A stretch of DNA of 64,000 nt from Verrucomicrobiia bacterium DG1235 (GTDB lineage: Bacteria; Verrucomicrobiota; Verrucomicrobiia; Opitutales; Opitutaceae). This document shows, one piece after another, positions 1 through 64,000 of the stretch; positions within the stretch are counted from its first letter, which is position 1, and each line of letters begins with the position of its first letter. Below the pieces are notes generated by a model. It did no database searches. It was not told the origin of the DNA and saw only the letters and a list, made by a program, of their open reading frames with translations. A program made the translations under genes and the position numbers. Location of the stretch: positions 1,002,784-1,066,783 of the forward strand of contig DS990592.1 of NCBI GenBank assembly GCA_000155695.1. The letters run 5' to 3'.

Positions 1-1441
1 CAATGCGAGGCAAGAAACTTTTAGGCGGAAAAGAATCGGCAACTTTCGTGCGCGCATCCGACAGATTCTCCGCCTCGCCTTCCGCAATCATCTGCGCCAT
101 CACATTTCCAACCGCGCTCGCTTCCGACGCCCCGCACACGACCGGCAGCCCCAAAACGTCAGCGGTAAGTTGGTTCAGCAACGCATTTCGCGTTCCGCCT
201 CCCAAAACAAAAAGTCCGTTTAGCCTCTGCCCGGACACCCTAGAAAGATCCTCAAACACGGTAGCATACCTCAAGGCCAGACTATCGTAAATGCAGCGGG
301 CCAATTGCGTCGGCGTTTCAGGCTCCAACTCTCCGCGGTCACAGCAATACTGGCGTATCTTCGCAGGCATATCGCCTGGCTTAGAAAAGGCAGGATCATC
401 TGGATCAATTAGCGATCGCATCGGAGTCGCGAGCTCCGCGCCTGATACAAGCTCGTCATAGGAGATTTCGCGACCGTCCCGCAACCACTGCCGCCTGCAC
501 TCCTCAAGCAACCAAAATCCGCAGATGTTTTTGATAAAAAGAACCGTGCCTCCATAGCCGATCTCGTTCGAGAAGTCCGCCTCCCTCGCAGCCGCGCTAC
601 AGTTTGGCTCCTCTAGCTCCAGACCCATTATCGACCAAGTCCCCGAACTCAATACCGCGAAATCCGAACGCGTCTGCGGCAAGGCCATGAACGCGCTAGC
701 AGTATCATGCCCTGCCGCCGCCACAACCTCGACCTTCGAACATCCCACCGCAGTGGCCACTTCTGGTGTCACTGGCCCGAGCCTTTGTCCGGGCTCTATC
801 ACCTCGCCAAACAGCTCAGGGCTTAGGCCTAAATACTTCATAACCGGACTAGACCAATCCTTTGTAAGCGGATTGAGCATCTGGCTTGTGCTCGCAATCG
901 AACGCTCCGTGGCAGGCACTCCGCACAGCCAAAAATTCAGTAGGTCCGGCAAAAACAATATTCGCTTCGCCGCCAGAAATGAAGCCCGTCGCTCCTTCAC
1001 TTCAGCCGCCAACTGAAAAAGCGTATTGAAAAACATGGGCTGAACTCCCGTCTCCTCGTAAACCAGCTCCCGGGTCAGAGCGCCAGCTACCAATTCAGGA
1101 ATTCCATCCGTTCGACTGTCGCGGTAACATACGGGATTCGAAAGCAGTTCGCCGGAGGCGTCGAGCAAGCCATAGTCCACCCCCCACGTATCAACCGCCA
1201 CGGATACGACGTCCTCATCGTACGCCTCCACCGCAAGTCGCAACCCTGTCAGGATTTCCGAATACAGATACAATATATCCCAATGCCACCGACCTCGAAG
1301 CTGCAAAGAGGAGGTGCCGAAACGATGCATCTCAACGAGCTCAAGACGCTCTCCGTCCCAAATCCCAGCCATTACCCGGCCACTGCTCGCGCCCAGGTCA
1401 ACCGCCAGAAAAACCTTTCGACTCGAACTCGTAGAATCCAT
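1..1441 (-). CDS. rhaB: Rhamnulokinase (FGGY sugar kinase), C-terminus cut by the window edge
   Basis: Phosphorylates L-rhamnulose to L-rhamnulose-1-phosphate with ATP in the cytoplasm. Reading the minus strand from the ATG at 1441 gives 480 open codons with no stop before base 1. The N-terminus carries the FGGY phosphate-loop motif DLGASSGR (residues 15-22), then AVDTWGVDYG near residue 83 and GGGTRNALLNQL near residue 410, all typical of RhaB. The family is about 480-490 residues long, so only a few C-terminal residues are missing. The start lies 12 bases after the stop of the rhamnose isomerase gene, so the two probably form an operon in the order isomerase, kinase. Family assignment is firm. 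The use of L-rhamnulose rather than another ketose is inferred from the neighbour. Confidence 0.93.
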   Translation of the reverse strand, partial: MDSTSSSRKVFLAVDLGASSGRVMAGIWDGERLELVEMHRFGTSSLQLRGRWHWDILYLYSEILTGLRLAVEAYDEDVVSVAVDTWGVDYGLLDASGELLSNPVCYRDSRTDGIPELVAGALTRELVYEETGVQPMFFNTLFQLAAEVKERRASFLAAKRILFLPDLLNFWLCGVPATERSIASTSQMLNPLTKDWSSPVMKYLGLSPELFGEVIEPGQRLGPVTPEVATAVGCSKVEVVAAAGHDTASAFMALPQTRSDFAVLSSGTWSIMGLELEEPNCSAAAREADFSNEIGYGGTVLFIKNICGFWLLEECRRQWLRDGREISYDELVSGAELATPMRSLIDPDDPAFSKPGDMPAKIRQYCCDRGELEPETPTQLARCIYDSLALRYATVFEDLSRVSGQRLNGLFVLGGGTRNALLNQLTADVLGLPVVCGASEASAVGNVMAQMIAEGEAENLSDARTKVADSFPPKSFLPRI

Positions 1442-1453
1442 ATTCAATGCGTC

Positions 1454-2644
1454 TTACGCGTAGGAGCTATCCTGCGATAAGCCGAGCTCTTGTCTGCGTT
1501 TCGTACGCTCGGCTTCAATCTGATCCGCGTAGCCACTTTCGCGATACGCCAGAAGAGGATTGGCAGCGATGCCTTTTCCAGACCGCCACTCTTCTAGAAT
1601 GGGTCGCACATCTGTATTATAGGCATCCTTTAGAACATTTTCAGCGTCGACGATTTCGCCCTTCTGCTGATGCGTTGAAAGCTTTTCCCTGTCAACCAGA
1701 GCAGCCTTCGCCCAAAGATCCTGTGCTGTCATCACAGTCTGAATCATCGCTTCGATCTTCGGCTTCAGATTGTGAGACTGGTCCACCATGTACGCGATAT
1801 CCGGATACGATCCCGTCTCCGCCGCATAGGCATGGATCTCATTGAAGATTCTAAAAATCTGATACGGATCAATCGAGCCAAGCGTCAAGTCGTCGTCGGC
1901 ATACCGACGGTCGTTGAAATGAAAGCCCCCTAGCATTTTCTCATCCAAAAGCCAGGCCACGATCTGCTCAATATTCTGAGCGTTGTAATGATGCCCCGTG
2001 TCAACCAGCACCTTCGCCTGATCGCCGAGCTTTTTGCACAAGGCATAAGACATGCCCCAATCCGCGATGTCCGTATGGTAAAAGGCAGGCTCGAAGGGCT
2101 TATATTCTACGAGCATAGTCTGCTCCGATGCCAGCTCGTCATAACACGCTTTCAAGCAACGTTCGAAGCGACGCTTACGTGCCCGTATGCTGTCCTGTCC
2201 CGGATAATTCGTACCATCGGCAAACCAATAGGAAATAAGATTGCTCCCAACCGCTTCCCCTAGTTTCGAGCATTCGATTCCATGCGCCACCGCCTGAGCT
2301 CGCGCCTCCGCATCGGGGTTCCCAAAACTACCAAGCTTATACGCCTGGTCCTGAAACAGATTCGGGTTGATAGATCCGATCCGTACCCCGCTCTTCTCTG
2401 CGATCACCGAAACTTCCCGCGGATCCTGTCCCTTCGGAAAATCCCAAAGCACATGCACCGCCACGCTTGGACAGCAGCCCGTCACCTTATTTACCATGCC
2501 CGCGTCGGCAAACTTGTCAGCAGTGTCGATCGCTGATCCAGCTTGGAAAAATTTTCCGAAGCGCGTACCAGTATCCGCGAAGCCCCAGGACGGAAGCTCT
2601 ATCTGCAGTTGATCGAGAGAATGAAGGACTACATCCGTTTGCAT
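1454..2644 (-). CDS. rhaI: L-rhamnose isomerase, Pseudomonas stutzeri RhaI type
   Basis: Interconverts L-rhamnose and L-rhamnulose in the cytoplasm; a metal-dependent TIM barrel. From the ATG at 2644 the protein has 396 residues. An upstream in-frame GTG at 2707 would add 21 residues of low-complexity sequence that I consider non-coding. Diagnostic segments are LPSWGFADTGTRFGKF near the N-terminus, then YKPFEPAFYH, LVDTGHHYNAQNIE and GGFHFNDRRYADDDL, which carry the Glu, Asp and His metal ligands of the P. stutzeri enzyme, and VDQSHNLKPKIE. This is the RhaI type, not the E. coli RhaA type. It precedes rhaB and is transcribed divergently from an AraC regulator. Some relatives act on other aldoses, but the rhamnogalacturonan genes nearby favour L-rhamnose. 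Confidence 0.93.
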   Translation of the reverse strand: MQTDVVLHSLDQLQIELPSWGFADTGTRFGKFFQAGSAIDTADKFADAGMVNKVTGCCPSVAVHVLWDFPKGQDPREVSVIAEKSGVRIGSINPNLFQDQAYKLGSFGNPDAEARAQAVAHGIECSKLGEAVGSNLISYWFADGTNYPGQDSIRARKRRFERCLKACYDELASEQTMLVEYKPFEPAFYHTDIADWGMSYALCKKLGDQAKVLVDTGHHYNAQNIEQIVAWLLDEKMLGGFHFNDRRYADDDLTLGSIDPYQIFRIFNEIHAYAAETGSYPDIAYMVDQSHNLKPKIEAMIQTVMTAQDLWAKAALVDREKLSTHQQKGEIVDAENVLKDAYNTDVRPILEEWRSGKGIAANPLLAYRESGYADQIEAERTKRRQELGLSQDSSYA

Positions 2645-2724
2645 AGCGAAAAAAGGAAGGGGGGGACAAAAGGGGTTAATACTATTGAGTGAGCGAGATG
2701 ACTTCACCTGCGTCGAAACGTTAG

Positions 2725-2737
2725 AAGGTTAAACCTT
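2725..2737. promoter_or_regulatory. Perfect 13-bp palindrome in the rhaI/AraC divergent promoter
   Basis: AAGGTT-A-AACCTT is an exact inverted repeat in the 146-bp gap between the rhaI start (2644) and the AraC start (2791). Its position makes it a candidate operator for one or both promoters. No protein can be assigned from sequence, and AraC proteins more often bind direct repeats. Confidence 0.4.
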
Positions 2738-2790
2738 AGCATCTCTACTTTCTTTTTTCCATAGACAGACTGACTTTAAACATACAATTT

Positions 2791-3681
2791 TTGACACAGG
2801 TGAAAACTGACTTTGCGATCTACCTACCACAGGCTGAAGAGCCAAACCCATGGGGTTTGGACATCCTCGGAGCGGGCTCGGCGCTGATCTCGAAGGGCGA
2901 CACCTATCCTCCAAGCATTCATCCCTCTGACCACTATTTCGACTGGATGCGCGGACGCGTCCTTGACGAGTTCCAACTACTCCTCATCACAAAAGGGAGC
3001 GGGACTATAGAAACCGAAGCCACCGACTCGTTTACGATTACAGCTCCCATTGTGTTCCTGCTCTATCCCGGCGTCTGGCACCGCTATCGACCGTCCCAAG
3101 ATACCGGCTGGCACGAGCACTGGATCGCGTTTCGCGGGACTTTCGCGGACGAACTGCTGCGATCCGGCCTAATTTCGCCAGAAAAACCATTTCACAAAAC
3201 AGGCCACAGCGAAACCTTGCTCGCTCAAGTACAGCTTATTCAAGACGAGGTACGAGCTGAAGCTCACGGCTATCGCTCAATCGCGGCAGCCGCTCTCATG
3301 CAAATATTGGCACTAGCAATTACTCTTCCACAACGCCGGGAAGAGGAAAATCAACCCATGCGCAAAGTCATTCGCCGAGCCTGCTTTCTCATGCGCGAAC
3401 GATCCGATAGGCCCCTCATGCCAGAGGAGTTAGCCGCTGAGTTGAATATTGGATACACCTACTTTCGCCGCATGTTCAGGAAATTCACCGGCATCAGCCC
3501 CAACCGCTATCACGCCCAATTGCGACTGCGGCGGGTCAAGCGACTCCTACGCGACACGTCGAATTCCATCGTCGAAATTGCCGACGTCCTCGGATTCAAC
3601 TCCCCCTACCATCTTTCAAACTGGTTCAAAAAGGAAACCGGCCGCTCCCCCCAACACTGGCGCAAGGACCCGCAATACTAG
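2791..3681 (+). CDS. AraC-family transcriptional regulator, probably rhamnose-responsive
   Basis: A DNA-binding regulator of 296 residues with a cupin-like effector domain (about residues 30-140) and a C-terminal double helix-turn-helix (about 195-294). The second HTH contains IVEIADVLGFNSPYHLSNWF, the classic AraC signature. The start is a TTG at 2791; a GTG at 2800 is an alternative, and no ATG is available nearby. The gene is transcribed away from rhaI-rhaB across a gap that contains a perfect palindrome. This arrangement suggests it senses rhamnose or a rhamnose-containing oligosaccharide and activates the divergent operon. The effector is inferred from context and is not visible in the sequence. 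Confidence 0.88.
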   Translation: MTQVKTDFAIYLPQAEEPNPWGLDILGAGSALISKGDTYPPSIHPSDHYFDWMRGRVLDEFQLLLITKGSGTIETEATDSFTITAPIVFLLYPGVWHRYRPSQDTGWHEHWIAFRGTFADELLRSGLISPEKPFHKTGHSETLLAQVQLIQDEVRAEAHGYRSIAAAALMQILALAITLPQRREEENQPMRKVIRRACFLMRERSDRPLMPEELAAELNIGYTYFRRMFRKFTGISPNRYHAQLRLRRVKRLLRDTSNSIVEIADVLGFNSPYHLSNWFKKETGRSPQHWRKDPQY

Positions 3682-3689
3682 CTAAAATC

Positions 3690-4706
3690 CTACTGCGGAC
3701 AAGTCGTCGGCCCGTCGATCCAAACCGCAGGAATCGTTGTGGTCGACGCCGTCTCCGGAACCCCGTAATCATTACGATGCAGCTGGCCGACCAGCAACTC
3801 TGTCGCTCTCTTCCCGATCAGTCGCGGCCTTAAGTCCAATCCGCTTACCGGAGCCTCGCTCATCATCGTATTCAAGCAACAGAAGCCGTGCGTCTCAGGG
3901 ATTTTCGCCCCTAGCGTCTCCATCCATTCCATCACTTCCATTCGATGACAAAGCACAACGTCTGGCTTCTGTTTCTTGAACCATTTGGAAAAAGCCGCCT
4001 CCGAAAGGTCAGCAGCAACCAGTGGCTCCAAGGAATCGTGCCCAAGCGTATTCAAGCTATGCATACGAAATGCAGCCTCCCAACGATAGAGAAGCCGTCG
4101 ATCATGGGCTTCATGAAGCACCAGACCGGGACGCTTGTAGCCGAGCTCGCGTAGCTTTAGCAAGGCCACCACCATAGAGCGAAAGTGATCCGAGCAAACA
4201 GTGTCGAGCGCCGGAAGTTCGATAATGTAGTCCGTGTACACGCCCGCAAAATTCTCCCAACGCAGATTACTGATATCAGGATCGGTCGCCGCCGGCAACA
4301 GCACCACTCCCCTTATCCCTCGGCTCTTCAAAATCGTATCGAGACGCGAAACGCTCAAATGCTCAGAGCCCATCACGAACACCTCCGTCTTAAATCCCAG
4401 CTCCAAGGCCTTCTCCCGGCAACCCTCCGCTACTTCGCGATGATAACGTTTCGCCGTGCTCATACGCTGCTCAGAACTTTCCAAATCAACCACCGCCAGC
4501 ACTCCCTGAAAAACACCGACCGACGAGCGCCGCATCTCCGACATCAACGCTCCCGCCAAAGGATTGTAGCGATAACCAGCTTTTTTCGCGGCCTTGAGCA
4601 CGCGATCTCGCGTCTCCTTCTTCACGCGCGGCTTATTGCGCAGGGCGTCGGAAACAGTCGTGTGTGAAAGGCCTAACACTCTGGCTAACTCTCTTACGGA
4701 ACTCAT
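3690..4706 (-). CDS. LacI/GalR-family transcriptional repressor
   Basis: 338 residues. The N-terminal HTH reads VRELARVLGLSHTTVSDALR with the hinge segment GYRYNPLAGALMSEMRR, followed by a periplasmic-binding-protein-like sensor domain to about residue 335. LacI proteins usually respond to a sugar or sugar phosphate. The gene runs towards the AraC gene (the two stops lie 8 bases apart) and divergently from the Gfo/Idh gene at 4887. Its upstream region contains an inverted repeat CGCGAC-TAAG-GTCGCG and a motif shared with two other promoters of the locus, so autoregulation and control of the polysaccharide genes are plausible. The ligand is unknown. Confidence 0.9.
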   Translation of the reverse strand: MSSVRELARVLGLSHTTVSDALRNKPRVKKETRDRVLKAAKKAGYRYNPLAGALMSEMRRSSVGVFQGVLAVVDLESSEQRMSTAKRYHREVAEGCREKALELGFKTEVFVMGSEHLSVSRLDTILKSRGIRGVVLLPAATDPDISNLRWENFAGVYTDYIIELPALDTVCSDHFRSMVVALLKLRELGYKRPGLVLHEAHDRRLLYRWEAAFRMHSLNTLGHDSLEPLVAADLSEAAFSKWFKKQKPDVVLCHRMEVMEWMETLGAKIPETHGFCCLNTMMSEAPVSGLDLRPRLIGKRATELLVGQLHRNDYGVPETASTTTIPAVWIDGPTTCPQ

Positions 4707-4743
4707 CGGGGCAGTATTGGTTTGGGGTGGATAAAGGGCTTGC

Positions 4744-4759
4744 CGCGACTAAGGTCGCG
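4744..4759. promoter_or_regulatory. 16-bp inverted repeat upstream of the LacI gene
   Basis: CGCGAC-TAAG-GTCGCG, with perfect 6-bp arms, sits 38-53 bases before the LacI start codon in the divergent gap to the Gfo/Idh gene. Size and symmetry fit a LacI-family operator, and position suggests autoregulation. No second copy was recognised elsewhere in the window. Confidence 0.4.
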
Positions 4760-4764
4760 AAGCT

Positions 4765-4777
4765 TCTTACCGTCAGA
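4765..4777 (+). promoter_or_regulatory. Shared promoter motif TCTTACYGTCAGA, copy 1
   Basis: TCTTACCGTCAGA lies in the LacI-Gfo/Idh divergent gap. The same word with T for the seventh base occurs at 22168 (before the PL11 lyase) and 29445 (before the TonB receptor). The common core has the form TCT, seven bases, AGA, which is a weak inverted repeat. I infer a regulon operator. Confidence 0.4.
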
Positions 4778-4886
4778 AAACTCACGATTCGCTTGAACGA
4801 TCAAGTAATATTTACCTACCCGCCAACAAATAGCCTTCGGCGAACCGTTGCATCGCCCCTATCGAATCCCCATATTTACCCAATTG

Positions 4887-6074
4887 ATGATATCCAGTAA
4901 TGGCACCCCGCCACAGGTAGCTCTGATAGGAGTATCCGGCTACGCCACGGTCTACGTTGACTGGCTGCTCGATGCTCATAAATCCAAGCGAATCCGGATC
5001 GTCGCCCTCAGCGTCCTTCCCGATGAACTGGACCTGCCCGCCGTCACGAAGATTCGAAATCGCGGCGCGAAAATAGTGACTTCCTACCAGAAGCTCTTCG
5101 CTTCGGACGCTCCGCGCATCGACCTCTGCTACATTCCAACCGGTATTCAATGGCACGCCCGCATGGCCATCGCCGCTCTCAGGGCGAATTGTAACGTGCT
5201 CGTGGAAAAACCTCTCGCCGGATCAGTCGAGGACGTCGAACGCGTCCAACAAGTCGAACGCGAAACGGGCAAATGGGTAGCCGTCGGCTTCCAGGACATG
5301 TACACCTCAGAAATCGCCGAACTGAAGAACAATCTGATCAAAGGCGAAATTGGGAAAGTCGAGGCGATCGCCATGCTCGGAGCTTGGCCCCGCCCCGAAA
5401 GCTACTACTTGCGAAACCACTGGGCCGGCAAATTGCAGGCGGACGGAGCCCAAGTTCTCGATTCTCCCCTCAACAACGCCTTCGCCCACTTCATCAACCT
5501 CTCGCTCTACCTCGCCAGCTCGCAAATCGAAACCTCCTCGAAGGTCGAAGTCACTAGCGCCGACCTCTATCGAGCCCATAACATCGAAAGCTTCGATACC
5601 GCAGTCGTAAGCGCTCGCTCTTCCGACGACGTACTCTTCTGGTTTGGCGTCAGTCATGCCTGCCAAACCTCCATCGAGCCGACCATTCGCATTATCGGCA
5701 GCAAAGGACATATCGATTGGACGCACGAAGACAAATGCATTACCGTATTCGATGATAAAATACAAAGTACCCGAGCCGTGCCCAACTACGCCGTCACTCG
5801 AGGTAAAATGTTCGAAAACGTCATAGACCGACTCTCTGACCCCGAGGCTCGAATATGCGAATCAAGCGTCGCCATCTGCCACACCCAGCTCATCGAACAG
5901 ATTCATGAGAAAGGAGTCGTCAAAACCGTAGACGCGAGTGAAATTGAGAGAGTCACACTCGGCGACGGATCGGCAACCGTCCCAGCGATCAAACGCATTG
6001 AAGAGCGCCTTACGGCTGCCTTCCAAACGCTCGAACCTTTGAGCGACATCGAATGTGAAACTGCAAATGTATAG
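4887..6074 (+). CDS. Gfo/Idh/MocA-family NAD(P)-dependent oxidoreductase
   Basis: 395 residues from the ATG at 4887; an in-frame ATG at 4848 would add 13 residues before the Rossmann strand. The N-terminal nucleotide-binding segment is QVALIGVSGYATVYVDWL, and the family motif EKP (VLVEKPLAGS) appears near residue 107. The C-terminal half is the alpha/beta substrate domain, with HACQTSIEPTIRIIGSKGHI. Enzymes of this family oxidise or reduce sugars or inositols, and the substrate cannot be read from the sequence. The gene is divergent from the LacI regulator and lies before the exo-lyase gene, so a pectin-derived sugar is a reasonable guess. It has no signal peptide, so it is cytoplasmic. Confidence 0.85.
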   Translation: MISSNGTPPQVALIGVSGYATVYVDWLLDAHKSKRIRIVALSVLPDELDLPAVTKIRNRGAKIVTSYQKLFASDAPRIDLCYIPTGIQWHARMAIAALRANCNVLVEKPLAGSVEDVERVQQVERETGKWVAVGFQDMYTSEIAELKNNLIKGEIGKVEAIAMLGAWPRPESYYLRNHWAGKLQADGAQVLDSPLNNAFAHFINLSLYLASSQIETSSKVEVTSADLYRAHNIESFDTAVVSARSSDDVLFWFGVSHACQTSIEPTIRIIGSKGHIDWTHEDKCITVFDDKIQSTRAVPNYAVTRGKMFENVIDRLSDPEARICESSVAICHTQLIEQIHEKGVVKTVDASEIERVTLGDGSATVPAIKRIEERLTAAFQTLEPLSDIECETANV

Positions 6075-6186
6075 AGAATCGTGATACGAGAAGCGCTGTC
6101 ATGAATCCCACCTCGATTGCGAAAGACGGAATCGCGTGAGCGAGCCCTGCCAAGCCATCGCCGCCACAGTCCTGCCCCGAATCCCT

Positions 6187-6202
6187 TGAAAGAAATCTTT
6201 CA
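6187..6202. promoter_or_regulatory. Inverted repeat TGAAAG-AAAT-CTTTCA before the exo-lyase gene
   Basis: Perfect 6-bp arms lie 34-49 bases upstream of the ATG at 6236, in a 161-bp gap. The TGAAA...TTTCA pattern resembles LacI/GalR-family half-sites (known of the family). Binding here is inference only. Confidence 0.35.
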
Positions 6203-6235
6203 TTCTGCCTAACTAACCCCCGCCCCCCATTTCAC

Positions 6236-8935
6236 ATGAATAGACGCGATTTCCTAGTAAAGAGCGCGTTCGCAGCCGCATTGCCGATCGCTGTAAACGC
6301 GACGCTGCCAAACCTCCACTCCCGACCCGCCGCCAAAAAAACGTCCGCCGGCGAACGATCCATCAGCTGGCTGGACGGCGAACCGCCCTCCGCCCTCGAA
6401 GGCTCAACATGGGGACTTCCTTGGCCCAAAGGCAAACTTCAGCCGGGCGAAAGCCTGTCGCTCAAAAACGAATCCAGCACAACAATTCCTCTTCAAACCT
6501 GGACCACCGCCTACTGGCCCGACGGTTCCGTCAAATGGACCGGACATGCCATTCCCGCCACCGGCGCTAGCAGCCAAACGCTCTTTATCGAAAAAGGAGA
6601 ATCCGCTACCCCCGACACACCCGTCGTCCTCACAGACCGAGGAGCCTACCTCACAGTCGACACCGGAGTCATGCGCTGCGTCATCCCGAGATCCGGCGAC
6701 GCCATTTTCACCTCGATCGAACGAAACGGACGCGCCATCGCTGAAAACGCCCGACTCATCGGCTATCGCCAAAGCAAAGCAGAGCTCGAACCGGGCGAGC
6801 CCCACGACACCGAAGCCTTCCAAAGCCAAACAAGCGCGGTCGAAATCGAACAGTCCGGCCCCGTCCGCGCCGTTGTCAAGATTTCCGGAACCCATCGCAC
6901 CCCCGCCGGACGCGAATGGCTCCCCTACTCGCTTCGCCTCTACTTCTACGCAGGCAGCGAATCAGCCCGCATCTCACACACTTTCGTCTACGATACCGAT
7001 GGCGAGTCCGACTTCATTAAAGGTCTCGGCCTCCGTTTCGACGTCCCCATGGTCGACGAGCAGCACAATCGCCACATCCGATTTGTCGGCGAAGGAGCCG
7101 GCCTATTCGGCGAAGCTGTACGCGGCGTAACAGGTCTGCGTCGAGACCCGGGCGAAGCAGTTCGCAAAGCCCAAGTCGCCGGACTCCCAACTCCTCCCCT
7201 CTCCGAATGGCAAGAGCGCGCTCGCACGCGCGTCCAATACATACCGACATGGGGCGACTACTCCCTTTCTCAAGAATCGGCCAACGGCTTTGCGCTTCGC
7301 AAACGCACGAAATCTGGCCACGGCTGGATCGATGTCGACCAGGGAAAACGAGCCTCGGGTGTCGCCTATGTCGGCGGAGTCTCCGGCGGAGTGCTCTTTG
7401 GCATGCGAAACTTCTGGCAACTCCATCCAGCTAAACTCGATATCCGAAACGCGGATACAAACCTTGCCGAAGCCACCATCTGGATTTGGTCGCCGGACTC
7501 CCCCGCCATGGACACCCGCTTCTATCACGACGGCATGGGCATGGACACTTACGAGGAACAGTACGACGGCGGACTCGAAATCACTTACGAGGACTACGAA
7601 CCGGGATTCGGCTCCGCCTACGGAATCGCTCGCACCACGGACTTTACGCTGTGCGCCGTCGCCTCAACTCCATCGCGAGAACACACCATCGCGCTCGCAG
7701 AAAACATCCGCACTCCCGCGCTCCTTACGGCAACCCCAGAAGACTACCTCGCATCAGGGGTTTTCGGCAGCCTTTGGAGCCTGCCCGATCGCTCAACCCC
7801 TGAAAAAAAGGAAATCGAAGACCGTCTCGACTGGTCCGTTCAATACTACAAAAATCAAGTCGAACAGCAGCATTGGTATGGGTTCTGGAACTACGGCGAC
7901 GTTATGCACACCTACGATCGCGATCGCCACACCTGGCGCTACGACATCGGCGGCTTCGCGTGGGACAACTCCGAACTTTCGCCCGACCTCTGGCTTTGGT
8001 ACTCCTTCCTCAGAACAGGCCGTCGAGACGAATTCCGACTCGCAGAAGCGATGACCCGCCACAATCGGGACGTTGACATCTATCATCTCGGAAAATTCGC
8101 AGGTCTCGGTACCAGACACAACGTCCAGCACTGGGGCTGCAGCGCCAAACAGCTTCGCATTAGCACCTCCGCGTATCGCCGCTTCCACTACTTTCTCACT
8201 GCAGACGAACGTACCGGAGACGTTCTCGACGAAGTTACCGAGGCGGATCGCCAACTCGCCAACCTCGTGCCAACCCGTAAGCTCAAAGGTCGCACCGCCA
8301 CACCAAGCGCTACCCGCATGGGCATCGGCACCGACTTCGGCTCCGCCGCCGCCAACTGGCTCACCGCATGGGAACGCACAGGCGATCCGAAATACGGCCA
8401 ATGGCTAAAAGACGCCATGAAGCAAATAGGATCCCACGAACTCGGATTCTTTGCAGGAGATTTTGGATACGATCCAGAAACGAAAAAACTTCTTCCACCA
8501 GAACATTCCCAAGCGGGAGTCTCTCATCTCAGCGCCGTATTCGGACTCGTAGAGGTCTGCGCGGAGCTCATCCAGCTAACCGACGATAGCGCCTTCCGCG
8601 ACGCTTGGCTGCAATACTGCACCCTCTACAACGCGACTAGCGAAGAGCAGGAAGCCGTCTTCGGACACGCCCTAAGAGGCACAAGCCTTCGCCAAGCTCA
8701 CTCCCGCCTCACCGCCTACGCAGCTCGATTCTCCGGCGACAAAAAACTGGCCGAGCGTGCCTGGACTGAATTCGAGGACGAATGGGGTGGCAAGAAAACC
8801 ATCGGCACCACTCGTATCGAAGGTCCAAATACACTTAATCCTATCGACGAAGCGGCATGGGTCTCCACCAACGACAGTTCGCAATGGGGACTCGCCGCCA
8901 TCCAAAATCTCGCCTTAATCCCAGACGCTCGCTAA
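6236..8935 (+). CDS. PL26/YetA-like exo-rhamnogalacturonan lyase, Tat-exported
   Basis: 899 residues. The N-terminus NRRDFLVKSAFAAALP has the twin arginine (residues 3-4) and hydrophobic stretch of a Tat signal, so the protein should act in the periplasm or on the outer membrane. The body resembles the PcRGLX/YetA-like family: an N-terminal barrel segment beginning RSISWLDGEPPSALEGSTWG and TYWPDGSVKWTGHA-like residues (about 42-115), a central beta domain, and a C-terminal alpha/alpha toroid with many Trp and Tyr (from about residue 520). The founding member, a Penicillium enzyme of family PL26, removes unsaturated galacturonosyl-rhamnose from RG-I by beta-elimination. The gene is followed after 25 bases by the kelch-symporter gene. 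The family match is from memory of sequence features; the catalytic residues were not mapped. Confidence 0.75.
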   Translation: MNRRDFLVKSAFAAALPIAVNATLPNLHSRPAAKKTSAGERSISWLDGEPPSALEGSTWGLPWPKGKLQPGESLSLKNESSTTIPLQTWTTAYWPDGSVKWTGHAIPATGASSQTLFIEKGESATPDTPVVLTDRGAYLTVDTGVMRCVIPRSGDAIFTSIERNGRAIAENARLIGYRQSKAELEPGEPHDTEAFQSQTSAVEIEQSGPVRAVVKISGTHRTPAGREWLPYSLRLYFYAGSESARISHTFVYDTDGESDFIKGLGLRFDVPMVDEQHNRHIRFVGEGAGLFGEAVRGVTGLRRDPGEAVRKAQVAGLPTPPLSEWQERARTRVQYIPTWGDYSLSQESANGFALRKRTKSGHGWIDVDQGKRASGVAYVGGVSGGVLFGMRNFWQLHPAKLDIRNADTNLAEATIWIWSPDSPAMDTRFYHDGMGMDTYEEQYDGGLEITYEDYEPGFGSAYGIARTTDFTLCAVASTPSREHTIALAENIRTPALLTATPEDYLASGVFGSLWSLPDRSTPEKKEIEDRLDWSVQYYKNQVEQQHWYGFWNYGDVMHTYDRDRHTWRYDIGGFAWDNSELSPDLWLWYSFLRTGRRDEFRLAEAMTRHNRDVDIYHLGKFAGLGTRHNVQHWGCSAKQLRISTSAYRRFHYFLTADERTGDVLDEVTEADRQLANLVPTRKLKGRTATPSATRMGIGTDFGSAAANWLTAWERTGDPKYGQWLKDAMKQIGSHELGFFAGDFGYDPETKKLLPPEHSQAGVSHLSAVFGLVEVCAELIQLTDDSAFRDAWLQYCTLYNATSEEQEAVFGHALRGTSLRQAHSRLTAYAARFSGDKKLAERAWTEFEDEWGGKKTIGTTRIEGPNTLNPIDEAAWVSTNDSSQWGLAAIQNLALIPDAR
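8462..8470 (+). repeat. Dispersed word TTTGGATAC, ten copies in the window
   Basis: Copies on the plus strand: 8462-8470, 37260-37268, 40663-40671, 41340-41348. Copies on the minus strand (read as GTATCCAAA): 24264-24272, 43654-43662, 44221-44229, 45597-45605, 52316-52324, 54358-54366. Six of them extend to ATTTTGGATAC (8462, 37260, 40663, 43654, 52316, 54358). With equal base use one expects about 0.5 copies of a given 9-mer on both strands of 64 kb. In coding copies the word is read in different frames (Leu-Asp-Thr, Phe-Gly-Tyr, and Val-Ser-Lys in reverse), so one conserved peptide does not explain it. Function unknown. Confidence 0.6.
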
Positions 8936-8960
8936 GAGCGCCTTCTTCAAAAAACCCTAA

Positions 8961-11378
8961 ATGCTCAAACGCCCCTTACTCGCCCTGCTTGTCCTTTTCG
9001 GAGCAAGTCTCTTCACCAGCTCAAGCTACGCCAAACTACGGCAGGAAGCGCAACTCGAGGAGCTTCCCCCAACTCCCTTTTCAATCAGCGGAACCTTCGC
9101 TGGAAAAGTAGGCGATACACTCCTTATTGCCGGAGGAGAAACCTCGGCGGTCTATTCCTATTCGAAAAACACATCGACATGGGAGCAGCTTGGAGACCTG
9201 CCTGAAGCTCGAAAAAATGGAGCCAGCGTCGTCAACGGATCTTCTCTAATCCTCGTAGGGGGAGAGACCGAAGGCGAAGCAAGCTCGAAAGTCACCAAGC
9301 TTTCTCTTAGTGATGCCGGCATCTCAATCAGCGAACTCACTCCGCTTCCCATCGCCTTGATTTCTCCAGCCGCCACCGTCAACGGAGGAACTCTCTATGT
9401 AGCGGGCGGCCAATTGAACAACACCGGATCAGAAGCGAGCAAACGCTTCTTTTCCCTCGACCTGTCAGCGCCGAATTCGGAATGGACCGAAAAAGAGTCT
9501 TGGCCCGACGCCCCGCGCCCCGGAGCCTTCCTCGTAAAGTCCGTCGAAACACTCGCTCTCATTGGAGGAACGGACCAAAACGGATCAACAACGCTGTCCT
9601 ACCATTCTCGATACGGATGGATTCCCGGCAAGAGCGCAGCACCTGCCGGACAAATAACCGGTTCTACCAAACTCGGCGACTCTCACGCTGCCACCTCGAT
9701 ACTCACCCCCAGCGGCACCACCTCCATCTTCCTTTACCACACGATTGGCGACACGTGGACCCCCCTTGGCGGTCCTTTTGAAAATCTCGCTAGCGACACG
9801 CGTATCATAGCTGCTGAAAACGAATTCTACCTTCTCTCTCAGGAATTCGCTGGCCACGTCTTATTTGGCGAGCCCGACACCAACTACGGCTGGTGGGATC
9901 ACCTTTCAGTGGGCCTCTATTTCCTCGTCATGCTCTACATCGGCTTCCACTTCGCCAAGCAGAGCACGGACTCAGAAAACTATTTCCGTGGCGGACACAA
10001 AATCCCCTGGTGGGCTACGGGCATGAGTCTCTTCGCCACCGGAGCGAGCGCCATGAGCCTTATGGCTATGCCGGGCAAAGCCTACGCGAGCAACTGGACC
10101 TTTTTCGCGATCAGCATCTACTCGGTCATCGCCTTGCCGATCTCCATGTATTTCTTCGCTCCCCTGATTCGAAAGCTAAACTTCGGGACCGCCTTCGAAT
10201 ACCTGGAAGAACGCTTCGGACTCTCAATCAGAATTATCGGAAGCACGATTTTCGCTGTCTATCAAATCCTCGGTCGCATGGCGGGCGTATTGCTGCTGCC
10301 TTCCTTCGCCCTGGAAGCGATCGCAGGCATTCCGATGCAAGTCAGCGTGCCGATCATGGGACTCGTCACCATCGCATACACCTATTTGGGAGGCCTTTCG
10401 GCAGTTATTTGGACCGATACTATTCAAGGCTTTGTCATGGTCGCCGCCGTAGCGGGATGTCTGATACTCGTTTTCTTCAAGATCGATATGCCCATGGCTG
10501 AGATCTGGACCACCCTGAATGCGAACGATAAGCTCCATATCTTCGACTGGGGCTATTCCTTAACGGATGAAAATGTTTTCACCGTCTTTATCGGGATCGT
10601 CGCCGTCACCCTTCTGGGAATCGGCGATCAAAATTACGTGCAGCGCGTCCAATGTGGTCCTTCCCTCAAGTCGACCAAAAAAGCCATCGCCACGCAAATG
10701 GGCGTGGCTGTACCCATAAACATACTACTCTTCGCCCTCGGAACCGCCCTGTTCCTTTTCTATAAACAATCGCCCGAAGACCTGAACCCCGTCATGCGCA
10801 ACGACGGCATCTACCCCTTCTTCGCCGCCCAGCAACTGCCCCCAGGCGTCTCTGGCCTCGTCATCGCCGCACTTCTCGCAGCAACAATGTCTACCGTATC
10901 GAGCAGTATTTGCAGCGTATCGAACCTCGCAGTGGATGACTTCTACAAACGTTTCTCAAAAAATCCGACCGAAGCGAAATCCGTCTCAGTCGGCCGTATT
11001 GTCACCCTCCTCGTAGGACTCTTCGGAATCGCATCCGCTTTCTACCTTAACTCTTTCGAAACGCCTTCCATCTGGGACCTCGCCCTTCGCGTCGTCAGTA
11101 TCGTAACCGCAACTACAGTCGGCATCTACGCCCTCGGCCTCTTCACTTCGAGAGCAAACGAAATTGGCACCTTGGTGGGAATTCTGACCGGCATGGCGAC
11201 AACCTACTGGCTTTCCACGGACGAAGTCATTATCTTCTGGCTCTATCCAGTCGCCGGTTCGGTCATTACCTTCGTCGTAGGCTATGCCGTCAGTCTAGCA
11301 ACCGGAGGTAACAAGAAAGACATCGATGGTCTCACCATCGCTACCATCCAGAATCGTACAGGCGGACTCGATGACTGA
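8961..11378 (+). CDS. Kelch beta-propeller fused to a sodium:solute symporter (SSS family)
   Basis: 805 residues. After a signal peptide (residues 1-24, ending SSSYA), residues 30-300 contain kelch-type repeats with paired glycines (LLIAGGE, LILVGGE, LYVAGGQ, LALIGGT). From about residue 310 to the end there are many hydrophobic segments typical of the 13-helix SSS fold, with SENYFRGGHKIPWWATGMSLFATGASAMS as the helix 1-2 region (31-residue spacing before it). The propeller is predicted to face the periplasm. Kelch propellers of the NanM kind are sugar mutarotases, so the fusion may convert an anomer before sodium-driven uptake; that is inference. The preceding gene is the exo-lyase, and the following GH43 gene overlaps its end by 8 bases. 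Confidence 0.88.
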   Translation: MLKRPLLALLVLFGASLFTSSSYAKLRQEAQLEELPPTPFSISGTFAGKVGDTLLIAGGETSAVYSYSKNTSTWEQLGDLPEARKNGASVVNGSSLILVGGETEGEASSKVTKLSLSDAGISISELTPLPIALISPAATVNGGTLYVAGGQLNNTGSEASKRFFSLDLSAPNSEWTEKESWPDAPRPGAFLVKSVETLALIGGTDQNGSTTLSYHSRYGWIPGKSAAPAGQITGSTKLGDSHAATSILTPSGTTSIFLYHTIGDTWTPLGGPFENLASDTRIIAAENEFYLLSQEFAGHVLFGEPDTNYGWWDHLSVGLYFLVMLYIGFHFAKQSTDSENYFRGGHKIPWWATGMSLFATGASAMSLMAMPGKAYASNWTFFAISIYSVIALPISMYFFAPLIRKLNFGTAFEYLEERFGLSIRIIGSTIFAVYQILGRMAGVLLLPSFALEAIAGIPMQVSVPIMGLVTIAYTYLGGLSAVIWTDTIQGFVMVAAVAGCLILVFFKIDMPMAEIWTTLNANDKLHIFDWGYSLTDENVFTVFIGIVAVTLLGIGDQNYVQRVQCGPSLKSTKKAIATQMGVAVPINILLFALGTALFLFYKQSPEDLNPVMRNDGIYPFFAAQQLPPGVSGLVIAALLAATMSTVSSSICSVSNLAVDDFYKRFSKNPTEAKSVSVGRIVTLLVGLFGIASAFYLNSFETPSIWDLALRVVSIVTATTVGIYALGLFTSRANEIGTLVGILTGMATTYWLSTDEVIIFWLYPVAGSVITFVVGYAVSLATGGNKKDIDGLTIATIQNRTGGLDD

Positions 11379-12258
11379 GCGAGTCTTTGTCTTCGCCTAT
11401 TTCACCGACAATGGCCAACACGGCATGCGGCTCGCCACGAGTCGCGACGGCCTCCACTGGAAAGACATCCCTGGCTTTGAATTCGTCATTTCACCAGAGA
11501 AAGGTCTCATGAGAGACCCCTTTCTCTTGCTTGGTCCCGACGATAGCTTCCACCTTATCTGGACTACTAACTGGCAATCCCAAGACATCGGATACGCGTC
11601 ATCGGCCGATTTAGTGAACTGGAGCGACCAACGTCGACTCCCGGTCATGGCCGACTATCCTAGTACGCGAAATTGCTGGGCGCCTGAAATGATTTTCGAC
11701 GAGCAAGCTAACGAGTACTTCATCTACTGGGCTTCAACCGTGCCCGACTTTTACCCGAAAAACAAAGGAAGCTCCGAAAACGACTACGATCACCGCATGT
11801 GGTCCATCACCACTAAGGATTTTCAAACCTTCTCAAAACCAAAAGTCTTCTTCGATCCCGGCTTCAACGTCATAGATATCACGCTACTCAAAACACCCGA
11901 CCAAAAAATCCGCCTCATAGGAAAAGACGAACGCCTCCATCCGGAAAAGAAAAACCTTTTCGTCTGCGAAGCCGAATCCTTCCGGGGACCATTCTCCACA
12001 CCCTCTACCCCCTTCACCAAATCATGGGTAGAAGGCCCAGCCACGCTCCAAATCGGCGAATGGACCTACGTCTACTTCGACGTGTATCGAAAAAAACGCT
12101 ACGAAGCCAAGCGAACCAAGGATTTCAAAATCTGGGAGGACGTCTCAAGCCAAGTCACATTCCCCCATGGAGCCCGCCACGGCAGCATCATCACCCTTCC
12201 GCTCACTCGCTTCAACACCATCACTCCAAGGCCACACGAAAACTCCCCTAGCAACTAA
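11371..12258 (+). CDS. GH43-type five-bladed propeller glycosidase, cytoplasmic
   Basis: 295 residues from the ATG at 11371, which overlaps the stop of the symporter gene as ATGACTGA and suggests translational coupling. An in-frame start at 11326 would extend deep into the symporter gene and is unlikely. The sequence has repeated blades such as MRLATSRDGLHWKDIPGFEF and IGYASSADLVNWSDQRRL, an MRDPFLLLGPDD segment where GH43 enzymes carry the general-base Asp, and NCWAPEMIFDE, the usual WAPE motif. There is no signal peptide, so it should act on an imported oligosaccharide such as an arabinose- or galactose-capped RG-I fragment. Substrate unknown. It is shorter than secreted GH43 enzymes because it lacks accessory domains. 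Confidence 0.78.
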   Translation: MTERVFVFAYFTDNGQHGMRLATSRDGLHWKDIPGFEFVISPEKGLMRDPFLLLGPDDSFHLIWTTNWQSQDIGYASSADLVNWSDQRRLPVMADYPSTRNCWAPEMIFDEQANEYFIYWASTVPDFYPKNKGSSENDYDHRMWSITTKDFQTFSKPKVFFDPGFNVIDITLLKTPDQKIRLIGKDERLHPEKKNLFVCEAESFRGPFSTPSTPFTKSWVEGPATLQIGEWTYVYFDVYRKKRYEAKRTKDFKIWEDVSSQVTFPHGARHGSIITLPLTRFNTITPRPHENSPSN

Positions 12259-12301
12259 TTCTCGTAACGCTACGAAAAAGAGTTGCACCAACCTCGAAGC
12301 A

Positions 12302-13381
12302 TCAATCCTTGAAACTCACGTCCCAAACACGAGAAAACGTGGACACCTCGTCGCCTGACAAAACCGTCAAAGTAACGACATAGTGTCCCGGCGATTCGTA
12401 TTCATGAACCGGATTCGCTTCGTTTGAAGACTTCCCGTCCCCAAAGTCCCACGACCAGCTTTCGATTTCGCCGTACGACTCGTCTTCAAACCGCACCTCA
12501 CGCGCTTTCCAATCCAAGCTCTTCACGCGCCACTTCGCCTGAAGCATGGGAAGCAGCTCTGACTCGATTGGCATCAGCCGAAACGCCACCAATTCCGAAG
12601 CCTTCCCGTACATCGTATGGCTTCGCGAGAGATTCCAAAAGCCGTTGTTCTTCGTGCTCCGCTCATCGTCATAGTCGATAATCGCCCAGCAAAGCCCAAT
12701 AAGTTTTCCTTCCTCCAAAACGCTCGGCACCGCCCGCTGCGGCCCTTCCGGACCTGCGTAGTCAAACGGAGTAATCCAGAACTCGAGCGTCAACTTTCCC
12801 GCCTCGCCCGGCTCGAAATCGTAAGCGTACGCGAAATTCGAATACGGCAATTCCTTCAGCCACTGGGCAGGGCCCCAATACATGCACCAGTCCTTTTCCC
12901 TCGCTGGCGTAAAAATATGATAGTTCTGGGCATGGGCCCCGTGCATCGCCCGCCACGCCTCTCCCTCGCTCACAACGTCTTCATTCGCTCGAAACCTATC
13001 GATTAACGGACCACCCGAAAGATCCGCATCGACCACGATTTCGAATGTATCGTTCTTCAGTCCCGGCAAAGCGAAATCCCAATAGTCGTCATGGGCTTCA
13101 TACAGAAAATACAAGCGATTCACGCCCGCAACCCAAGCGACCTTTACACGCACATCGAGATTCTCGCGGTCCACACCTTCCTGCTTTCTCGAATCCTCCC
13201 AAAGCTCCTCGGTTCCGACAACATACGATTCAGGCACCCGCGCCCAGTCCGACGCGTCCCCATCTATTCGAGGAATCGCATTCGAAGGAAATTGGTAGAT
13301 CTGAAATTCAGTGCCTGGCCGCTCCAAAGCCGATACCGACATCGCTAGAAAAACGACGATTCCACATACCGCTCCTTTCAC
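12302..13381 (-). CDS. Exported PKD-domain protein with a CBM9-like N-terminal domain
   Basis: 359 residues with a signal peptide (residues 1-18, ending SVSA). Residues 35-265 resemble the DOMON/CBM9 carbohydrate-binding fold ([20 protein letters not shown], then [20 protein letters not shown] and [12 protein letters not shown]). Residues 275-356 are a PKD domain with [20 protein letters not shown]. It probably binds cell-wall polysaccharide outside the cytoplasm. No catalytic motif is evident. Its start overlaps the stop of the upstream DUF1961 gene by 4 bases, so the two are cotranscribed. It converges with the GH43 gene. Confidence 0.75.
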
Positions 13382-14097
13382 GACTCATCCTCCGTCTTCA
13401 GGATTCGCTCCACCTTGAAATCATCAATTTCCAAGTGACTCCATACCGTGCGAAATCCAAACCATCCACGCAGTAACGGCTCCGGATCAGCGTATTCAAA
13501 AATCAACTCTCCGTCACGAAAGTAGCGAGCTCCGCTTTCGTCGGCCACTAGCTCGATCCGGTACGCATGATCCGCTTTCAACAGATGCGCCTCGTCCCGC
13601 AGGTCATATCCTTCTAGCAAGGGTTTCACTCCTTTCCCAAGATAGCGCCGAAAACGCGTAGTGCTATTGTGATTACCCCCATATCCAACGTAATAGAGGC
13701 TCAAGTCATCATATTGGGCGAAAGCGCCTTCGCGCCCGTGTCCTTCCGCAAAGAGATCGGACTCATGATCCGGATCCCGCGCCATCCAAAAACAATTCAT
13801 GTCGGACACACGCTCCACCGACGAAACCGTCACCGTATAACTGATACGCACAGGCCCCTCCAATTCCCGGTCGTACCAAACGGTGCAACCCTTCTTGTCC
13901 GCGATCACCAGCTTTCCCTCTTTGATAGCGACAGAACCGCCTTCCTGCTGCTCCACGCGCCACGCATCCAAATTTCCAGAGAAGTCAGTCTCAAAAACCG
14001 TTTCGTATTTCATATCCCCAGAACTCGCCCTCCCCGCCAACGCCACGCTCAGCCCGAACGCCAGCCAAATTCCTTTTCGCAGAGAATTTCCAATCAT
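13378..14097 (-). CDS. DUF1961 protein related to Bacillus YesU
   Basis: 239 residues with an N-terminal signal peptide ([18 protein letters not shown]). The rest is a concanavalin-like beta-sandwich segment: [58 protein letters not shown], and [20 protein letters not shown]. These match the DUF1961 family, whose Bacillus subtilis member YesU lies in the yes rhamnogalacturonan operon (established). Biochemical function of the family is unclear; carbohydrate binding or hydrolysis is suspected. It is first in a two-gene minus-strand unit, divergent from GH112. Confidence 0.78.
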
Positions 14098-14146
14098 ACA
14101 TCTTCACAACACGCCCTCAGCGTATCCTTACAAGTCAACTCGCGCT

Positions 14147-14201
14147 TGACCGTCTGACTGACCGTTCTCGACAAGCAGCGCCCCATAATCTGACCGTCAA
14201 C
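14147..14201 (+). promoter_or_regulatory. Three direct repeats of TGACCGT in the DUF1961-GH112 divergent gap
   Basis: TGACCGT occurs at 14147-14153, 14159-14165 and 14191-14197. The last copy, within TCTGACCGTCAAC (14189-14201), resembles the TCTTACYGTCAGA motif found at three other promoters of the locus. Spacing of 12 and 32 bases, near one and three helical turns, fits a regulator site. Inference only. Confidence 0.35.
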
Positions 14202-14312
14202 AAAATGCCCCGCCGTATTTAGTTCTCATCGAAAGAAGCAGTCATAAAACATAAGCTTCGCCCCATTGATGCGGCCCATTCCCCCCATTCCTTCAATTTC
14301 CCTAAACGATAC

Positions 14313-16499
14313 ATGGACAATTCATCACTGACCACCGGTGGCTTCACCCTTCCCGGCGAGGCCGGCTACGAAGCCCTCACCCTAAAACTCGCCAAAAAGT
14401 GGGGAGCCGACGTCATTCGCGACTCGGACGGTACCCAGCTTTCCGACGAGATCATCCAGTCTGACTACGACATCTATTCCACGCTCTGCCTCGTGCGGGC
14501 CGACAACGAATGGGCCAAGGCAAATCCGAGCAAGCTCCAGCAATGCTGCGTCATGAGCCAGCCGGTCACGGCCGACAGCGACTCCACAACCGTCGATCTC
14601 CTTGAAGGCTACTTCAAGGAACAGCTCGTCATCAACACAGACGATAACCCGCAGGATTGGTGGCAAGTCTTCGACCGCACGACCGGCCTCGAAGTCGATA
14701 AGACAAACTGGTCCTTCGACGCCTCGACTGGCTCCGTCACCATCTCCAATACCGCCAAGTGGCATCGCTACACGGTCAACTTCTTCTGCTACCGCATCTG
14801 GGAAGAAATCTCCATGTACAACCACGTCACCAACGACTGGGGAGATCAGGAACACCTCATGCCTATCGACCCGATCCACCCCGAGGCCCGCGACCAGATC
14901 CGCGACTACCTCACCAAATGGCTCGACGCCCATCCCCATACCAAAGTTGTTCGCCTCACCTCCATGTTCTATAATTTCTGGTGGTTCTGGGGAGATCCCG
15001 CCAAGCAGAAGTTCATCGTAAACGACTGGGGCTCCTACGAATTCTCCGTATCCACCGCAGCCATACTCAAGTTTGAGGAAAAGTTCGGCTACCGCCCTAC
15101 CAGCGAAGACTTCATAAACGCCGGCCTCTACAACAACTCCTACAAAGTCCCCTCCAAGCTCTACCGCGACTGGATGGACTTCATCAACGAATTCGTCGTC
15201 GAATTCGGTAAGGAATGCATCGAGATGATCCACCAGCGCGACAAGCTCGCCTTCGTGTTCTACAACGACCATTGGATCGGCATCGAGCCGTACAACGAAC
15301 GCTTCAAGGACTTCGGCTTCGACGGCATCATTGACGGCATTTTCAACGGATTCGAAGCCCGAAAAGTCGCCGAGTGCCCCGCCGTATCCGTCCGCGAACT
15401 ACGGATGCACCCCTACCTCTTCCCTACCGGCGTTAATGGTGAGCCCTCCTTTCTGCCCGGAGGCAAACCGACCGACGAGTGCAAGCGCTACTGGACCGAC
15501 ATCCGCAGGGCCATCCTGCGAAAAGGCGTCGACCGCATCGGCTTCGGCGGCTATCTCCACCTCGTGGAGAACCACCCGGACTTCGTCGACTATATCGAAA
15601 ATCTCGGCACAGAGTTCCGTCAGCTCCGCAGCCTCCACCACTCCGGTGCACCGGAAGAGCTCCCCCTTAAGGTCGCCTTCCTCACCGCCTGGGGCAACAC
15701 CCGAGCATGGGCCTGCTGCGGCCACTTCAACCGCGGAAACTACTACAACGAAGCAATGGAGTCCCTCTCCGGACTGCCTGTCGAAACCGTCTTCATCTCC
15801 TTCGAAGACATTCTCCAAGGCGGAATCGACTCCTCCATCAACGTCATCATCAACGCCGGCCTCGTCAACGACTCCTGGTCCGGAGGCGAATACTGGTCCA
15901 AGCCGGAAACCATAGAGGCCATCTCCCAATTCGTATCCACGGGAGGCGGACTCATAGGCATTGGCGAACCAACCGCTCTGCGCCATAGCGACCAATACTT
16001 CCAGCTCGCCCACATCCTCGGGGTCGATCGCGAAGTGGGACTCACCCGCGCCTTCAACCGCATCGAATTCCAAACGGCGAGCGACCACTTCATTCTCGCC
16101 GACGCCGCCTCAACTCTCGATCTCGGCAAAACCATCGACAACATCTACCTAACCGACGACTCCACTGTCGTACTCTCGGCAAACGAAAAGTCGCCCGCCA
16201 TCGCGACCCGCGCCTTCGACCAAGGCCGCTGCGTCTACCTGGCGGGACATCTCTACAACCCCGCAAACGTTCGCCTTCTGCTGCGCTCCATTCTCTGGTC
16301 CGCCCAAAAGGAAAACCTCCTAGATCACTGGAGTTGCTCAAGCATCCACACCGAGTGCGCCTACTATCCAAAGTCAGGCAAGCTCGTCGTCATCAACAAT
16401 TCGGATGAAGACCAAAACACTACTGTCGCCACCCCACGCGGCACCATCAAACTATCACTTCAAGCCAACGCCTCAAAAACGATAGATGTCACCCCTTAG
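14313..16499 (+). CDS. GH112 phosphorylase, probably D-galactosyl-1,4-L-rhamnose phosphorylase
   Basis: 728 residues without a signal peptide, so cytoplasmic. GH112 enzymes cleave beta-galactosides of N-acetylhexosamines or rhamnose with phosphate to give alpha-galactose-1-phosphate. Family features are GGFTLPGEAGYE at the N-terminus, LTSMFYNFWWFWGD, and FYNDHWIGIEPYNERF, whose Asp319 matches the general acid of the Bifidobacterium enzyme. The C-terminal half has the Rossmann-like segment GGGLIGIGEPTALRHSDQYF and a final beta domain. Length equals the family norm. The setting of RG-I lyases and rhamnose genes argues for galactosyl-rhamnose over lacto-N-biose as substrate; the sequence alone does not settle this. 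The next gene, GH106, starts 23 bases later. Confidence 0.88.
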   Translation: MDNSSLTTGGFTLPGEAGYEALTLKLAKKWGADVIRDSDGTQLSDEIIQSDYDIYSTLCLVRADNEWAKANPSKLQQCCVMSQPVTADSDSTTVDLLEGYFKEQLVINTDDNPQDWWQVFDRTTGLEVDKTNWSFDASTGSVTISNTAKWHRYTVNFFCYRIWEEISMYNHVTNDWGDQEHLMPIDPIHPEARDQIRDYLTKWLDAHPHTKVVRLTSMFYNFWWFWGDPAKQKFIVNDWGSYEFSVSTAAILKFEEKFGYRPTSEDFINAGLYNNSYKVPSKLYRDWMDFINEFVVEFGKECIEMIHQRDKLAFVFYNDHWIGIEPYNERFKDFGFDGIIDGIFNGFEARKVAECPAVSVRELRMHPYLFPTGVNGEPSFLPGGKPTDECKRYWTDIRRAILRKGVDRIGFGGYLHLVENHPDFVDYIENLGTEFRQLRSLHHSGAPEELPLKVAFLTAWGNTRAWACCGHFNRGNYYNEAMESLSGLPVETVFISFEDILQGGIDSSINVIINAGLVNDSWSGGEYWSKPETIEAISQFVSTGGGLIGIGEPTALRHSDQYFQLAHILGVDREVGLTRAFNRIEFQTASDHFILADAASTLDLGKTIDNIYLTDDSTVVLSANEKSPAIATRAFDQGRCVYLAGHLYNPANVRLLLRSILWSAQKENLLDHWSCSSIHTECAYYPKSGKLVVINNSDEDQNTTVATPRGTIKLSLQANASKTIDVTP

Positions 16500-16522
16500 A
16501 CCCAATTAGCCAGCCCCGCCCC

Positions 16523-19462
16523 ATGCCCCACCTTACACGCACTCTCTTAGTCATCCCCTTTTTCGCCTGCGCCTGCCTGTCCGCCCAAACCAACAAGCTG
16601 GAATGGCCGGCTATAACAAACGAAACCAAGCCATGGACGCGCTGGTGGTGGCAAGGCAGCGCGGTCAACAAAGACGAGCTGAAGGCCAATCTCGAAGCCT
16701 TTGCTTCAGCCGGAATCGGCGGGGTGGAGATCACTCCGATCTACGGAGTCCATGGATACGAAGACCATTTCATAGAATACCTCAGTCCGAAATGGATGGA
16801 AATGCTGGACTATTCCCTCCAAGAAAGCGCTGCTCTCGGCTTAGGAGTAGATATGGCGACCGGCACAGGATGGCCCTTCGGAGGTCCCACCGTCGGAGTA
16901 GATGACGCCTGCAGATATCTCGCCTACGAGACGTATTCACTTTCTGGAGGAGAATCACTTCAAACTCCAGTCTCCTACACCCAGAAAACCATCGTTCGCT
17001 CCGTTACGAACCAAATCTACCAAACCACACTGGGCACCCCGAGCGCCAATGAGTCCGATCAAAGCTCTGCCAAAGATCCGCTCACTCGCAAAGATACCCG
17101 TCCTCTCGAAATCACGGATCTCGTCGAGCCCATATCTGCCAACACAAACCTACAAGCCCTCGCGCTCGACCAGATTCGCTTTCCCAAAGAACTCCCCCTG
17201 CAAACGCTAATGGCGTATTCGGAAGATGGACGCGCCATTGAATTGAGCGACCGCGTCGACTCATCTGGAAACCTCGATTGGGTCGCCCCCGAGGGAAAGT
17301 GGACCCTTTACGCTCTCTTCGCCGGCTGGCATGGAAAAATGGTCGAACGCGCCGCTCCAGGAGGCGAAGGAAATGTCATCGACCATTTCTCAGCGGCTCC
17401 CATCCGCAACTACCTCGATCACTTCGATAAAGCCTTTTCTGACCACGACCTAAGCGGCCTCCGATCCTTTTTCAACGACTCCTACGAAGTCGACGACTCG
17501 AGAGGACAGAGCGATTGGACACTTGGCCTATTCCAAGAATTCGAGACGATTCGCGGCTACGACCTACGAGCGCGCCTGCCAGCGCTCTTCGGAAAATCCG
17601 ACCCCGCCACAAACGCTCGGGTGCTCGCCGACTACCGCGAAACCATATCCGACCTACTCCTCCAAACCTTCACCAAAGAATGGTCGAACTGGGCCCATGC
17701 AAAAGGCAAAACCATCCGCAACCAAGCCCACGGCTCGCCCGCCAATATTCTGGACCTCTATGCCAGCAGCGACATTCCCGAAACCGAAAGCATCGATCCA
17801 CTACGCGTCAAATGGGGCAGCTCCGCCGCAAACACCACCGGTAAACGCCTCGTTTCGGCCGAAGCTGCCACCTGGCTGAACGAACACTTCCAGTCCACTC
17901 TCGACGACGTTCGCAAAGTCGTAGATCACTTTTTCCTAAACGGGGTCAACCACATCGTGTATCATGGAAGCAACTACTCTCCAAGCGACGAAACATGGCC
18001 GGGATGGCTCTTCTACGCAGCCACCCATTTCAATCCCAGAAATTCCTGGTGGAACGATTTCGACACTCTGAACCTCTACGTCACCCGCGCTCAATCCTTC
18101 CTGCAGGCGGGACAACCCGACAACGACCTCCTCCTCTACTTTCCTGCCTACGCAGACTACGCTGAATCCGGTCACGAAATGCTTAAGCACTACGGCGAAG
18201 CGAACCAGGAGATCGCCGGATCCACATTCCTTGAACTGAACGAAAATCTTCTTAAAAAAGGCTATTCGCACGATTTCGTATCCGACCTTCAACTACTTTC
18301 TAGTAAAGTGGATAACGACAACATTCAAACAGAAGGCAATCGCTATCAAACTGTCGTCGTCCCAGATTGTGATTACATCAAGCTCGAAACCTTCGAGAGA
18401 CTCCTCAAACTCGCGAACGACGGAGCCAACATCGTTTTTCACAACTCCCTGCCACGCGATGTCGCCGGACTCGCCAAACTTCAAGAAAAGCAGCAACACT
18501 ACCAGTCTCTCAAAGACTCGCTCGCCTTCACCTCTGTCTCCGATCAACTCAACCTAGCCAAAACCGGAGCCGGAACGATCATCCTGGCAAACGACGTCAA
18601 CGCAGCTCTCTACCAGCTTGCCATCCACCCGGAAACGCTAGTCGAAAGTCAAATCGACTATATCCGCCGACGCTCCGAGCGAGGCTATACATACTTCCTC
18701 GCCAATCGCAGCGAAACGGACTTCTCTGGCTGGCTTCCCCTAGCAAAAGGGCAAGCATACAACGCCCTCTTCGAACCAATGAACGGCGACTTCGGATACA
18801 CCAGCTCCCGCCAAAGCCAAACAGGCCAATGGGAAACATATCTTGAAATTCCTAACGGCGAAACTCTCATTGTCGAAACCTCAAGCGAGAAGCTAGAGGG
18901 GGATTCGTATCTATTCTATCAAGACACTAAACCCATTGAACTCACTGGAATTTGGGATGTTGAATTCTTCAAAGGCGGTCCCGTGCGTCCGTCTTCACGT
19001 AGAACAAATGAACTCTTTTCATGGACGGAATTCCCCGGCGCCGTATACGAGCAATTCTCCGGAACCGGGACTTATCTGCTAAACTTCAAAGGTCCCAGTC
19101 TCGAAGCGGACGCCTGGCGACTCGACCTTGGAGAAGTCCACCAGAGCGCCGAAGTCTACCTAAACGGCGAATTAATCGGCACCACCATCGGGCCTCGTTT
19201 CGATCTTATCGTGCAGCCAAATCAGCTACTTCCTGACAACATGCTCGAAGTCCGAGTATCCAACCGCATGGCGAACCGAATCGCGGCCCTCGATCAAGAA
19301 GGCGTGTTTTGGAAAAAGCACTACAATGTCAACTTCCCTGCCCGTCGCTCGGAAAATCGCGGACAGGACGGACTCTTTACAGCCAAAGACTGGAAACCTG
19401 CTCCTGCCGGCCTGATCGGCCCCGTAAGCTTGACGGCGCTCAAAAAGAAATCCGATCATTAG
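16523..19462 (+). CDS. GH106 alpha-L-rhamnosidase, exported
   Basis: 979 residues with a signal peptide (residues 1-21, ending CLSAQ). Removes terminal alpha-L-rhamnose from pectic chains. Typical GH106 segments are KPWTRWWWQGSAVNKDEL (about residues 36-53), IGGVEITPIYGVHGYE, LGVDMATGTGWPFGGPTVG and IVYHGSNYSPSDETWPGWLF. The C-terminal part (about 800-960) is a beta-sandwich with YEQFSGTGTYLLNF and VYLNGELIGT, resembling a galactose-binding-like domain. It lies 23 bases after GH112 and 46 before the cytochrome gene, so it is probably in the same operon. Specific rhamnosidic linkage unknown. Confidence 0.88.
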   Translation: MPHLTRTLLVIPFFACACLSAQTNKLEWPAITNETKPWTRWWWQGSAVNKDELKANLEAFASAGIGGVEITPIYGVHGYEDHFIEYLSPKWMEMLDYSLQESAALGLGVDMATGTGWPFGGPTVGVDDACRYLAYETYSLSGGESLQTPVSYTQKTIVRSVTNQIYQTTLGTPSANESDQSSAKDPLTRKDTRPLEITDLVEPISANTNLQALALDQIRFPKELPLQTLMAYSEDGRAIELSDRVDSSGNLDWVAPEGKWTLYALFAGWHGKMVERAAPGGEGNVIDHFSAAPIRNYLDHFDKAFSDHDLSGLRSFFNDSYEVDDSRGQSDWTLGLFQEFETIRGYDLRARLPALFGKSDPATNARVLADYRETISDLLLQTFTKEWSNWAHAKGKTIRNQAHGSPANILDLYASSDIPETESIDPLRVKWGSSAANTTGKRLVSAEAATWLNEHFQSTLDDVRKVVDHFFLNGVNHIVYHGSNYSPSDETWPGWLFYAATHFNPRNSWWNDFDTLNLYVTRAQSFLQAGQPDNDLLLYFPAYADYAESGHEMLKHYGEANQEIAGSTFLELNENLLKKGYSHDFVSDLQLLSSKVDNDNIQTEGNRYQTVVVPDCDYIKLETFERLLKLANDGANIVFHNSLPRDVAGLAKLQEKQQHYQSLKDSLAFTSVSDQLNLAKTGAGTIILANDVNAALYQLAIHPETLVESQIDYIRRRSERGYTYFLANRSETDFSGWLPLAKGQAYNALFEPMNGDFGYTSSRQSQTGQWETYLEIPNGETLIVETSSEKLEGDSYLFYQDTKPIELTGIWDVEFFKGGPVRPSSRRTNELFSWTEFPGAVYEQFSGTGTYLLNFKGPSLEADAWRLDLGEVHQSAEVYLNGELIGTTIGPRFDLIVQPNQLLPDNMLEVRVSNRMANRIAALDQEGVFWKKHYNVNFPARRSENRGQDGLFTAKDWKPAPAGLIGPVSLTALKKKSDH

Positions 19463-19508
19463 GAATTGCTCGGAACACCGTTTCCGAAAACTGCCTTCCC
19501 CTGACATC

Positions 19509-22079
19509 ATGCCCCTTTCCGACAACCTTCGAACAACGCTATTGCTATGCGTTCTCATATTCTCGACCTCGGTCTCCATTAAGGGCCAAGCCGGCGACGC
19601 CAAGGATACACCTGGCTCCATTCAGGAAGAAATATGGAAAGAAATGGATGTCCCACCCTCGCCCATCCTCTCCCCGGAGGAAGCGATTCGCTCCATAAAG
19701 ATTGCCGATGGGTTCTTCCTCGAAGCCGTCGCCACCGAGCCCCTCGTCAACGATCCAGTCGCCATCACATGGGATGAACACGGACGGCTTTGGGCCGCGG
19801 AAATGTGGGCATACATGCCGGATTCAGACGGCAAAGGCGAGGACGAGCCCGTAAGTCGAGTCGTTGTCATGGAAGATATAGACGAGGACGGCATCATGGA
19901 TCGGTCCACCGTCTTCTTAGACAAACTCGTGCTGCCAAGAGCCCTCGCTATCGTGAAGGGCGGCGTCCTCATCGCCGATCCTCCAAACCTCTACTTTTGC
20001 CAGGACCTCGACGGCGACTTGCAAAGCGACCGACAAACCATTGTCGCTGAATACGCTGCAATCGGCAATGTAGAACACGCGGAAAATGGTCTCATGCGTG
20101 GCCTCGACAACTGGCTCTACAACGCGAAATCGTATCGACGCCTCAAATACGAAGACGGTTCTATCGAATTCGACCGCACCCTGTTCCGCGGACAGTGGGG
20201 CATCACCATGGACGACTGGGGGAGGCTTTTCTATAACCACAATAGCTTCTATCTCTACGGTGACCTCGTTCGCTGGGAAGACGTCAACAACCACCCGGGA
20301 TGGAAACTTCAAGCTGGATTCGGCTTCGAAGTGGTGCCCGATACTTCCGTATTCACCGCTCGCGTCAACCCCGGCGTCAATCGCGTCTACCGCGATGGAA
20401 AGCTACGCCCCGACAACCGTATGATCAACGTGGATGCGGTCAGCGATCCCGAAATCTATCGAGGTGACCGCTACCCAGCCGAATACCACGGAAACGCCTT
20501 CGTTCCAGATCCTGCCGGACATGTCGTATCGCTTTTCTCACTAAATGACGATGGACTCGAAATCGTAAGCGAGAAGCGACTTCAGAAAGACGAGAACTGG
20601 GGGCAGATTGAATTTATCGCCTCCACCGACGAACGGTTTCGCCCCGTCGCGACCGCCGTCGGTCCCGATGGATTTCTCTACGTCGTCGACATGTATCGCG
20701 GCATCATCCAGCACAAGACCTACCTGACCACCTTCCTCCGCAAACAAATCATCGAACGCGGGCTAGACGATCCCGTTGGCCTTGGCCGCATCTATCGAGT
20801 CGTCCACGAAAGCGATTCGCCGGATCGCAAACGCCCCATCCTCGCCCAGCTCTCCCCGCTCGAGCTAGTCCCCAATCTCGCGAGCGAGAACGGCTGGGTA
20901 CGCGATACGGCGCAAAGACTTATCGTACAAAGCCAAACTAAAGATCCCGCGGTCATCGACGCTCTAAAAAAACGCGCTGACAGCGATTCCGAAAGGGCAA
21001 ACATCCACGCCCTCTGGACTCTTGAAGGGCTGCGGGCGATCAACGACCAAACCCTTCAAACAGCCATCGAAAACGGTTCTCCCTGGGTCAAAACCCATGC
21101 CCTTCGCATCGCTAAGCCACTCCTCAACAAATCAAGGCAATCCAACAACTCGCTCTACAAAGCCTACCTCACGACCCTTAGCTCGCCAGAGCCTCGCGTT
21201 CGTCTGCAAGCGCTGCAATTGCTACCTCAAACAGGCGATCCAGAGCTCAACCTAAATACAATCGTCAAGCTCGACGAACTCGCACTTTCCGACCCGCTCG
21301 TCATGGATGCCTGCGTATCCGCTTTATACGGACAGGAAAACGAATTCATAGCGAAGCTAAACACCGAGAAAAAAACTCAATCAAAAAGCGAATTCGTCTC
21401 GAACCTTGCCTACGCCTCTCTCAAAGAACGGAATCCAAAAAAGGCCATCGCCCTTCTGCAAAGCGGGCTTTCGAGTAATTCGAACAGCCTACTGGCCGCA
21501 ATCGCAGCCGGATTCGCGAACGCGACCGGCGAGCTCAACGCCCGCCCCATCGTGCTCACGGAAACTCCCCCTTTCCTCGCTAACCTCCCCCAACACTACC
21601 ACGACCCAATCGTCGCCGCCTTCACCTGGCCGGGAAAAATCGACCCAAACGCCGCCGCGGTCTACGTCTACTCCACCACTGAAAAAGCATCCATCACGCG
21701 CGGCCAGTCGCTCTACGAAAATACCTGCGCCACCTGCCACCAAAGCGATGGCCTCGGTCAAGCCTCGCTCGCGCCTCCTCTCGCGGGATCGGAATGGGTC
21801 ACAGGCTCGAAAAAGCGACTCGCCCTCATCGTCGCCCAAGGCCTTACCGGAGCCATCGAAGTCAATGGTCGCGTCTGGAACAACACCATGCCGCCAAACG
21901 GAATGCTCCCGAACTTGGACGGTGACAATTTGTCCGATCTTCTAAACTACATTCGGGCCTCCTGGGGCAACAACGCCGAACCTTACCAGCCCAGCGAAGC
22001 CCGAAACCTCATCGAACCCTTCTCGAACCGAACGGCGCTTTGGACAGTAAAAGAGCTGGAAGAAGCCCTCGCCCAATAG
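19509..22079 (+). CDS. PVC-type membrane-bound dehydrogenase with c-type cytochrome domain
   Basis: 856 residues with a signal peptide (about residues 1-28). Residues 50-420 form a sorbosone-dehydrogenase-like propeller (EAVATEPLVNDPVAITWDEH, YVVDMYRGIIQHKTYLTT). Residues 440-640 look like HEAT repeats. The C-terminus is a cytochrome c domain with the haem motif CATCH (residues 740-744) and a possible axial Met in NTMPPNGM. This architecture is common and largely uncharacterised in Planctomycetes and Verrucomicrobia. It may oxidise a periplasmic sugar and pass electrons to the respiratory chain; that is inference. It follows GH106 on the same strand with a 46-base gap. Confidence 0.87.
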   Translation: MPLSDNLRTTLLLCVLIFSTSVSIKGQAGDAKDTPGSIQEEIWKEMDVPPSPILSPEEAIRSIKIADGFFLEAVATEPLVNDPVAITWDEHGRLWAAEMWAYMPDSDGKGEDEPVSRVVVMEDIDEDGIMDRSTVFLDKLVLPRALAIVKGGVLIADPPNLYFCQDLDGDLQSDRQTIVAEYAAIGNVEHAENGLMRGLDNWLYNAKSYRRLKYEDGSIEFDRTLFRGQWGITMDDWGRLFYNHNSFYLYGDLVRWEDVNNHPGWKLQAGFGFEVVPDTSVFTARVNPGVNRVYRDGKLRPDNRMINVDAVSDPEIYRGDRYPAEYHGNAFVPDPAGHVVSLFSLNDDGLEIVSEKRLQKDENWGQIEFIASTDERFRPVATAVGPDGFLYVVDMYRGIIQHKTYLTTFLRKQIIERGLDDPVGLGRIYRVVHESDSPDRKRPILAQLSPLELVPNLASENGWVRDTAQRLIVQSQTKDPAVIDALKKRADSDSERANIHALWTLEGLRAINDQTLQTAIENGSPWVKTHALRIAKPLLNKSRQSNNSLYKAYLTTLSSPEPRVRLQALQLLPQTGDPELNLNTIVKLDELALSDPLVMDACVSALYGQENEFIAKLNTEKKTQSKSEFVSNLAYASLKERNPKKAIALLQSGLSSNSNSLLAAIAAGFANATGELNARPIVLTETPPFLANLPQHYHDPIVAAFTWPGKIDPNAAAVYVYSTTEKASITRGQSLYENTCATCHQSDGLGQASLAPPLAGSEWVTGSKKRLALIVAQGLTGAIEVNGRVWNNTMPPNGMLPNLDGDNLSDLLNYIRASWGNNAEPYQPSEARNLIEPFSNRTALWTVKELEEALAQ

Positions 22080-22167
22080 AATTCGCCCCGATCCGCCGTC
22101 CACGCTCGCAACCCCACCTGCTTAAGCGCTCACACCTCTTATGAAACAGTTGGCCCGAGGCGAAATC

Positions 22168-22190
22168 TCTTACTGTCAGATCTGCGACAG
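22168..22190 (+). promoter_or_regulatory. Shared promoter motif copy 2, with CTGTC/GACAG inverted repeat
   Basis: TCTTACTGTCAGAT (22168-22181) is identical over 14 bases to 29445-29458 and close to 4765-4777. It overlaps an inverted repeat CTGTC (22173-22177), eight bases, GACAG (22186-22190). It sits 73-95 bases before the PL11 lyase start. Candidate operator or activator site. Confidence 0.42.
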
Positions 22191-22262
22191 ATGGCGGTCT
22201 TTTCAATTCTTCGGCAGAACAAATAGCCTACGAGTCGTTTAACCACTCACCCTTTCGCCCCT

Positions 22263-24242
22263 ATGCTCACTCGAACTACCCTACCACTGGCGATCCTATT
22301 CGCCTTAGCTTCTACGCTTCTAGCCGCTCCAAAAATGGAGCACCTCGACCGCGGCCTCGTTGCTGTTCACAAGGACGATGGAACAGTCTTCCTGAGCTGG
22401 CGCCTGCTTGGCAATGAACCAGCCGACACCGCCTTCAATGTCTATCGCACCACCACCGCTCCAGAACAGGCGACCGACTGGGGAGAGTACGCCTCTCGCC
22501 GAGACCGCCTAGCTGGCACCGACAAGCTCAACCAAGCTCCACTCGCCGGTCCCACGTGGTTCATCGATACGGGAGCCGCCTTGCATCGAAAAACTGAATA
22601 CGTCGTCCGGCCTGTCCTCAACGGCGTCGAAGGAGAAGCCAGCGCGCCATTCACCCTCGAAGCAGGCTCCATTCCGCGGCCTTACGTCAGCATTCCTCTG
22701 CAGACTCCCGATGGCTACCACGCCAACGACGCCTCTATCGGCGACCTCGATGGCGACGGAGTTTACGAGGTCATTCTCAAACAAGAAAAAAGCTCTCAGG
22801 ACAATTCGCGAAAGGGCATCACCGACCCCGTTTTCCTCCAAGCCTACACCCTTGAGGGGAAGGTCCTCTGGGAGATCAATCTTGGCATAAACATCCGAGC
22901 GGGCGCTCACTACACCCAGTTCATGGTCTACGACCTAGACGGAGACGGAAAAGCGGAACTCGCCTGCAAAACAGGCGACGGCACCATCGACGGAGTCGGA
23001 AAAATCATCGGCGATCCGAAAGCGGATTGGCGAAACGAAAACGGCTACATCATAACCGGCCCTGAATACTTTACCGTCTTCAATGGCGAAACAGGAGCCG
23101 CCATGGAGACCGTTCCTTATGTTCCCTCACGCCACCCGACTATCGCCAACCCAACTCCTGATCAGATGAAAGATGTATGGGGAGATGGATACGGCAACCG
23201 CATGGACCGCTTCCTCGCAGGAATCGCATACCTCGACGGTGAGAATCCAAGCGTCATCATGTGCCGCGGCTATTACACGCGCTCTGTCGTTGTTGCTTGG
23301 GATTGGAGAAACGGAAAGCTCACGCACCGCTGGGTTTTCGATAGCGACGCTAGCGAGGAGAATCGCCCTTACCGAGGACAAGGCGATCACAGCCTCTCCA
23401 TCGCCGATGTCGACAACGACGGCAAACAGGAAATCATCTACGGCTCCATGGTCCTCGATGACGACGGCACCGGCCTCTACTCTACTGAATGGGGACATGG
23501 CGACGCCCTCCACGTCTCCGACCTCGTCCGCTCCAATCCTGGACTCGAAGTATTCAATATCCAAGAACGCTTCGACGATCAAGGCATGAACATGCGAGAC
23601 GCCGCCACCGGACGTCCCATCTTCACCGTTCCTTCCGTCAAGGCCGCCGAGTCCGGTGGAGACAAAGGCGAAGGCCCCGGCCGCGGAAACTCCATAAACA
23701 TGGATCCGCGCTACCCCGGATCAGAAAGCTGGGCCGCCGGCGCCGGCATGACCAAGGTCTTCAACGCCGAAGGCGAATGGATCTACGACAAGCCTCGAGG
23801 ACTCCCAACCAACTTCGCCGCATGGTGGGATGGCGACTTGCAACGCGAACTGCTCGACCAAAACTTTATCCTCAAGTTCAATCCCCAAACCGAGAAACTC
23901 GATACACTTCTCCTCGCCCACGCATGTACCTCGAACAACGGCACGAAAGCAACCCCCGCCCTCAGCGGCGACCTCTGGGGAGACTGGCGCGAAGAAGTGA
24001 TGTGGCGCACGAGAGACAACCAAGAGCTGCGCATCTACACCTCCACCATACCTACCAAGCACCGCATGCCGACCCTCCTGCACGACGCCCAATACCGCGT
24101 CGCGCTCGCATGGCAAAACGTAGCCTACAACCAGCCGCCTCATCCTAGTTTCTACCTCGGCGACGAAGCGGAACTGCCAGTCCGCGAACCGGTGGCTGTC
24201 GTTCAACCCAAGGCAAACGCCTACGCCAAAACTGAAAAATAG
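22263..24242 (+). CDS. Rhamnogalacturonan lyase, family PL11 (YesW/YesX-like), exported
   Basis: 659 residues, close to the family norm of about 600. The signal peptide covers residues 1-20 (ALASTLLAA). Cleaves the RG-I backbone by beta-elimination between rhamnose and galacturonate. N-terminal fibronectin-like part (MEHLDRGLVAVHKDDGTVFLSW) is followed by an eight-bladed propeller with calcium motifs DLDGDGVYEV, DLDGDGKAEL and DVDNDGKQEI. Further signatures are GAHYTQFMVYD, YVPSRHPTIANPTPDQMKDVWGDGYGNR split over residues 280-310, SWAAGAGMTKVFN and LWGDWREEVMWRT. It has its own upstream region with a motif shared with the TonB receptor promoter, and a hairpin follows it. Endo- versus exo-action not determinable here. 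Confidence 0.93.
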   Translation: MLTRTTLPLAILFALASTLLAAPKMEHLDRGLVAVHKDDGTVFLSWRLLGNEPADTAFNVYRTTTAPEQATDWGEYASRRDRLAGTDKLNQAPLAGPTWFIDTGAALHRKTEYVVRPVLNGVEGEASAPFTLEAGSIPRPYVSIPLQTPDGYHANDASIGDLDGDGVYEVILKQEKSSQDNSRKGITDPVFLQAYTLEGKVLWEINLGINIRAGAHYTQFMVYDLDGDGKAELACKTGDGTIDGVGKIIGDPKADWRNENGYIITGPEYFTVFNGETGAAMETVPYVPSRHPTIANPTPDQMKDVWGDGYGNRMDRFLAGIAYLDGENPSVIMCRGYYTRSVVVAWDWRNGKLTHRWVFDSDASEENRPYRGQGDHSLSIADVDNDGKQEIIYGSMVLDDDGTGLYSTEWGHGDALHVSDLVRSNPGLEVFNIQERFDDQGMNMRDAATGRPIFTVPSVKAAESGGDKGEGPGRGNSINMDPRYPGSESWAAGAGMTKVFNAEGEWIYDKPRGLPTNFAAWWDGDLQRELLDQNFILKFNPQTEKLDTLLLAHACTSNNGTKATPALSGDLWGDWREEVMWRTRDNQELRIYTSTIPTKHRMPTLLHDAQYRVALAWQNVAYNQPPHPSFYLGDEAELPVREPVAVVQPKANAYAKTEK

Positions 24243-24290
24243 CCGAACGCGCCTTTCGCATTCGTATCCAAAAATTTAATCTTAATGCTT

Positions 24291-24330
24291 GGGACCGCTG
24301 AACATAACTCAGCGGTCCCCATATGTTTTA
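24291..24330 (+). terminator. Hairpin terminator after the PL11 gene
   Basis: GGGACCGCTGA (24291-24301) pairs perfectly with TCAGCGGTCCC (24309-24319) over 11 bp around a 7-base loop. It is followed by a weak T-rich tail (atatgtttt). It separates the lyase from the Gfo/Idh gene. Confidence 0.65.
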
Positions 24331-24348
24331 AAGTCCACAGCACAAAAC

Positions 24349-25659
24349 ATGAAACGACGCCGATTCGCCATCGTAGGAACAGGAGCCCGCTCCACAATGT
24401 ACCGCGACGCCCTCTCAGGAGAGTACTCGAAAACCTGCGAGCTCATCGCCCTCTGCGATAAAAACCCGCTACGCATGGCTGCCTTCGCGGAAACGCTCGG
24501 AGAAGACTTTCCTCAATATTGCGAAACTCGATTCGACGATATGATTCGCGAGCAAGGCATCGAGGAACTGGTCGTCACCACAATGGACGCCACACATCAC
24601 CAATATATTTGCCGAGCCATGGAACTCGGTTGCGACGTGATTTCCGAGAAGCCACTTACGACTGACCCTGAAAAATGCCAGCAAATCCTGGATACCCAAA
24701 AACGCACCGGCAAACGTCTCCGCGTTACCTTCAACTACCGCTACGCTCAGCGTAACTCCAAGGTTAAGGAAGTACTCCAGAGCGGAGCCATCGGAGACGT
24801 CGTCTCAGCCCACTTCGAATGGCTACTCGATACCAAGCACGGAGCCGACTACTTCCGACGCTGGCACCGCGACAAAGCAAACAGCGGTGGACTCATGGTC
24901 CACAAGTCCACCCACCACTTCGACCTTATGAACTGGTGGATGAACACCCGTCCCGCGCTCGTATTCGCTCAAGGCGGTCTTCGCTTCTACGGCAAAGCCA
25001 ATGCCGACGCACGCGGAGAAACCCACGACTACGCCCGTGGCACCGATCCCGCAGCTGCAAACGATCCATTTGCTCTCGACCTCTCCTCCGATCCCGAACT
25101 CAAAAAGCTCTACCTCGACTGCGAATCCGCCGACGGCTACCACCGCGACCAAAACGTCTTCGGCGAAGGCATCAATATAGAGGACGACCTCGCGGTCCTC
25201 GTTCGCTACGAAAATCAGGCCACCCTCTCCTATCACCTCACCGCCTACTCTCCATGGGAGGGCTACCGCGTTTCCTTCAACGGAACAAAAGGTCGCCTCG
25301 AATTGGAAGTCATCGAAAACGCCTACGTCAGCGGAAAGCAGGACGACCACAATTTCTCCAAAAACGTCAAAGGCGCTGCTGCCGCCGCCGTCGAGGAGCC
25401 AACCCGTCTCACTCTCCAGCTTCATTGGCAGAAGCCTCAGGAGATCGAGCTTCCACAGTCAAACGCAGGCGGACACGGCGGAGCAGATACCAATATGCTG
25501 CGCGACCTCCTCGACGAAGAGCAAGTCAACGACCCGCTCAAACGCGCGGCTGGACATTTGGACGGAGCTTACTCTATCTTGACGGGCATTGCTGCAAACA
25601 AGTCCATGGCCACCGGGCTACCCGTGACAGTTGCAGACCTTGTATCCATAAACCAATAA
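24349..25659 (+). CDS. Gfo/Idh/MocA-family oxidoreductase, long form
   Basis: 436 residues from the ATG at 24349. The upstream in-frame start at 24289 would run through the hairpin and is unlikely. Nucleotide-binding segment RRRFAIVGTGARSTMYRDAL, the EKP motif in CDVISEKPLTTDPEKC, then RVTFNYRYAQRN and GGLMVHKSTHHFDLMNWW, which carries the His often used in catalysis. An insertion around residues 215-270 with a Tyr/Asp-rich stretch makes it longer than most members. It has no signal peptide. The next gene starts inside its stop codon (TAATG), so it is cotranscribed with the GH43-type gene. Substrate unknown; a sugar released from RG-I is likely. Confidence 0.85.
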   Translation: MKRRRFAIVGTGARSTMYRDALSGEYSKTCELIALCDKNPLRMAAFAETLGEDFPQYCETRFDDMIREQGIEELVVTTMDATHHQYICRAMELGCDVISEKPLTTDPEKCQQILDTQKRTGKRLRVTFNYRYAQRNSKVKEVLQSGAIGDVVSAHFEWLLDTKHGADYFRRWHRDKANSGGLMVHKSTHHFDLMNWWMNTRPALVFAQGGLRFYGKANADARGETHDYARGTDPAAANDPFALDLSSDPELKKLYLDCESADGYHRDQNVFGEGINIEDDLAVLVRYENQATLSYHLTAYSPWEGYRVSFNGTKGRLELEVIENAYVSGKQDDHNFSKNVKGAAAAAVEEPTRLTLQLHWQKPQEIELPQSNAGGHGGADTNMLRDLLDEEQVNDPLKRAAGHLDGAYSILTGIAANKSMATGLPVTVADLVSINQ

Positions 25660-27620
25660 TGCGCCCCCTCCAGTTCTGCTTCCTCCTAATTATTAGCCTC
25701 TCTTCAATGGCCTCCCACGGCGACGCCGCTCCTGAGATACCAAATCCTCTCGTCGAACAGAGAGCAGATCCCTGGATTCACAAGCACGACGACGGCTCCT
25801 ACTATCTCATAGCCACCGTTCCCGCTTACGACCGCATCGAAATGCGACGCTCCAAAACCATAGCCGGCCTCGCCTGCGCCGAGCCTAAGACAGTCTGGAA
25901 AAAACACGAAAGCGGCATCATGGGCGCCCACATCTGGGCTCCGGAACTACACTTTCTCGACGGAAAATGGTACATCTACTTCGCAGCTGGCGAAGCAGAA
26001 AACGTCTGGAACATTCGAATGTACGTCCTCGAGGGAGACGCAAAAAATCCCCTCGATTCCGAATGGAAAGAAAAAGGCCAAATCAAAACAGCATGGGAAA
26101 GCTTCTCCCTCGACGCCACCATTCTCGAACACCGAGACAACCGCTATCTCATCTGGGCGCAGTACAGCAACGACGGCAAAAGAAACTCAAACCTCTATAT
26201 CTCTAAAATGGATACGCCGTGGTCTATCACCGGACCGCAAACCCTTCTCACCACTCCCGAATTCGATTGGGAAATTCAAACCTACCGCGTCAACGAAGGA
26301 GCCGCCGCGCTCAAGAGAAACGGCAAGATTTTTGTCACCTACTCCGCCAGCGCCACCGACCATTCCTACGCCATGGGTCTGCTTTACGCGGATGAAGACG
26401 CAAACCTGCTCGACCCAAATAGCTGGACCAAGGAAAGCCAGCCAGTCTTCGCTAGCGACGAAACGTCGTCCATCTACGGACCGGGCCACAACAGCTTCAC
26501 GCAAGACGAAGACGGAAACGACATCCTCGTGTACCACGCACGCAACTACAAGGAGCTGCTCGCCTCTCCGCTTGCCGACCCGAATCGTCACACCCGTGCC
26601 AAAACCTTCACCTGGACCCAAGCCGGCATGCCTGACTTTGGAACGCCTCAACCCGACTCGCCCGCGAAAAAGGCAGACAAGCCCCTCTATCGTGATCCTA
26701 CTTTCGACGGCACCGCAGATCCCGTCGTCCTCTGGAATCCCGAACGCGCCCGCTACTGGATGTTCTACACCAACCGACGGGCAAAAGCCGAAGACCTCTC
26801 CGGAGTCGCCTGGGTACACGGCACCCATCTCGGCATAGCTGAATCCTGCGACGGTGGAGCCACCTGGAACCATCACGCCATCGCCCAAATCCACCTTCCG
26901 CCTGAACTCGAAAACGAAGAGGAAACACACTGGGCCCCGGAAGTCATCACCGCTCCGGACGGCACCCACCACATGTACCTCACGCTTGTTCCAGGCGTAT
27001 TCGAAGACTGGGGACATCCCCGTGATATCGTACACCTCACCAGCAGCGATCTGCTTAACTGGGACTACCAGTCAACCCTCTCCCTCGCCTCCGACCGCGT
27101 CATCGACGCCTGCGTCTTGCCCCTTGAAGACGGAACCTGGCGCATGTGGTATAACAACGAGCGCGACGGAAAGTCTATCTACTACGCGGACAGTCCCGAC
27201 CTCTACACCTGGACGGACAAAAGCAAAGCCGTCGGCGACAAGTCAGGCGAAGGTCCCAAAGTCTTTCGCTGGAAAGGCTACTACTGGATGATCACCGACG
27301 TCTGGTCCGGCCTCGCAGTTTATCGTTCCGACGATGCCCTCAATTGGACACGTCAATCCGGCGAAAACCTTCTGCAAACTCCCGGCAAGGGTCTGGACGA
27401 TGCAGTCATCGGCGGACACCCGGATATCGTTCTGCAAGGTGAGCGCGCCTACCTGTTCTATTTCACGCATCCCGGCCGCACAGATCCGTCTCTGCCGGAT
27501 GGATACGAAACGCGACGCTCCTCCATTCAAGTCGTCGAACTCTACTACAAAGACGGAAAACTACACGCCGACCGAGATCAGCCATGCTTCATTAAACTCG
27601 ACCCACGATTCGCCCCCTAG
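25659..27620 (+). CDS. Secreted tandem GH43-type glycosidase with two propellers
   Basis: 653 residues from the ATG at 25659, which overlaps the preceding stop by one base. The same frame stays open far upstream inside the previous gene, but that part is its shadow. A signal peptide covers residues 1-23 (FLLIISLSSMASHGDA). The first propeller (about 30-330) has the GH43 base Asp37 in EQRADPWIHKHDD, the WAPELHF motif, the Asp of SLDATILEH and the Glu of VNEGAAALKR. The second (about 350-650) repeats the pattern with GTADPVVLWNPE, WAPEVITAPDG and VIDACVLPLEDG. It probably removes arabinose or galactose side chains from RG-I; which propeller is active is unknown. Confidence 0.83.
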   Translation: MRPLQFCFLLIISLSSMASHGDAAPEIPNPLVEQRADPWIHKHDDGSYYLIATVPAYDRIEMRRSKTIAGLACAEPKTVWKKHESGIMGAHIWAPELHFLDGKWYIYFAAGEAENVWNIRMYVLEGDAKNPLDSEWKEKGQIKTAWESFSLDATILEHRDNRYLIWAQYSNDGKRNSNLYISKMDTPWSITGPQTLLTTPEFDWEIQTYRVNEGAAALKRNGKIFVTYSASATDHSYAMGLLYADEDANLLDPNSWTKESQPVFASDETSSIYGPGHNSFTQDEDGNDILVYHARNYKELLASPLADPNRHTRAKTFTWTQAGMPDFGTPQPDSPAKKADKPLYRDPTFDGTADPVVLWNPERARYWMFYTNRRAKAEDLSGVAWVHGTHLGIAESCDGGATWNHHAIAQIHLPPELENEEETHWAPEVITAPDGTHHMYLTLVPGVFEDWGHPRDIVHLTSSDLLNWDYQSTLSLASDRVIDACVLPLEDGTWRMWYNNERDGKSIYYADSPDLYTWTDKSKAVGDKSGEGPKVFRWKGYYWMITDVWSGLAVYRSDDALNWTRQSGENLLQTPGKGLDDAVIGGHPDIVLQGERAYLFYFTHPGRTDPSLPDGYETRRSSIQVVELYYKDGKLHADRDQPCFIKLDPRFAP

Positions 27621-27697
27621 CGGGAAACCGCTTGTACTCCCCCGAAGCTTCAACTTCATCGAAGCCTCTCTTCACCACAGCCCCTTAACCTTACCCC

Positions 27698-29107
27698 ATG
27701 TCAGAACCATCCTCCTCCGCGACTGCGGAATACGAGCGCGAACCCGTACCCGAAAAAGCGCGACTCGGCTTCAAAAACTTCATCGGCCAATACGCCGGAG
27801 AACACACCGCCGGCACCGAACTCATGATCGGACCCCTCTTCGTCGCTGGCGGAGTCGGCATGATGGACCTCATCTGGGGCCTCCTTCTTGGAAACCTTCT
27901 TGCCGTCCTAAGCTGGACATTCATGACCGCGCCTATCGCCACGCGCGTGCGGCTCACGCTCTACTATCAGCTCGAAAAAATCTGCGGCGGCTACCTCGTC
28001 ACCCTCTACAATATTCTAAACGGCGTCATGTTCTGTTTCCTCGCAGGATCCATGATTACCGTATCCGCAACAGCGCTTGGCGTATGGTTTGATTTCCCCA
28101 TGCCTGGTCTTAGCGACATCTTCCCGAACAGCCTCGCCTGGGTAGTCGCCACTCTAAGCCTCGGCGTATGCGTCGCGTTCGTAGCCGCCACCGGATACAA
28201 GTTCGTCTCGCGATTCGCAAACTACGCCGCGCCCTGGATGGTGCTCGTCTTTATTGCGTTCGGACTCATTGGCCTGCGCGACTTCATCAACGAAACCGGC
28301 ACCACCATTAACGGTATCGGAGATCTGGTGACACTTGCTAAAACTACCATCTGGACCGGTGGCGAACCTCTAGCCGGCCAAGCGAAGATGACCTTCTGGC
28401 ACGTGCTTTTCTTCGCCTGGTTCGCAAACATGGCCATGCACGTTGGCATGTCCGATCTTTCCGTTTTCCGATTCGCCAAGAAAAGCTGGTACGGGATCGC
28501 CAGCGCCACCGGCATGTACCTCGGCCATTTCCTCGCATGGATGGCCGCTTCCATCCTTTACGCCCTCCAGCTCCACCGAGATCCAAGCAACAGCGACGTG
28601 CTCCCCGGCCCGCTCGCCGCTGGAGCCTGCGGCGTTGTTGGACTTATTTGCGTCGTCATCGCTGGCTGGACCACCGCCAATCCCACAATCTATCGTGCTG
28701 GACTGGCCTTCCAGTCCATCATCCCCAAAGCCAGCCGCTTCAAAGTCACCTTCGCCACCGGCATACTCGCAGCCGTGGCCGGCACCTTTCCAGGTATCGC
28801 CATGCAGCTCCTCGATTTCGTAGCGCTCTACGGACTTCTTCTCATGCCCATGGGCGCAGTCATTTTCTGCGATTTCTGGCTTCTTCCAAAACTAGGACTG
28901 AAATCTAATTTCGCGGAACTTAACGGACTAAAAATAAATTGGGCAGCCACTATCGCCTGGATAGCGACCCTCGGCATCTGCCTGTGGCTCGCCGTTTCGG
29001 GCCGCCTCGGTATCTTCTTCGTCAGCCTTCCTGGATGGTTCCTCGCCTCCGCCCTATACATTGTAGTCAGTAAACTGATACAAAGAAAAACTCCAATCAA
29101 CGCCTAA
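27698..29107 (+). CDS. NCS1-type (purine-cytosine permease-like) membrane transporter
   Basis: 469 residues with about 12 hydrophobic segments. The N-terminus ARLGFKNFIGQYAGEHTAGTELMIGPLFV is rich in Gly before helix 1, as in the NCS1 fold, and WTTANPTIYRAGLAFQ matches the conserved loop of cytosine permease relatives. NCS1 proteins usually move nucleobases or related compounds with protons or sodium. In a polysaccharide locus the substrate may instead be a sugar or sugar acid; this is inference. It lies 77 bases after the GH43 gene and one base before a small membrane-protein gene. A TTT-rich hairpin terminator follows the pair. Confidence 0.83.
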   Translation: MSEPSSSATAEYEREPVPEKARLGFKNFIGQYAGEHTAGTELMIGPLFVAGGVGMMDLIWGLLLGNLLAVLSWTFMTAPIATRVRLTLYYQLEKICGGYLVTLYNILNGVMFCFLAGSMITVSATALGVWFDFPMPGLSDIFPNSLAWVVATLSLGVCVAFVAATGYKFVSRFANYAAPWMVLVFIAFGLIGLRDFINETGTTINGIGDLVTLAKTTIWTGGEPLAGQAKMTFWHVLFFAWFANMAMHVGMSDLSVFRFAKKSWYGIASATGMYLGHFLAWMAASILYALQLHRDPSNSDVLPGPLAAGACGVVGLICVVIAGWTTANPTIYRAGLAFQSIIPKASRFKVTFATGILAAVAGTFPGIAMQLLDFVALYGLLLMPMGAVIFCDFWLLPKLGLKSNFAELNGLKINWAATIAWIATLGICLWLAVSGRLGIFFVSLPGWFLASALYIVVSKLIQRKTPINA

Positions 29108-29108
29108 G

Positions 29109-29279
29109 ATGAGACTCGTCCTACAACTTACATCCTACCTCGCTCTCGCAGTCTTATTCGCAGCAAGCATAGCCTACCTAGTGGGCTCGATCGAGAAGGA
29201 CCTGCTCAAGCAATCCATGCTCACCGGCACGATCGCCTGGTTTTTCACCGCCCCGCTTTGGATTGGAAGAAAGACATGA
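29109..29279 (+). CDS. 56-residue two-helix membrane protein next to the permease
   Basis: An ATG one base after the permease stop opens a 57-codon frame ending with TGA at 29277-29279. The product has two hydrophobic segments: LTSYLALAVLFAASIAYLVG (residues 8-27) and MLTGTIAWFFTAPLWIG (37-53), joined by a charged loop SIEKDLLKQS. A terminator hairpin begins 27 bases later, so the unit is permease plus small protein. Position and composition argue for a real gene that automatic callers may miss. It may be an accessory subunit of the transporter, as small membrane proteins are in other systems. No family was recognised. Confidence 0.72.
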   Translation: MRLVLQLTSYLALAVLFAASIAYLVGSIEKDLLKQSMLTGTIAWFFTAPLWIGRKT

Positions 29280-29306
29280 CCTAAGCCACAATAGACTCTA
29301 GAACCT

Positions 29307-29338
29307 AAAAGCGTATCCGATTATGGATACGCTTTTTT
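29307..29338 (+). terminator. Intrinsic terminator built from an inverted GTATCC/GGATAC pair
   Basis: AAAAGCGTATCC (29307-29318) pairs with GGATACGCTTTT (29325-29336) around the loop GATTAT and runs into six Ts. It ends the permease/small-protein unit. The arms contain the GGATAC core of the dispersed repeat described at 8462. Confidence 0.85.
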
Positions 29339-29666
29339 AGTTTCATCAACCCTTAGAATCTAATTCACCTACAAGCGAAACCAAAGGAATCCTAATACCC
29401 TTACGTCCCAGTTCCTAAGGTTCCGATATACCGCCAGATCTGTATCTTACTGTCAGATACTACCTTCGTTGGAAATTCATACAATTGGTTTACACCAGTC
29501 ATCATAGAGCAGTTTTTATTGCTCCCATTGCCTTTGAAACGCCGCACCCCTACCAGGCGAATACCCACGTTAAACTTCCCCACAAGCTTACCCCCACATG
29601 AACGGATACCTAGATTCCGTCACCCGTCATCTTACCCAATCTGTGCATCAAACCTACTACTCAAAG
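29339..29666 (+). promoter_or_regulatory. Non-coding leader region of the TonB receptor gene
   Basis: About 330 bases between the terminator and the receptor start with no credible gene. It contains the shared motif copy 3 (29442-29460) and AT-rich stretches such as ATACAATTGGTTTACACCAG (29479-29498), which could hold a promoter, but no -35/-10 pair can be named with confidence. Confidence 0.45.
29442..29460 (+). promoter_or_regulatory. Shared promoter motif copy 3 within inverted repeat GTATCT/AGATAC
   Basis: GTATCT (29442-29447), seven bases TACTGTC, AGATAC (29455-29460) is a perfect 6-bp inverted repeat. It includes TCTTACTGTCAGAT, which is identical to 22168-22181. It lies about 200 bases before the receptor start codon. 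This is the most symmetrical of the three copies and may show the full operator. Confidence 0.45.
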
Positions 29667-32600
29667 ATGAAACAAACCATGAAGAACCCAACACCCAGGT
29701 TCCGTACCGCGCTAGCGCTTTCGCTATTGCTCGGAGCCTCGCATCTTGCCTACTCGCAAGAAACTGATTCCGAGGAAGAAGAAGAAGAAGAAGAAGTCTT
29801 CGAACTCTCCCCCTTCGAAGTTTCCGCATCGCCAACTGATATCGGATACAGAGCAACCAACACCCTCGCGGGCACCCGCATGAACGCCAATATCAAGGAC
29901 CTTGGCGCTTCCATCACCGTGGTCACCGCTCAGCAACTAGAGGACACTGCGGCTGTCGACTTGAACGACGTCTTCCTCTACGAATCGAATACTGAAGGCA
30001 CTGGAAACTACACCTCCTTCAGCGTATCCGGGAACCCGCCAACTGTAAGCGAGGATATCCAACAATCCCCTGCCCAGGCCAATCGTATTCGTGGCATCGG
30101 AAGCGCCGAGAGAACAATCAACTATTTTACGAGCCTTAGCCAAATACCTATCGACGCCTATAATATTGAGCGCGTCACCATCAATCGCGGTCCTAACTCC
30201 GTACTGTACGGACTCGGAGCAGCGTCCGGATTGGTCAACACCACACCAGGTAAGGCCACCCTTGGCAGCGACTACACGCGCATCCAATTCCGAGTAGGAG
30301 ATGATTCATACCGCGGTTCCTTCAACGTCAACAAAAGCATCATCGAAGATAAACTCGCTGTATACGTTGCCGGCATGTATCAGGATCAGGAGTGGCAACG
30401 TAAACCATCCTTCGAACTAACTCGCCGTCAGTATGCAGCAGTTACATACAAGCCGTTCGAGAACACAAAAATCAGCGGTAGCGTCGAGTTCTTTAGCCAG
30501 GACGCAAATCGTCCGAACTTCACACCGCCGAATGACTATGTATCGTCTTGGATCGACGCAGGTCGCCCCAGCTACAATCCTGTCACTCGCACCGTGACAC
30601 GTGGCGACGGCACAACCGCGGTCGTTACCGGAATCCGCGACTACCGCGAAGCGGGATCGCTCAACAATCTAGCGGAAGGCATCAGCTTTGACTGGAACAA
30701 CACCCGTGCCGCTATTCTCATAGAGGACGGCGACATCTACGGTCGTTTCCAGCGTGGCGTACAAAACAACGGCGAACCCTTCGGTGTCGGAAATACCAAC
30801 CTCGACTACCTCGCCACAACCATGAATCCCTACGAGCTATCTGGCTACGAGCTATGGACGACTACGCAAATCAACGACAAGTCGATCTACGATTGGGAAA
30901 GCATCAACATCCTGTCAGGTAACTCCGTTTCGAGCGAAGCGGTCACCTATGAGCTCGGCTTCAGCCAGAAGCTCGCCGAAAAGCTCTATCTCGATGTCGG
31001 CTTCTTCAAGGAAGACTACGACGAGGACGTAAACACCTCCATGGGGGAACGCGGCATTCGCGTCGACGTGAATGAGTTCTTCCTAGACGGTTCCGAAAAT
31101 CCACACTTCGGCAAGACCTACGTCGATTCCGTTCAGGCTTCGCCACAGCACCGTACCGCTAACAACGAAATAGCCCGGGCAAACCTCGCCTACGAGCTCG
31201 ACTTCACCGAGCAGGACAACATCTTCCGCTTCCTCGGCACACACAAAGCCAATGCTCTATGGCAGAACCGTAAGCTGCGTAACCAATGGGCACGCTACCG
31301 TGAAGCCGTCATCTCCGAACACGATTGGGTAGACATGTCTTCCGCTGTTTTCTCTCGCGGAAACAACGCCGCCGTACTCACCAAGTTCTTCTACGTTGGC
31401 GAAAACGGCGTCATCGAAAATTCACCCGGTACAAACGGACTCTTCCCCGAACACCCCGTGTTCGGCGCCGCTTACCCCGAAGGGAGCGTCGGTGGATCAT
31501 ATTCTCTGCCAGTTAGCTACTTCGCTCCAAATCCCGAAGGCGAATTCGTAATCGACGGCGTTAACGGCGAATGGATCACCGAACCGACAACCGTAGCAGC
31601 AGTACTCCACGACACTCGTGCAGACCGACGCGAAATCGACTCGCAAGGGGCCGTTATACAGAGCTTCTTCTGGGACGACCGCATAGTCACAACGCTCGGC
31701 TGGCGCGACGACGAAGCTACTAACCAAGATGGCGACATCGCTCCTACCAACGCCGCCGGATACCGCACCTTTGGCAAGCTTGACAGTTGGAACGATTGGG
31801 ATGCCTCAGTTGTGGAAGGTCCTACCAAAACACGTGGAATCGTCTTCCACGCTTTCGATTGGCTGTCTCTTCATTACAACGAGTCCGACAACTTCAATCC
31901 AGCCCCAGCCGCCGTCGATTTCTTTGGCAACCTCCTGCCCAACCCCAGCGGCGATGGCGAGGACTACGGAGTCACCTTCAACCTCTTCGAAGACAAGCTC
32001 GTCGCTCGCATCAACATGTTCGAAGCTTTCGAGCAAAACTCCCGTGATCTTCCTGGCGACATCGGACGCTTCACCTGGCGCTCTCGTCGCGTAGAAGACG
32101 AAGGCTCATGGGGCTTCCGCGACTTCCTTGAGTGGAAAATCACAAACCGCGACAACCTCCCGGCACGCGACCTGCCTGGTAGCTTGAACGACATTGGCTT
32201 CCTCCAAGATGGCTTGCTCAATTCTAGCTATCCACAACAATACGCCGACGAAATAATCGAGCGAGCGATGTATCCATCATCCTACTACGATGGTCGCACC
32301 AACTATAGCGACACGGCCTCAGCAGCCGCAGAAGGTATGGAAATCGAAGTCATCTACAATCCAATCGAAAACTGGACCATGAAGCTCACTGGAGCCAAGC
32401 TAGATTCCATCTACTCCGACCTCGGCTTCTACACCACCGCATGGCTCTACGGAGAAGGCGGCACTTACGAAAACCCAATCGAAGGCAGCCGCGTTTGGCT
32501 CTGGCGCGATTCTCCAGAAGCCCAGTTCACCTACACAGACGGTGACGGCAACACCCAGACAGGCAACTGGTTCAACGACCGAGCTGAACTCTGGGGTGGC

Positions 32601-33077
32601 AACAGCCAAATTCCTCGCGAATGGTTTGAGCCTGTAGTGAAATCCCTGCTCGACAACGCAATCCTTCGCGACGGCCTCCCCCGTCCTCAGGTACGCAAGT
32701 GGCGCTGGAACTTCATCACCAACTATCGCTTCATCGACGGCGCCCTCGGCGGCACAAGCATTGGCGGTTCGGTGCGCTGGCAAGACAAGGCTGCTATCGG
32801 TAATCGCGGCTTGGATGAGGATGGCGATGGTCTCTTCGAATCCTACGACGCATTTGACCTGATCTACGACGACGGAGAAACCAACCTCGACCTCTGGGCC
32901 TCCTATACTCGCAAAATCTGGAATGACAGCGTCAACTGGAAGATCCAGCTGAACATTCGCGATGCCTTCGACAGCGGTGGCCTAACGCCTATCGCCGCAA
33001 ATCCAAACGGAGCCGCGAACGCTTGGCGTATCGAAGATGGTACACAATACTATCTGACGAACACCTTCGAATTCTAG
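29667..33077 (+). CDS. TonB-dependent outer-membrane receptor
   Basis: 1136 residues from the ATG at 29667, which places the signal peptide (ALALSLLLGASHLAYSQ) at the N-terminus; ATGs at 29598 and 29679 are alternatives. After the signal comes a run of eight Glu, then VFELSPFEVSA, a junction typical of Opitutae receptors. The plug domain follows (IKDLGASITVVTAQQLEDTA, NIERVTINRGPNSVLYGLGAASG) and the rest is a large beta-barrel ending in an aromatic residue (YYLTNTFEF). It imports a large ligand across the outer membrane using TonB energy; RG-I oligosaccharides are the likely ligand from context. There is no SusD partner next to it, unlike Bacteroidetes loci. A strong terminator follows. Confidence 0.92.
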   Translation: MKQTMKNPTPRFRTALALSLLLGASHLAYSQETDSEEEEEEEEVFELSPFEVSASPTDIGYRATNTLAGTRMNANIKDLGASITVVTAQQLEDTAAVDLNDVFLYESNTEGTGNYTSFSVSGNPPTVSEDIQQSPAQANRIRGIGSAERTINYFTSLSQIPIDAYNIERVTINRGPNSVLYGLGAASGLVNTTPGKATLGSDYTRIQFRVGDDSYRGSFNVNKSIIEDKLAVYVAGMYQDQEWQRKPSFELTRRQYAAVTYKPFENTKISGSVEFFSQDANRPNFTPPNDYVSSWIDAGRPSYNPVTRTVTRGDGTTAVVTGIRDYREAGSLNNLAEGISFDWNNTRAAILIEDGDIYGRFQRGVQNNGEPFGVGNTNLDYLATTMNPYELSGYELWTTTQINDKSIYDWESINILSGNSVSSEAVTYELGFSQKLAEKLYLDVGFFKEDYDEDVNTSMGERGIRVDVNEFFLDGSENPHFGKTYVDSVQASPQHRTANNEIARANLAYELDFTEQDNIFRFLGTHKANALWQNRKLRNQWARYREAVISEHDWVDMSSAVFSRGNNAAVLTKFFYVGENGVIENSPGTNGLFPEHPVFGAAYPEGSVGGSYSLPVSYFAPNPEGEFVIDGVNGEWITEPTTVAAVLHDTRADRREIDSQGAVIQSFFWDDRIVTTLGWRDDEATNQDGDIAPTNAAGYRTFGKLDSWNDWDASVVEGPTKTRGIVFHAFDWLSLHYNESDNFNPAPAAVDFFGNLLPNPSGDGEDYGVTFNLFEDKLVARINMFEAFEQNSRDLPGDIGRFTWRSRRVEDEGSWGFRDFLEWKITNRDNLPARDLPGSLNDIGFLQDGLLNSSYPQQYADEIIERAMYPSSYYDGRTNYSDTASAAAEGMEIEVIYNPIENWTMKLTGAKLDSIYSDLGFYTTAWLYGEGGTYENPIEGSRVWLWRDSPEAQFTYTDGDGNTQTGNWFNDRAELWGGNSQIPREWFEPVVKSLLDNAILRDGLPRPQVRKWRWNFITNYRFIDGALGGTSIGGSVRWQDKAAIGNRGLDEDGDGLFESYDAFDLIYDDGETNLDLWASYTRKIWNDSVNWKIQLNIRDAFDSGGLTPIAANPNGAANAWRIEDGTQYYLTNTFEF

Positions 33078-33114
33078 AGAGTGCTACGGCGCCCTTGATA
33101 GTACGAAAATTCTC

Positions 33115-33147
33115 AAGCGCCGTCGGCATTCGCCGACGGCGCTTTTT
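33115..33147 (+). terminator. Intrinsic terminator after the TonB receptor
   Basis: AGCGCCGTCGGC (33116-33127) pairs perfectly with GCCGACGGCGCT (33132-33143) around ATTC, followed by a run of Ts. It closes the polysaccharide locus. Confidence 0.9.
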
Positions 33148-33202
33148 CTGTTTTAAACATGTAGTCAAACGAGTCTTTTTCGGCCAATATCGACTTTCAA
33201 AA

Positions 33203-34495
33203 ATGCCCCGCCCCAACAACAACACATACGCCTTCCTCGCCTTTTGCCTCCTCTTGGCCATCGGAATAATTATCGTCTTCTGGCCACACCCTCAAATACC
33301 AAGTAACAGAAATCTAAATACAGCTGAGAATCCTTCTGAAATCAGCCTCGACTATTTGAAGAGCCACCCAGTAGGCAATAATAGCGAAACAGCTCCCTGG
33401 ATTTCACACCTTGCCACCCACGACCTCAATAAAGACGGACGCCTCGACATCATCGCATGCGACGCTCAAGAAAACCGCATCAAGCTACTCCTACAAACCT
33501 CCGACGGAAAATGGAGCGAACAAGCAATAGGCGAAACCATTGAAGGCCCCGTCCACGTCGACTTCGCAGACCTCGACGCAGACGGAGACGACGACATACT
33601 CGTCGCCGCCATGGGCATGGTCCTGCCAAATCGAGAACGCATCGGCTCCGTCGTCATTCTCGAAAACATCGGAAACATGAAATTCAAAAACCGCGTAGTC
33701 CTCTCGAATACGGATCGCGTGACAGATGTACGAGCCGCTGATTTCGACAGAGACGGCGATCTCGATCTCGCAATCGGACAATTCGGCTACGACCAAGGAG
33801 CCATTCGCTGGCTTGAACATACCGGAAAGTGGCAGTACCAAACCCACGACCTTCTCCTAAAATCCGGCACTATAAACATCGTGCCTGATGATATTGACGC
33901 AGACGGAGATATCGACCTCGTCGCGCTCGTTTCCCAGGAATGGGAAGAAGTGTATTGCTTTTTCAACGACGGTACAGGCTCCTTCCAAAGTAAAATCCTC
34001 TGGGGCTCCACCAACCAGGACTACGGCAGTAGCGGCCTCTCCCTATTCGACCTAGATCGAGACGGAGACAAAGACATACTCTATACAAACGGAGACGGCT
34101 TCGACTACTCAAACCCCGGCCCGCGCCCATGGCACGGAGTGCAATGGCTGGAAAACAGAGGAAACGGATTCTTCGTTCGAAAGGCTGTCGGGCTCATGGC
34201 CGGCGCCTTCTCTCCCATCGCCACCGATCTCGATAAAGACGGAGACTACGACATCATCGCAAGCAGCGCCTGCAACGAATGGGGCAACTCTCAGGCCTAC
34301 TCGCTCGTTTGTTTTGAAAACGACGGAAATATGAATTTCCAAAAACGCCCGCTAAGCCTTTCTCCTACCCACATTGTCGCCATCATCGCATCTGATCTCG
34401 ACGATGACGGTACCGAAGAAATCATCTCAGCCGGCTTTCACGCCTACCCGCCTTGGAACGACATGAGCCGCATTCTCGTCTGGAACCCCCAATGA
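33203..34495 (+). CDS. FG-GAP/VCBS repeat protein, membrane-anchored
   Basis: 430 residues from the ATG at 33203; the frame is open further upstream but only through the terminator region. One N-terminal hydrophobic segment (AFLAFCLLLAIGIIIVFW, about residues 10-27) anchors or exports the protein. Seven calcium-binding type repeats follow, such as DLNKDGRLDII, DLDADGDDDILV, DFDRDGDLDLAI, DIDADGDIDLVA, DLDRDGDKDIL and DLDKDGDYDIIA, which predicts a seven-bladed propeller. The next gene, a TPR protein, starts inside its stop (ATGA). Pairs of VCBS and TPR proteins are frequent in Verrucomicrobia. Binding to carbohydrate or protein is likely; no enzymatic motif is seen. Confidence 0.82.
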   Translation: MPRPNNNTYAFLAFCLLLAIGIIIVFWPHPQIPSNRNLNTAENPSEISLDYLKSHPVGNNSETAPWISHLATHDLNKDGRLDIIACDAQENRIKLLLQTSDGKWSEQAIGETIEGPVHVDFADLDADGDDDILVAAMGMVLPNRERIGSVVILENIGNMKFKNRVVLSNTDRVTDVRAADFDRDGDLDLAIGQFGYDQGAIRWLEHTGKWQYQTHDLLLKSGTINIVPDDIDADGDIDLVALVSQEWEEVYCFFNDGTGSFQSKILWGSTNQDYGSSGLSLFDLDRDGDKDILYTNGDGFDYSNPGPRPWHGVQWLENRGNGFFVRKAVGLMAGAFSPIATDLDKDGDYDIIASSACNEWGNSQAYSLVCFENDGNMNFQKRPLSLSPTHIVAIIASDLDDDGTEEIISAGFHAYPPWNDMSRILVWNPQ

Positions 34496-36270
34496 CCGCC
34501 AAACCCATACTGCTTCTCGCCATTGGAACCGCAGTCGTCATCGCGGCCGTGGCCTATCGCTTTACTTCGAATCAAGCAGAATCACAACCGCGACCATTTC
34601 CGATCGTAAAAGGCCTTCCTCTGCCTCCACCTGAAAATAGCTTAAACGAAAACTTGGAGAGCGAGCTCCTCAAACGATACCAGCTGGCAAAACAGACCCC
34701 GTCGAATCGCAAACCAGCTCGAGAGCTAGCGCAACTCTACCACGCCAATGGCTTCCTAAATCAAGCGACCGAGATCTACCGAGACCAACTTGAGAACGAT
34801 CTCCTTTTAGAGTATCCAGAATTTCCTTACCTAGCTGCGAATGCATTTCTAGATACCGGCGATCAGCCTACCGCAATTTCCATTCTGCAGCGGCTTGCTC
34901 CAAAATCAAACTACGCGCCTCTGTTTCTAAAACTTGGAGACGTTCACCTCAAAAACTCAGAGATTTCACAGGCCCGCGTCGCGTATCACAAATGCTTGGA
35001 GCTAGAATCCCAATCCGTCCATGCTCTGATCGGGCTAGCTCGCTGTTCGATTCAAGCCAAAAATTGGACAGAGGCCCTCGGAGAGCTTAGTAGAGCAGCT
35101 GAAATTGACGACTCCATGGCAACCCTGCACTCGCTCCTCGCAGAAGTATACCAGCAACGCGGCGAAGCAAACCTGAAAGCGAAGGCGCAGAAACGAGCGT
35201 ATCTGGAAAAAGAATACTTCGAAGCCGCCGACCCTTGGCTCGAATCGCTCTACATTCATTTTTCATACGATCCTTATCAGCTTATGGTCGCCGCTGAAAT
35301 CGCTCGCGAAGCGGATCGTATTGACTTGTGCAAGCAATACCTTTCGCGAGCGGAACAAATAGCGCCCAACAATGCGAACGTCCTCGTTGAAAAAGGCCGT
35401 ACCCTTCTCTCATCGCAAAAGCCAAAAGACGCTTTACGCGCCTTCGAAAAGGCCACCGCCCAGCCAAATCCCCATGAGGCTGCCTATATCGGCCTCGCCC
35501 AAGCCACCGCATCCACCGGCAAGCCTAAACAAGCAATCGAGCTCCTAGTCGCAGCAGAGACTCAATATCCCAAAAGTGCCGAACTGCTTTCCGCCTTGGG
35601 AACCCTCTACCTCTCGCAGCAGAAACTCGACTCCGCGCTCGATGCCTTCAAAAGAGCGCACTCTCTCAATCCAAGAAACCCGCAAGCCAACCGAAACCTA
35701 GGTACGCTACTGCTCGCCAGAGGCGACAAGTCCGGCCTAGCTTACACGGAAAACTACCTCGTCCGCCAACCGGACGACTCAGAAGTTGCCCTTTTTACAG
35801 CTCGCAACTTGCTGGAAAAACAGGGCAATCCCCAAGCCGCTGCAGCTCTCCTGCAACGTAGCTACGATTCGCTCGCCAGACCTAGCAACGAACTTCGACA
35901 ACTTCTTGCCTCCTCGTACCACCAACTTTCAAACCTTCAAGCGTCCCAAAAACGCTTGGCGCCGGCCATCGCCAGCCTAGAACAAAGCCTGACGATTTGG
36001 CCGGATAACTACGAAGCGCTCGCCAACTTAGGAATGATAAACGCTCAGCTCGGCAATCACGAGAAAGCGGAAAGTTACCTGCTTCAGTTCACTGAGGCAC
36101 AACCCCAAGATCCAAACGGTTGGCTGAATTTGGGAAAGGTTTACTTGATCGCTAAACGCCTTCCAGACGCTATCTCCGCCTGGAAAAACGGCCTCTCGCA
36201 AGCTCGTAGCCAAGGCACCGCAAATGCATTCGCAGAACTCGAAGCGCTGCTCGATCGATTCGACAATTGA
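34492..36270 (+). CDS. TPR-repeat protein, membrane-anchored
   Basis: 592 residues from the ATG at 34492, overlapping the previous stop by 4 bases. Residues 4-22 (PILLLAIGTAVVIAAVAYRF) form a single transmembrane or signal-anchor helix. The rest contains many tetratricopeptide repeats, for example ALIGLARCSIQAKNWTEALG, AELLSALGTLYLSQQKLDSA and ANLGMINAQLGNHEKAESYL, so it is a protein-interaction scaffold facing the periplasm. The upstream FG-GAP protein is its probable partner. A strong Shine-Dalgarno and the next gene follow 27 bases later. Function unknown. Confidence 0.82.
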   Translation: MTAKPILLLAIGTAVVIAAVAYRFTSNQAESQPRPFPIVKGLPLPPPENSLNENLESELLKRYQLAKQTPSNRKPARELAQLYHANGFLNQATEIYRDQLENDLLLEYPEFPYLAANAFLDTGDQPTAISILQRLAPKSNYAPLFLKLGDVHLKNSEISQARVAYHKCLELESQSVHALIGLARCSIQAKNWTEALGELSRAAEIDDSMATLHSLLAEVYQQRGEANLKAKAQKRAYLEKEYFEAADPWLESLYIHFSYDPYQLMVAAEIAREADRIDLCKQYLSRAEQIAPNNANVLVEKGRTLLSSQKPKDALRAFEKATAQPNPHEAAYIGLAQATASTGKPKQAIELLVAAETQYPKSAELLSALGTLYLSQQKLDSALDAFKRAHSLNPRNPQANRNLGTLLLARGDKSGLAYTENYLVRQPDDSEVALFTARNLLEKQGNPQAAAALLQRSYDSLARPSNELRQLLASSYHQLSNLQASQKRLAPAIASLEQSLTIWPDNYEALANLGMINAQLGNHEKAESYLLQFTEAQPQDPNGWLNLGKVYLIAKRLPDAISAWKNGLSQARSQGTANAFAELEALLDRFDN

Positions 36271-36282
36271 ACGCCAAAACAC

Positions 36283-36289
36283 AAGGAGG
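36283..36289 (+). promoter_or_regulatory. Strong Shine-Dalgarno AAGGAGG
   Basis: AAGGAGG lies eight bases before the ATG at 36298. Most genes of this window lack a recognisable ribosome binding site, so this one is unusually canonical and fixes the start of the following gene. Confidence 0.75.
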
Positions 36290-36297
36290 ACTGATCA

Positions 36298-37455
36298 ATG
36301 AAACGCTTTTTTAAATACAAGCATTTTCCGCTCCATTTTTTACTATGTATCGCACTTTCAACGACGATTTTACATGCCCAAGAAAATGACAAAAAACTCT
36401 ACTACTTCTTCGTCGGCTCCGATATATCCGTCATCATAGATGGCGAATCCTACGAAGTCCAAGGAGCCAATAAAAAGAAACTCGAAATAAAGGACGGCCT
36501 CGAAACAAAAACAATCGCATTGAAAAAGACTGAGATGATGCGGATCGCCCCCCGCATGCGAATCAGCGCCCCAATCGCAGGAGTCGGCGAGATCGATGCA
36601 CAGAAGACTCACTCGGCTCTCACCAACCCAAAAATCGCATGGCAAAGCGCTTCCACTGCCATGGAAAACCAAGCTCTCTACCAAGAGGATCTAGTGCGTG
36701 CTGAAGTGTTCGAGCAGGTACAAGCAGCCGCCCTAGCGGGCGGCAACGTTTCCGCTGTCTACAACGAGGGCATGACCCGAATCGAAAACGCGATGGAGCA
36801 AACGAGTCGTATCGAAGATTTTACTCGAGACGCGCCGACAGATATGAACAGCCCACACGACGCGATTGAAATACGTTTCGAAATTCAACTCCCCCCGTAC
36901 TTGCAACAACCCTATGTCGTCGCTCTTGTCGACTTCATCGATCCCGAGTCCGGAAACGTTATCAGGCGTCCCCTCTTTCAAAAACTGAATCCAAAAAACA
37001 CCGACATCCAAAAAGTCGTCATCAGCAAAAGCGGGTTTCCATTCGATTACCAACTGGAGAACACCTCCATCGCCCTTTTCGACAGTGGACTGGAAATCGC
37101 CACCAACCGCTCCCCAAGACTTGCCGCTCTCCCCGAATCCGAAGCGATCACATTCTTAAGAAACACTCGGGCAAAAGCCAACGGCGTCGGCGAGGCTCCA
37201 CCAGCTCCCATGCCCGAATTGGCCCCAGCAGGATTTTATCAGTCACTTAAACCTAAGATTTTGGATACACGTATCGCCATAAAAATAAATGCGAAAGGCG
37301 CCGCAAAATCCGTCGCCCTTGCATCGAAAGACGCGGACCCTCTTTCCCAAGATATTGAAGGCCTTCTACTGAAGCTCCCCTACTACCCAGCTCTCAAGAA
37401 CGGAAAGCCCAAGCAGAGCACATTAACCTGCACCCTGCGCGAGCTTCTACAGTAA
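36298..37455 (+). CDS. Exported protein of unknown function
   Basis: 385 residues with a signal peptide (HFLLCIALSTTILHAQ, about residues 12-27). The start is set by the AAGGAGG eight bases upstream. No family was recognised. Residues 30-75 look like a small beta domain rich in Lys (LYYFFVGSDISVIIDGESYE). A mid region (155-270) has PYVVALVDFIDPESGNVIRRP. The last 80 residues (IAIKINAKGAAKSVALASKD, then YYPALKNGKPKQST) resemble the beta-strand/Gly pattern of TonB C-terminal domains, where a product is compared to added inputs, but the match is weak. It follows the TPR gene and converges with fucI. Confidence 0.6.
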   Translation: MKRFFKYKHFPLHFLLCIALSTTILHAQENDKKLYYFFVGSDISVIIDGESYEVQGANKKKLEIKDGLETKTIALKKTEMMRIAPRMRISAPIAGVGEIDAQKTHSALTNPKIAWQSASTAMENQALYQEDLVRAEVFEQVQAAALAGGNVSAVYNEGMTRIENAMEQTSRIEDFTRDAPTDMNSPHDAIEIRFEIQLPPYLQQPYVVALVDFIDPESGNVIRRPLFQKLNPKNTDIQKVVISKSGFPFDYQLENTSIALFDSGLEIATNRSPRLAALPESEAITFLRNTRAKANGVGEAPPAPMPELAPAGFYQSLKPKILDTRIAIKINAKGAAKSVALASKDADPLSQDIEGLLLKLPYYPALKNGKPKQSTLTCTLRELLQ

Positions 37456-37471
37456 AGCGCTTCGCTCAATT

Positions 37472-39274
37472 CTACCGATATAGCGCTCCATACGCAGCGC
37501 AGGCCCGAAAGTCCGCGCCCTCGAGATCGCTCGTGCCAAAGGCCTTCCAAGAGCTTGGGCGAAATATTCGCTCCGCATTCAGATTATGCATATACACGGG
37601 AATTCGCAGCATGCTCGCCAAAGTCACAAAGCGATTCCCAACATGCCCATAGCAAAACGAACCATGATTTGCCCCCCAGTTATTCATCACCTCATAGCAG
37701 GAACTAAAAGCTCCCTCGCCCGTCAGGCGAGGAGCAAACCAAGTCGTCGGCCAAGTTGGATTCGTGCGCTGATCAAGCAGGTCGTGAACCTTCTCCGGGA
37801 GCTCAACCGTCCAGCCCTCCACCAACTGCAACGCGGGACCTAGCCCCGCAACGAGATTAATTCGCGCCATCGTTACGGGCATTCCGCCACGCGTACAAAA
37901 ACGCGTGCTCCACCCACCGCCGGGAAAATACTCGGAAATGGACGGATGCCACGAGGTCGCCTCTAAGCACTTCCGAACCTCCTCGTCACCAATTTCCCAA
38001 TACGGCTTCATAGCTGGATTTCCATCTGAGTCAGATTGCTGACCCGTACCATCCAGCGAAGCCGGACCTGAATTTATCAAATGCAAAATTCCGTCGCTCG
38101 CCCGACCCTCTAGCTCGTAGTCAGCCACGCGCCTCACCGCATCCGGACTCCAGTAAGTACGCACATCCGCGAACACCTGAGCAGAATTCGTCAGGAGGTG
38201 GCCAAACAACATCGTCGCTCCATTGAGAGCGTCATTCTCAGTCGCCACGATATAGGGAGCACGCTTCCCGTTCCAGTCGAAGCTGGAGTTTAGAATCGCC
38301 TCCAGAAAATCGCCGTTGGGAAAATAATCGGTCCACTGCCGCTGCCCTTGAAATCCTCCAGCAATCGCTCCGTGACCTTGGCTTTGCTCCGGAAACCCGA
38401 TCTCTTTCAGGCGCGGATTTCCTACCATCAGATCGCGAGCAATCAATGCCATCTTCACGGAAGTCTCCCACTCTTCGTCCAGGTTATCACGCGAGCGCTT
38501 CTTGGACGTTTCGTTGTAGTCCTCTCCTTCAGGACAGTTTTCCTTCACCCACGACAAAGCGCGCTCGTATTCATCAGGATCATACATACCCACCTTCATA
38601 CGGCCGGAAAACTCCGACATGTCGATCGCCTCCACGCGCATGCCGAGGCTCTTCTCCCAGAAGGAAGTATCAACCATCGAGCCGGCGATTCCCATCGAAG
38701 TCCCGCCCATAGATAAATAGGAGCGCCCCCTCATCAGCGCCACCGCCAAACCTGCCCGGCAAAATTCGATTAGCTTGTCCTGCACGTCCGCGGGGATCGA
38801 CTCGTCTCCCGCCTCTTGGACGTCCTTCCCGTATATGCCAAAAGCGGGCAAGCCCTTCTGGACATGCGCAGCAAGCGTCGCCGCCAAATACACCGCACCC
38901 GGACGCTCCGTTCCGTTAAATCCCCAAATCGCTTTCGGCACCAGCGGATCCATATCCATAGTCTCCGAACCATAGGCCCAGCAGGGCGTCACCGTTAGCG
39001 ACACGCCCACGCGATTTTCGCGAAAATGCTCCACGCTAGCCTGAGCTTCGGCCACGCCGCCAATGCAGCTTGGAGCAATCACGCACTCGACCGCGCTACC
39101 ATCTGGATAACGCAGGCTATCGGACAGAAACGCTGCTACCCGCTCGGCCTGTTTCATGGTTTGCTCTTCTAAACTCTCGCGTACTCCTCCATAGCGACCA
39201 TCGATCGCCGGACGAATGCCAATACGGGGCGGATTCTCAAAAGCGTGCGGGTAAGGAACTTGAGATTGGGGCAT
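37472..39274 (-). CDS. fucI: L-fucose isomerase
   Basis: 600 residues from the ATG at 39274; an upstream ATG at 39325 would add 17 residues not found in the E. coli enzyme. Converts L-fucose to L-fuculose (and D-arabinose to D-ribulose) with Mn2+. Long stretches match E. coli Fuc[69 protein letters not shown] (metal-binding Glu and Asp) and [20 protein letters not shown]. Identity is firm. It is divergent from an AraC regulator, and the mutarotase and permease genes lie beyond it. No fuculokinase or aldolase is present in the window. Confidence 0.95.
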
Positions 39275-39354
39275 TCGCCATTCTCTCAAAAAACGACGCA
39301 ATTTCGGAATAGTGATTCCTTGCATACCTGCACATTTTTGATCTTTCTTAAGCC

Positions 39355-40227
39355 GTGCTCCTGAAAAACGGCCAGACTAGCCCCGTCGAACTCGCACCCA
39401 AAATTGCAGACGCGAGCTACTTCTGCGTCCCGAGTCCGCATAGCCGTGACGAATTCATATACATGGGCGGCTTCGAGCAGTGCGAAGGGGATTTCAATCT
39501 TCTGCGTGAAACCTTTCCATTCTTGACCCTTGAGTTGATCACGGCTGGCAGCGGCAAGCTCGAACTGGGCGAACAAAAACGCAAGGCCACCCCAGGTCTC
39601 TGCTATTGCTCAGGTCCAAACATCCACTTCCGCCTGCAAACCAACGCCAAGGAACCGCTGCAAAAGTTCTTCATCGTCTTCGGAAGGGACGCCTTCCCGA
39701 AACGCACCCACCCGACCGCCTTGTATCCAGGTTGCGTATACCAAGGAATCGATCCAAATATTCTCAGAAAATGGGGCGAACTCATACTTGAAGAAGGCAC
39801 CTCGCAATCAAGCCAAGCCGGAGACAACGTCGCCTCGCTCATCAACGTTCTCATCCGAAAAATCAGCAACGAAGCAGAAGAAAGCCTACCGGCCCAAGGA
39901 ACCGACGCGCTCGTCGCGAGAGCCCTCCGCCTCATCGATAGCGACTTCCAATCCCTACGCAGTGCCCAAGAGCTCGCGGACCGCATCGGAGTCACCCCAG
40001 AGCACCTTTGCCGTGCCTTTCGCCGCAGCCAGCACGCCACTCCCTACCAAGTCCTCACCCGACGGAAAATGGCCCACGCCTACACGCTCTTGAAACTCAG
40101 CCCCTTTACCATCCAGGAAATAGCGGACTCCGTCGGATTCAGCGACGCCTTTCATTTCTCTCGAGCCTTTAAGAAACAATACGGAAAACCGCCCAGCCAA
40201 GCGCGCCAAGCCCGCGGCCTTAAGTAG
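39355..40227 (+). CDS. AraC-family transcriptional regulator, probably fucose-responsive
   Basis: 290 residues from a GTG at 39355. The N-terminal half is a cupin-like sensor domain ([20 protein letters not shown]). The C-terminal half has the double [23 protein letters not shown] (about residues 203-222) and [20 protein letters not shown] (about 251-270). It is divergent from fucI with an 80-bp gap and converges end to end with fucU (stop at 40227, fucU stop at 40228). Position suggests control of the fucose genes by fucose or a derivative; the effector is inferred. Confidence 0.87.
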
Positions 40228-40662
40228 CTAGGAACACGGCGTTACGCCCTTTTTCAGAATAATGTTTCCATACTTGGCCGTCTCCCCCGTCATCACCACC
40301 GCGTATGCCTTCTTCGCCCGCTCATAAAAAGCAAACCGCTCCATACGCTCAGGATCCAAAGCATCAGGATGCGCAGAGCGAATCGAATCCAAATAGCGTG
40401 CCTCTACACTCGCGTCCAGAACATCCCCCTCCACCGCCTCCATCATTGCCAGCGGACGCTCGACATACTGATCGAGAGCGAAAAGCGGAGCAACGCCCGC
40501 GAGCAAGGCATCGATCCGCAAGCCATCGGCCCGAATCACCTGCGGACCCAGACTTTCGCCAGGAAAATGAGCGTCAGCAAACACGATCTCGTCGCCGTGC
40601 CCCATCCGACACAAGACCGCTAAAAGCTCAGGACTAAGCAGTGGAGATATTCCGATCAACAT
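40228..40662 (-). CDS. fucU: L-fucose mutarotase (RbsD/FucU family)
   Basis: 144 residues, the family norm. Interconverts the anomers of L-fucose in the cytoplasm. Conserved segments are [20 protein letters not shown] with the catalytic His and Asp of [15 protein letters not shown], and [20 protein letters not shown] with [10 protein letters not shown] at the end. It lies 23 bases downstream of the fucose permease gene on the same strand, forming an operon. A copy of the TTTGGATAC word begins right at its start codon. Confidence 0.93.
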
Positions 40663-40685
40663 TTTGGATACGCGACTCTTTGTAT

Positions 40686-42095
40686 TCAGTTTTCTCTAGC
40701 TTTCAGCGACATTTCCCGCTGCGCCAAAAACCCGTAAATCGCAATCACCACGAAGCAGAGCAAAGGCAACACAAACGATACTCGCACCGACTCGAGCATT
40801 CGCCCGCCGAATTCCCAACCGTCCCCGTCAATCATAGCTCCCTGCATTCGCGGCATGAACGCACCTCCCACGATCGCGAAAATCAAGCCCGCCGAACCAA
40901 GTTTCGCGTCGTTCGGAGTCAGCCCGTCAAGAGCGATTCCGTAAATCGTCGGAAACATAAGCGACATGCAGGCGGATACGCCAATCAAGCAATAAAGCCC
41001 CGTCATCCCGGTCAGCCAGATCGCTCCCGCAGTCAAGAGCATGCCTCCTATCGACAAGATTCCTAGCAGAAGTCCGGGACGCAGGTACTTGAGCAAAAAG
41101 GTGCAAACGAAGCGACTGGATAAGAAAATTACCATTGCCACGATATTGTAGTTCTGCGCCTCTGACGCGCTCAGCCCGATCAAGGTCATCCCGTAATGAA
41201 TGATAAAAGTCCAACACATGATCTGAGCGCCCACGTAAAAGGTCTGGGCAACCACGCCCCCCAGATATCGGAAATGACAGAGTCGCTTCAACAATGCACC
41301 GAGCTTAATTTTCTCCTCCTCCACCCCCATGTCCGGAAGTTTGGATACAGCGAAAACTGCCAAAATAAGCAGCACGACGACAGCGATCACTAGATACGGA
41401 GTCGTAACAACTCCCAAGTCATGAGATACCATGGCTTGGTGCTCCGCCACCTTGTCTACGGCGAATTGCTCGAGAGCAGCGTTGATATGCCCGTCCACTA
41501 CGCTGGGCAGCATTTCGGCATATTCTGGATGCGCCGCACGCTCCGCTTCGCGAAACTTCGCAACCTCCAGACTCGGCAATACAAAAGCGCTCGCCACGAC
41601 CATGCCGGTTAGCGAACCCATCGGATTGAACGATTGGGCAAGATTTAGTCGCTGCGTCGCCGTCTTGGGGTCGCCAAGAGCCAATACATAGGGATTCGCG
41701 CTCGTTTCGAGAAAGGCCAGGCCAAAAGTCAACACGTAGAAGCCGATCAGGAAGATGTTGAAACTCATGTACTGACTGGCCGGCAAGGTCAGCAAAGCTC
41801 CACCCGCGTACAGGCCGAGTCCTATTATAATGCCCGACTTGTAGGAGACCTTGCGAATCACCAGGGCAGCCGGAATCGCCATCGTCGCATAGCCCCCGTA
41901 AAACGCCCATTGCACCAGACTGCTCTGAGCATTGCTGATCAGAAAAATCTCCTTAAAGGCGCGTACCAGCGGATTGGTTACGTCGTTGGCAAATCCCCAA
42001 AGGGCAAAAAGCGTCGTTACGAGAACGAACGCATAAAGGTACTGGGTCGGAACGACCTTCGGTTTAGATACAAGCGAGGGATTTTCTGAAGGCAT
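40686..42095 (-). CDS. fucP: L-fucose:H+ symporter (major facilitator superfamily)
   Basis: 469 residues with about 12 transmembrane helices. The helix 1 motif [14 protein letters not shown] contains the Asp equivalent to E. coli FucP Asp46, and [14 protein letters not shown] holds the equivalent of Glu135, the two residues that couple proton and fucose transport. It imports L-fucose across the inner membrane. It is first in the fucP-fucU operon. An expanded loop around residues 190-235 ([20 protein letters not shown]) is longer than in E. coli. Related permeases also take D-arabinose or other sugars. Confidence 0.92.
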
Positions 42096-42185
42096 GGGGT
42101 AGTTTCAGTTTATTGGGGCGACAAAAAGGAGCCCAACCATAACCTAATTCCGCCCAGCTGGGAATAGCCGCAATTGACTTCAACA

Positions 42186-42218
42186 TGGACAAACCTGCCC
42201 TCCTGACAGGCTTGTCCA
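42186..42218 (-). terminator. Hairpin after the SDR gene of the GH88 operon
   Basis: On the minus strand TGGACAAGCCTG pairs with CAGGTTTGTCCA over 12 bp with one G-U pair, starting 24 bases after the SDR stop. There is no T run after it, so it may be a terminator of weak form or an RNA-stability hairpin. Confidence 0.5.
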
Positions 42219-42241
42219 CCCAAATCAGCTCCCAGAAACGC

Positions 42242-43015
42242 CTATAGACGCGGCAGGGTCAATCCGCCATCAATCATAATGACTTGCCCCGTCGAGTACG
42301 GAAAGTCGCCACGAGCTAAGCTCGCGACTGCCTTGCCGATATCCTCAGGATATCCCCAGCGCTTAGTCACGCAAAGGCCATCCTCGATGAATTTGTCATA
42401 CTTTTCGGATACGCCAGAAGTCATATCAGTCTTGGTCACACCGGGTCGCACTTCGTAAACCGGCAAGCCATATTCGCCAAGACGAGTGGCAAAAAGCGAG
42501 GTCACCATGCTCAAGCCTGCCTTCGCTACGCAATACTCGCCACGATTCACGGAAGCGACTGTCGCGGAAATCGAGGAAACATTCACGATCGCGCCGGAGA
42601 AGGCTTCGCTATCCTTCTTCGCCTTAACCATGTCGTTCGCCACAGCCTGCGTCAGGAAAAACGCTCCCTTTAGGTTCGTATCAACCACGAAGTCATAGCT
42701 TTCCTCAGTCGTATCCAGCAGATCGAGACGTTGCTTCGGAGCCACGCCCGCGTTGTTTACCAGAAGGTTCAGCGATCCTCCAGCCGCTTCGCGGGCGACC
42801 TTCAAAATCGCTTCACGACCATCTGAACTTCCAATGTCTCCACGCGCATAGGCCACCGAAACACCTTCGGCTCTCAGCGCTTCCAAAGCTTTGCTCACGC
42901 CTTCCTCAGGGCGCATGCCGTTGATGACCAGATTCCACCCTTCCTTCGCCAAAGCCGTAGCCACGCCGAATCCGATTCCGCGCGACCCGCCCGTCACTAG
43001 CGCCGTCTTGCTCAC
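42242..43015 (-). CDS. Short-chain dehydrogenase/reductase (3-oxoacyl-ACP reductase-like)
   Basis: 257 residues. The NAD(P)-binding motif TGGSRGIGFGVA (residues 8-19), NNAGVAPKQR, the catalytic Ser in VNVSSISATVAS and Tyr/Lys in YCVAKAGLS are all present; GQVIMIDGGLTLPRL is the usual end. Annotated often as fabG, but its position as the last gene of a sugar operon and the overlap of 4 bases with the Gfo/Idh gene suggest a sugar or sugar-acid dehydrogenase. Substrate unknown. Confidence 0.87.
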   Translation of the reverse strand: MSKTALVTGGSRGIGFGVATALAKEGWNLVINGMRPEEGVSKALEALRAEGVSVAYARGDIGSSDGREAILKVAREAAGGSLNLLVNNAGVAPKQRLDLLDTTEESYDFVVDTNLKGAFFLTQAVANDMVKAKKDSEAFSGAIVNVSSISATVASVNRGEYCVAKAGLSMVTSLFATRLGEYGLPVYEVRPGVTKTDMTSGVSEKYDKFIEDGLCVTKRWGYPEDIGKAVASLARGDFPYSTGQVIMIDGGLTLPRL

Positions 43016-44169
43016 GACAATTCCTCCAAGTCAACCCACTTGCGCTCTTCCCAACTCTTGATGCCGAGCTCGGCCAGCTGCACGCCCTTCGCTCCTTCGA
43101 GCAGCGTCCAGCGAAACGGCGTATCAAGCACGATGTGCTTTAGGAACATTTCCCACTGCACCTTAAAAGCGTTATCATACGGCTCCTGATCGGGAACCTT
43201 CGACCAATCGGCAGCGAAATCGATCGGCTGATCGATGTCAGGATTCCAGACGGGCTTCGGAGTATTCGCATAATGCTGAATGTAACAATCGCGCAGTCCC
43301 GCCACCGCAGAACCTTTCTCGCCATCGACGTGCAAAGTGAGCAAGTCGTCACGACGCACACGAGTCGCCCAAGAGGAGTTGAAATTCACAATGATTTCGC
43401 CATCCGGTCCATCAATCTCGAACATCGCATAGGCCGCGTCATCAGCGGTGCACTTGTATGTGTTACCCGCTTCGTCCACGCGCTCCTTTATATGAGTCGC
43501 CCCACGGCATTGTACCGACTTCACCGGACCAAAAATATTGTCCAACACATAGCGCCAGTGGCAAAGCATGTCGATGATCATGCCCCCGCCATCTTCCTTA
43601 CGGTAGTTCCAAGACGGGCGTTGAGCAGGAACACTATCGCCTTCGAAGACCCAGTATCCAAAATCTCCAGTCACGGAAAGAATACGACCAAGATAACCCT
43701 TTGCAATCGCCCGCTGAAGCTTCACCAAACCGGGAAGCCAGAGCTTATCCTGCACCACCCCATTCTTCACTCCCTTGTCCACACAGAACTTGTATAGGTC
43801 TAGCGCCGTCTCAGTATCGATCGCAGTCGGCTTCTCACAGTAGACGTGCTTCCCCGCAGTCGCAGCAGCCTTTACCGCATCCGCGCGGCGAAGCGTAGTC
43901 TGAGCGTCGAAATAAACCGGATACTCGGGGTCAGACATGACACTATCAAGATCCGTAGTCCATTTCTCAATACCAGTCAGCTCGCTAAGCTCCTTGAGTT
44001 TTACTTCATTACGACCAACCAAAATCGGATCTGGCATAATGAACTCAGTTGGGCTCACCTGAACTCCCCCCTGCTTAATGATCGCTACGATCGAGCGAAT
44101 CAAATGTTGGTTTTTGCCCATGCGTCCCGTGACGCCGTTCATGATAATGCCTACTTTATGTACTTTCAT
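43012..44169 (-). CDS. Gfo/Idh/MocA-family oxidoreductase
   Basis: 385 residues. N-terminal Rossmann segment KVGIIMNGVTGRMGKNQHLI, the EKP motif in HVYCEKPTAIDTETALDLYK, then GGGMIIDMLCHWRYVLDNI, in which the His and Asp resemble the catalytic pair of this family. Long C-terminal substrate domain ends EERKWVDLEELS. It overlaps the SDR gene by 4 bases (ATGA) and lies 44 bases after the TIM-barrel gene, so all belong to one operon. An NAD-dependent step on a keto-sugar or uronate is likely; exact substrate unknown. Confidence 0.85.
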   Translation of the reverse strand: MKVHKVGIIMNGVTGRMGKNQHLIRSIVAIIKQGGVQVSPTEFIMPDPILVGRNEVKLKELSELTGIEKWTTDLDSVMSDPEYPVYFDAQTTLRRADAVKAAATAGKHVYCEKPTAIDTETALDLYKFCVDKGVKNGVVQDKLWLPGLVKLQRAIAKGYLGRILSVTGDFGYWVFEGDSVPAQRPSWNYRKEDGGGMIIDMLCHWRYVLDNIFGPVKSVQCRGATHIKERVDEAGNTYKCTADDAAYAMFEIDGPDGEIIVNFNSSWATRVRRDDLLTLHVDGEKGSAVAGLRDCYIQHYANTPKPVWNPDIDQPIDFAADWSKVPDQEPYDNAFKVQWEMFLKHIVLDTPFRWTLLEGAKGVQLAELGIKSWEERKWVDLEELS

Positions 44170-44213
44170 GGTCTTTCCTTTTTATAATCCGTTATCGACG
44201 ATTTCTATCGTTT

Positions 44214-45035
44214 CTATTTTGTATCCAAATACGCCTGCTTAATCATATCGAGGTACTGGTCTTGATCTATCGCCCAATAGCGATTAGAGAAAATCTCGAC
44301 CTCCTCGTATCCATCGAATCCAGCCGCATTTACCCAGCTGCGAATCTGCGGAATATCGATCACACCTTCTCCCATCAAACCACGGTCGTTAAGCATGTCT
44401 TCCGGGTTGTTCTTCCAATCGCAAATATGAAAGGAAAACAACCTGCCCTTCTCGCCCGTCAGCTTTATTTGCGCCTCAAGAGCGTCATCCCACCAAACAT
44501 GAAATACATCGAGAGTGATCCCCAAATGACCGTGCCCGACCACATCGCATATCGTATTAGATTGAGCCATCGTCGAAACCGCGCTTCGGCTATCCGCATA
44601 CATGGGGTGCAGCGGTTCAATACCGAGCTTTACGCCTGCCGCTTCCGCATGCGGCATCACCGCAGCCAATCCGTCCGCAATCTGATCGCGCGAAGTGAAC
44701 AGCGATTGCCCCGGAGTAGCGCCGCATACGAGCACGATTAGAGGAGCGCCCAACTCTGCGGCCTCGTCGATCATGCGCTTGTTCTCATCGATCCCAGCCT
44801 GACGCGTCGCCGCGTCAAGTCCGGTGAAGAACCCGCCTCGCACATAGGATACGATGTCTACCCCTTCAGATCGAGTCATCTCGCCCGCAGCCTTTAAGCC
44901 TCCTTGATAGGCCTGAGCCGCGTCACGCCAAATGGATACTCCGCCAATCCCAGCCGCAGAGTACTTCTTTACCGCAGTCTCAAGATCCCACGACTTCGTA
45001 GTTATCGTGTGGAGACATAGCTTCTCAAAACTCAT
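44214..45035 (-). CDS. Sugar phosphate isomerase/epimerase-type TIM barrel
   Basis: 273 residues with AP-endonuclease-2/xylose-isomerase-like features: LGIEPLHPMYADS (Glu metal ligand), GITLDVFHVWWDD (Asp), FSFHICDWKNNPEDML (His) and YEEVEIFSNRYW (Glu). Such enzymes isomerise or epimerise sugars, inosose or hydroxypyruvate using a divalent metal. It overlaps the GH88 gene by 4 bases (stop at 45032, start at 45035) and is third in the operon. The operon context with an oxidoreductase and an SDR resembles catabolic modules for rare sugars. Substrate not determinable. Confidence 0.83.
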   Translation of the reverse strand: MSFEKLCLHTITTKSWDLETAVKKYSAAGIGGVSIWRDAAQAYQGGLKAAGEMTRSEGVDIVSYVRGGFFTGLDAATRQAGIDENKRMIDEAAELGAPLIVLVCGATPGQSLFTSRDQIADGLAAVMPHAEAAGVKLGIEPLHPMYADSRSAVSTMAQSNTICDVVGHGHLGITLDVFHVWWDDALEAQIKLTGEKGRLFSFHICDWKNNPEDMLNDRGLMGEGVIDIPQIRSWVNAAGFDGYEEVEIFSNRYWAIDQDQYLDMIKQAYLDTK

Positions 45036-46423
45036 TTGGAATTCCCTTCATTAAGGCAGCCATAGAAGGTGTAATACTTTTCTTCCTTAATCGTACGAGA
45101 CAGATACAGCCCCAACTCTCGATAGTGGTAATCGCCCCATTGGCTACTTTCGCCGCAGGCGATTGACTGACCTTCTGGTATATTATCCCAACCATTTGGC
45201 TGATGATAGATCGAGTGAAGCAACAAGCCTTGGTGCTTCGGGTCTTCGCTGATATAGGGAGCCGAGAGCAACGACTTCGAACTTGAAAGACCAGCTTGCC
45301 AATAGCGCTGACCGTCTCGCGTGTCGAGTCCGAGATAACGCCCAAGCCGCAGAAGTCCCTGAGCGCCAATCGCCGCAGCCGAACTGTCGATCGGCTCCCA
45401 TTCGTTGTAGGGATTCGAAACAGCGTCTCGCCACTCGCCGAGTCGATGGAGGTTAGGCGCCCCTCCATCCCAATACGGAATTCCGTCCTTAGGCGTATTT
45501 AGAATAAACCAGTCACAGGTCGCTCGAGCCCCCTTCAAACAGAGCTCTATAAACTCCTGCTTATCGCAGATCCCTTCAAAAGCTGCCTCGGGTACCGTAT
45601 CCAAAAACTCAAGCTCTTCAGCAAAGCCAACCATCGCCCACGAAAGTCCACGCGTCCAAGTCGTAAAGCCACTAAACCCTTGCTGGGCATTCGGACAACG
45701 GAAGCGTCCATCGTTCGTATTGAATACGGCCTCGTGAGCCGTACGGCCCCACTCGTCGTAACTGTCGCGACCCTCGCCGTAGAATACATTGTAGCGAGCC
45801 GTAGACTTGATGTGTTTTACCGCCCGCTTGAGCAAGCTGATCGGGCTGTCGTTTTCCCCCATTAGAGTATGCCCAAGCTGATTCGCCACCATCAAGATGC
45901 GGCAACTGCGAATTGTATCCACAAACAAACTATGAGGTCCATTGAAAGAGTAGATGTATCCACCTCCATCATGAGTCTTCGACCATCTCGCCGCTTGAGT
46001 CGCTCCGGAAACCTTCAAAGCGAGCTCGCAAAAATCGATCTCGCCCTGACTCGCCTCTATCCGCCCTTCCCGAATCAAGCGCAGCCAATTCCCATAGCAG
46101 CTCAAATTGTTGAACCCATGGTCGTGCACGCCGACATGACTCACATGAGTCGCCATGCGCTCAACCGTCTTCTTCTTGCCGAGCTCTAGAAAACGCTCCT
46201 CACCGGTCGCGTCGTACTGCAAAAACGCAGACCCGTAGACAAAACCTTCCGTCCACTCCGTCCAGCCGCGCGTCGAGTACTTACCGTCGACCGTGAAGAC
46301 CGGCGAACCGCCACTAGTGTCGTACTCTTTTTCAATCAGCTCAATCTTTTCGCCAGACAATTGCCAAAAGCGATCTAACGATTCCTTCAAATCCTGTGGA
46401 GTCAATGTAGTGTCAATTTTCAT
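45032..46423 (-). CDS. GH88-like unsaturated glycuronyl hydrolase, cytoplasmic
   Basis: 463 residues without signal peptide. GH88 enzymes remove the unsaturated uronic acid left by lyases. Features of the (alpha/alpha)6 barrel are WTEWTEGFVYGSAFLQYDAT, GVHDHGFNNLSCYGNW (first catalytic Asp region), HSLFVDTIRSCRILMVAN (second Asp region), TTWTRGLSWAMVGFAEEL and WEPIDSSAAAIGAQGLLRLG, the last being a hallmark of the family. It lies 11 bases after the XRE regulator and overlaps the TIM-barrel gene by 4 bases. Substrate could be an unsaturated galacturonosyl-rhamnose or a glucuronyl disaccharide. Family assignment is good, substrate open. Confidence 0.8.
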   Translation of the reverse strand: MKIDTTLTPQDLKESLDRFWQLSGEKIELIEKEYDTSGGSPVFTVDGKYSTRGWTEWTEGFVYGSAFLQYDATGEERFLELGKKKTVERMATHVSHVGVHDHGFNNLSCYGNWLRLIREGRIEASQGEIDFCELALKVSGATQAARWSKTHDGGGYIYSFNGPHSLFVDTIRSCRILMVANQLGHTLMGENDSPISLLKRAVKHIKSTARYNVFYGEGRDSYDEWGRTAHEAVFNTNDGRFRCPNAQQGFSGFTTWTRGLSWAMVGFAEELEFLDTVPEAAFEGICDKQEFIELCLKGARATCDWFILNTPKDGIPYWDGGAPNLHRLGEWRDAVSNPYNEWEPIDSSAAAIGAQGLLRLGRYLGLDTRDGQRYWQAGLSSSKSLLSAPYISEDPKHQGLLLHSIYHQPNGWDNIPEGQSIACGESSQWGDYHYRELGLYLSRTIKEEKYYTFYGCLNEGNSK

Positions 46424-46434
46424 ACAAATGGGGT

Positions 46435-46992
46435 TTAGTAACGTTTTTCTTTTCGAATGTGAACGATCACGACTTCACACTGCTCGATCGCCTCGTAGCG
46501 GTGCTCCTGGATCGCGTCAAATTGGATGCTTTGCCCAGCGCCTAACTCATGGCTCTCGTTCGGCAAATCGAGTCGCACCTTCCCGGAAAGCACCCAACAA
46601 ATCTCGTGATCGTCGTGATGTATCTCAGGCTTGGATACGCGAGCTCCCGCCTCAGCCGTAGCGTAGATGCAGTCGGCATTCCCATACCGAATCGCCTCAA
46701 GCGCGAAATCGCCGGACTTGTATTTTACAGAGCTCTTCTTGTTCGAAATCGGCGCCTCCGCCAGCGAAAGCAAATCCGTCGCCCGCATGCCAAAAACCTT
46801 CCCTATCTTATGCAACGTGCCGACCTCCGCCTGCGTCTGATTCCGTTCGAGCTTAGAAATCACCGCCACCGATACGCCACTGCGCTCGGACAAGGCGCTC
46901 AAAGTCAAGTCCGCCCGCTTCCGAATATCCCGTAGGATCTCGAAATTAAAGGCGGGAACCGCCCCATCCGCCGACTCTAGCTCGCTTGCCAT
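46435..46992 (-). CDS. XRE-family regulator with C-terminal cupin domain
   Basis: 185 residues. The HTH (about residues 15-68) includes LTLSALSERSGVSVAVISKLERNQTQAEVG (30 residues with the recognition helix VAVISKLERNQ). The cupin domain (about 105-182) has PEIHHDDHEICWVLSGKVRL and GAGQSIQFDAIQEHRYEA. Proteins of this form are usually autoregulated repressors that bind a small metabolite in the cupin. It is the first gene of the operon, 11 bases before GH88, so it likely controls its own transcript. The upstream 91 bases are AT-rich and contain TTTTTCGTTACAAC, a possible site. No effector can be named. Confidence 0.85.
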   Translation of the reverse strand: MASELESADGAVPAFNFEILRDIRKRADLTLSALSERSGVSVAVISKLERNQTQAEVGTLHKIGKVFGMRATDLLSLAEAPISNKKSSVKYKSGDFALEAIRYGNADCIYATAEAGARVSKPEIHHDDHEICWVLSGKVRLDLPNESHELGAGQSIQFDAIQEHRYEAIEQCEVVIVHIRKEKRY

Positions 46993-47083
46993 GCAACGGA
47001 CTAAAAGGAAGTATATTTTTCGTTACAACTAAAAAATGGCTTATTTTTATCCTAAGAGATAATTACAAATTATAACCCTACCC

Positions 47084-48127
47084 CTACAAACGAGCGGTCC
47101 AGCGAGACGTTTCACCTTCTAGGACCTCTAATTTCGTATTCGTCCGAAAGGCGCCGTTTACATAGACAGTCACTTCATAGGAGCCGACGATCAATTCACG
47201 AACCTTCACCGCGGTCCCCGCGAAAGTATTCACATAGTCAAAGGTTTCGCCATCCTCGTTGGGACAAACAAGCTCCACGCTCACCGCTGAACTAGCCGAA
47301 GCTCCTAGCACCACGATCTCTACCGCCCCGGTGCGAGGAGCCATTTCGAGACCGGTCAATTCCAACCTCCCGTATTCCTTCAGCTTAGCGGAATACTCGA
47401 AATCCCGATACTTCGGATGCTTCAGAGTCACAGCAATTGCGCCCGCTCGAATCCCTCGAGCCTCCAATGGAGTCACCCCCACCCTGCGACCATTCAAAAA
47501 CAACTCCGCCCCGCTCGGCACTGAACGCACCAGAATCTCACTTGTTCCAGATCCGCCCGACAACTCTAGCTTGTTCGATATTTCGAACTCCTTCTTTAGC
47601 CACACCGACTTCAACCGATCCATCAAAGGCTTTTCGTACTTGCCGGAAGCATCCCGAATGCGACCGCTCATCTCTCGAAACGCGCCCTCGTCCGCCGTAA
47701 CCGGAAACGCCTCCACTTCCGCAAAAAACCGTTCGAAGCTCCGAACGCGCTCCGCCCTCGGAGCATAGGCCGCATTGAAGCTCCCCCATAGCTGAGCCCT
47801 CACTTCGAGGTCGGCGTCTTCTCGGCCATCAAATTTCACCAGCTCCGCACGCACGCTATCAAAGCTTTCCTGCGTCGACCATTCGTTCAAAGCGCCCAAC
47901 GCCGCGCGAAGTTCAGTAGCGTAGGCTCGCGTCTCAGCCAAATGCGCCTGCGCCTTCGCATCAGGCACATAGACTCCAACATAAAACCAGTAGCACAAGC
48001 CCGCTCCCCCTAGCCCGATCAGCCAATAAACCAAAGTGAAAAGCCGACTGGGTCGGTCGGCCTTGCGGAGACGAGCCTGAGCGTCGATGGGCTTCGACTC
48101 GGAATCAGAAGAGGTAGTGCGAGGCAT
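47084..48127 (-). CDS. PEGA-domain membrane-anchored protein
   Basis: 347 residues. A basic N-terminus is followed by one transmembrane helix (LFTLVYWLIGLGGAGLCYWF, about residues 29-48), an alpha-helical stretch to about residue 200 with EFEISNKLEL, and a PEGA domain (about 205-270) with SVPSGAELFLNGRRVGVTPL and AIAVTLKHPKYRDFEYS. PEGA domains are often found on surface-layer or protein-kinase-associated proteins. The remaining C-terminus (EIVVLGASASSAVSVELVCP) forms a further beta domain. It is divergent from typA. Function unknown. Confidence 0.72.
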   Translation of the reverse strand: MPRTTSSDSESKPIDAQARLRKADRPSRLFTLVYWLIGLGGAGLCYWFYVGVYVPDAKAQAHLAETRAYATELRAALGALNEWSTQESFDSVRAELVKFDGREDADLEVRAQLWGSFNAAYAPRAERVRSFERFFAEVEAFPVTADEGAFREMSGRIRDASGKYEKPLMDRLKSVWLKKEFEISNKLELSGGSGTSEILVRSVPSGAELFLNGRRVGVTPLEARGIRAGAIAVTLKHPKYRDFEYSAKLKEYGRLELTGLEMAPRTGAVEIVVLGASASSAVSVELVCPNEDGETFDYVNTFAGTAVKVRELIVGSYEVTVYVNGAFRTNTKLEVLEGETSRWTARL

Positions 48128-48332
48128 TACCTAGAGAAAACATTCCATTCACAGAGCGACACAAGCGAATTCCCAAACGCCTCCCAATCAATGCATTCCC
48201 CCTCACTGTAAAGTCATTTTAGGGCATTTCCTGCATCAAGCATTCCAATATAAAGGCGACGTTCTTGCTTCAAGCCTTGCCAAAGCGCCTTTCCACAGTC
48301 ATCAGTTCCCGCTTTTTGCACCTAGGAGCACC

Positions 48333-50141
48333 ATGAAACGCAACGAAGACATCCGCAATATCGCCATCATCGCCCACGTTGACCACGGGAAAACCACCCT
48401 CGTCGACCGGCTCATGCAGGAGGGCGGCGTCTACCGCGAAAACCAGGCCGTTGCAGAACGTGCCATGGACTCCATGGACCTCGAGCGTGAAAAGGGCATC
48501 ACCATCAAGGCCAAGAACACTTCCGTACACTGGAAGGGCAAGACCATCAATATCGTCGACACCCCCGGCCACGCCGACTTCGGCGGCGAAGTGGAACGCG
48601 TCATGAAGATGGTCGACGGCGTCCTCCTCCTCGTGGATGCCAAGGACGGCCCTCAGGCCCAGACTCGCTTCGTACTCCGCAAGGCCCTCGGCCACGGTCT
48701 CAAGCCCATCGTCGTCATCAACAAGCTCGACCGCGACCACGCAGACCCAGACCGCGTGCACGATCTCGTCCTCGAACTCTTCCTCGCTCTCGACGCCGAC
48801 GAAGACCAGTTCAACGCTCCCTTCATCTACGGCTCCGCCAAAAACGGCTTCGCAGTCCGCAACCTCGAAGACGAGCGCGTCGACATGACCCCTCTCTTCG
48901 AAACCGTACTCGAACACATCCCAGCCCCTGAAGCGGACACCGAAGGCGAGTTCAAGATGCTCATTTCCAACATCGACTGGGACGACTACGTCGGTCGCGT
49001 CGCCATCGGCAAAATCCTCAGCGGCAAAGTCGCGAAGGGAGACACCATCCTTCGCGTGAAGGAAGACGGCAAGCGCGAGCGCATCAAGGTCACCAAAGTA
49101 TTCGAATACAGCGGCATGGGCTCAGCCGAATCCGTCGAAGGCGAAGCGGGCACCATCGTCGGCATTGCCGGATTCGAAGAAGTCGATATCGGCGAAACCC
49201 TCTGCAAGACAGAGGAGCAGGAAGCTCTCCCGTTCATGGAGATCGACCCGCCGACCATCATGATGCAGTTCGCGGTCAACGACGGCCCCCTCGCCGGTCG
49301 CGACGGCAAACTCGTCACCTCTCGCCAGATTCGCGAACGTCTGATGCGCGAGATGAAGACCAACGTCTCCATCCAGGTCGAAGACGGCGAAACCTCCGGC
49401 ATTTTCAACGTATCCGCTCGCGGAGCCATGCAGATCGCCGTTCTCGTCGAAACTATGCGCCGCGAAGGCTTCGAAGTCCTCGTCTCCCGTCCAAGCGTCA
49501 TCACGCAAGAAATCGACGGCAAAAAGTGTGAGCCATTCGAAACCCTCTGGATCGAGCTTCCCGAAGACTGCATGGGCGGAATCATGGAGAACCTCAACAA
49601 CCGCCGCGGCATCATGACCAACATGGAAACCCGCAACGGCATCGTTTTCCTCGAGATGGAAATCCCGACCCGCGGCATCATCGGCTTCGAAATCGATCTC
49701 GTGAACGCCACCAGCGGACACGGCATCATGTCTCACCTCTTCCTCGAGTACCGCCCCATGGCCGGCGAAATCTCCACCCGCAAGGGCGGCACCCTCGTCT
49801 CCATGGCCAACGGCAAAACCACCGCCTATTCGCTCGCCGCTCTCGAGGACCGCGGCAAGCTCTTCGTCGGCGCAGGCGTCGAAGTCTACGAAGGCATGAT
49901 CGTCGGTGAAAACCCACGCCAAGGCGAAATCCCCGTCAATCCGACCACCGCCAAGCAGCTCACCAACTTCCGCTCGCAAGGCGACGGAAAAGGCATCCAG
50001 CTCAGCCCGCCAATCACCTTCTCCCTCGAGCGCTCCATCGAGTACATCGCCAACGACGAGTTCGTGGAAGCAACCCCGAACCACCTACGCCTGCGCAAAC
50101 GCATCCTCAACGCCACCCTTCGCAAGCGCGCGAGCCGATAA
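48333..50141 (+). CDS. typA: Translational GTPase TypA/BipA
   Basis: 602 residues, the normal length. A ribosome-binding GTPase involved in ribosome assembly and stress or cold responses. G1 motif [14 protein letters not shown] (residues 13-26), G2 region [16 protein letters not shown]3 [16 protein letters not shown]4 [12 protein letters not shown], and BipA-specific sequences [20 protein letters not shown] and NEYGIHNLK-like region replaced by [15 protein letters not shown]. The C-terminus [20 protein letters not shown] is diagnostic for the family. It is a single gene with a strong terminator downstream. Confidence 0.97.
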
Positions 50142-50163
50142 GCGAGAACAGTATCCAATTTAC

Positions 50164-50198
50164 AAGCGCGAGCGCGGTCCTACCGCCTCGCGCTTTTT
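50164..50198 (+). terminator. Intrinsic terminator after typA
   Basis: AAGCGCGAG (50164-50172) pairs with CTCGCGCTT (50187-50195), with an inner GCGGT/ACCGC pair, and is followed by a T run. Confidence 0.85.
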
Positions 50199-50218
50199 CG
50201 TACCCGGAATCTGGGGTC

Positions 50219-50250
50219 AAAAAAAGCCAACTGCCCGGAAGCAGTCGGCT
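50219..50250 (-). terminator. Intrinsic terminator after the GH27 gene
   Basis: On the minus strand AGCCGACTGC and GCAGTTGGCT form a 10-bp stem with one G-U pair around TTCCGG and are followed by seven Ts. It starts 27 bases after the alpha-galactosidase stop. With the typA terminator it makes a pair of back-to-back terminators between convergent genes. Confidence 0.85.
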
Positions 50251-50276
50251 TGTATTCAAAATTCACTACGAAATAC

Positions 50277-51509
50277 CTATTTCGTGCTTTCAATAAAGTT
50301 GAGCCTAAAAAGCATCACCTCATGCGGTTCGAGCAGCTGAGTCACCTCCGGGTGTTCGTCCGTCGTTCCAAGATTAGCTCCAGCCCACACGTCGCGAATT
50401 TCGTAGCTTGTGTTCCAAGTTGCGAAATGATTCTGAAACTGAGCCCACTCCATGGTCGTTTCCCGCTTCTCCTCACTGGCGTTTAACACGCATACCCCAA
50501 AGTCGCCCCCCTCAAGATACTTCAGCCAGATCTCCTTCTCATCATCCTGGTAAATGCGAGTGCCCTGCTTTCCGAGCGCATCCTGATTCATCGCGATCGC
50601 TTCCTCGTTCGTCAGAATGTCCACGATTTGAGGTGTCATTTCGCGCACATCGTTCCCTGCAATGAGCGGAGCAGCCAGAATTGCCCACAAGCTGAAGTGC
50701 GACTTCGATTCCACATCGCTAATCCCGTGATTTCCCACTTCCATCATATCGGGATCGTTCCAGTGGCCCGGACCAGCATACCCCTCCAAACCGTTAATTC
50801 CTGGATTCAGACTCATCTGCAAATCAAGGATCTTCTTCCAGCCCATCGACCACTCCTGCACGCAATCATAACACGAAATGATGTCCCCAGTCGTCCGCCA
50901 GAGATGCCCAATATCCTCTGCCCAGAGCCAAGGTTCCGCCGTGCCCCATTCGCACATGCTAAATACCACCGGACGACCCGCCGCATACAACGCGTCGCGC
51001 ATCGTTGTGTACGCCTCTACGGCGTCGCGACTCTCCGTCGAGCACCAGTCGTACTTGAGATAGTCCACGCCCCATTCCGCGTATTTGCGAGCGTCCTGAT
51101 ACTCATGCCCCTGATTCCCAGGATAGCCCGCGCAAGTCTTGCGCCCCGCGTCGCCATAAATGCCAAACTTAAACCCGCGCTCGTGCAGATAATCTGCAAG
51201 ATGCTTCAAACCGTTCGGAAACTTCTCAGGATCGGGCACGAGATCGCCATTTTCGTCACGTTCGCGCATCATCCAGCCGTCGTCTAAATTGATATAGATG
51301 TAGCCCGCATCTCGCATGCCGTTCTCAACCATTGAGTCAGCGACGCCAATGATCAGCTCCTCGTTGATATTCGTGGCAAATGTGTTCCATGAATTCCAGC
51401 CCATCGGAGGAGTCTCGGCAAGTCCCTCGAATTTTTGCGCCGAAGCGGCTGCGCCAAGCGCGAAAGACGCGCAAACGCCTATTAGAAGTTTCGTGAATTT
51501 GGATCTCAT
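50277..51509 (-). CDS. Alpha-galactosidase, family GH27, exported
   Basis: 410 residues with a signal peptide (residues 1-24, ending GAAASAQ). Removes terminal alpha-galactose from galactomannan, raffinose-type sugars or similar. Family segments are TPPMGWNSWNTF, YINLDDGWMMRERDENGDLV, DYLKYDWC with nucleophile Asp154, LWRTTGDI with the acid/base Asp209, and AGPGHWNDPDMMEVGNHGIS. Typical length for GH27. It is transcribed alone on the minus strand with its own terminator. A relation to the pectin locus 20 kb away is possible but not shown. Confidence 0.93.
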   Translation of the reverse strand: MRSKFTKLLIGVCASFALGAAASAQKFEGLAETPPMGWNSWNTFATNINEELIIGVADSMVENGMRDAGYIYINLDDGWMMRERDENGDLVPDPEKFPNGLKHLADYLHERGFKFGIYGDAGRKTCAGYPGNQGHEYQDARKYAEWGVDYLKYDWCSTESRDAVEAYTTMRDALYAAGRPVVFSMCEWGTAEPWLWAEDIGHLWRTTGDIISCYDCVQEWSMGWKKILDLQMSLNPGINGLEGYAGPGHWNDPDMMEVGNHGISDVESKSHFSLWAILAAPLIAGNDVREMTPQIVDILTNEEAIAMNQDALGKQGTRIYQDDEKEIWLKYLEGGDFGVCVLNASEEKRETTMEWAQFQNHFATWNTSYEIRDVWAGANLGTTDEHPEVTQLLEPHEVMLFRLNFIESTK

Positions 51510-51609
51510 AGAATCTTAGGGTTATCGGGGTTTGCTGCAGCTAGTCTCCAAAGAACGAAACGCGCTGCCAAAATTCAATCCACCACAGATAAGCGTTAAA
51601 TCAATTTGG

Positions 51610-52506
51610 TCAATTCCCGATCCGCAAACGTGTATACAAAGCTCGAATACATGCAGCTAACCTTTCATCCGTCGCGAAAACCACTCCCCTATGATTCATA
51701 AAAGTCGAATCGTTTCGATTCAGTTCGAGTGGTTTCCCAAACACATCACTCGCCACTCCACCAACTTCGCCATAGAGACAGGCAGTTGCCGCATAGTCCC
51801 ATAAACTCCCGCCACCCGCCTCAGGCTTAGGAAACTTAAAATAACACGCAGGCGCCGAATCCAAGGCCCAACACGCATTCATCACAGCGCCGCCATACAA
51901 GGTCGTTTCCACGCCACACAAACCGCGTTCCTCCGCAACCTTCTCCAGCTCGCAAATGATCTCCGAAAAGCAATTATATTTCTCCAAACTCCGATCACCA
52001 CAAAGCTTCAACTCACTACTGCCGGAAATAGTCTCAATTGACCGAAAAATAACTCCATTACGTCGAGCGCCTTTTCCCTTCACTGCGTCAAAGATAGCGC
52101 CGGCCACTGGATCGTGAACAACACCCACAAGCGCTTCACCCGACCGAGCAACCAGAGCGATAGAAACCGCGAAACCATCCCGCCCCTCAACGAACGGCAA
52201 AGTCCCATCAAGCGGATCAATACACCAAAAGTGATCCTTCAGAAGTCTCCCCCCATCGTCCGCGCCTTCCTCGGTCAAGACAGCCAAGTCAAACTTCACA
52301 ACGCTCTCGGCGAGCGTATCCAAAATAATAGCCTGCGCCTGCCGATCCACTTCCGTCACGACTTGCGACGCTTCCGAATCCCCGCCTACCTTTCGCTCCA
52401 TTTCCAAGGACTGCCCAACGCGCTTGGCGATGAAAGGGCCTGCCGCTTTCGCTGCCTCCAGAGCCTGATCTCGCAGTTCCTCCAAGTCCTCCACGGAAAG
52501 CCTCAT
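51610..52506 (-). CDS. Inositol-monophosphatase-family phosphatase
   Basis: 298 residues. The metal-binding motifs are [20 protein letters not shown] (DPLDGT core) and [19 protein letters not shown] (WDxxA). This family hydrolyses inositol phosphates, 3'-phosphoadenosine phosphates or fructose-1,6-bisphosphate; CysQ-like or IMPase-like roles cannot be told apart here. Its start overlaps the stop of the upstream phosphotransferase gene by 4 bases, so the two are translationally coupled. The pairing of a kinase with a phosphatase suggests a common phosphometabolite, but that is inference. Confidence 0.85.
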
Positions 52507-53480
52507 CGCGCCAAGCCCTCCAAAACCTCGCGAGCCAGTCGTTCACTGTAGCTATGCACCTTCCAGTGCCCTGGGCTCCACCCCTTCAGAAACCTGTGAA
52601 AATCCGTCCAGGCCACTGGATACAGCTTCCGCCACTCCCTTTCCAATTCCATAAAGTCCAACTCCTTCCCCATCCCGCCAAGCGCCGCTTCGAGGCTCTC
52701 GAAATAACGGTCCAACAGCTCCGCCTCGCGCCTTTCACATTCCGTATCATCCAAACAACTACCGATAAAATACGCCACGTCCTTCATGCCGCAGCCTCCG
52801 CCGACATACTGAAAATCCACCGCGGCCACACTGTCTCCAGTCTTAGCGAAACAGAAATTCGCCAGCTTCGCATCTCCATGTACGAAAGTCTTATATCTGC
52901 AAGCATCGAGCATCTCGTCTATCGCCGTCGCCGCCTCTTTCAGCGGCAAGTCATCCAAGACCTCAAGCTCGTCAGGACGTGTATCCAGATGCCAATACGT
53001 CCCCTTCTCCCAAAGGCCGACAGGGCTTTCTCCCATAAAGGTCGCGTGAAATCCCGCTAGCCACTTCAGGCAGGATCGCATTTCGGCCAGTGATGCTGAA
53101 GAACGCCTCCCGCCAAAGCCCGAAACATCCAAATCCTCCAAAGCGATAGCCACCTCATGTCCTTCCGCACCGGTCGCAAAGCAATGCGGCACACGACACG
53201 CCTCTCCACAACGATTGGCAAAACTCCGATACCAAGCCGTCTCTACCTCATAGGACCTAATCTTCCGTTCGTGCGACAAGTCAGTATTCCATCCGCGAGG
53301 ATGATCCGCATCCGTTGGAATCCGTACCAACTTCACAACTACAGAAGATAAATCCGCGCCCACAGGCTCGTAACGAGCGATCTTTCCATAGCCGCTCCAA
53401 AGACTCTGTATGGTCTCCCTCTCTACTAGGTCCGACGCCCCTAAGGCACCGCATATCAAATTTCTAAACCGCTCGTTCAT
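52503..53480 (-). CDS. Phosphotransferase of the APH/EcKinase-like superfamily
   Basis: 325 residues. The kinase-like fold shows [20 protein letters not shown], with the catalytic HGD-N signature, and [20 protein letters not shown] with the DFQ metal-binding motif. This pattern is close to ecdysteroid-kinase-like and aminoglycoside-phosphotransferase relatives, which phosphorylate small hydroxylated molecules. It is the first gene of a two-gene unit with an IMPase-family phosphatase. A hairpin stands 2 bases before its start codon. Substrate unknown. Confidence 0.8.
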
Positions 53481-53482
53481 CT

Positions 53483-53515
53483 CTGCTGCAAACGGTCTAT
53501 CCGTCTACGCAGCAG
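53483..53515 (-). promoter_or_regulatory. Hairpin directly before the phosphotransferase start
   Basis: On the minus strand CTGCTGC pairs with GCAGCAG, with an inner ACGG/CCGT stem around a 5-base loop. The foot of the hairpin is 2 bases from the ATG at 53480. It could restrict ribosome access. No riboswitch family was recognised. Confidence 0.4.
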
Positions 53516-53638
53516 ACTGTCCAGCCCGAGATTTCCAAGGCCAACTCAAAAACGAACCGAATTGAGCCTGAAAATGCAGCGGCCCGCCGACGGCTTCCAA
53601 TCTTCCGTCAGCTCCGAGCGAACGCTTCGACAATCAGC

Positions 53639-53842
53639 TCACAGAGCTTTTCCGTAGAAAACGCAACGCTCCCAATGCATGCTTTGCTCCGTTTTCACGC
53701 CGCACTGATGGCAGGAATCGCAAGCCTTGATCATGCTGGGGCTTTCATAGCCTGTAATATCGTTTTCCGCGCAAGCCAAGTCTAGTGTCACTTCGCGGTG
53801 AACCGCATTACAGATCTTCTTAACAGTTCTCTCTTTCAGCAT
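53639..53842 (-). CDS. Small cysteine-rich protein, unknown function
   Basis: 67 residues from an ATG at 53842. It has six Cys (ICNAV, DLACAEND, KACDSCHQCGVKTE, WERCVFYG), with a CxxCxxC-like core (CDSCHQC) and His residues nearby, which suggests a zinc or iron-sulphur site. No homologue was recognised. The amino-acid pattern, the clustered Cys and the isolated position make it more than a random frame, but this remains a prediction. Flanking gaps are non-coding. Confidence 0.5.
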   Translation of the reverse strand: MLKERTVKKICNAVHREVTLDLACAENDITGYESPSMIKACDSCHQCGVKTEQSMHWERCVFYGKAL

Positions 53843-54176
53843 AGCTCTGGAGTATTCAGGGTTTATTCGATGGGGTAGGTTCGGACAGGACTATAGAACT
53901 TCCCAAAAGCCCGATCCGTCGAAAAACGGTATCCACTTCTTGCTCGCGCCACTTGATCAGTAGCGTAATCGCAAACCGCGTTTACCGGCAATGTAGGCAG
54001 TCAAAAAAAGAAACCCACACTCCCTTAGATATCGGTGGCCACCTCGCTTATCGAAACAAAAGAAATGCAGGGCTGCTGATTGAAGCCCGACTAATCGCTA
54101 TGATAACACCCCTACCGGTCGGTCGTAGAGACGTTTCACCCGCCCTACCAGATCGACATCCGCCCAATTACCCGGC
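53843..54176. other. Intergenic stretch of 334 bases without a recognised gene
   Basis: Between the small Cys-rich gene and the end of the methyltransferase gene. Apart from a 10-base palindrome GGTGGCCACC at 54034-54043 and the word GGTATCC at 53929-53935, I see nothing that can be interpreted. An 81-codon plus-strand frame here (53953-54198) has no family features and is not called. Confidence 0.5.
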
Positions 54177-55142
54177 TCAGCCTACCGTAAACGAATAGCT
54201 CGTCTCCCCGACAGCAAGATGCATCAACAGACTCCGTGTCTCCACCGGATGCCGCCCCAAATTGTATTTCAACCTTATCGTATCACCCTTTTTCACAGGC
54301 ACAGGCTTCATCGAAAAGTACGTCTGCATCCAATGCGTGGTCGGCTGCTCCGGCCCTGTATCCAAAATCACTGACGGCGTGAGCTCCGCCACAAACCAGC
54401 CAGCGAAACCATTCATCTCCCCATCGCGAAGGATTTCAAACTCCAGCTCGCCCGACTGCCAAACATCCTCCTTGCTCGCCTTCGCCAGATCCAGCTTCAC
54501 CAGCCCCTTGGGTTCCGCGATCAAGTCCTCCGATGGCACATGCGTCTTAATCGCAAGCGCCTGCTCCAGCTCTCGATCCTCCAGATGAGAAAAATCGATG
54601 CCATGCACCTCATCCTTCCAGAAGCCGGGGCCCTCGTATTCGTACAATACCGACGAATTCACTGGGGCCAACATCAGCTCCACACCCGAAGGCAACATCC
54701 TGCCACCTTCCTTCAAATTAGCGTCCCGACACTCAATCACGTCGTCTAGCATCGTCTCCGCGAATCCGAAATGCCCCAGCCACTCGCTCACGATCAAGTC
54801 GACCGGCTCCGCCACCTGAAAATCCACCGCGTTCGCGTTCAACACCTCGACCACGTCGCCCATTCCATTCTTCTCCACCGTCTCGCGAGCCGCCTCCGCG
54901 ACCGTCGACTGGTCGAGAGCGTACACCCGCTTCGCTCCCGCCTTGGCCGCCAACATCGCCAACAAGCCGGAGCCCGTGCCAACGTCGATCACCGTCTCGC
55001 CACCGGCGAGCGCCTCTTTTATCGCAGCCGCAAACGCATCCGTGCGCGGCTGATCCGATACCATTAAACGCTGCAGGCCTAGTTCGGCGTAGGAGTTGAA
55101 ATAGTAATCCACGGCAAGGATCTGCCCTTCGCTCTCCCTCAA
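54177..55142 (-). CDS. PRMT-like protein arginine N-methyltransferase
   Basis: About 321 residues. SAM-binding motif I VIDVGTGSGLLAMLAAKAGA, preceded by YYFNSYAELGLQRLMVSDQP that matches the PRMT N-terminal helix. The double-E loop SEWLGHFGFAETML and the THW loop TTHWMQTYF, both characteristic of arginine methyltransferases, are present, and the C-terminal beta-barrel ends ETRSLLMHLAVGETSYSF. PRMTs are mostly eukaryotic. The start is uncertain: I chose the TTG at 55142 because the frame has no ATG between the preceding stop and the YYFNSY motif; a GTG at 55112 is an alternative. It follows the Gly/Cys-rich protein gene by 19 bases. Arginine methylation is inferred; the substrate is unknown. 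Confidence 0.8.
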   Translation of the reverse strand: MRESEGQILAVDYYFNSYAELGLQRLMVSDQPRTDAFAAAIKEALAGGETVIDVGTGSGLLAMLAAKAGAKRVYALDQSTVAEAARETVEKNGMGDVVEVLNANAVDFQVAEPVDLIVSEWLGHFGFAETMLDDVIECRDANLKEGGRMLPSGVELMLAPVNSSVLYEYEGPGFWKDEVHGIDFSHLEDRELEQALAIKTHVPSEDLIAEPKGLVKLDLAKASKEDVWQSGELEFEILRDGEMNGFAGWFVAELTPSVILDTGPEQPTTHWMQTYFSMKPVPVKKGDTIRLKYNLGRHPVETRSLLMHLAVGETSYSFTVG

Positions 55143-55161
55143 GGCAACTGAAAATCCACTC

Positions 55162-55899
55162 TCAATCTCCGCCACAACCACCGCCGCAGCCCGAGCTGCA
55201 ACCACTGCTGCAACTAAATCCGCCCGAACACCCCGAGCCCCCTTTTCCGCCACCGCCTTTGCCCGCTCGAAACAGCCAGAAGAGAGCAATCACTCCGATC
55301 ACGATCCCTATCACCGCCTCTTTGCTAATGTTTCCATCTTCACCCACCAACTGCTCGCGACAACCAATCGCCAGCGCCCCCATGCCCAAGACTCCCAAAA
55401 CTGCCACACCGCGCTTGAGCCAAACCTTCGGCAGCACCAAAGACGTGCCCGTATCCTCTATCCCCCTACTCCTCCTCGGACTAAACCGCTCATCGATCCC
55501 CGGCCACACACCCGCCGGAGGGGCCTCGCCAAACTCTCGCCGATAGCTCCCCAAGGTTTCAGCGTACAAACCCCGAAAAACCTCGCCCTGCTCAGAACCA
55601 CCTTCCGTTGGAGTATGGTGAAGCGGGCGCTCTAACACCTTCCCGCAAAGCTCCTCCCAATACGATCTCGTATAGCACAAATGCAAATGCCAAGCCTCGT
55701 CTACCTCCTCCGATGGCGTTACCCGATGCCCTGCCACCATCGACAGATACAAAAATCGCTTGTATTCGAAAATTACCGACCGAGCAAACTCCACACTCCA
55801 ATTCTGATCCCGCGCCAGTCGCCGCGAGAAAGGAAGCGCCGCCCCCTCCACATCCAGTTCAAACGCGGACAAACGATTCCAAAGGTCCTGATCAGTCAT
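55162..55899 (-). CDS. Glycine-rich-domain membrane protein with Cys-rich tail
   Basis: 245 residues from the ATG at 55899 (a TTG at 55905 is an alternative). The N-terminal half contains VDEAWHLHLCYTRSYWEELC (about residues 67-86), the core of a family called glycine-rich-domain or TIGR04222-like. Two transmembrane segments follow, GVAVLGVLGMGALAIG and AVIGIVIGVIALFWLF. The last 30 residues are a low-complexity tail of Gly, Ser and Cys (GCSGGFSCSSGCSSGCGG) with five regularly spaced Cys. Function unknown. The PRMT-like gene starts 19 bases after the stop, so cotranscription is likely. Confidence 0.72.
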   Translation of the reverse strand: MTDQDLWNRLSAFELDVEGAALPFSRRLARDQNWSVEFARSVIFEYKRFLYLSMVAGHRVTPSEEVDEAWHLHLCYTRSYWEELCGKVLERPLHHTPTEGGSEQGEVFRGLYAETLGSYRREFGEAPPAGVWPGIDERFSPRRSRGIEDTGTSLVLPKVWLKRGVAVLGVLGMGALAIGCREQLVGEDGNISKEAVIGIVIGVIALFWLFRAGKGGGGKGGSGCSGGFSCSSGCSSGCGGGCGGD

Positions 55900-56109
55900 A
55901 AGCAATTGAGAGCTTTTCTAGAGGCAACTAAAGCTCCCCAACTCTGTCTCCTTACACCGCGGCGTGTCCAGCCTTTGCCCGAGCCATTAGATTCAGAAGA
56001 AGCCAACTCCAATCATTTCTTCACAAAAAACCGCAACCAGCTCCCATATCCCGTGTAGAGAGCAGGCTGTAAATAGCAGCATTCGAAGATTTCCTAAATC
56101 CAACTCCAT

Positions 56110-57405
56110 ATGCCTCTCCTCACTTGTTTAAAAATCCCGTCCCGCATCTCTCGCGCCGCGACTCTCGCTTTGGTCGCCTTAACGGCCACCTGCCTTCACG
56201 CCCAACGGCCAGACACCCCCCTCGGCTTCACCGAGTTCTACGAGCTCGAACCCATCCAGGTCACCGGCGAGGAGATTCCCATTACCATCTTCGCCCGCAG
56301 TTCAGGAGACAGGCGCTACGCCACCAAATTCGCCCACAACGTCGTCGAAGTCGCTTACGAAACCCTCGAAAAATCACCGGGCAGCGGACTGGTCATCATC
56401 GGTCAGTCAGGCGAGCCGCACCCCATCACCATCCTAGACCGATTTCTCGAAATCTCCCGATCCGACGAGTCCTCGACCGAAGTCAAGGCCCTCGCTGACG
56501 AGCTCGAAGAAGCCCTTTCCAATTGGAGGGACAAAATCCAATTCGATACCGGCGACGAAAATCAGGATGAAGACTTTCCGGTCGACATCGACTCGCTCAT
56601 CAACGCCTTCCCGATCCCGCTCCCTAAAATAGCCGCCGACATCTACCTACTCGCATGGCAGGAGGAATTCGAATTCGAGCGCGTCGAACAGCGCCTGACC
56701 CACCTCAGCTCCGCCGATCTGGAGAAAGAGGAATTTGAGGAATTCCAGTGGGTCTTCTACCTACCTCCGCGCAACGCCCTCAATAAAGTGCTCAAAGAAG
56801 TCCTGCCCGCCGTATTCAAAGCCGAAAAAATCGGCCCCATGAAACGCGTGCTCATTCGAGGAGCCATCGCAACCTTCAAGCCCCTCATCAAAGACGCCAT
56901 GGAAGGCGTGCGCAAAGGCGTTCTCTACTGGTCCGTCCTCTCGGCAAACCAAGAGGACTTTAACCAAGGCGACATCGAAGCATTGGCAGAAGCCTACTTC
57001 GAATCCCAAATGCCCCGCGGAAAAATCCTACCGGGAAACAAGAAAGAAAGAGCCCTCGACGCCATAAAAGCTCAAAAACTGGAAAACGAGGAATACGCCA
57101 AAGACCCATTCGTTCTCCACGAGCCTCTCGAACACTTCGATCCTCAAGCCTACGTACCCATGTGTGGAGCTTTCGGAGCCGAGGGTCACCGCGACAAGCG
57201 ATTCTTCCTAGAAAACGACCTTATTTACTGGCAGGAAGGCGACGACGATCCCGTCGAATACCTCCCAGCCGAGAACGACTTCTTCTCTTCCACGCGAAAA
57301 GATACGACTCTCCAATTCTTTGCCGATGCCAACGGCGAATTCAATAGCGTAGAGCTTCGCGTAGGCCGTCACCGCTTCGACTTCCACCGTTTGTCGGAAG
57401 AGTAA
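56110..57405 (+). CDS. Exported protein of unknown function
   Basis: 431 residues with a signal peptide (ATLALVALTATCLHAQ, about residues 17-32). No family was recognised. The N-terminal segment YELEPIQVTGEEIPITIFAR recalls the start of TonB-dependent receptor plugs, but no barrel follows. The middle is largely alpha-helical with acidic runs (ALADELEEALSNWRDK, LSSADLEKEEFEEFQW). The end (residues 350-431) is a beta-rich part with DLIYWQEGDDDPVEYLPAEN and LQFFADANGEFNSVELRV. Isolated gene with a short hairpin after it. Confidence 0.55.
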   Translation: MPLLTCLKIPSRISRAATLALVALTATCLHAQRPDTPLGFTEFYELEPIQVTGEEIPITIFARSSGDRRYATKFAHNVVEVAYETLEKSPGSGLVIIGQSGEPHPITILDRFLEISRSDESSTEVKALADELEEALSNWRDKIQFDTGDENQDEDFPVDIDSLINAFPIPLPKIAADIYLLAWQEEFEFERVEQRLTHLSSADLEKEEFEEFQWVFYLPPRNALNKVLKEVLPAVFKAEKIGPMKRVLIRGAIATFKPLIKDAMEGVRKGVLYWSVLSANQEDFNQGDIEALAEAYFESQMPRGKILPGNKKERALDAIKAQKLENEEYAKDPFVLHEPLEHFDPQAYVPMCGAFGAEGHRDKRFFLENDLIYWQEGDDDPVEYLPAENDFFSSTRKDTTLQFFADANGEFNSVELRVGRHRFDFHRLSEE

Positions 57406-57481
57406 ACGCTCCCCAAGTCAGGCAAGCAGCTAGTCGCATCTCAGGCACAACAGGCCCTCGTTCCCAGTCTTCTAGCGAATC

Positions 57482-57500
57482 AGCCAGCATCGCTGGCTTT
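57482..57500 (+). terminator. Short hairpin after the exported unknown protein
   Basis: AGCCAGC (57482-57488), loop ATC, GCTGGCT (57492-57498), then TT. A 7-bp perfect stem with a poor T tail, 77 bases after the stop. Possible weak terminator. Confidence 0.4.
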
Positions 57501-57661
57501 CCGAGGCGGAAGAGAGTATCCAATAAAATTAGTATCAAAACTCTACTCCTGGCCTTCAAAACGGAGCTTTCAACAGGCCCGTCCATTAGCCGGAAGCGTT
57601 TTAGGACGTATATTCACCTTACCGACCATGCCTCTCACTCTCGCGCTCGGAACACGCGACC

Positions 57662-60600
57662 ATGCGACTATTTCACCTAGTATATTTGTTTATTCTGCCG
57701 TTCTGCCTTTCGATCGCTCAAACGCCGTCTGATCGCGCCGCCAATTCAATCAAGGGACTACCCCTCACTCGCAGCTATACCTTCCAGGAGATTGGCGACG
57801 TGTCACCTGGCCTGACTTTGAGCACCGACCCACTCGGGAGGCTTCTCGCCATACAGGAGGGCGCCTGTATCGTCTTTGACGACAAGAATTGGACAGACCT
57901 GCTAGATAGCGACACGGGAGCTCCCAACATGACACAGCTCGTCCTCGCTCCAGACGGCAAGCGTATGTACTTCGGGTCCTCGGGAAATTGGGGCTACTTG
58001 GAATACTTGCCCAACGGTAAAGTGACGACCCACTCGATGCACTCAAAGGATGCGCCTGGGTGGTCCGCCAACACCGCCTTCAACTACATTCTCTTCGTTG
58101 AGGAGTCTATCGTGCTGGGTGGCGACAACGGCGTCATCCTCCACCAATTGTCCACCGGTCAGCAGAGCTACCATCACGTACCAGACGTTTCCTCCATTTT
58201 CGCCATTAAGGACAAAGTCTTCGTTTGCTCCTATGTCGAAGGTACTCAAATACTCGATACAAAACGTGGCTCGCTCGAAAAATTCAAAAGCGTTTCGGCC
58301 ACCTCCTATCTTCTGGAGAACGTTACAAAATGGGATGCTAATCGAGTAGTAGGGATTTCCTATGATCGAGAGCTTGTGATTTTCGACGGAGAATCATCAA
58401 CTCCATTCCCGACCGATCTCGACCCGCTCCTCGAAAACGGACTCTCCGATATACAATCACTCGACCACGACAGATTCGCCCTAGCGATCAAAGGCGAAGG
58501 ACTGTTTATCATAGACAGAGAGGGTCGCACCTTTTCAGCTCCAGAACATTCGCATCTGAAGGGAATCAACGACCTTATGCACAACGAACCGGGTGTCCTC
58601 TGGATATCTTCAGCCGAAGGGATCAGCAAAGTACTATACAACTCTCCCATATCCGCGTTCGACCATCGGCTCGGCCTCGTTCTAAATTGGCCAGAAATAC
58701 TAAGCCACCGTGGGAAGACACTGGTCGTTTCAGATGGAAAGATCTACGAGGAGCAAACCGTCCCCGCCGGCCATACAAGTTTTTTCAAGCCCCTCGATAT
58801 ATCATCGATTCGCGAGGAAGGCGCCTGGTGCGCTCTTTCCACTGCGGATGGCTTACTCTTTGGCAATGCGCACGGAGTCTACTTCAGAGCCGACTCCGGT
58901 GACGTCAAACGTGTTCTCAAGGGAGTGAATATCAACCGCCTCGTAATGATCGACGCAGACAAGCAAATTTGCGTGGCTATCGGCGCCTCGGAAATCTGCG
59001 CGATACAAAAATCGAGCGACGGCTGGAAACTGCTCGGCGAAAAAGTTCCAGGCATCGGATTCCCGTCAACCATTCATACAAGCAAAGCCTTTGATTCCAT
59101 TTGGATCGAGCTCGGCACTAACCGAACCGGACGCTTAACGCTCGAAGACGGACGCTTGCGCACCGACGTCTACACCGAATATCCATGGGAAAGCACACTC
59201 TGGGTAAGCATAGGCAGTATCGGATCCAACGTTGTTCTCAGCGGCGAAACCCGACTCTACTTCGACGAAGACGCAAACGAGTTTCGCGAAAACCCTGAGC
59301 TGGACGATCTCTTCGACTCTCTTCCACTAAGAGTTATCCGCCCGAAAGAAGATGCGAATGGAGATGTTTGGATGGCTCATTCAAATGGCGTTTTCCGTCT
59401 CCTAAAAACGGATACTGGCTACGATCTGGACTTGGAATCCCTAAGCGGCATAAGAGATAACTTTCCTCTCGTTAAAATTGTCGACGGAAGCGACGTCTGG
59501 ATCCGCGCGGAACGCTTACTTCGACATATCGACCCCTCCGTTTTGAAGTATACCGAACGAGCAATAAAACCAATACTCACAAGTATAGTGGATTCACGTC
59601 AAAACGTTGAAATTTTCAATGCCACTTCTTCGGAGAAACAGAGCCTGAAAAATATATCATATAGCAAAAATAGTCTCTTCTTCTACTTCTACCCCGGAAC
59701 CTACTCGCACCTGCGTACTCCAAGCTACCAATTCAAACTCGACGGATACTCCGAGGATTGGTCGCTCCCAGTAAAGGATACAATGATCAGCCTTACCAGT
59801 CTCCGCGAAGGAGACTACGTTATGAACGTGCGCTTGCTCGACAATGCAGGTGAGATCGGAGAAACCACCTCATTCGCGTTCTCCATCGCTCCTCCAATCT
59901 ACCGGACATGGTACGCATATCTGACTTACTTCCTTTCCTTTATACTCATCGTTTCGCTATTCAGCAAATGGCTCCTTTCCCGGGCTCGACGACACAGCGC
60001 CCAACTAGAAAAAGTCGTGAGCGAACGCACGAGAGAGTTGGACGAGACGAACGACGAACTTCGCGCCTCAGTCAAGGAAGCGAAAAAGGCCGGACAAGCG
60101 AAAAGCCAGTTTCTCGCAAACATGAGCCACGAGATTCGCACGCCTATGAACGGCGTCATGGGCATGTGCACCCTTCTCAACGATACCCAACTTTCGAATA
60201 CACAACGCGACTATGTAAGCACCATTCGTTCCTCAAGCGAAACCTTGCTCACAATCATCAACGACATCTTAGACTTTTCGAAAATCGAGGCGGGCAAACT
60301 GCAAATTGAGACGATTCCCTTCGATCTTGTAGACCTTGTGGAGGACGTCCTCGACCTCTTCTCCCAACACCTCGAACAAAAGAAACTCGATCTGGTTCAC
60401 CATATCGCAGCGAGTGTATCCACGCAACGAATAGGAGACCCCACTCGCATACGGCAGATCCTCGTAAATCTCGTCGGAAACGCCATCAAGTTCACAACGA
60501 GCGGAGACATTTACATATCCATCGAGTCTGGCGATGACCCAGACGAAATCACCATAGAAGTTAGAGACTCCGGCATCGGTATCGACCAACGAAAACTAAA

Positions 60601-61624
60601 CGACCTCTTTCAGCCTTTCTCGCAGGAGGACGAAAGCATCACTCGGAAATATGGAGGCACCGGACTGGGACTTTCCATCTCGAAAATGCTCGCTGAAATT
60701 ATGCATGGACGCCTTTGGGCAGAAAGCGAGATAGGCGTGGGCAGCTCCTTCTTTTTCACTATCAAAACGCCGGTAGACAAGAGTTCGACCAACACGGAAG
60801 CTATTCCAGAAAACTTCCGCGGAAAACGCATTCTCGTCTGCGAACCGCACCCTCTCAATCGCCACTCACTCCTCGAAACGCTTCGACTCTGGAATATCGA
60901 ACCCATCGAAGCTCTGAGCGAAAAAGAAGCCTGCAAGACACTCGCCAAAGACCACGCTATCGATGCCCTCTTCCTTGGCGCAAATAGCGACGACTTCACG
61001 AAGGAGACCATCGAATCCATTCGGTCTGAGGCAAAAAGATATAAGCTTCCCGTCGTCTTGCTCGCGAGCTCGAAGCTTAAGGGCGAGATCACTTACAAGC
61101 CACAGGTCGACGCCCTCAAAATTTTGGCAAAGCCACTTCGCAGAAAACAACTCAAACGCGCCCTCTGCTTTTTCTTCGACAAAAAGACGACGGTCAAAAA
61201 CGCCAAGCGATCGACCCGAGTTCTCAAGAAAATTCCCAACAGCAAAAGCCTGAGAATCCTCGTGGTGGAAGACAATCCAGTGAACCAAAAAGTCGCTCGA
61301 CTGCTCCTCAAACGACTGGGATTCCAGATAGACCTCGCCGGAAATGGCATAGAGGGCGTCGAATCCGTTACGCGACAACATTACGACATCGTGCTGATGG
61401 ACGTCCAAATGCCAGAAATGGACGGACTTGAAGCAACGAGACAAATCAGGAAACTCCACCTCCCGGACGGGCAACCTGCCATTTTCGCCATGAGCGCTGG
61501 CGTCTCGGAATATGATAAAAAAGAGTGTTTCGACGCCGGGATGAATGGCTTTATACCAAAACCGGTGAAAGTCGAAACGCTCAAGCTCGCTCTCGAGGAA
61601 GCAATAAACCTCGCGAATTCCTAG
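57662..61624 (+). CDS. Hybrid histidine kinase with propeller sensor and two receiver domains
   Basis: 1320 residues. Signal peptide (residues 1-20), then a large periplasmic beta-propeller sensor of the two-component-propeller type up to about residue 670, and a Y_Y_Y-like domain ([20 protein letters not shown]). One transmembrane helix ([20 protein letters not shown], about 756-775) leads into a coiled coil and HisKA with [18 protein letters not shown], phosphorylated His823. The ATPase domain has [21 protein letters not shown] and [11 protein letters not shown] first receiver (about 1050-1165) has Gly1106 where the phospho-Asp should be. A second receiver (about 1200-1318) is intact with Asp1247 in [12 protein letters not shown]. 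There is no DNA-binding domain, so a separate partner must exist. Such propeller sensors usually bind carbohydrates. Confidence 0.93.
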
Positions 61625-61775
61625 AAAGAACTAACCGTACGGAATACATTCCTTCGTATCCGACTTTCCCAGACAAAGGGCTCCGTCTCAGCGGTCTTCT
61701 ATCGAAAAAGAGCCTTAAGTGTCGCATCGCGCATCTTTGGTCTACAGCCTCGGCTCTATTGGACTAATTTTCCGT

Positions 61776-62597
61776 ATGAGCAACACTCCTTCAAGCCATT
61801 GCCGCAACTGCGATCATTCTCTGAATTCGAACTACTGCCCCAACTGCGGACAGCGAAACCTAGACTTTCGCCGAGATTGGCGAGGCCTCATCGGCGAATA
61901 CGCCTCCTCCTTCCTCAATATCGACGGCAAAATCACTCGCGGAATCATCCAGCTCCTCTTCCGCCCCGGACTCAGCACCCAGCTTTTTCTCGCCGGCAAG
62001 CGAGCAAGCCAAATCCCGCCCCTGAGGCTCTATCTTTTCGCTTCCCTCATGTTCTTTCTCTGGTTCACCAATCAACAGGGAGACTTGATATTCAACAGTA
62101 GCGACCCCGAGCAGACCCAGGCCAAAATCGACTACGCGCAAACGGAAGGCCAACCCGAATTCGCCAAGGAATTCGCCAAAAAGCTCGAGAACCCCGCAGC
62201 TGTCCAAGCAACCTTCAACACCTGGCTGCCTCGCGTTTTTCTACTAGGCGTGCCACTACTCGCCCTCGCCTCTCGCATCCTATTCTTCAAGCGCGAATAC
62301 GTCTACCTTGAGCACATCATCATTTCCATGCACCTGCAGACCTTCCTGCTGCTATGGATTTTTCTTGTTGGCATTTTCTCAAACCTCGTCGGTCTCATCC
62401 ACAGCCCTACAGGCGGTCTATTCTGGAATGTATTCATCTGGTGGATTCAACTCTATCCAGTTTTCGCCCTTAAGCGAATTTTTCAGCTGAGCTGGCTCAA
62501 AGCCATAGGAACTACAATCGCGCTTGAAATCGTCACCTTCGCCCTATTCACCTTCGGCATGGCCACAGTCATCCTCATTTCCTTCTGGCTCGCCTAA
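61776..62597 (+). CDS. DUF3667-type zinc-ribbon membrane protein
   Basis: 273 residues from the ATG at 61776; an upstream start at 61719 has no support. The N-terminus has a zinc ribbon CRNCDHSLNSNYCPNCGQRN (two CxxC pairs). Then come about five transmembrane helices such as PPLRLYLFASLMFFLWF, VFLLGVPLLALASRILFF and LLLWIFLVGIFSNLVGLI. This layout fits DUF3667 proteins, whose function is unknown. A linking stretch rich in Gln and Glu lies between the first two helix groups. The gene stands alone, 151 bases after the kinase. Confidence 0.75.
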   Translation: MSNTPSSHCRNCDHSLNSNYCPNCGQRNLDFRRDWRGLIGEYASSFLNIDGKITRGIIQLLFRPGLSTQLFLAGKRASQIPPLRLYLFASLMFFLWFTNQQGDLIFNSSDPEQTQAKIDYAQTEGQPEFAKEFAKKLENPAAVQATFNTWLPRVFLLGVPLLALASRILFFKREYVYLEHIIISMHLQTFLLLWIFLVGIFSNLVGLIHSPTGGLFWNVFIWWIQLYPVFALKRIFQLSWLKAIGTTIALEIVTFALFTFGMATVILISFWLA

Positions 62598-62686
62598 GCG
62601 CCACTCGAGTCCCGTCTCCAAAACCTCCCTTCCTATCCTTCACGCCCTTCGCGGCCAATACACCACACAAGCCGATCACCAATCTC

Positions 62687-63115
62687 ATGAGCGAAGTCAA
62701 AAAACGCATTCCCGGCCAACGCGAATCCTCTCTCTGCCCCTGCAAGAGCGAACTCAACTACGGCATCTGCTGCCAGCCCTTCCACCACGGCAAAGCCAAA
62801 CCTGAAACCGCCTTGCAGCTCATGCGCTCTCGCTACAGCGCCTACTTCTTCCGCAAGGTCGACTACCTCGTCGAGACGACCCATCCGGACACCCGATCGC
62901 CCAATCTAAAAAAAGAGCTCGAAGAAACCATCCACCAAGTCAATTGGAGCTTCCTCACCATCGTAAGCGTCAGCCGCGGCGGCAAAGACGACAAAACAGG
63001 AAAAGTCGAATTCATCGCCGAATACTTCCAAGGCGGCGAACCCTTCGAGCTACACGAGACCTCCCGCTTCAAACGCCACAAAGGCGCATGGAAATACCTG
63101 GACGGAAAAAGCTAA
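62687..63115 (+). CDS. YchJ-like SEC-C metal-binding protein (UPF0225)
   Basis: 142 residues. The N-terminus SLCPCKSELNYGICCQPFHHG is the SEC-C zinc-binding motif, and SRYSAYFFRKVDYLVETTHP continues as in YchJ. The rest is an NTF2-like fold with FIAEYFQGGEPFELHETSRF and GAWKYLDGKS. Length matches the family. Function of the family is not established; metal binding is predicted. It converges with the ATP-grasp gene (11 bases between stops). Confidence 0.88.
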   Translation: MSEVKKRIPGQRESSLCPCKSELNYGICCQPFHHGKAKPETALQLMRSRYSAYFFRKVDYLVETTHPDTRSPNLKKELEETIHQVNWSFLTIVSVSRGGKDDKTGKVEFIAEYFQGGEPFELHETSRFKRHKGAWKYLDGKS

Positions 63116-63126
63116 GCCTCGGCAAA

Positions 63127-64000
63127 TCAGCTCCCCACCATCGGCAAATCAGCCAAAGTCTCGCGAACATGATATAAGGCGAGAAACTGTTTCGCCACAG
63201 CAGGATCACTCAAAGGAAAAGAGCCGGAAATGATTCGCGGCTTCGCCTCCTTCGTCAAACAAACCGGATGCTTCGCCACCAACGCATCCACATATTCCGC
63301 AAAGCTCTTCGCCCCGCCTTTGCGAACCTGCGAGCGGGTCACGATCTGAAAAAAGCCACACGAGCTCGCCGCGTTGCGCTCGCCCAGCTCATGGCCAATC
63401 CGGCCCATCGTAAAACGTGGATTGATTTCCACAATAGGCTTCAGTCGCAGCGCCCCAGCAGGATCCCGATAAACAAACGCATCCACACCCAAGGGCCCGC
63501 AAAAGCTCGTTTGCGACAAGGATTCACCCAAACGAGATTCAACGATGTCTTCATAAAAATGATACAAACGCGGACGCCGATTGACGCGCCTCATTATAAA
63601 CCGAATCAAGTCCTCGCCCAAGCCCCTGCAAAACGCGTTCGTTACCACTCCTCTAAACTGACCGCGCCCATTATTCACCAAACGCGTAAAGCCAACTGTC
63701 TTGAACTCCGCCCCCCGCTTCTCGAATTGTACCGAAAAATCAAATACACGGTCCAACCATGGCTCGACAAGCGCCTCGCCTTGCTCCTCCCAAATTCTTT
63801 CCAGCCAGGCTCGCGTCGATCCAGCCAGCTCCTCGCCCGTCATCAGACACCGTATCCCATTCGCCGCCGTGCCAAACGGCGCTTTACAGACGATAGCTGC
63901 ATAGCCAAGCCCAGCCAACTCCTCGCGCAGCGCCAACAGTTCCTCCAAGCTCCGAGCCGGCCTTCCATACACCTCCGCCGGTGCTAGCCAATCCTCAGAA
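63127..64000 (-). CDS. ATP-grasp-domain protein, N-terminus beyond the window
   Basis: At least 291 residues are visible. The frame stays open to the right edge, with SEDWLAPAEVYGRPARSLEE at the visible end. A GTG at 63972 could start a shorter protein but gives an incomplete fold. ATP-grasp features are YAAIVCKAPFGTAANGIRCL (ATP-binding Lys and Gly-rich loop), GEALVEPWLDRVFDFSVQFE, and GVDAFVYRDPAGALRLKPIV with the metal-binding VEINPRFTMGRIGHEL. Such enzymes ligate an acid to an amine or thiol using ATP. Substrate unknown, and the missing N-terminus prevents a finer call. Confidence 0.75.
   Translation of the reverse strand, partial: SEDWLAPAEVYGRPARSLEELLALREELAGLGYAAIVCKAPFGTAANGIRCLMTGEELAGSTRAWLERIWEEQGEALVEPWLDRVFDFSVQFEKRGAEFKTVGFTRLVNNGRGQFRGVVTNAFCRGLGEDLIRFIMRRVNRRPRLYHFYEDIVESRLGESLSQTSFCGPLGVDAFVYRDPAGALRLKPIVEINPRFTMGRIGHELGERNAASSCGFFQIVTRSQVRKGGAKSFAEYVDALVAKHPVCLTKEAKPRIISGSFPLSDPAVAKQFLALYHVRETLADLPMVGS

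Follow-up and report, generated by a model that had tools for sequence, protein, structure and literature searches.

Sequence and predicted structure suggest that a PRMT-like protein of Pelagicoccus is a stand-alone, type I-like protein arginine methyltransferase

Introduction

Does a bacterial reading frame that carries the signatures of an arginine methyltransferase belong to the protein arginine methyltransferase (PRMT) family and, if so, what might its product methylate? The question is raised by a 64,000-nucleotide stretch of DNA from Verrucomicrobiia bacterium DG1235 (the whole of this stretch is called the window here). Methylation by PRMTs is described in reviews as widespread in eukaryotes (PMC12925635); for bacteria, PMC8466066 cites arginine methylation in E. 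coli as well as lysine and/or arginine methylation in mycobacteria. Our searches of the open-access literature found nothing that joins arginine methyltransferase with the names Planctomycetes and Verrucomicrobia, and on PRMTs or methylated arginine in bacteria they turned up a single paper, which concerns another protein. The gene analysed here encodes a known kind of enzyme, a PRMT, of which it is a new bacterial member, and such a protein bears on where the eukaryotic PRMTs came from. Our preferred reading, to which we assign a probability of roughly 0.62, is a type I-like protein arginine methyltransferase that works as a homodimer; we infer its activity, dimeric state, product type, substrates and role from the sequence and a predicted model.

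Gene model and family assignment

The host genome (5.8 Mb) belongs to the genus Pelagicoccus, Verrucomicrobiota. In it, the first-pass annotation had placed a PRMT-like arginine methyltransferase at 54177–55142 without stating the strand. This frame is indeed open over its full length, on the minus strand, but its start at TTG 55142 is replaced here by GTG 55112, 30 bases further in. The latter is most likely the true start because the ATG of the 311-residue ORFs of six relatives (L024, L026, L031, L032, L033 and L039), in each case their first start codon, falls exactly at the matching position. The gene so defined has 311 codons plus a stop, and residue numbers below are counted from GTG 55112. 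A search for promoter-like sites around it found none and is uninformative.

54177..55112, minus strand: PRMT-like methyltransferase gene (open frame, start from relatives, PRMT_C match, PRMT fold)

Profile searches place the protein among the PRMTs. The Pfam PRMT_C model matches with E = 2.7e-21 and a score of 76.7 bits (cut-off 27), while PRMT5_C falls just below its own cut-off; several generic SAM-domain models also match, and the PrmA model exceeds its cut-off over residues 40–154 only. None of the 25 NCBIfam matches listed, out of 51, passes its cut-off, and the prmA equivalog reaches 45.2 bits where 183.15 are required. Against the PDB, the best sequence match is PRMT6 (E = 1.5e-47), followed by PRMT2, PRMT1, PRMT3 and CARM1.

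The predicted fold points the same way. An AlphaFold2 model, built as a single chain from 11 sequences (pLDDT 88.0, pTM 0.88), recovered PRMTs exclusively among the 50 Foldseek matches listed, and VIA aligned it with Arabidopsis PRMT10 (Z 31.2, 278 residues, rmsd 2.3 Å) and PRMT6 (Z 31.0, 277 residues, rmsd 2.2 Å). The rmsd values to PRMTs depend on the superposition, being 10.9–12.2 Å in Foldseek's own and 2.1–2.7 Å with VIA. Over the 277–278 residues that superpose on solved PRMTs, the predicted model comprises both a Rossmann domain and a beta-barrel with a dimerisation arm. Structural modelling had been proposed as a check by the first-pass annotation, and the predicted model does superpose on solved PRMTs (Z about 31); the PRMT-like assignment is thus backed by sequence, predicted fold, motifs and phylogeny.

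Motifs and active site

The motif set of type I PRMTs has been laid out in PMC12925635 and also in PMC8623767 and PMC12153873. By comparison with these, seven published landmarks are present in the protein, in order; they are given below together with the presumed dimerisation arm.

55089..55103, minus strand: YFxxY motif, YFNSY, residues 4–8 (motif comparison)
54966..54992, minus strand: motif I, SAM binding, VIDVGTGSG, residues 41–49, consensus VxDVGxGxG (motif comparison)
54912..54926, minus strand: motif post-I, VYALD, residues 63–67, with acidic residue Asp67, consensus V/I-x-G/A-x-D/E (motif comparison)
54792..54803, minus strand: motif II, VDLI, residues 104–107, consensus E/K/VDII with one I replaced by L (motif comparison)
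54750..54788, minus strand: double-E loop, SEWLGHFGFAETM, residues 109–121, with Glu110 and Glu119 (motif comparison)
54690..54716, minus strand: motif III, LKEGGRMLP, residues 133–141, consensus LKxxGxxxP (motif comparison)
54567..54632, minus strand: presumed dimerisation arm, about residues 161–182, extent approximate (inferred from sequence alignment with the PRMT6 arm region)
54324..54338, minus strand: THW loop, THWMQ, residues 259–263, consensus THWxQ (motif comparison)

The double-E loop, the THW loop and the motif I SAM site had all been reported in the first-pass annotation, and each is found where expected: Glu110 and Glu119 lie in SEWLGHFGFAETM, THWMQ occupies residues 259–263 and VIDVGTGSG residues 41–49. 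Departures from consensus are confined to three hydrophobic positions, one in motif II and two in the double-E loop, where SEWLGHFGFAETM differs from the strict SExMGxxLxxExM by M to L and L to G with both glutamates in place. None of 200,000 shuffles of the protein reproduced the core signature, in which YFxxY, DxGxGxG, double-E and THW follow one another in this order.

Conservation of these residues was surveyed in 66 sequences, namely the protein itself and 65 distinct relatives, including the paralogue of the same genome; the relatives were picked by similarity to the protein, so the counts are biased upward, and they come from fetched loci only, such that weaker matches from phyla other than Verrucomicrobiota are under-represented. 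Three records of one gene with an in-frame stop (L005, L022 and L027) and one partial sequence (L053) were left out. Asp20 and Arg23 are present in all 66 sequences, Glu110 in 62 and Glu119 in 57, with Asp at the latter position in eight. At the post-I acidic position, Asp (38/66) and Glu (28/66) are both common, and yeast Hmt1 likewise has Asp there. Of the 66 sequences, 61 keep His260 and 65 keep Trp261, and in the arm region Trp165, Gly171 and Asp173 are found in 52, 61 and 62, respectively. Both double-E glutamates co-occur with THW in 37/66 sequences, and all three elements are invariant across the 11 rows of alignment A2, which include the protein itself. Met17 and Met121, which we take to be the equivalents of Met48 and Met155 of PRMT1, are present in 61 and 51 of the 66.

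Among PRMTs, YFxxY is the type I form of its motif and PLxxN the type II form (PMC12925635). The combination of YFxxY (rather than PLxxN), THW, Met17 and Met121 points to type I chemistry.

Phylogeny

The main tree comprised 66 rows, 61 of them bacterial (the PRMT-like protein included) and five eukaryotic. Five sequences were dropped from it (L052, L080, L081, L100 and L103), its CARM1 row lacks the stretch preceding motif I, and PRMT5, PRMT7 and PRMT9 are absent from both this tree and the SAM-domain tree described below. The eukaryotic rows group together as a single clade (100/99). The protein lies outside it, in a bacterial clade with 12 members (100/99) that grows to 14 with two more rows (100/98); the deeper branching order is largely unresolved.

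In the tree of SAM domains, all PRMT-like rows, eukaryotic ones included, separate from eight PrmA rows (100/100). Thus, the position inside another methyltransferase family that had been named at the outset as telling against a PRMT assignment was not observed in a comparison with PrmA alone. With PrmA as the root, the eukaryotic clade and the protein's own clade both fall inside a group of 24 rows (99/98), leaving three bacterial rows outside. These trees disagree on L086, L072 and L074, which stand near the protein's own group in the main tree (93/81) and are placed outermost of all PRMT-like sequences in the tree rooted on PrmA, which is the shorter, and we draw no conclusion on the root of the PRMT-like tree. 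An AU test in which the protein and PrmA were constrained to one side of a branch did not reject that arrangement (p 0.0565); the result says little, because the constraint only makes the protein the first branch among the PRMT-like rows.

Distribution and genomic context

Here, ‘group A’ denotes the gene's own group and ‘group B’ its relatives in other genera of the same family or order. Group A is present in seven of eight Pelagicoccus genomes, the eighth (G005) having no PRMT_C match. In Pelagicoccus sp. SDUM812002 (G003), codon 77 of the group A gene (L027 6001–6936, also represented by L005 and L022) is an in-frame stop, which reflects either a pseudogene or a sequencing error. The group A gene appears dispensable, because one copy in the genus has this stop and one genome of the eight has no PRMT_C match.

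Beyond the genus, relatives were counted at E ≤ 1e-15, and these are mostly near full length. A match occurs in 14 of 288 Verrucomicrobiota genomes (our own count from the rows listed) and in 12/223 genomes of the host's order; in the phylum of a Planctomycetota MAG, the figure is 27/246. The phylum of a Pseudomonadota-labelled MAG yields 52/282, with G773, G914 and G877 among the genomes that have partial matches only, and a sample centred on a Polyangiaceae MAG yields 36/188; the last two counts overlap and are not additive, as 35 of the 36 also belong to the set of 52. From these 35 shared genomes, the phylum of the larger set is probably Myxococcota. PRMT_C was found in none of 14 control genomes. 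The first-pass description of such signatures as rare in bacteria is therefore fair but not extreme, at 5 to 18% of sampled genomes in three phyla. A mobile origin was considered and rejected: there was no phage match and no relative in viral contigs, and six plasmid records matched at 23–34% identity.

The surroundings of the gene are conserved within the genus. Homologues of 56110..57405, EcKL, IMPase and BipA lie near it in five of the six other Pelagicoccus loci (L024 being the exception); none of these neighbours was found in the loci outside Pelagicoccus, some of which span just 3–7 kb. In the loci from outside the genus, the sole match to any neighbour is to a generic histidine kinase in L036, and, a kinase-type match aside, the PRMT is the only gene that these loci have in common. 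No biosynthetic cluster was seen around the gene in the loci compared, which is still compatible with a small-molecule substrate. The PRMT-like gene looks like a stand-alone gene.

Some of the adjoining genes have features of their own. Directly upstream, on the minus strand, 55162..55905 encodes a 247-residue protein with a very Gly/Cys/Ser-rich C-terminus that matches neither Pfam nor NCBIfam models at E 0.1; this protein was considered as an operon partner and rejected, since a homologue occurs in just two of the six other Pelagicoccus loci (L020 and L025), on the opposite side of the gene. On the same strand, 52503..53480 is an EcKL/APH-type kinase-like gene adjoining an IMPase-like gene. 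In a Polyangiaceae MAG, the group A gene has a divergent neighbour (L034 1–1415, minus strand) whose lysine-rich product contains histone H1-like repeats.

Proposed mechanism and alternatives

In our preferred reading, the protein would be a minimal PRMT core, in which the SAM-binding Rossmann domain precedes a beta-barrel that bears the dimerisation arm, and it would most likely work as a homodimer. SAM would be bound at motif I and Asp67, the guanidinium group of the substrate would be gripped by Glu110 and Glu119, and the YFNSY helix would close the pocket together with the THW loop. A methyl group would then pass to a terminal guanidino nitrogen, giving monomethylarginine and, by type I chemistry, presumably asymmetric dimethylarginine. 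The arginines of flexible Gly/Arg-rich protein segments are the likely targets. The roles given to the motifs in this scheme follow PMC8623767.

The PRMT fold by itself is silent on the substrate, and the main alternative is a small-molecule guanidine methyltransferase built on this fold and acting, as SznE does, on free arginine or agmatine. There is precedent in bacteria, as the streptozotocin cluster contains the arginine methyltransferase SznE, and a relative with 31% identity is tied to another antibiotic cluster (PMC12637814). Against such a role, albeit indirectly, speak the wide retention of the gene in Pelagicoccus (7/8), the lack of a biosynthetic cluster and the lack, in the loci compared, of any neighbour common outside the genus save the generic kinase; we consider it unlikely. 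We give still less credence to a PRMT-fold methyltransferase whose acceptor has changed by drift, or one that has lost catalysis and taken up another role. Changes of this kind would fit the variation of the site among bacterial relatives, where Trp111 is replaced by Gln, Thr or Cys in many and THW by PHW in 16/66, as well as the paralogue without THW in the host genome and the in-frame stop in one Pelagicoccus copy. However, the PRMT-like protein itself keeps all the active-site residues examined, and the other ten rows of A2 also keep both glutamates and THW.

Candidate substrates

If the protein is, as we favour, a protein arginine methyltransferase, RGG segments are likely targets; RGG/RG motifs are enriched among the substrates of PRMT1, 3, 6 and 8 (PMC12153873). 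The host genome encodes two RRM RNA-binding proteins whose Gly/Arg-rich tails hold three and eight RGG, and these are its best candidate substrates. RRM matches occur in 51 of 57 related genomes; the maximum number of RGG per genome in RRM proteins is 5–8 in the eight genomes with group A against 0–7 in the other 43 (Mann–Whitney p 1.5e-5), an association confounded by relatedness, as seven of the eight belong to one genus. Counted by genus, at least five RGG are reached in 2/2 genera with group A and in 6/42 others (Fisher p 0.03), with G005 left out; this Pelagicoccus genome is a counter-example, having six RGG and no PRMT_C match. The association of RGG tails with group A should be read as a lead and does not show that methylation occurs.

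Other searches for RGG carriers yielded little. Genome-wide, the pattern RGGxRGG was not enriched (21 matches against 17 in a reversed control), and of the 15 matches with loci one was, by eye, in a real coding frame (DnaJ, L109); the pattern missed both RRM proteins, whose RGG spacing is different. Helicase-domain proteins showed no RGG-repeat tail in the 25 of 28 matches examined, with at most one RGG each. One helicase-domain protein of the host genome (L126) has a long Arg/Pro/Ser-rich C-terminal tail, a possible target of arginine methylation.

It is conceivable, although we think it somewhat doubtful, that the RRM proteins and the PRMT-like protein make up a bacterial writer–substrate pair resembling PRMT1 and its RGG targets, in which dimethylation of the RGG tails would tune RNA binding or condensation and whose clade would be no younger than the eukaryotic type I enzymes. 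Compact, retained by most genomes of a marine genus that can be cultured, and accompanied in its genome by RGG-tailed RNA-binding proteins, this homologue offers a simple test bed for bacterial RGG methylation.

Comparison with known systems

PrmA, the ribosomal protein L11 methyltransferase, has only the SAM domain in common with the PRMT-like protein; it lacks the PRMT beta-barrel and forms a separate clade (100/100). SznE, a cluster-borne relative of PRMTs that acts on free arginine, is compared with the protein here by description. As is proposed for the protein, it is a bacterial arginine methyltransferase (PMC12637814).

Nearer relatives include a second PRMT-like gene in the host genome itself (L002/L018, G000:C6:2199314-2200141). 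Its 474-aa product resembles the PRMT-like protein in scoring above the PRMT_C cut-off and in having both glutamates, but differs in its GENLGS stretch, its lack of THW, its C-terminal extension and a PRMT5_C match above cut-off. Group B members (e.g. L015 and L082) are about 29–34% identical over most of their length and likewise have both double-E glutamates, but they show HEQMGD where the protein has SEWLGH, carry PHW instead of THW, and form a separate clade. Other architectures also occur among the relatives. In L035 (1–453), the PRMT core is preceded by an additional N-terminal segment in which Pfam found no domain at E 1e-5 and which, by eye, looks like a small domain of the PqqD-like or winged-helix kind; L052 (487–2588) encodes a 700-residue relative with what appear by eye to be two tandem PRMT-like halves, Pfam PRMT_C matching the second.

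The closest parallels among known enzymes are the cores of the eukaryotic type I PRMTs (PRMT6, PRMT2, PRMT3, PRMT1/Hmt1, CARM1 and Arabidopsis PRMT10), with which the protein shares the motifs, their order and the predicted fold over 277–278 of 311 residues, at 26–35% identity in structural alignments. It differs from them in having GLQRLM where the eukaryotic sequences compared show an IHEEM-type stretch, and in being a stand-alone protein of 311 residues, without any extra domain, that belongs to a clade separate from the five eukaryotic sequences used.
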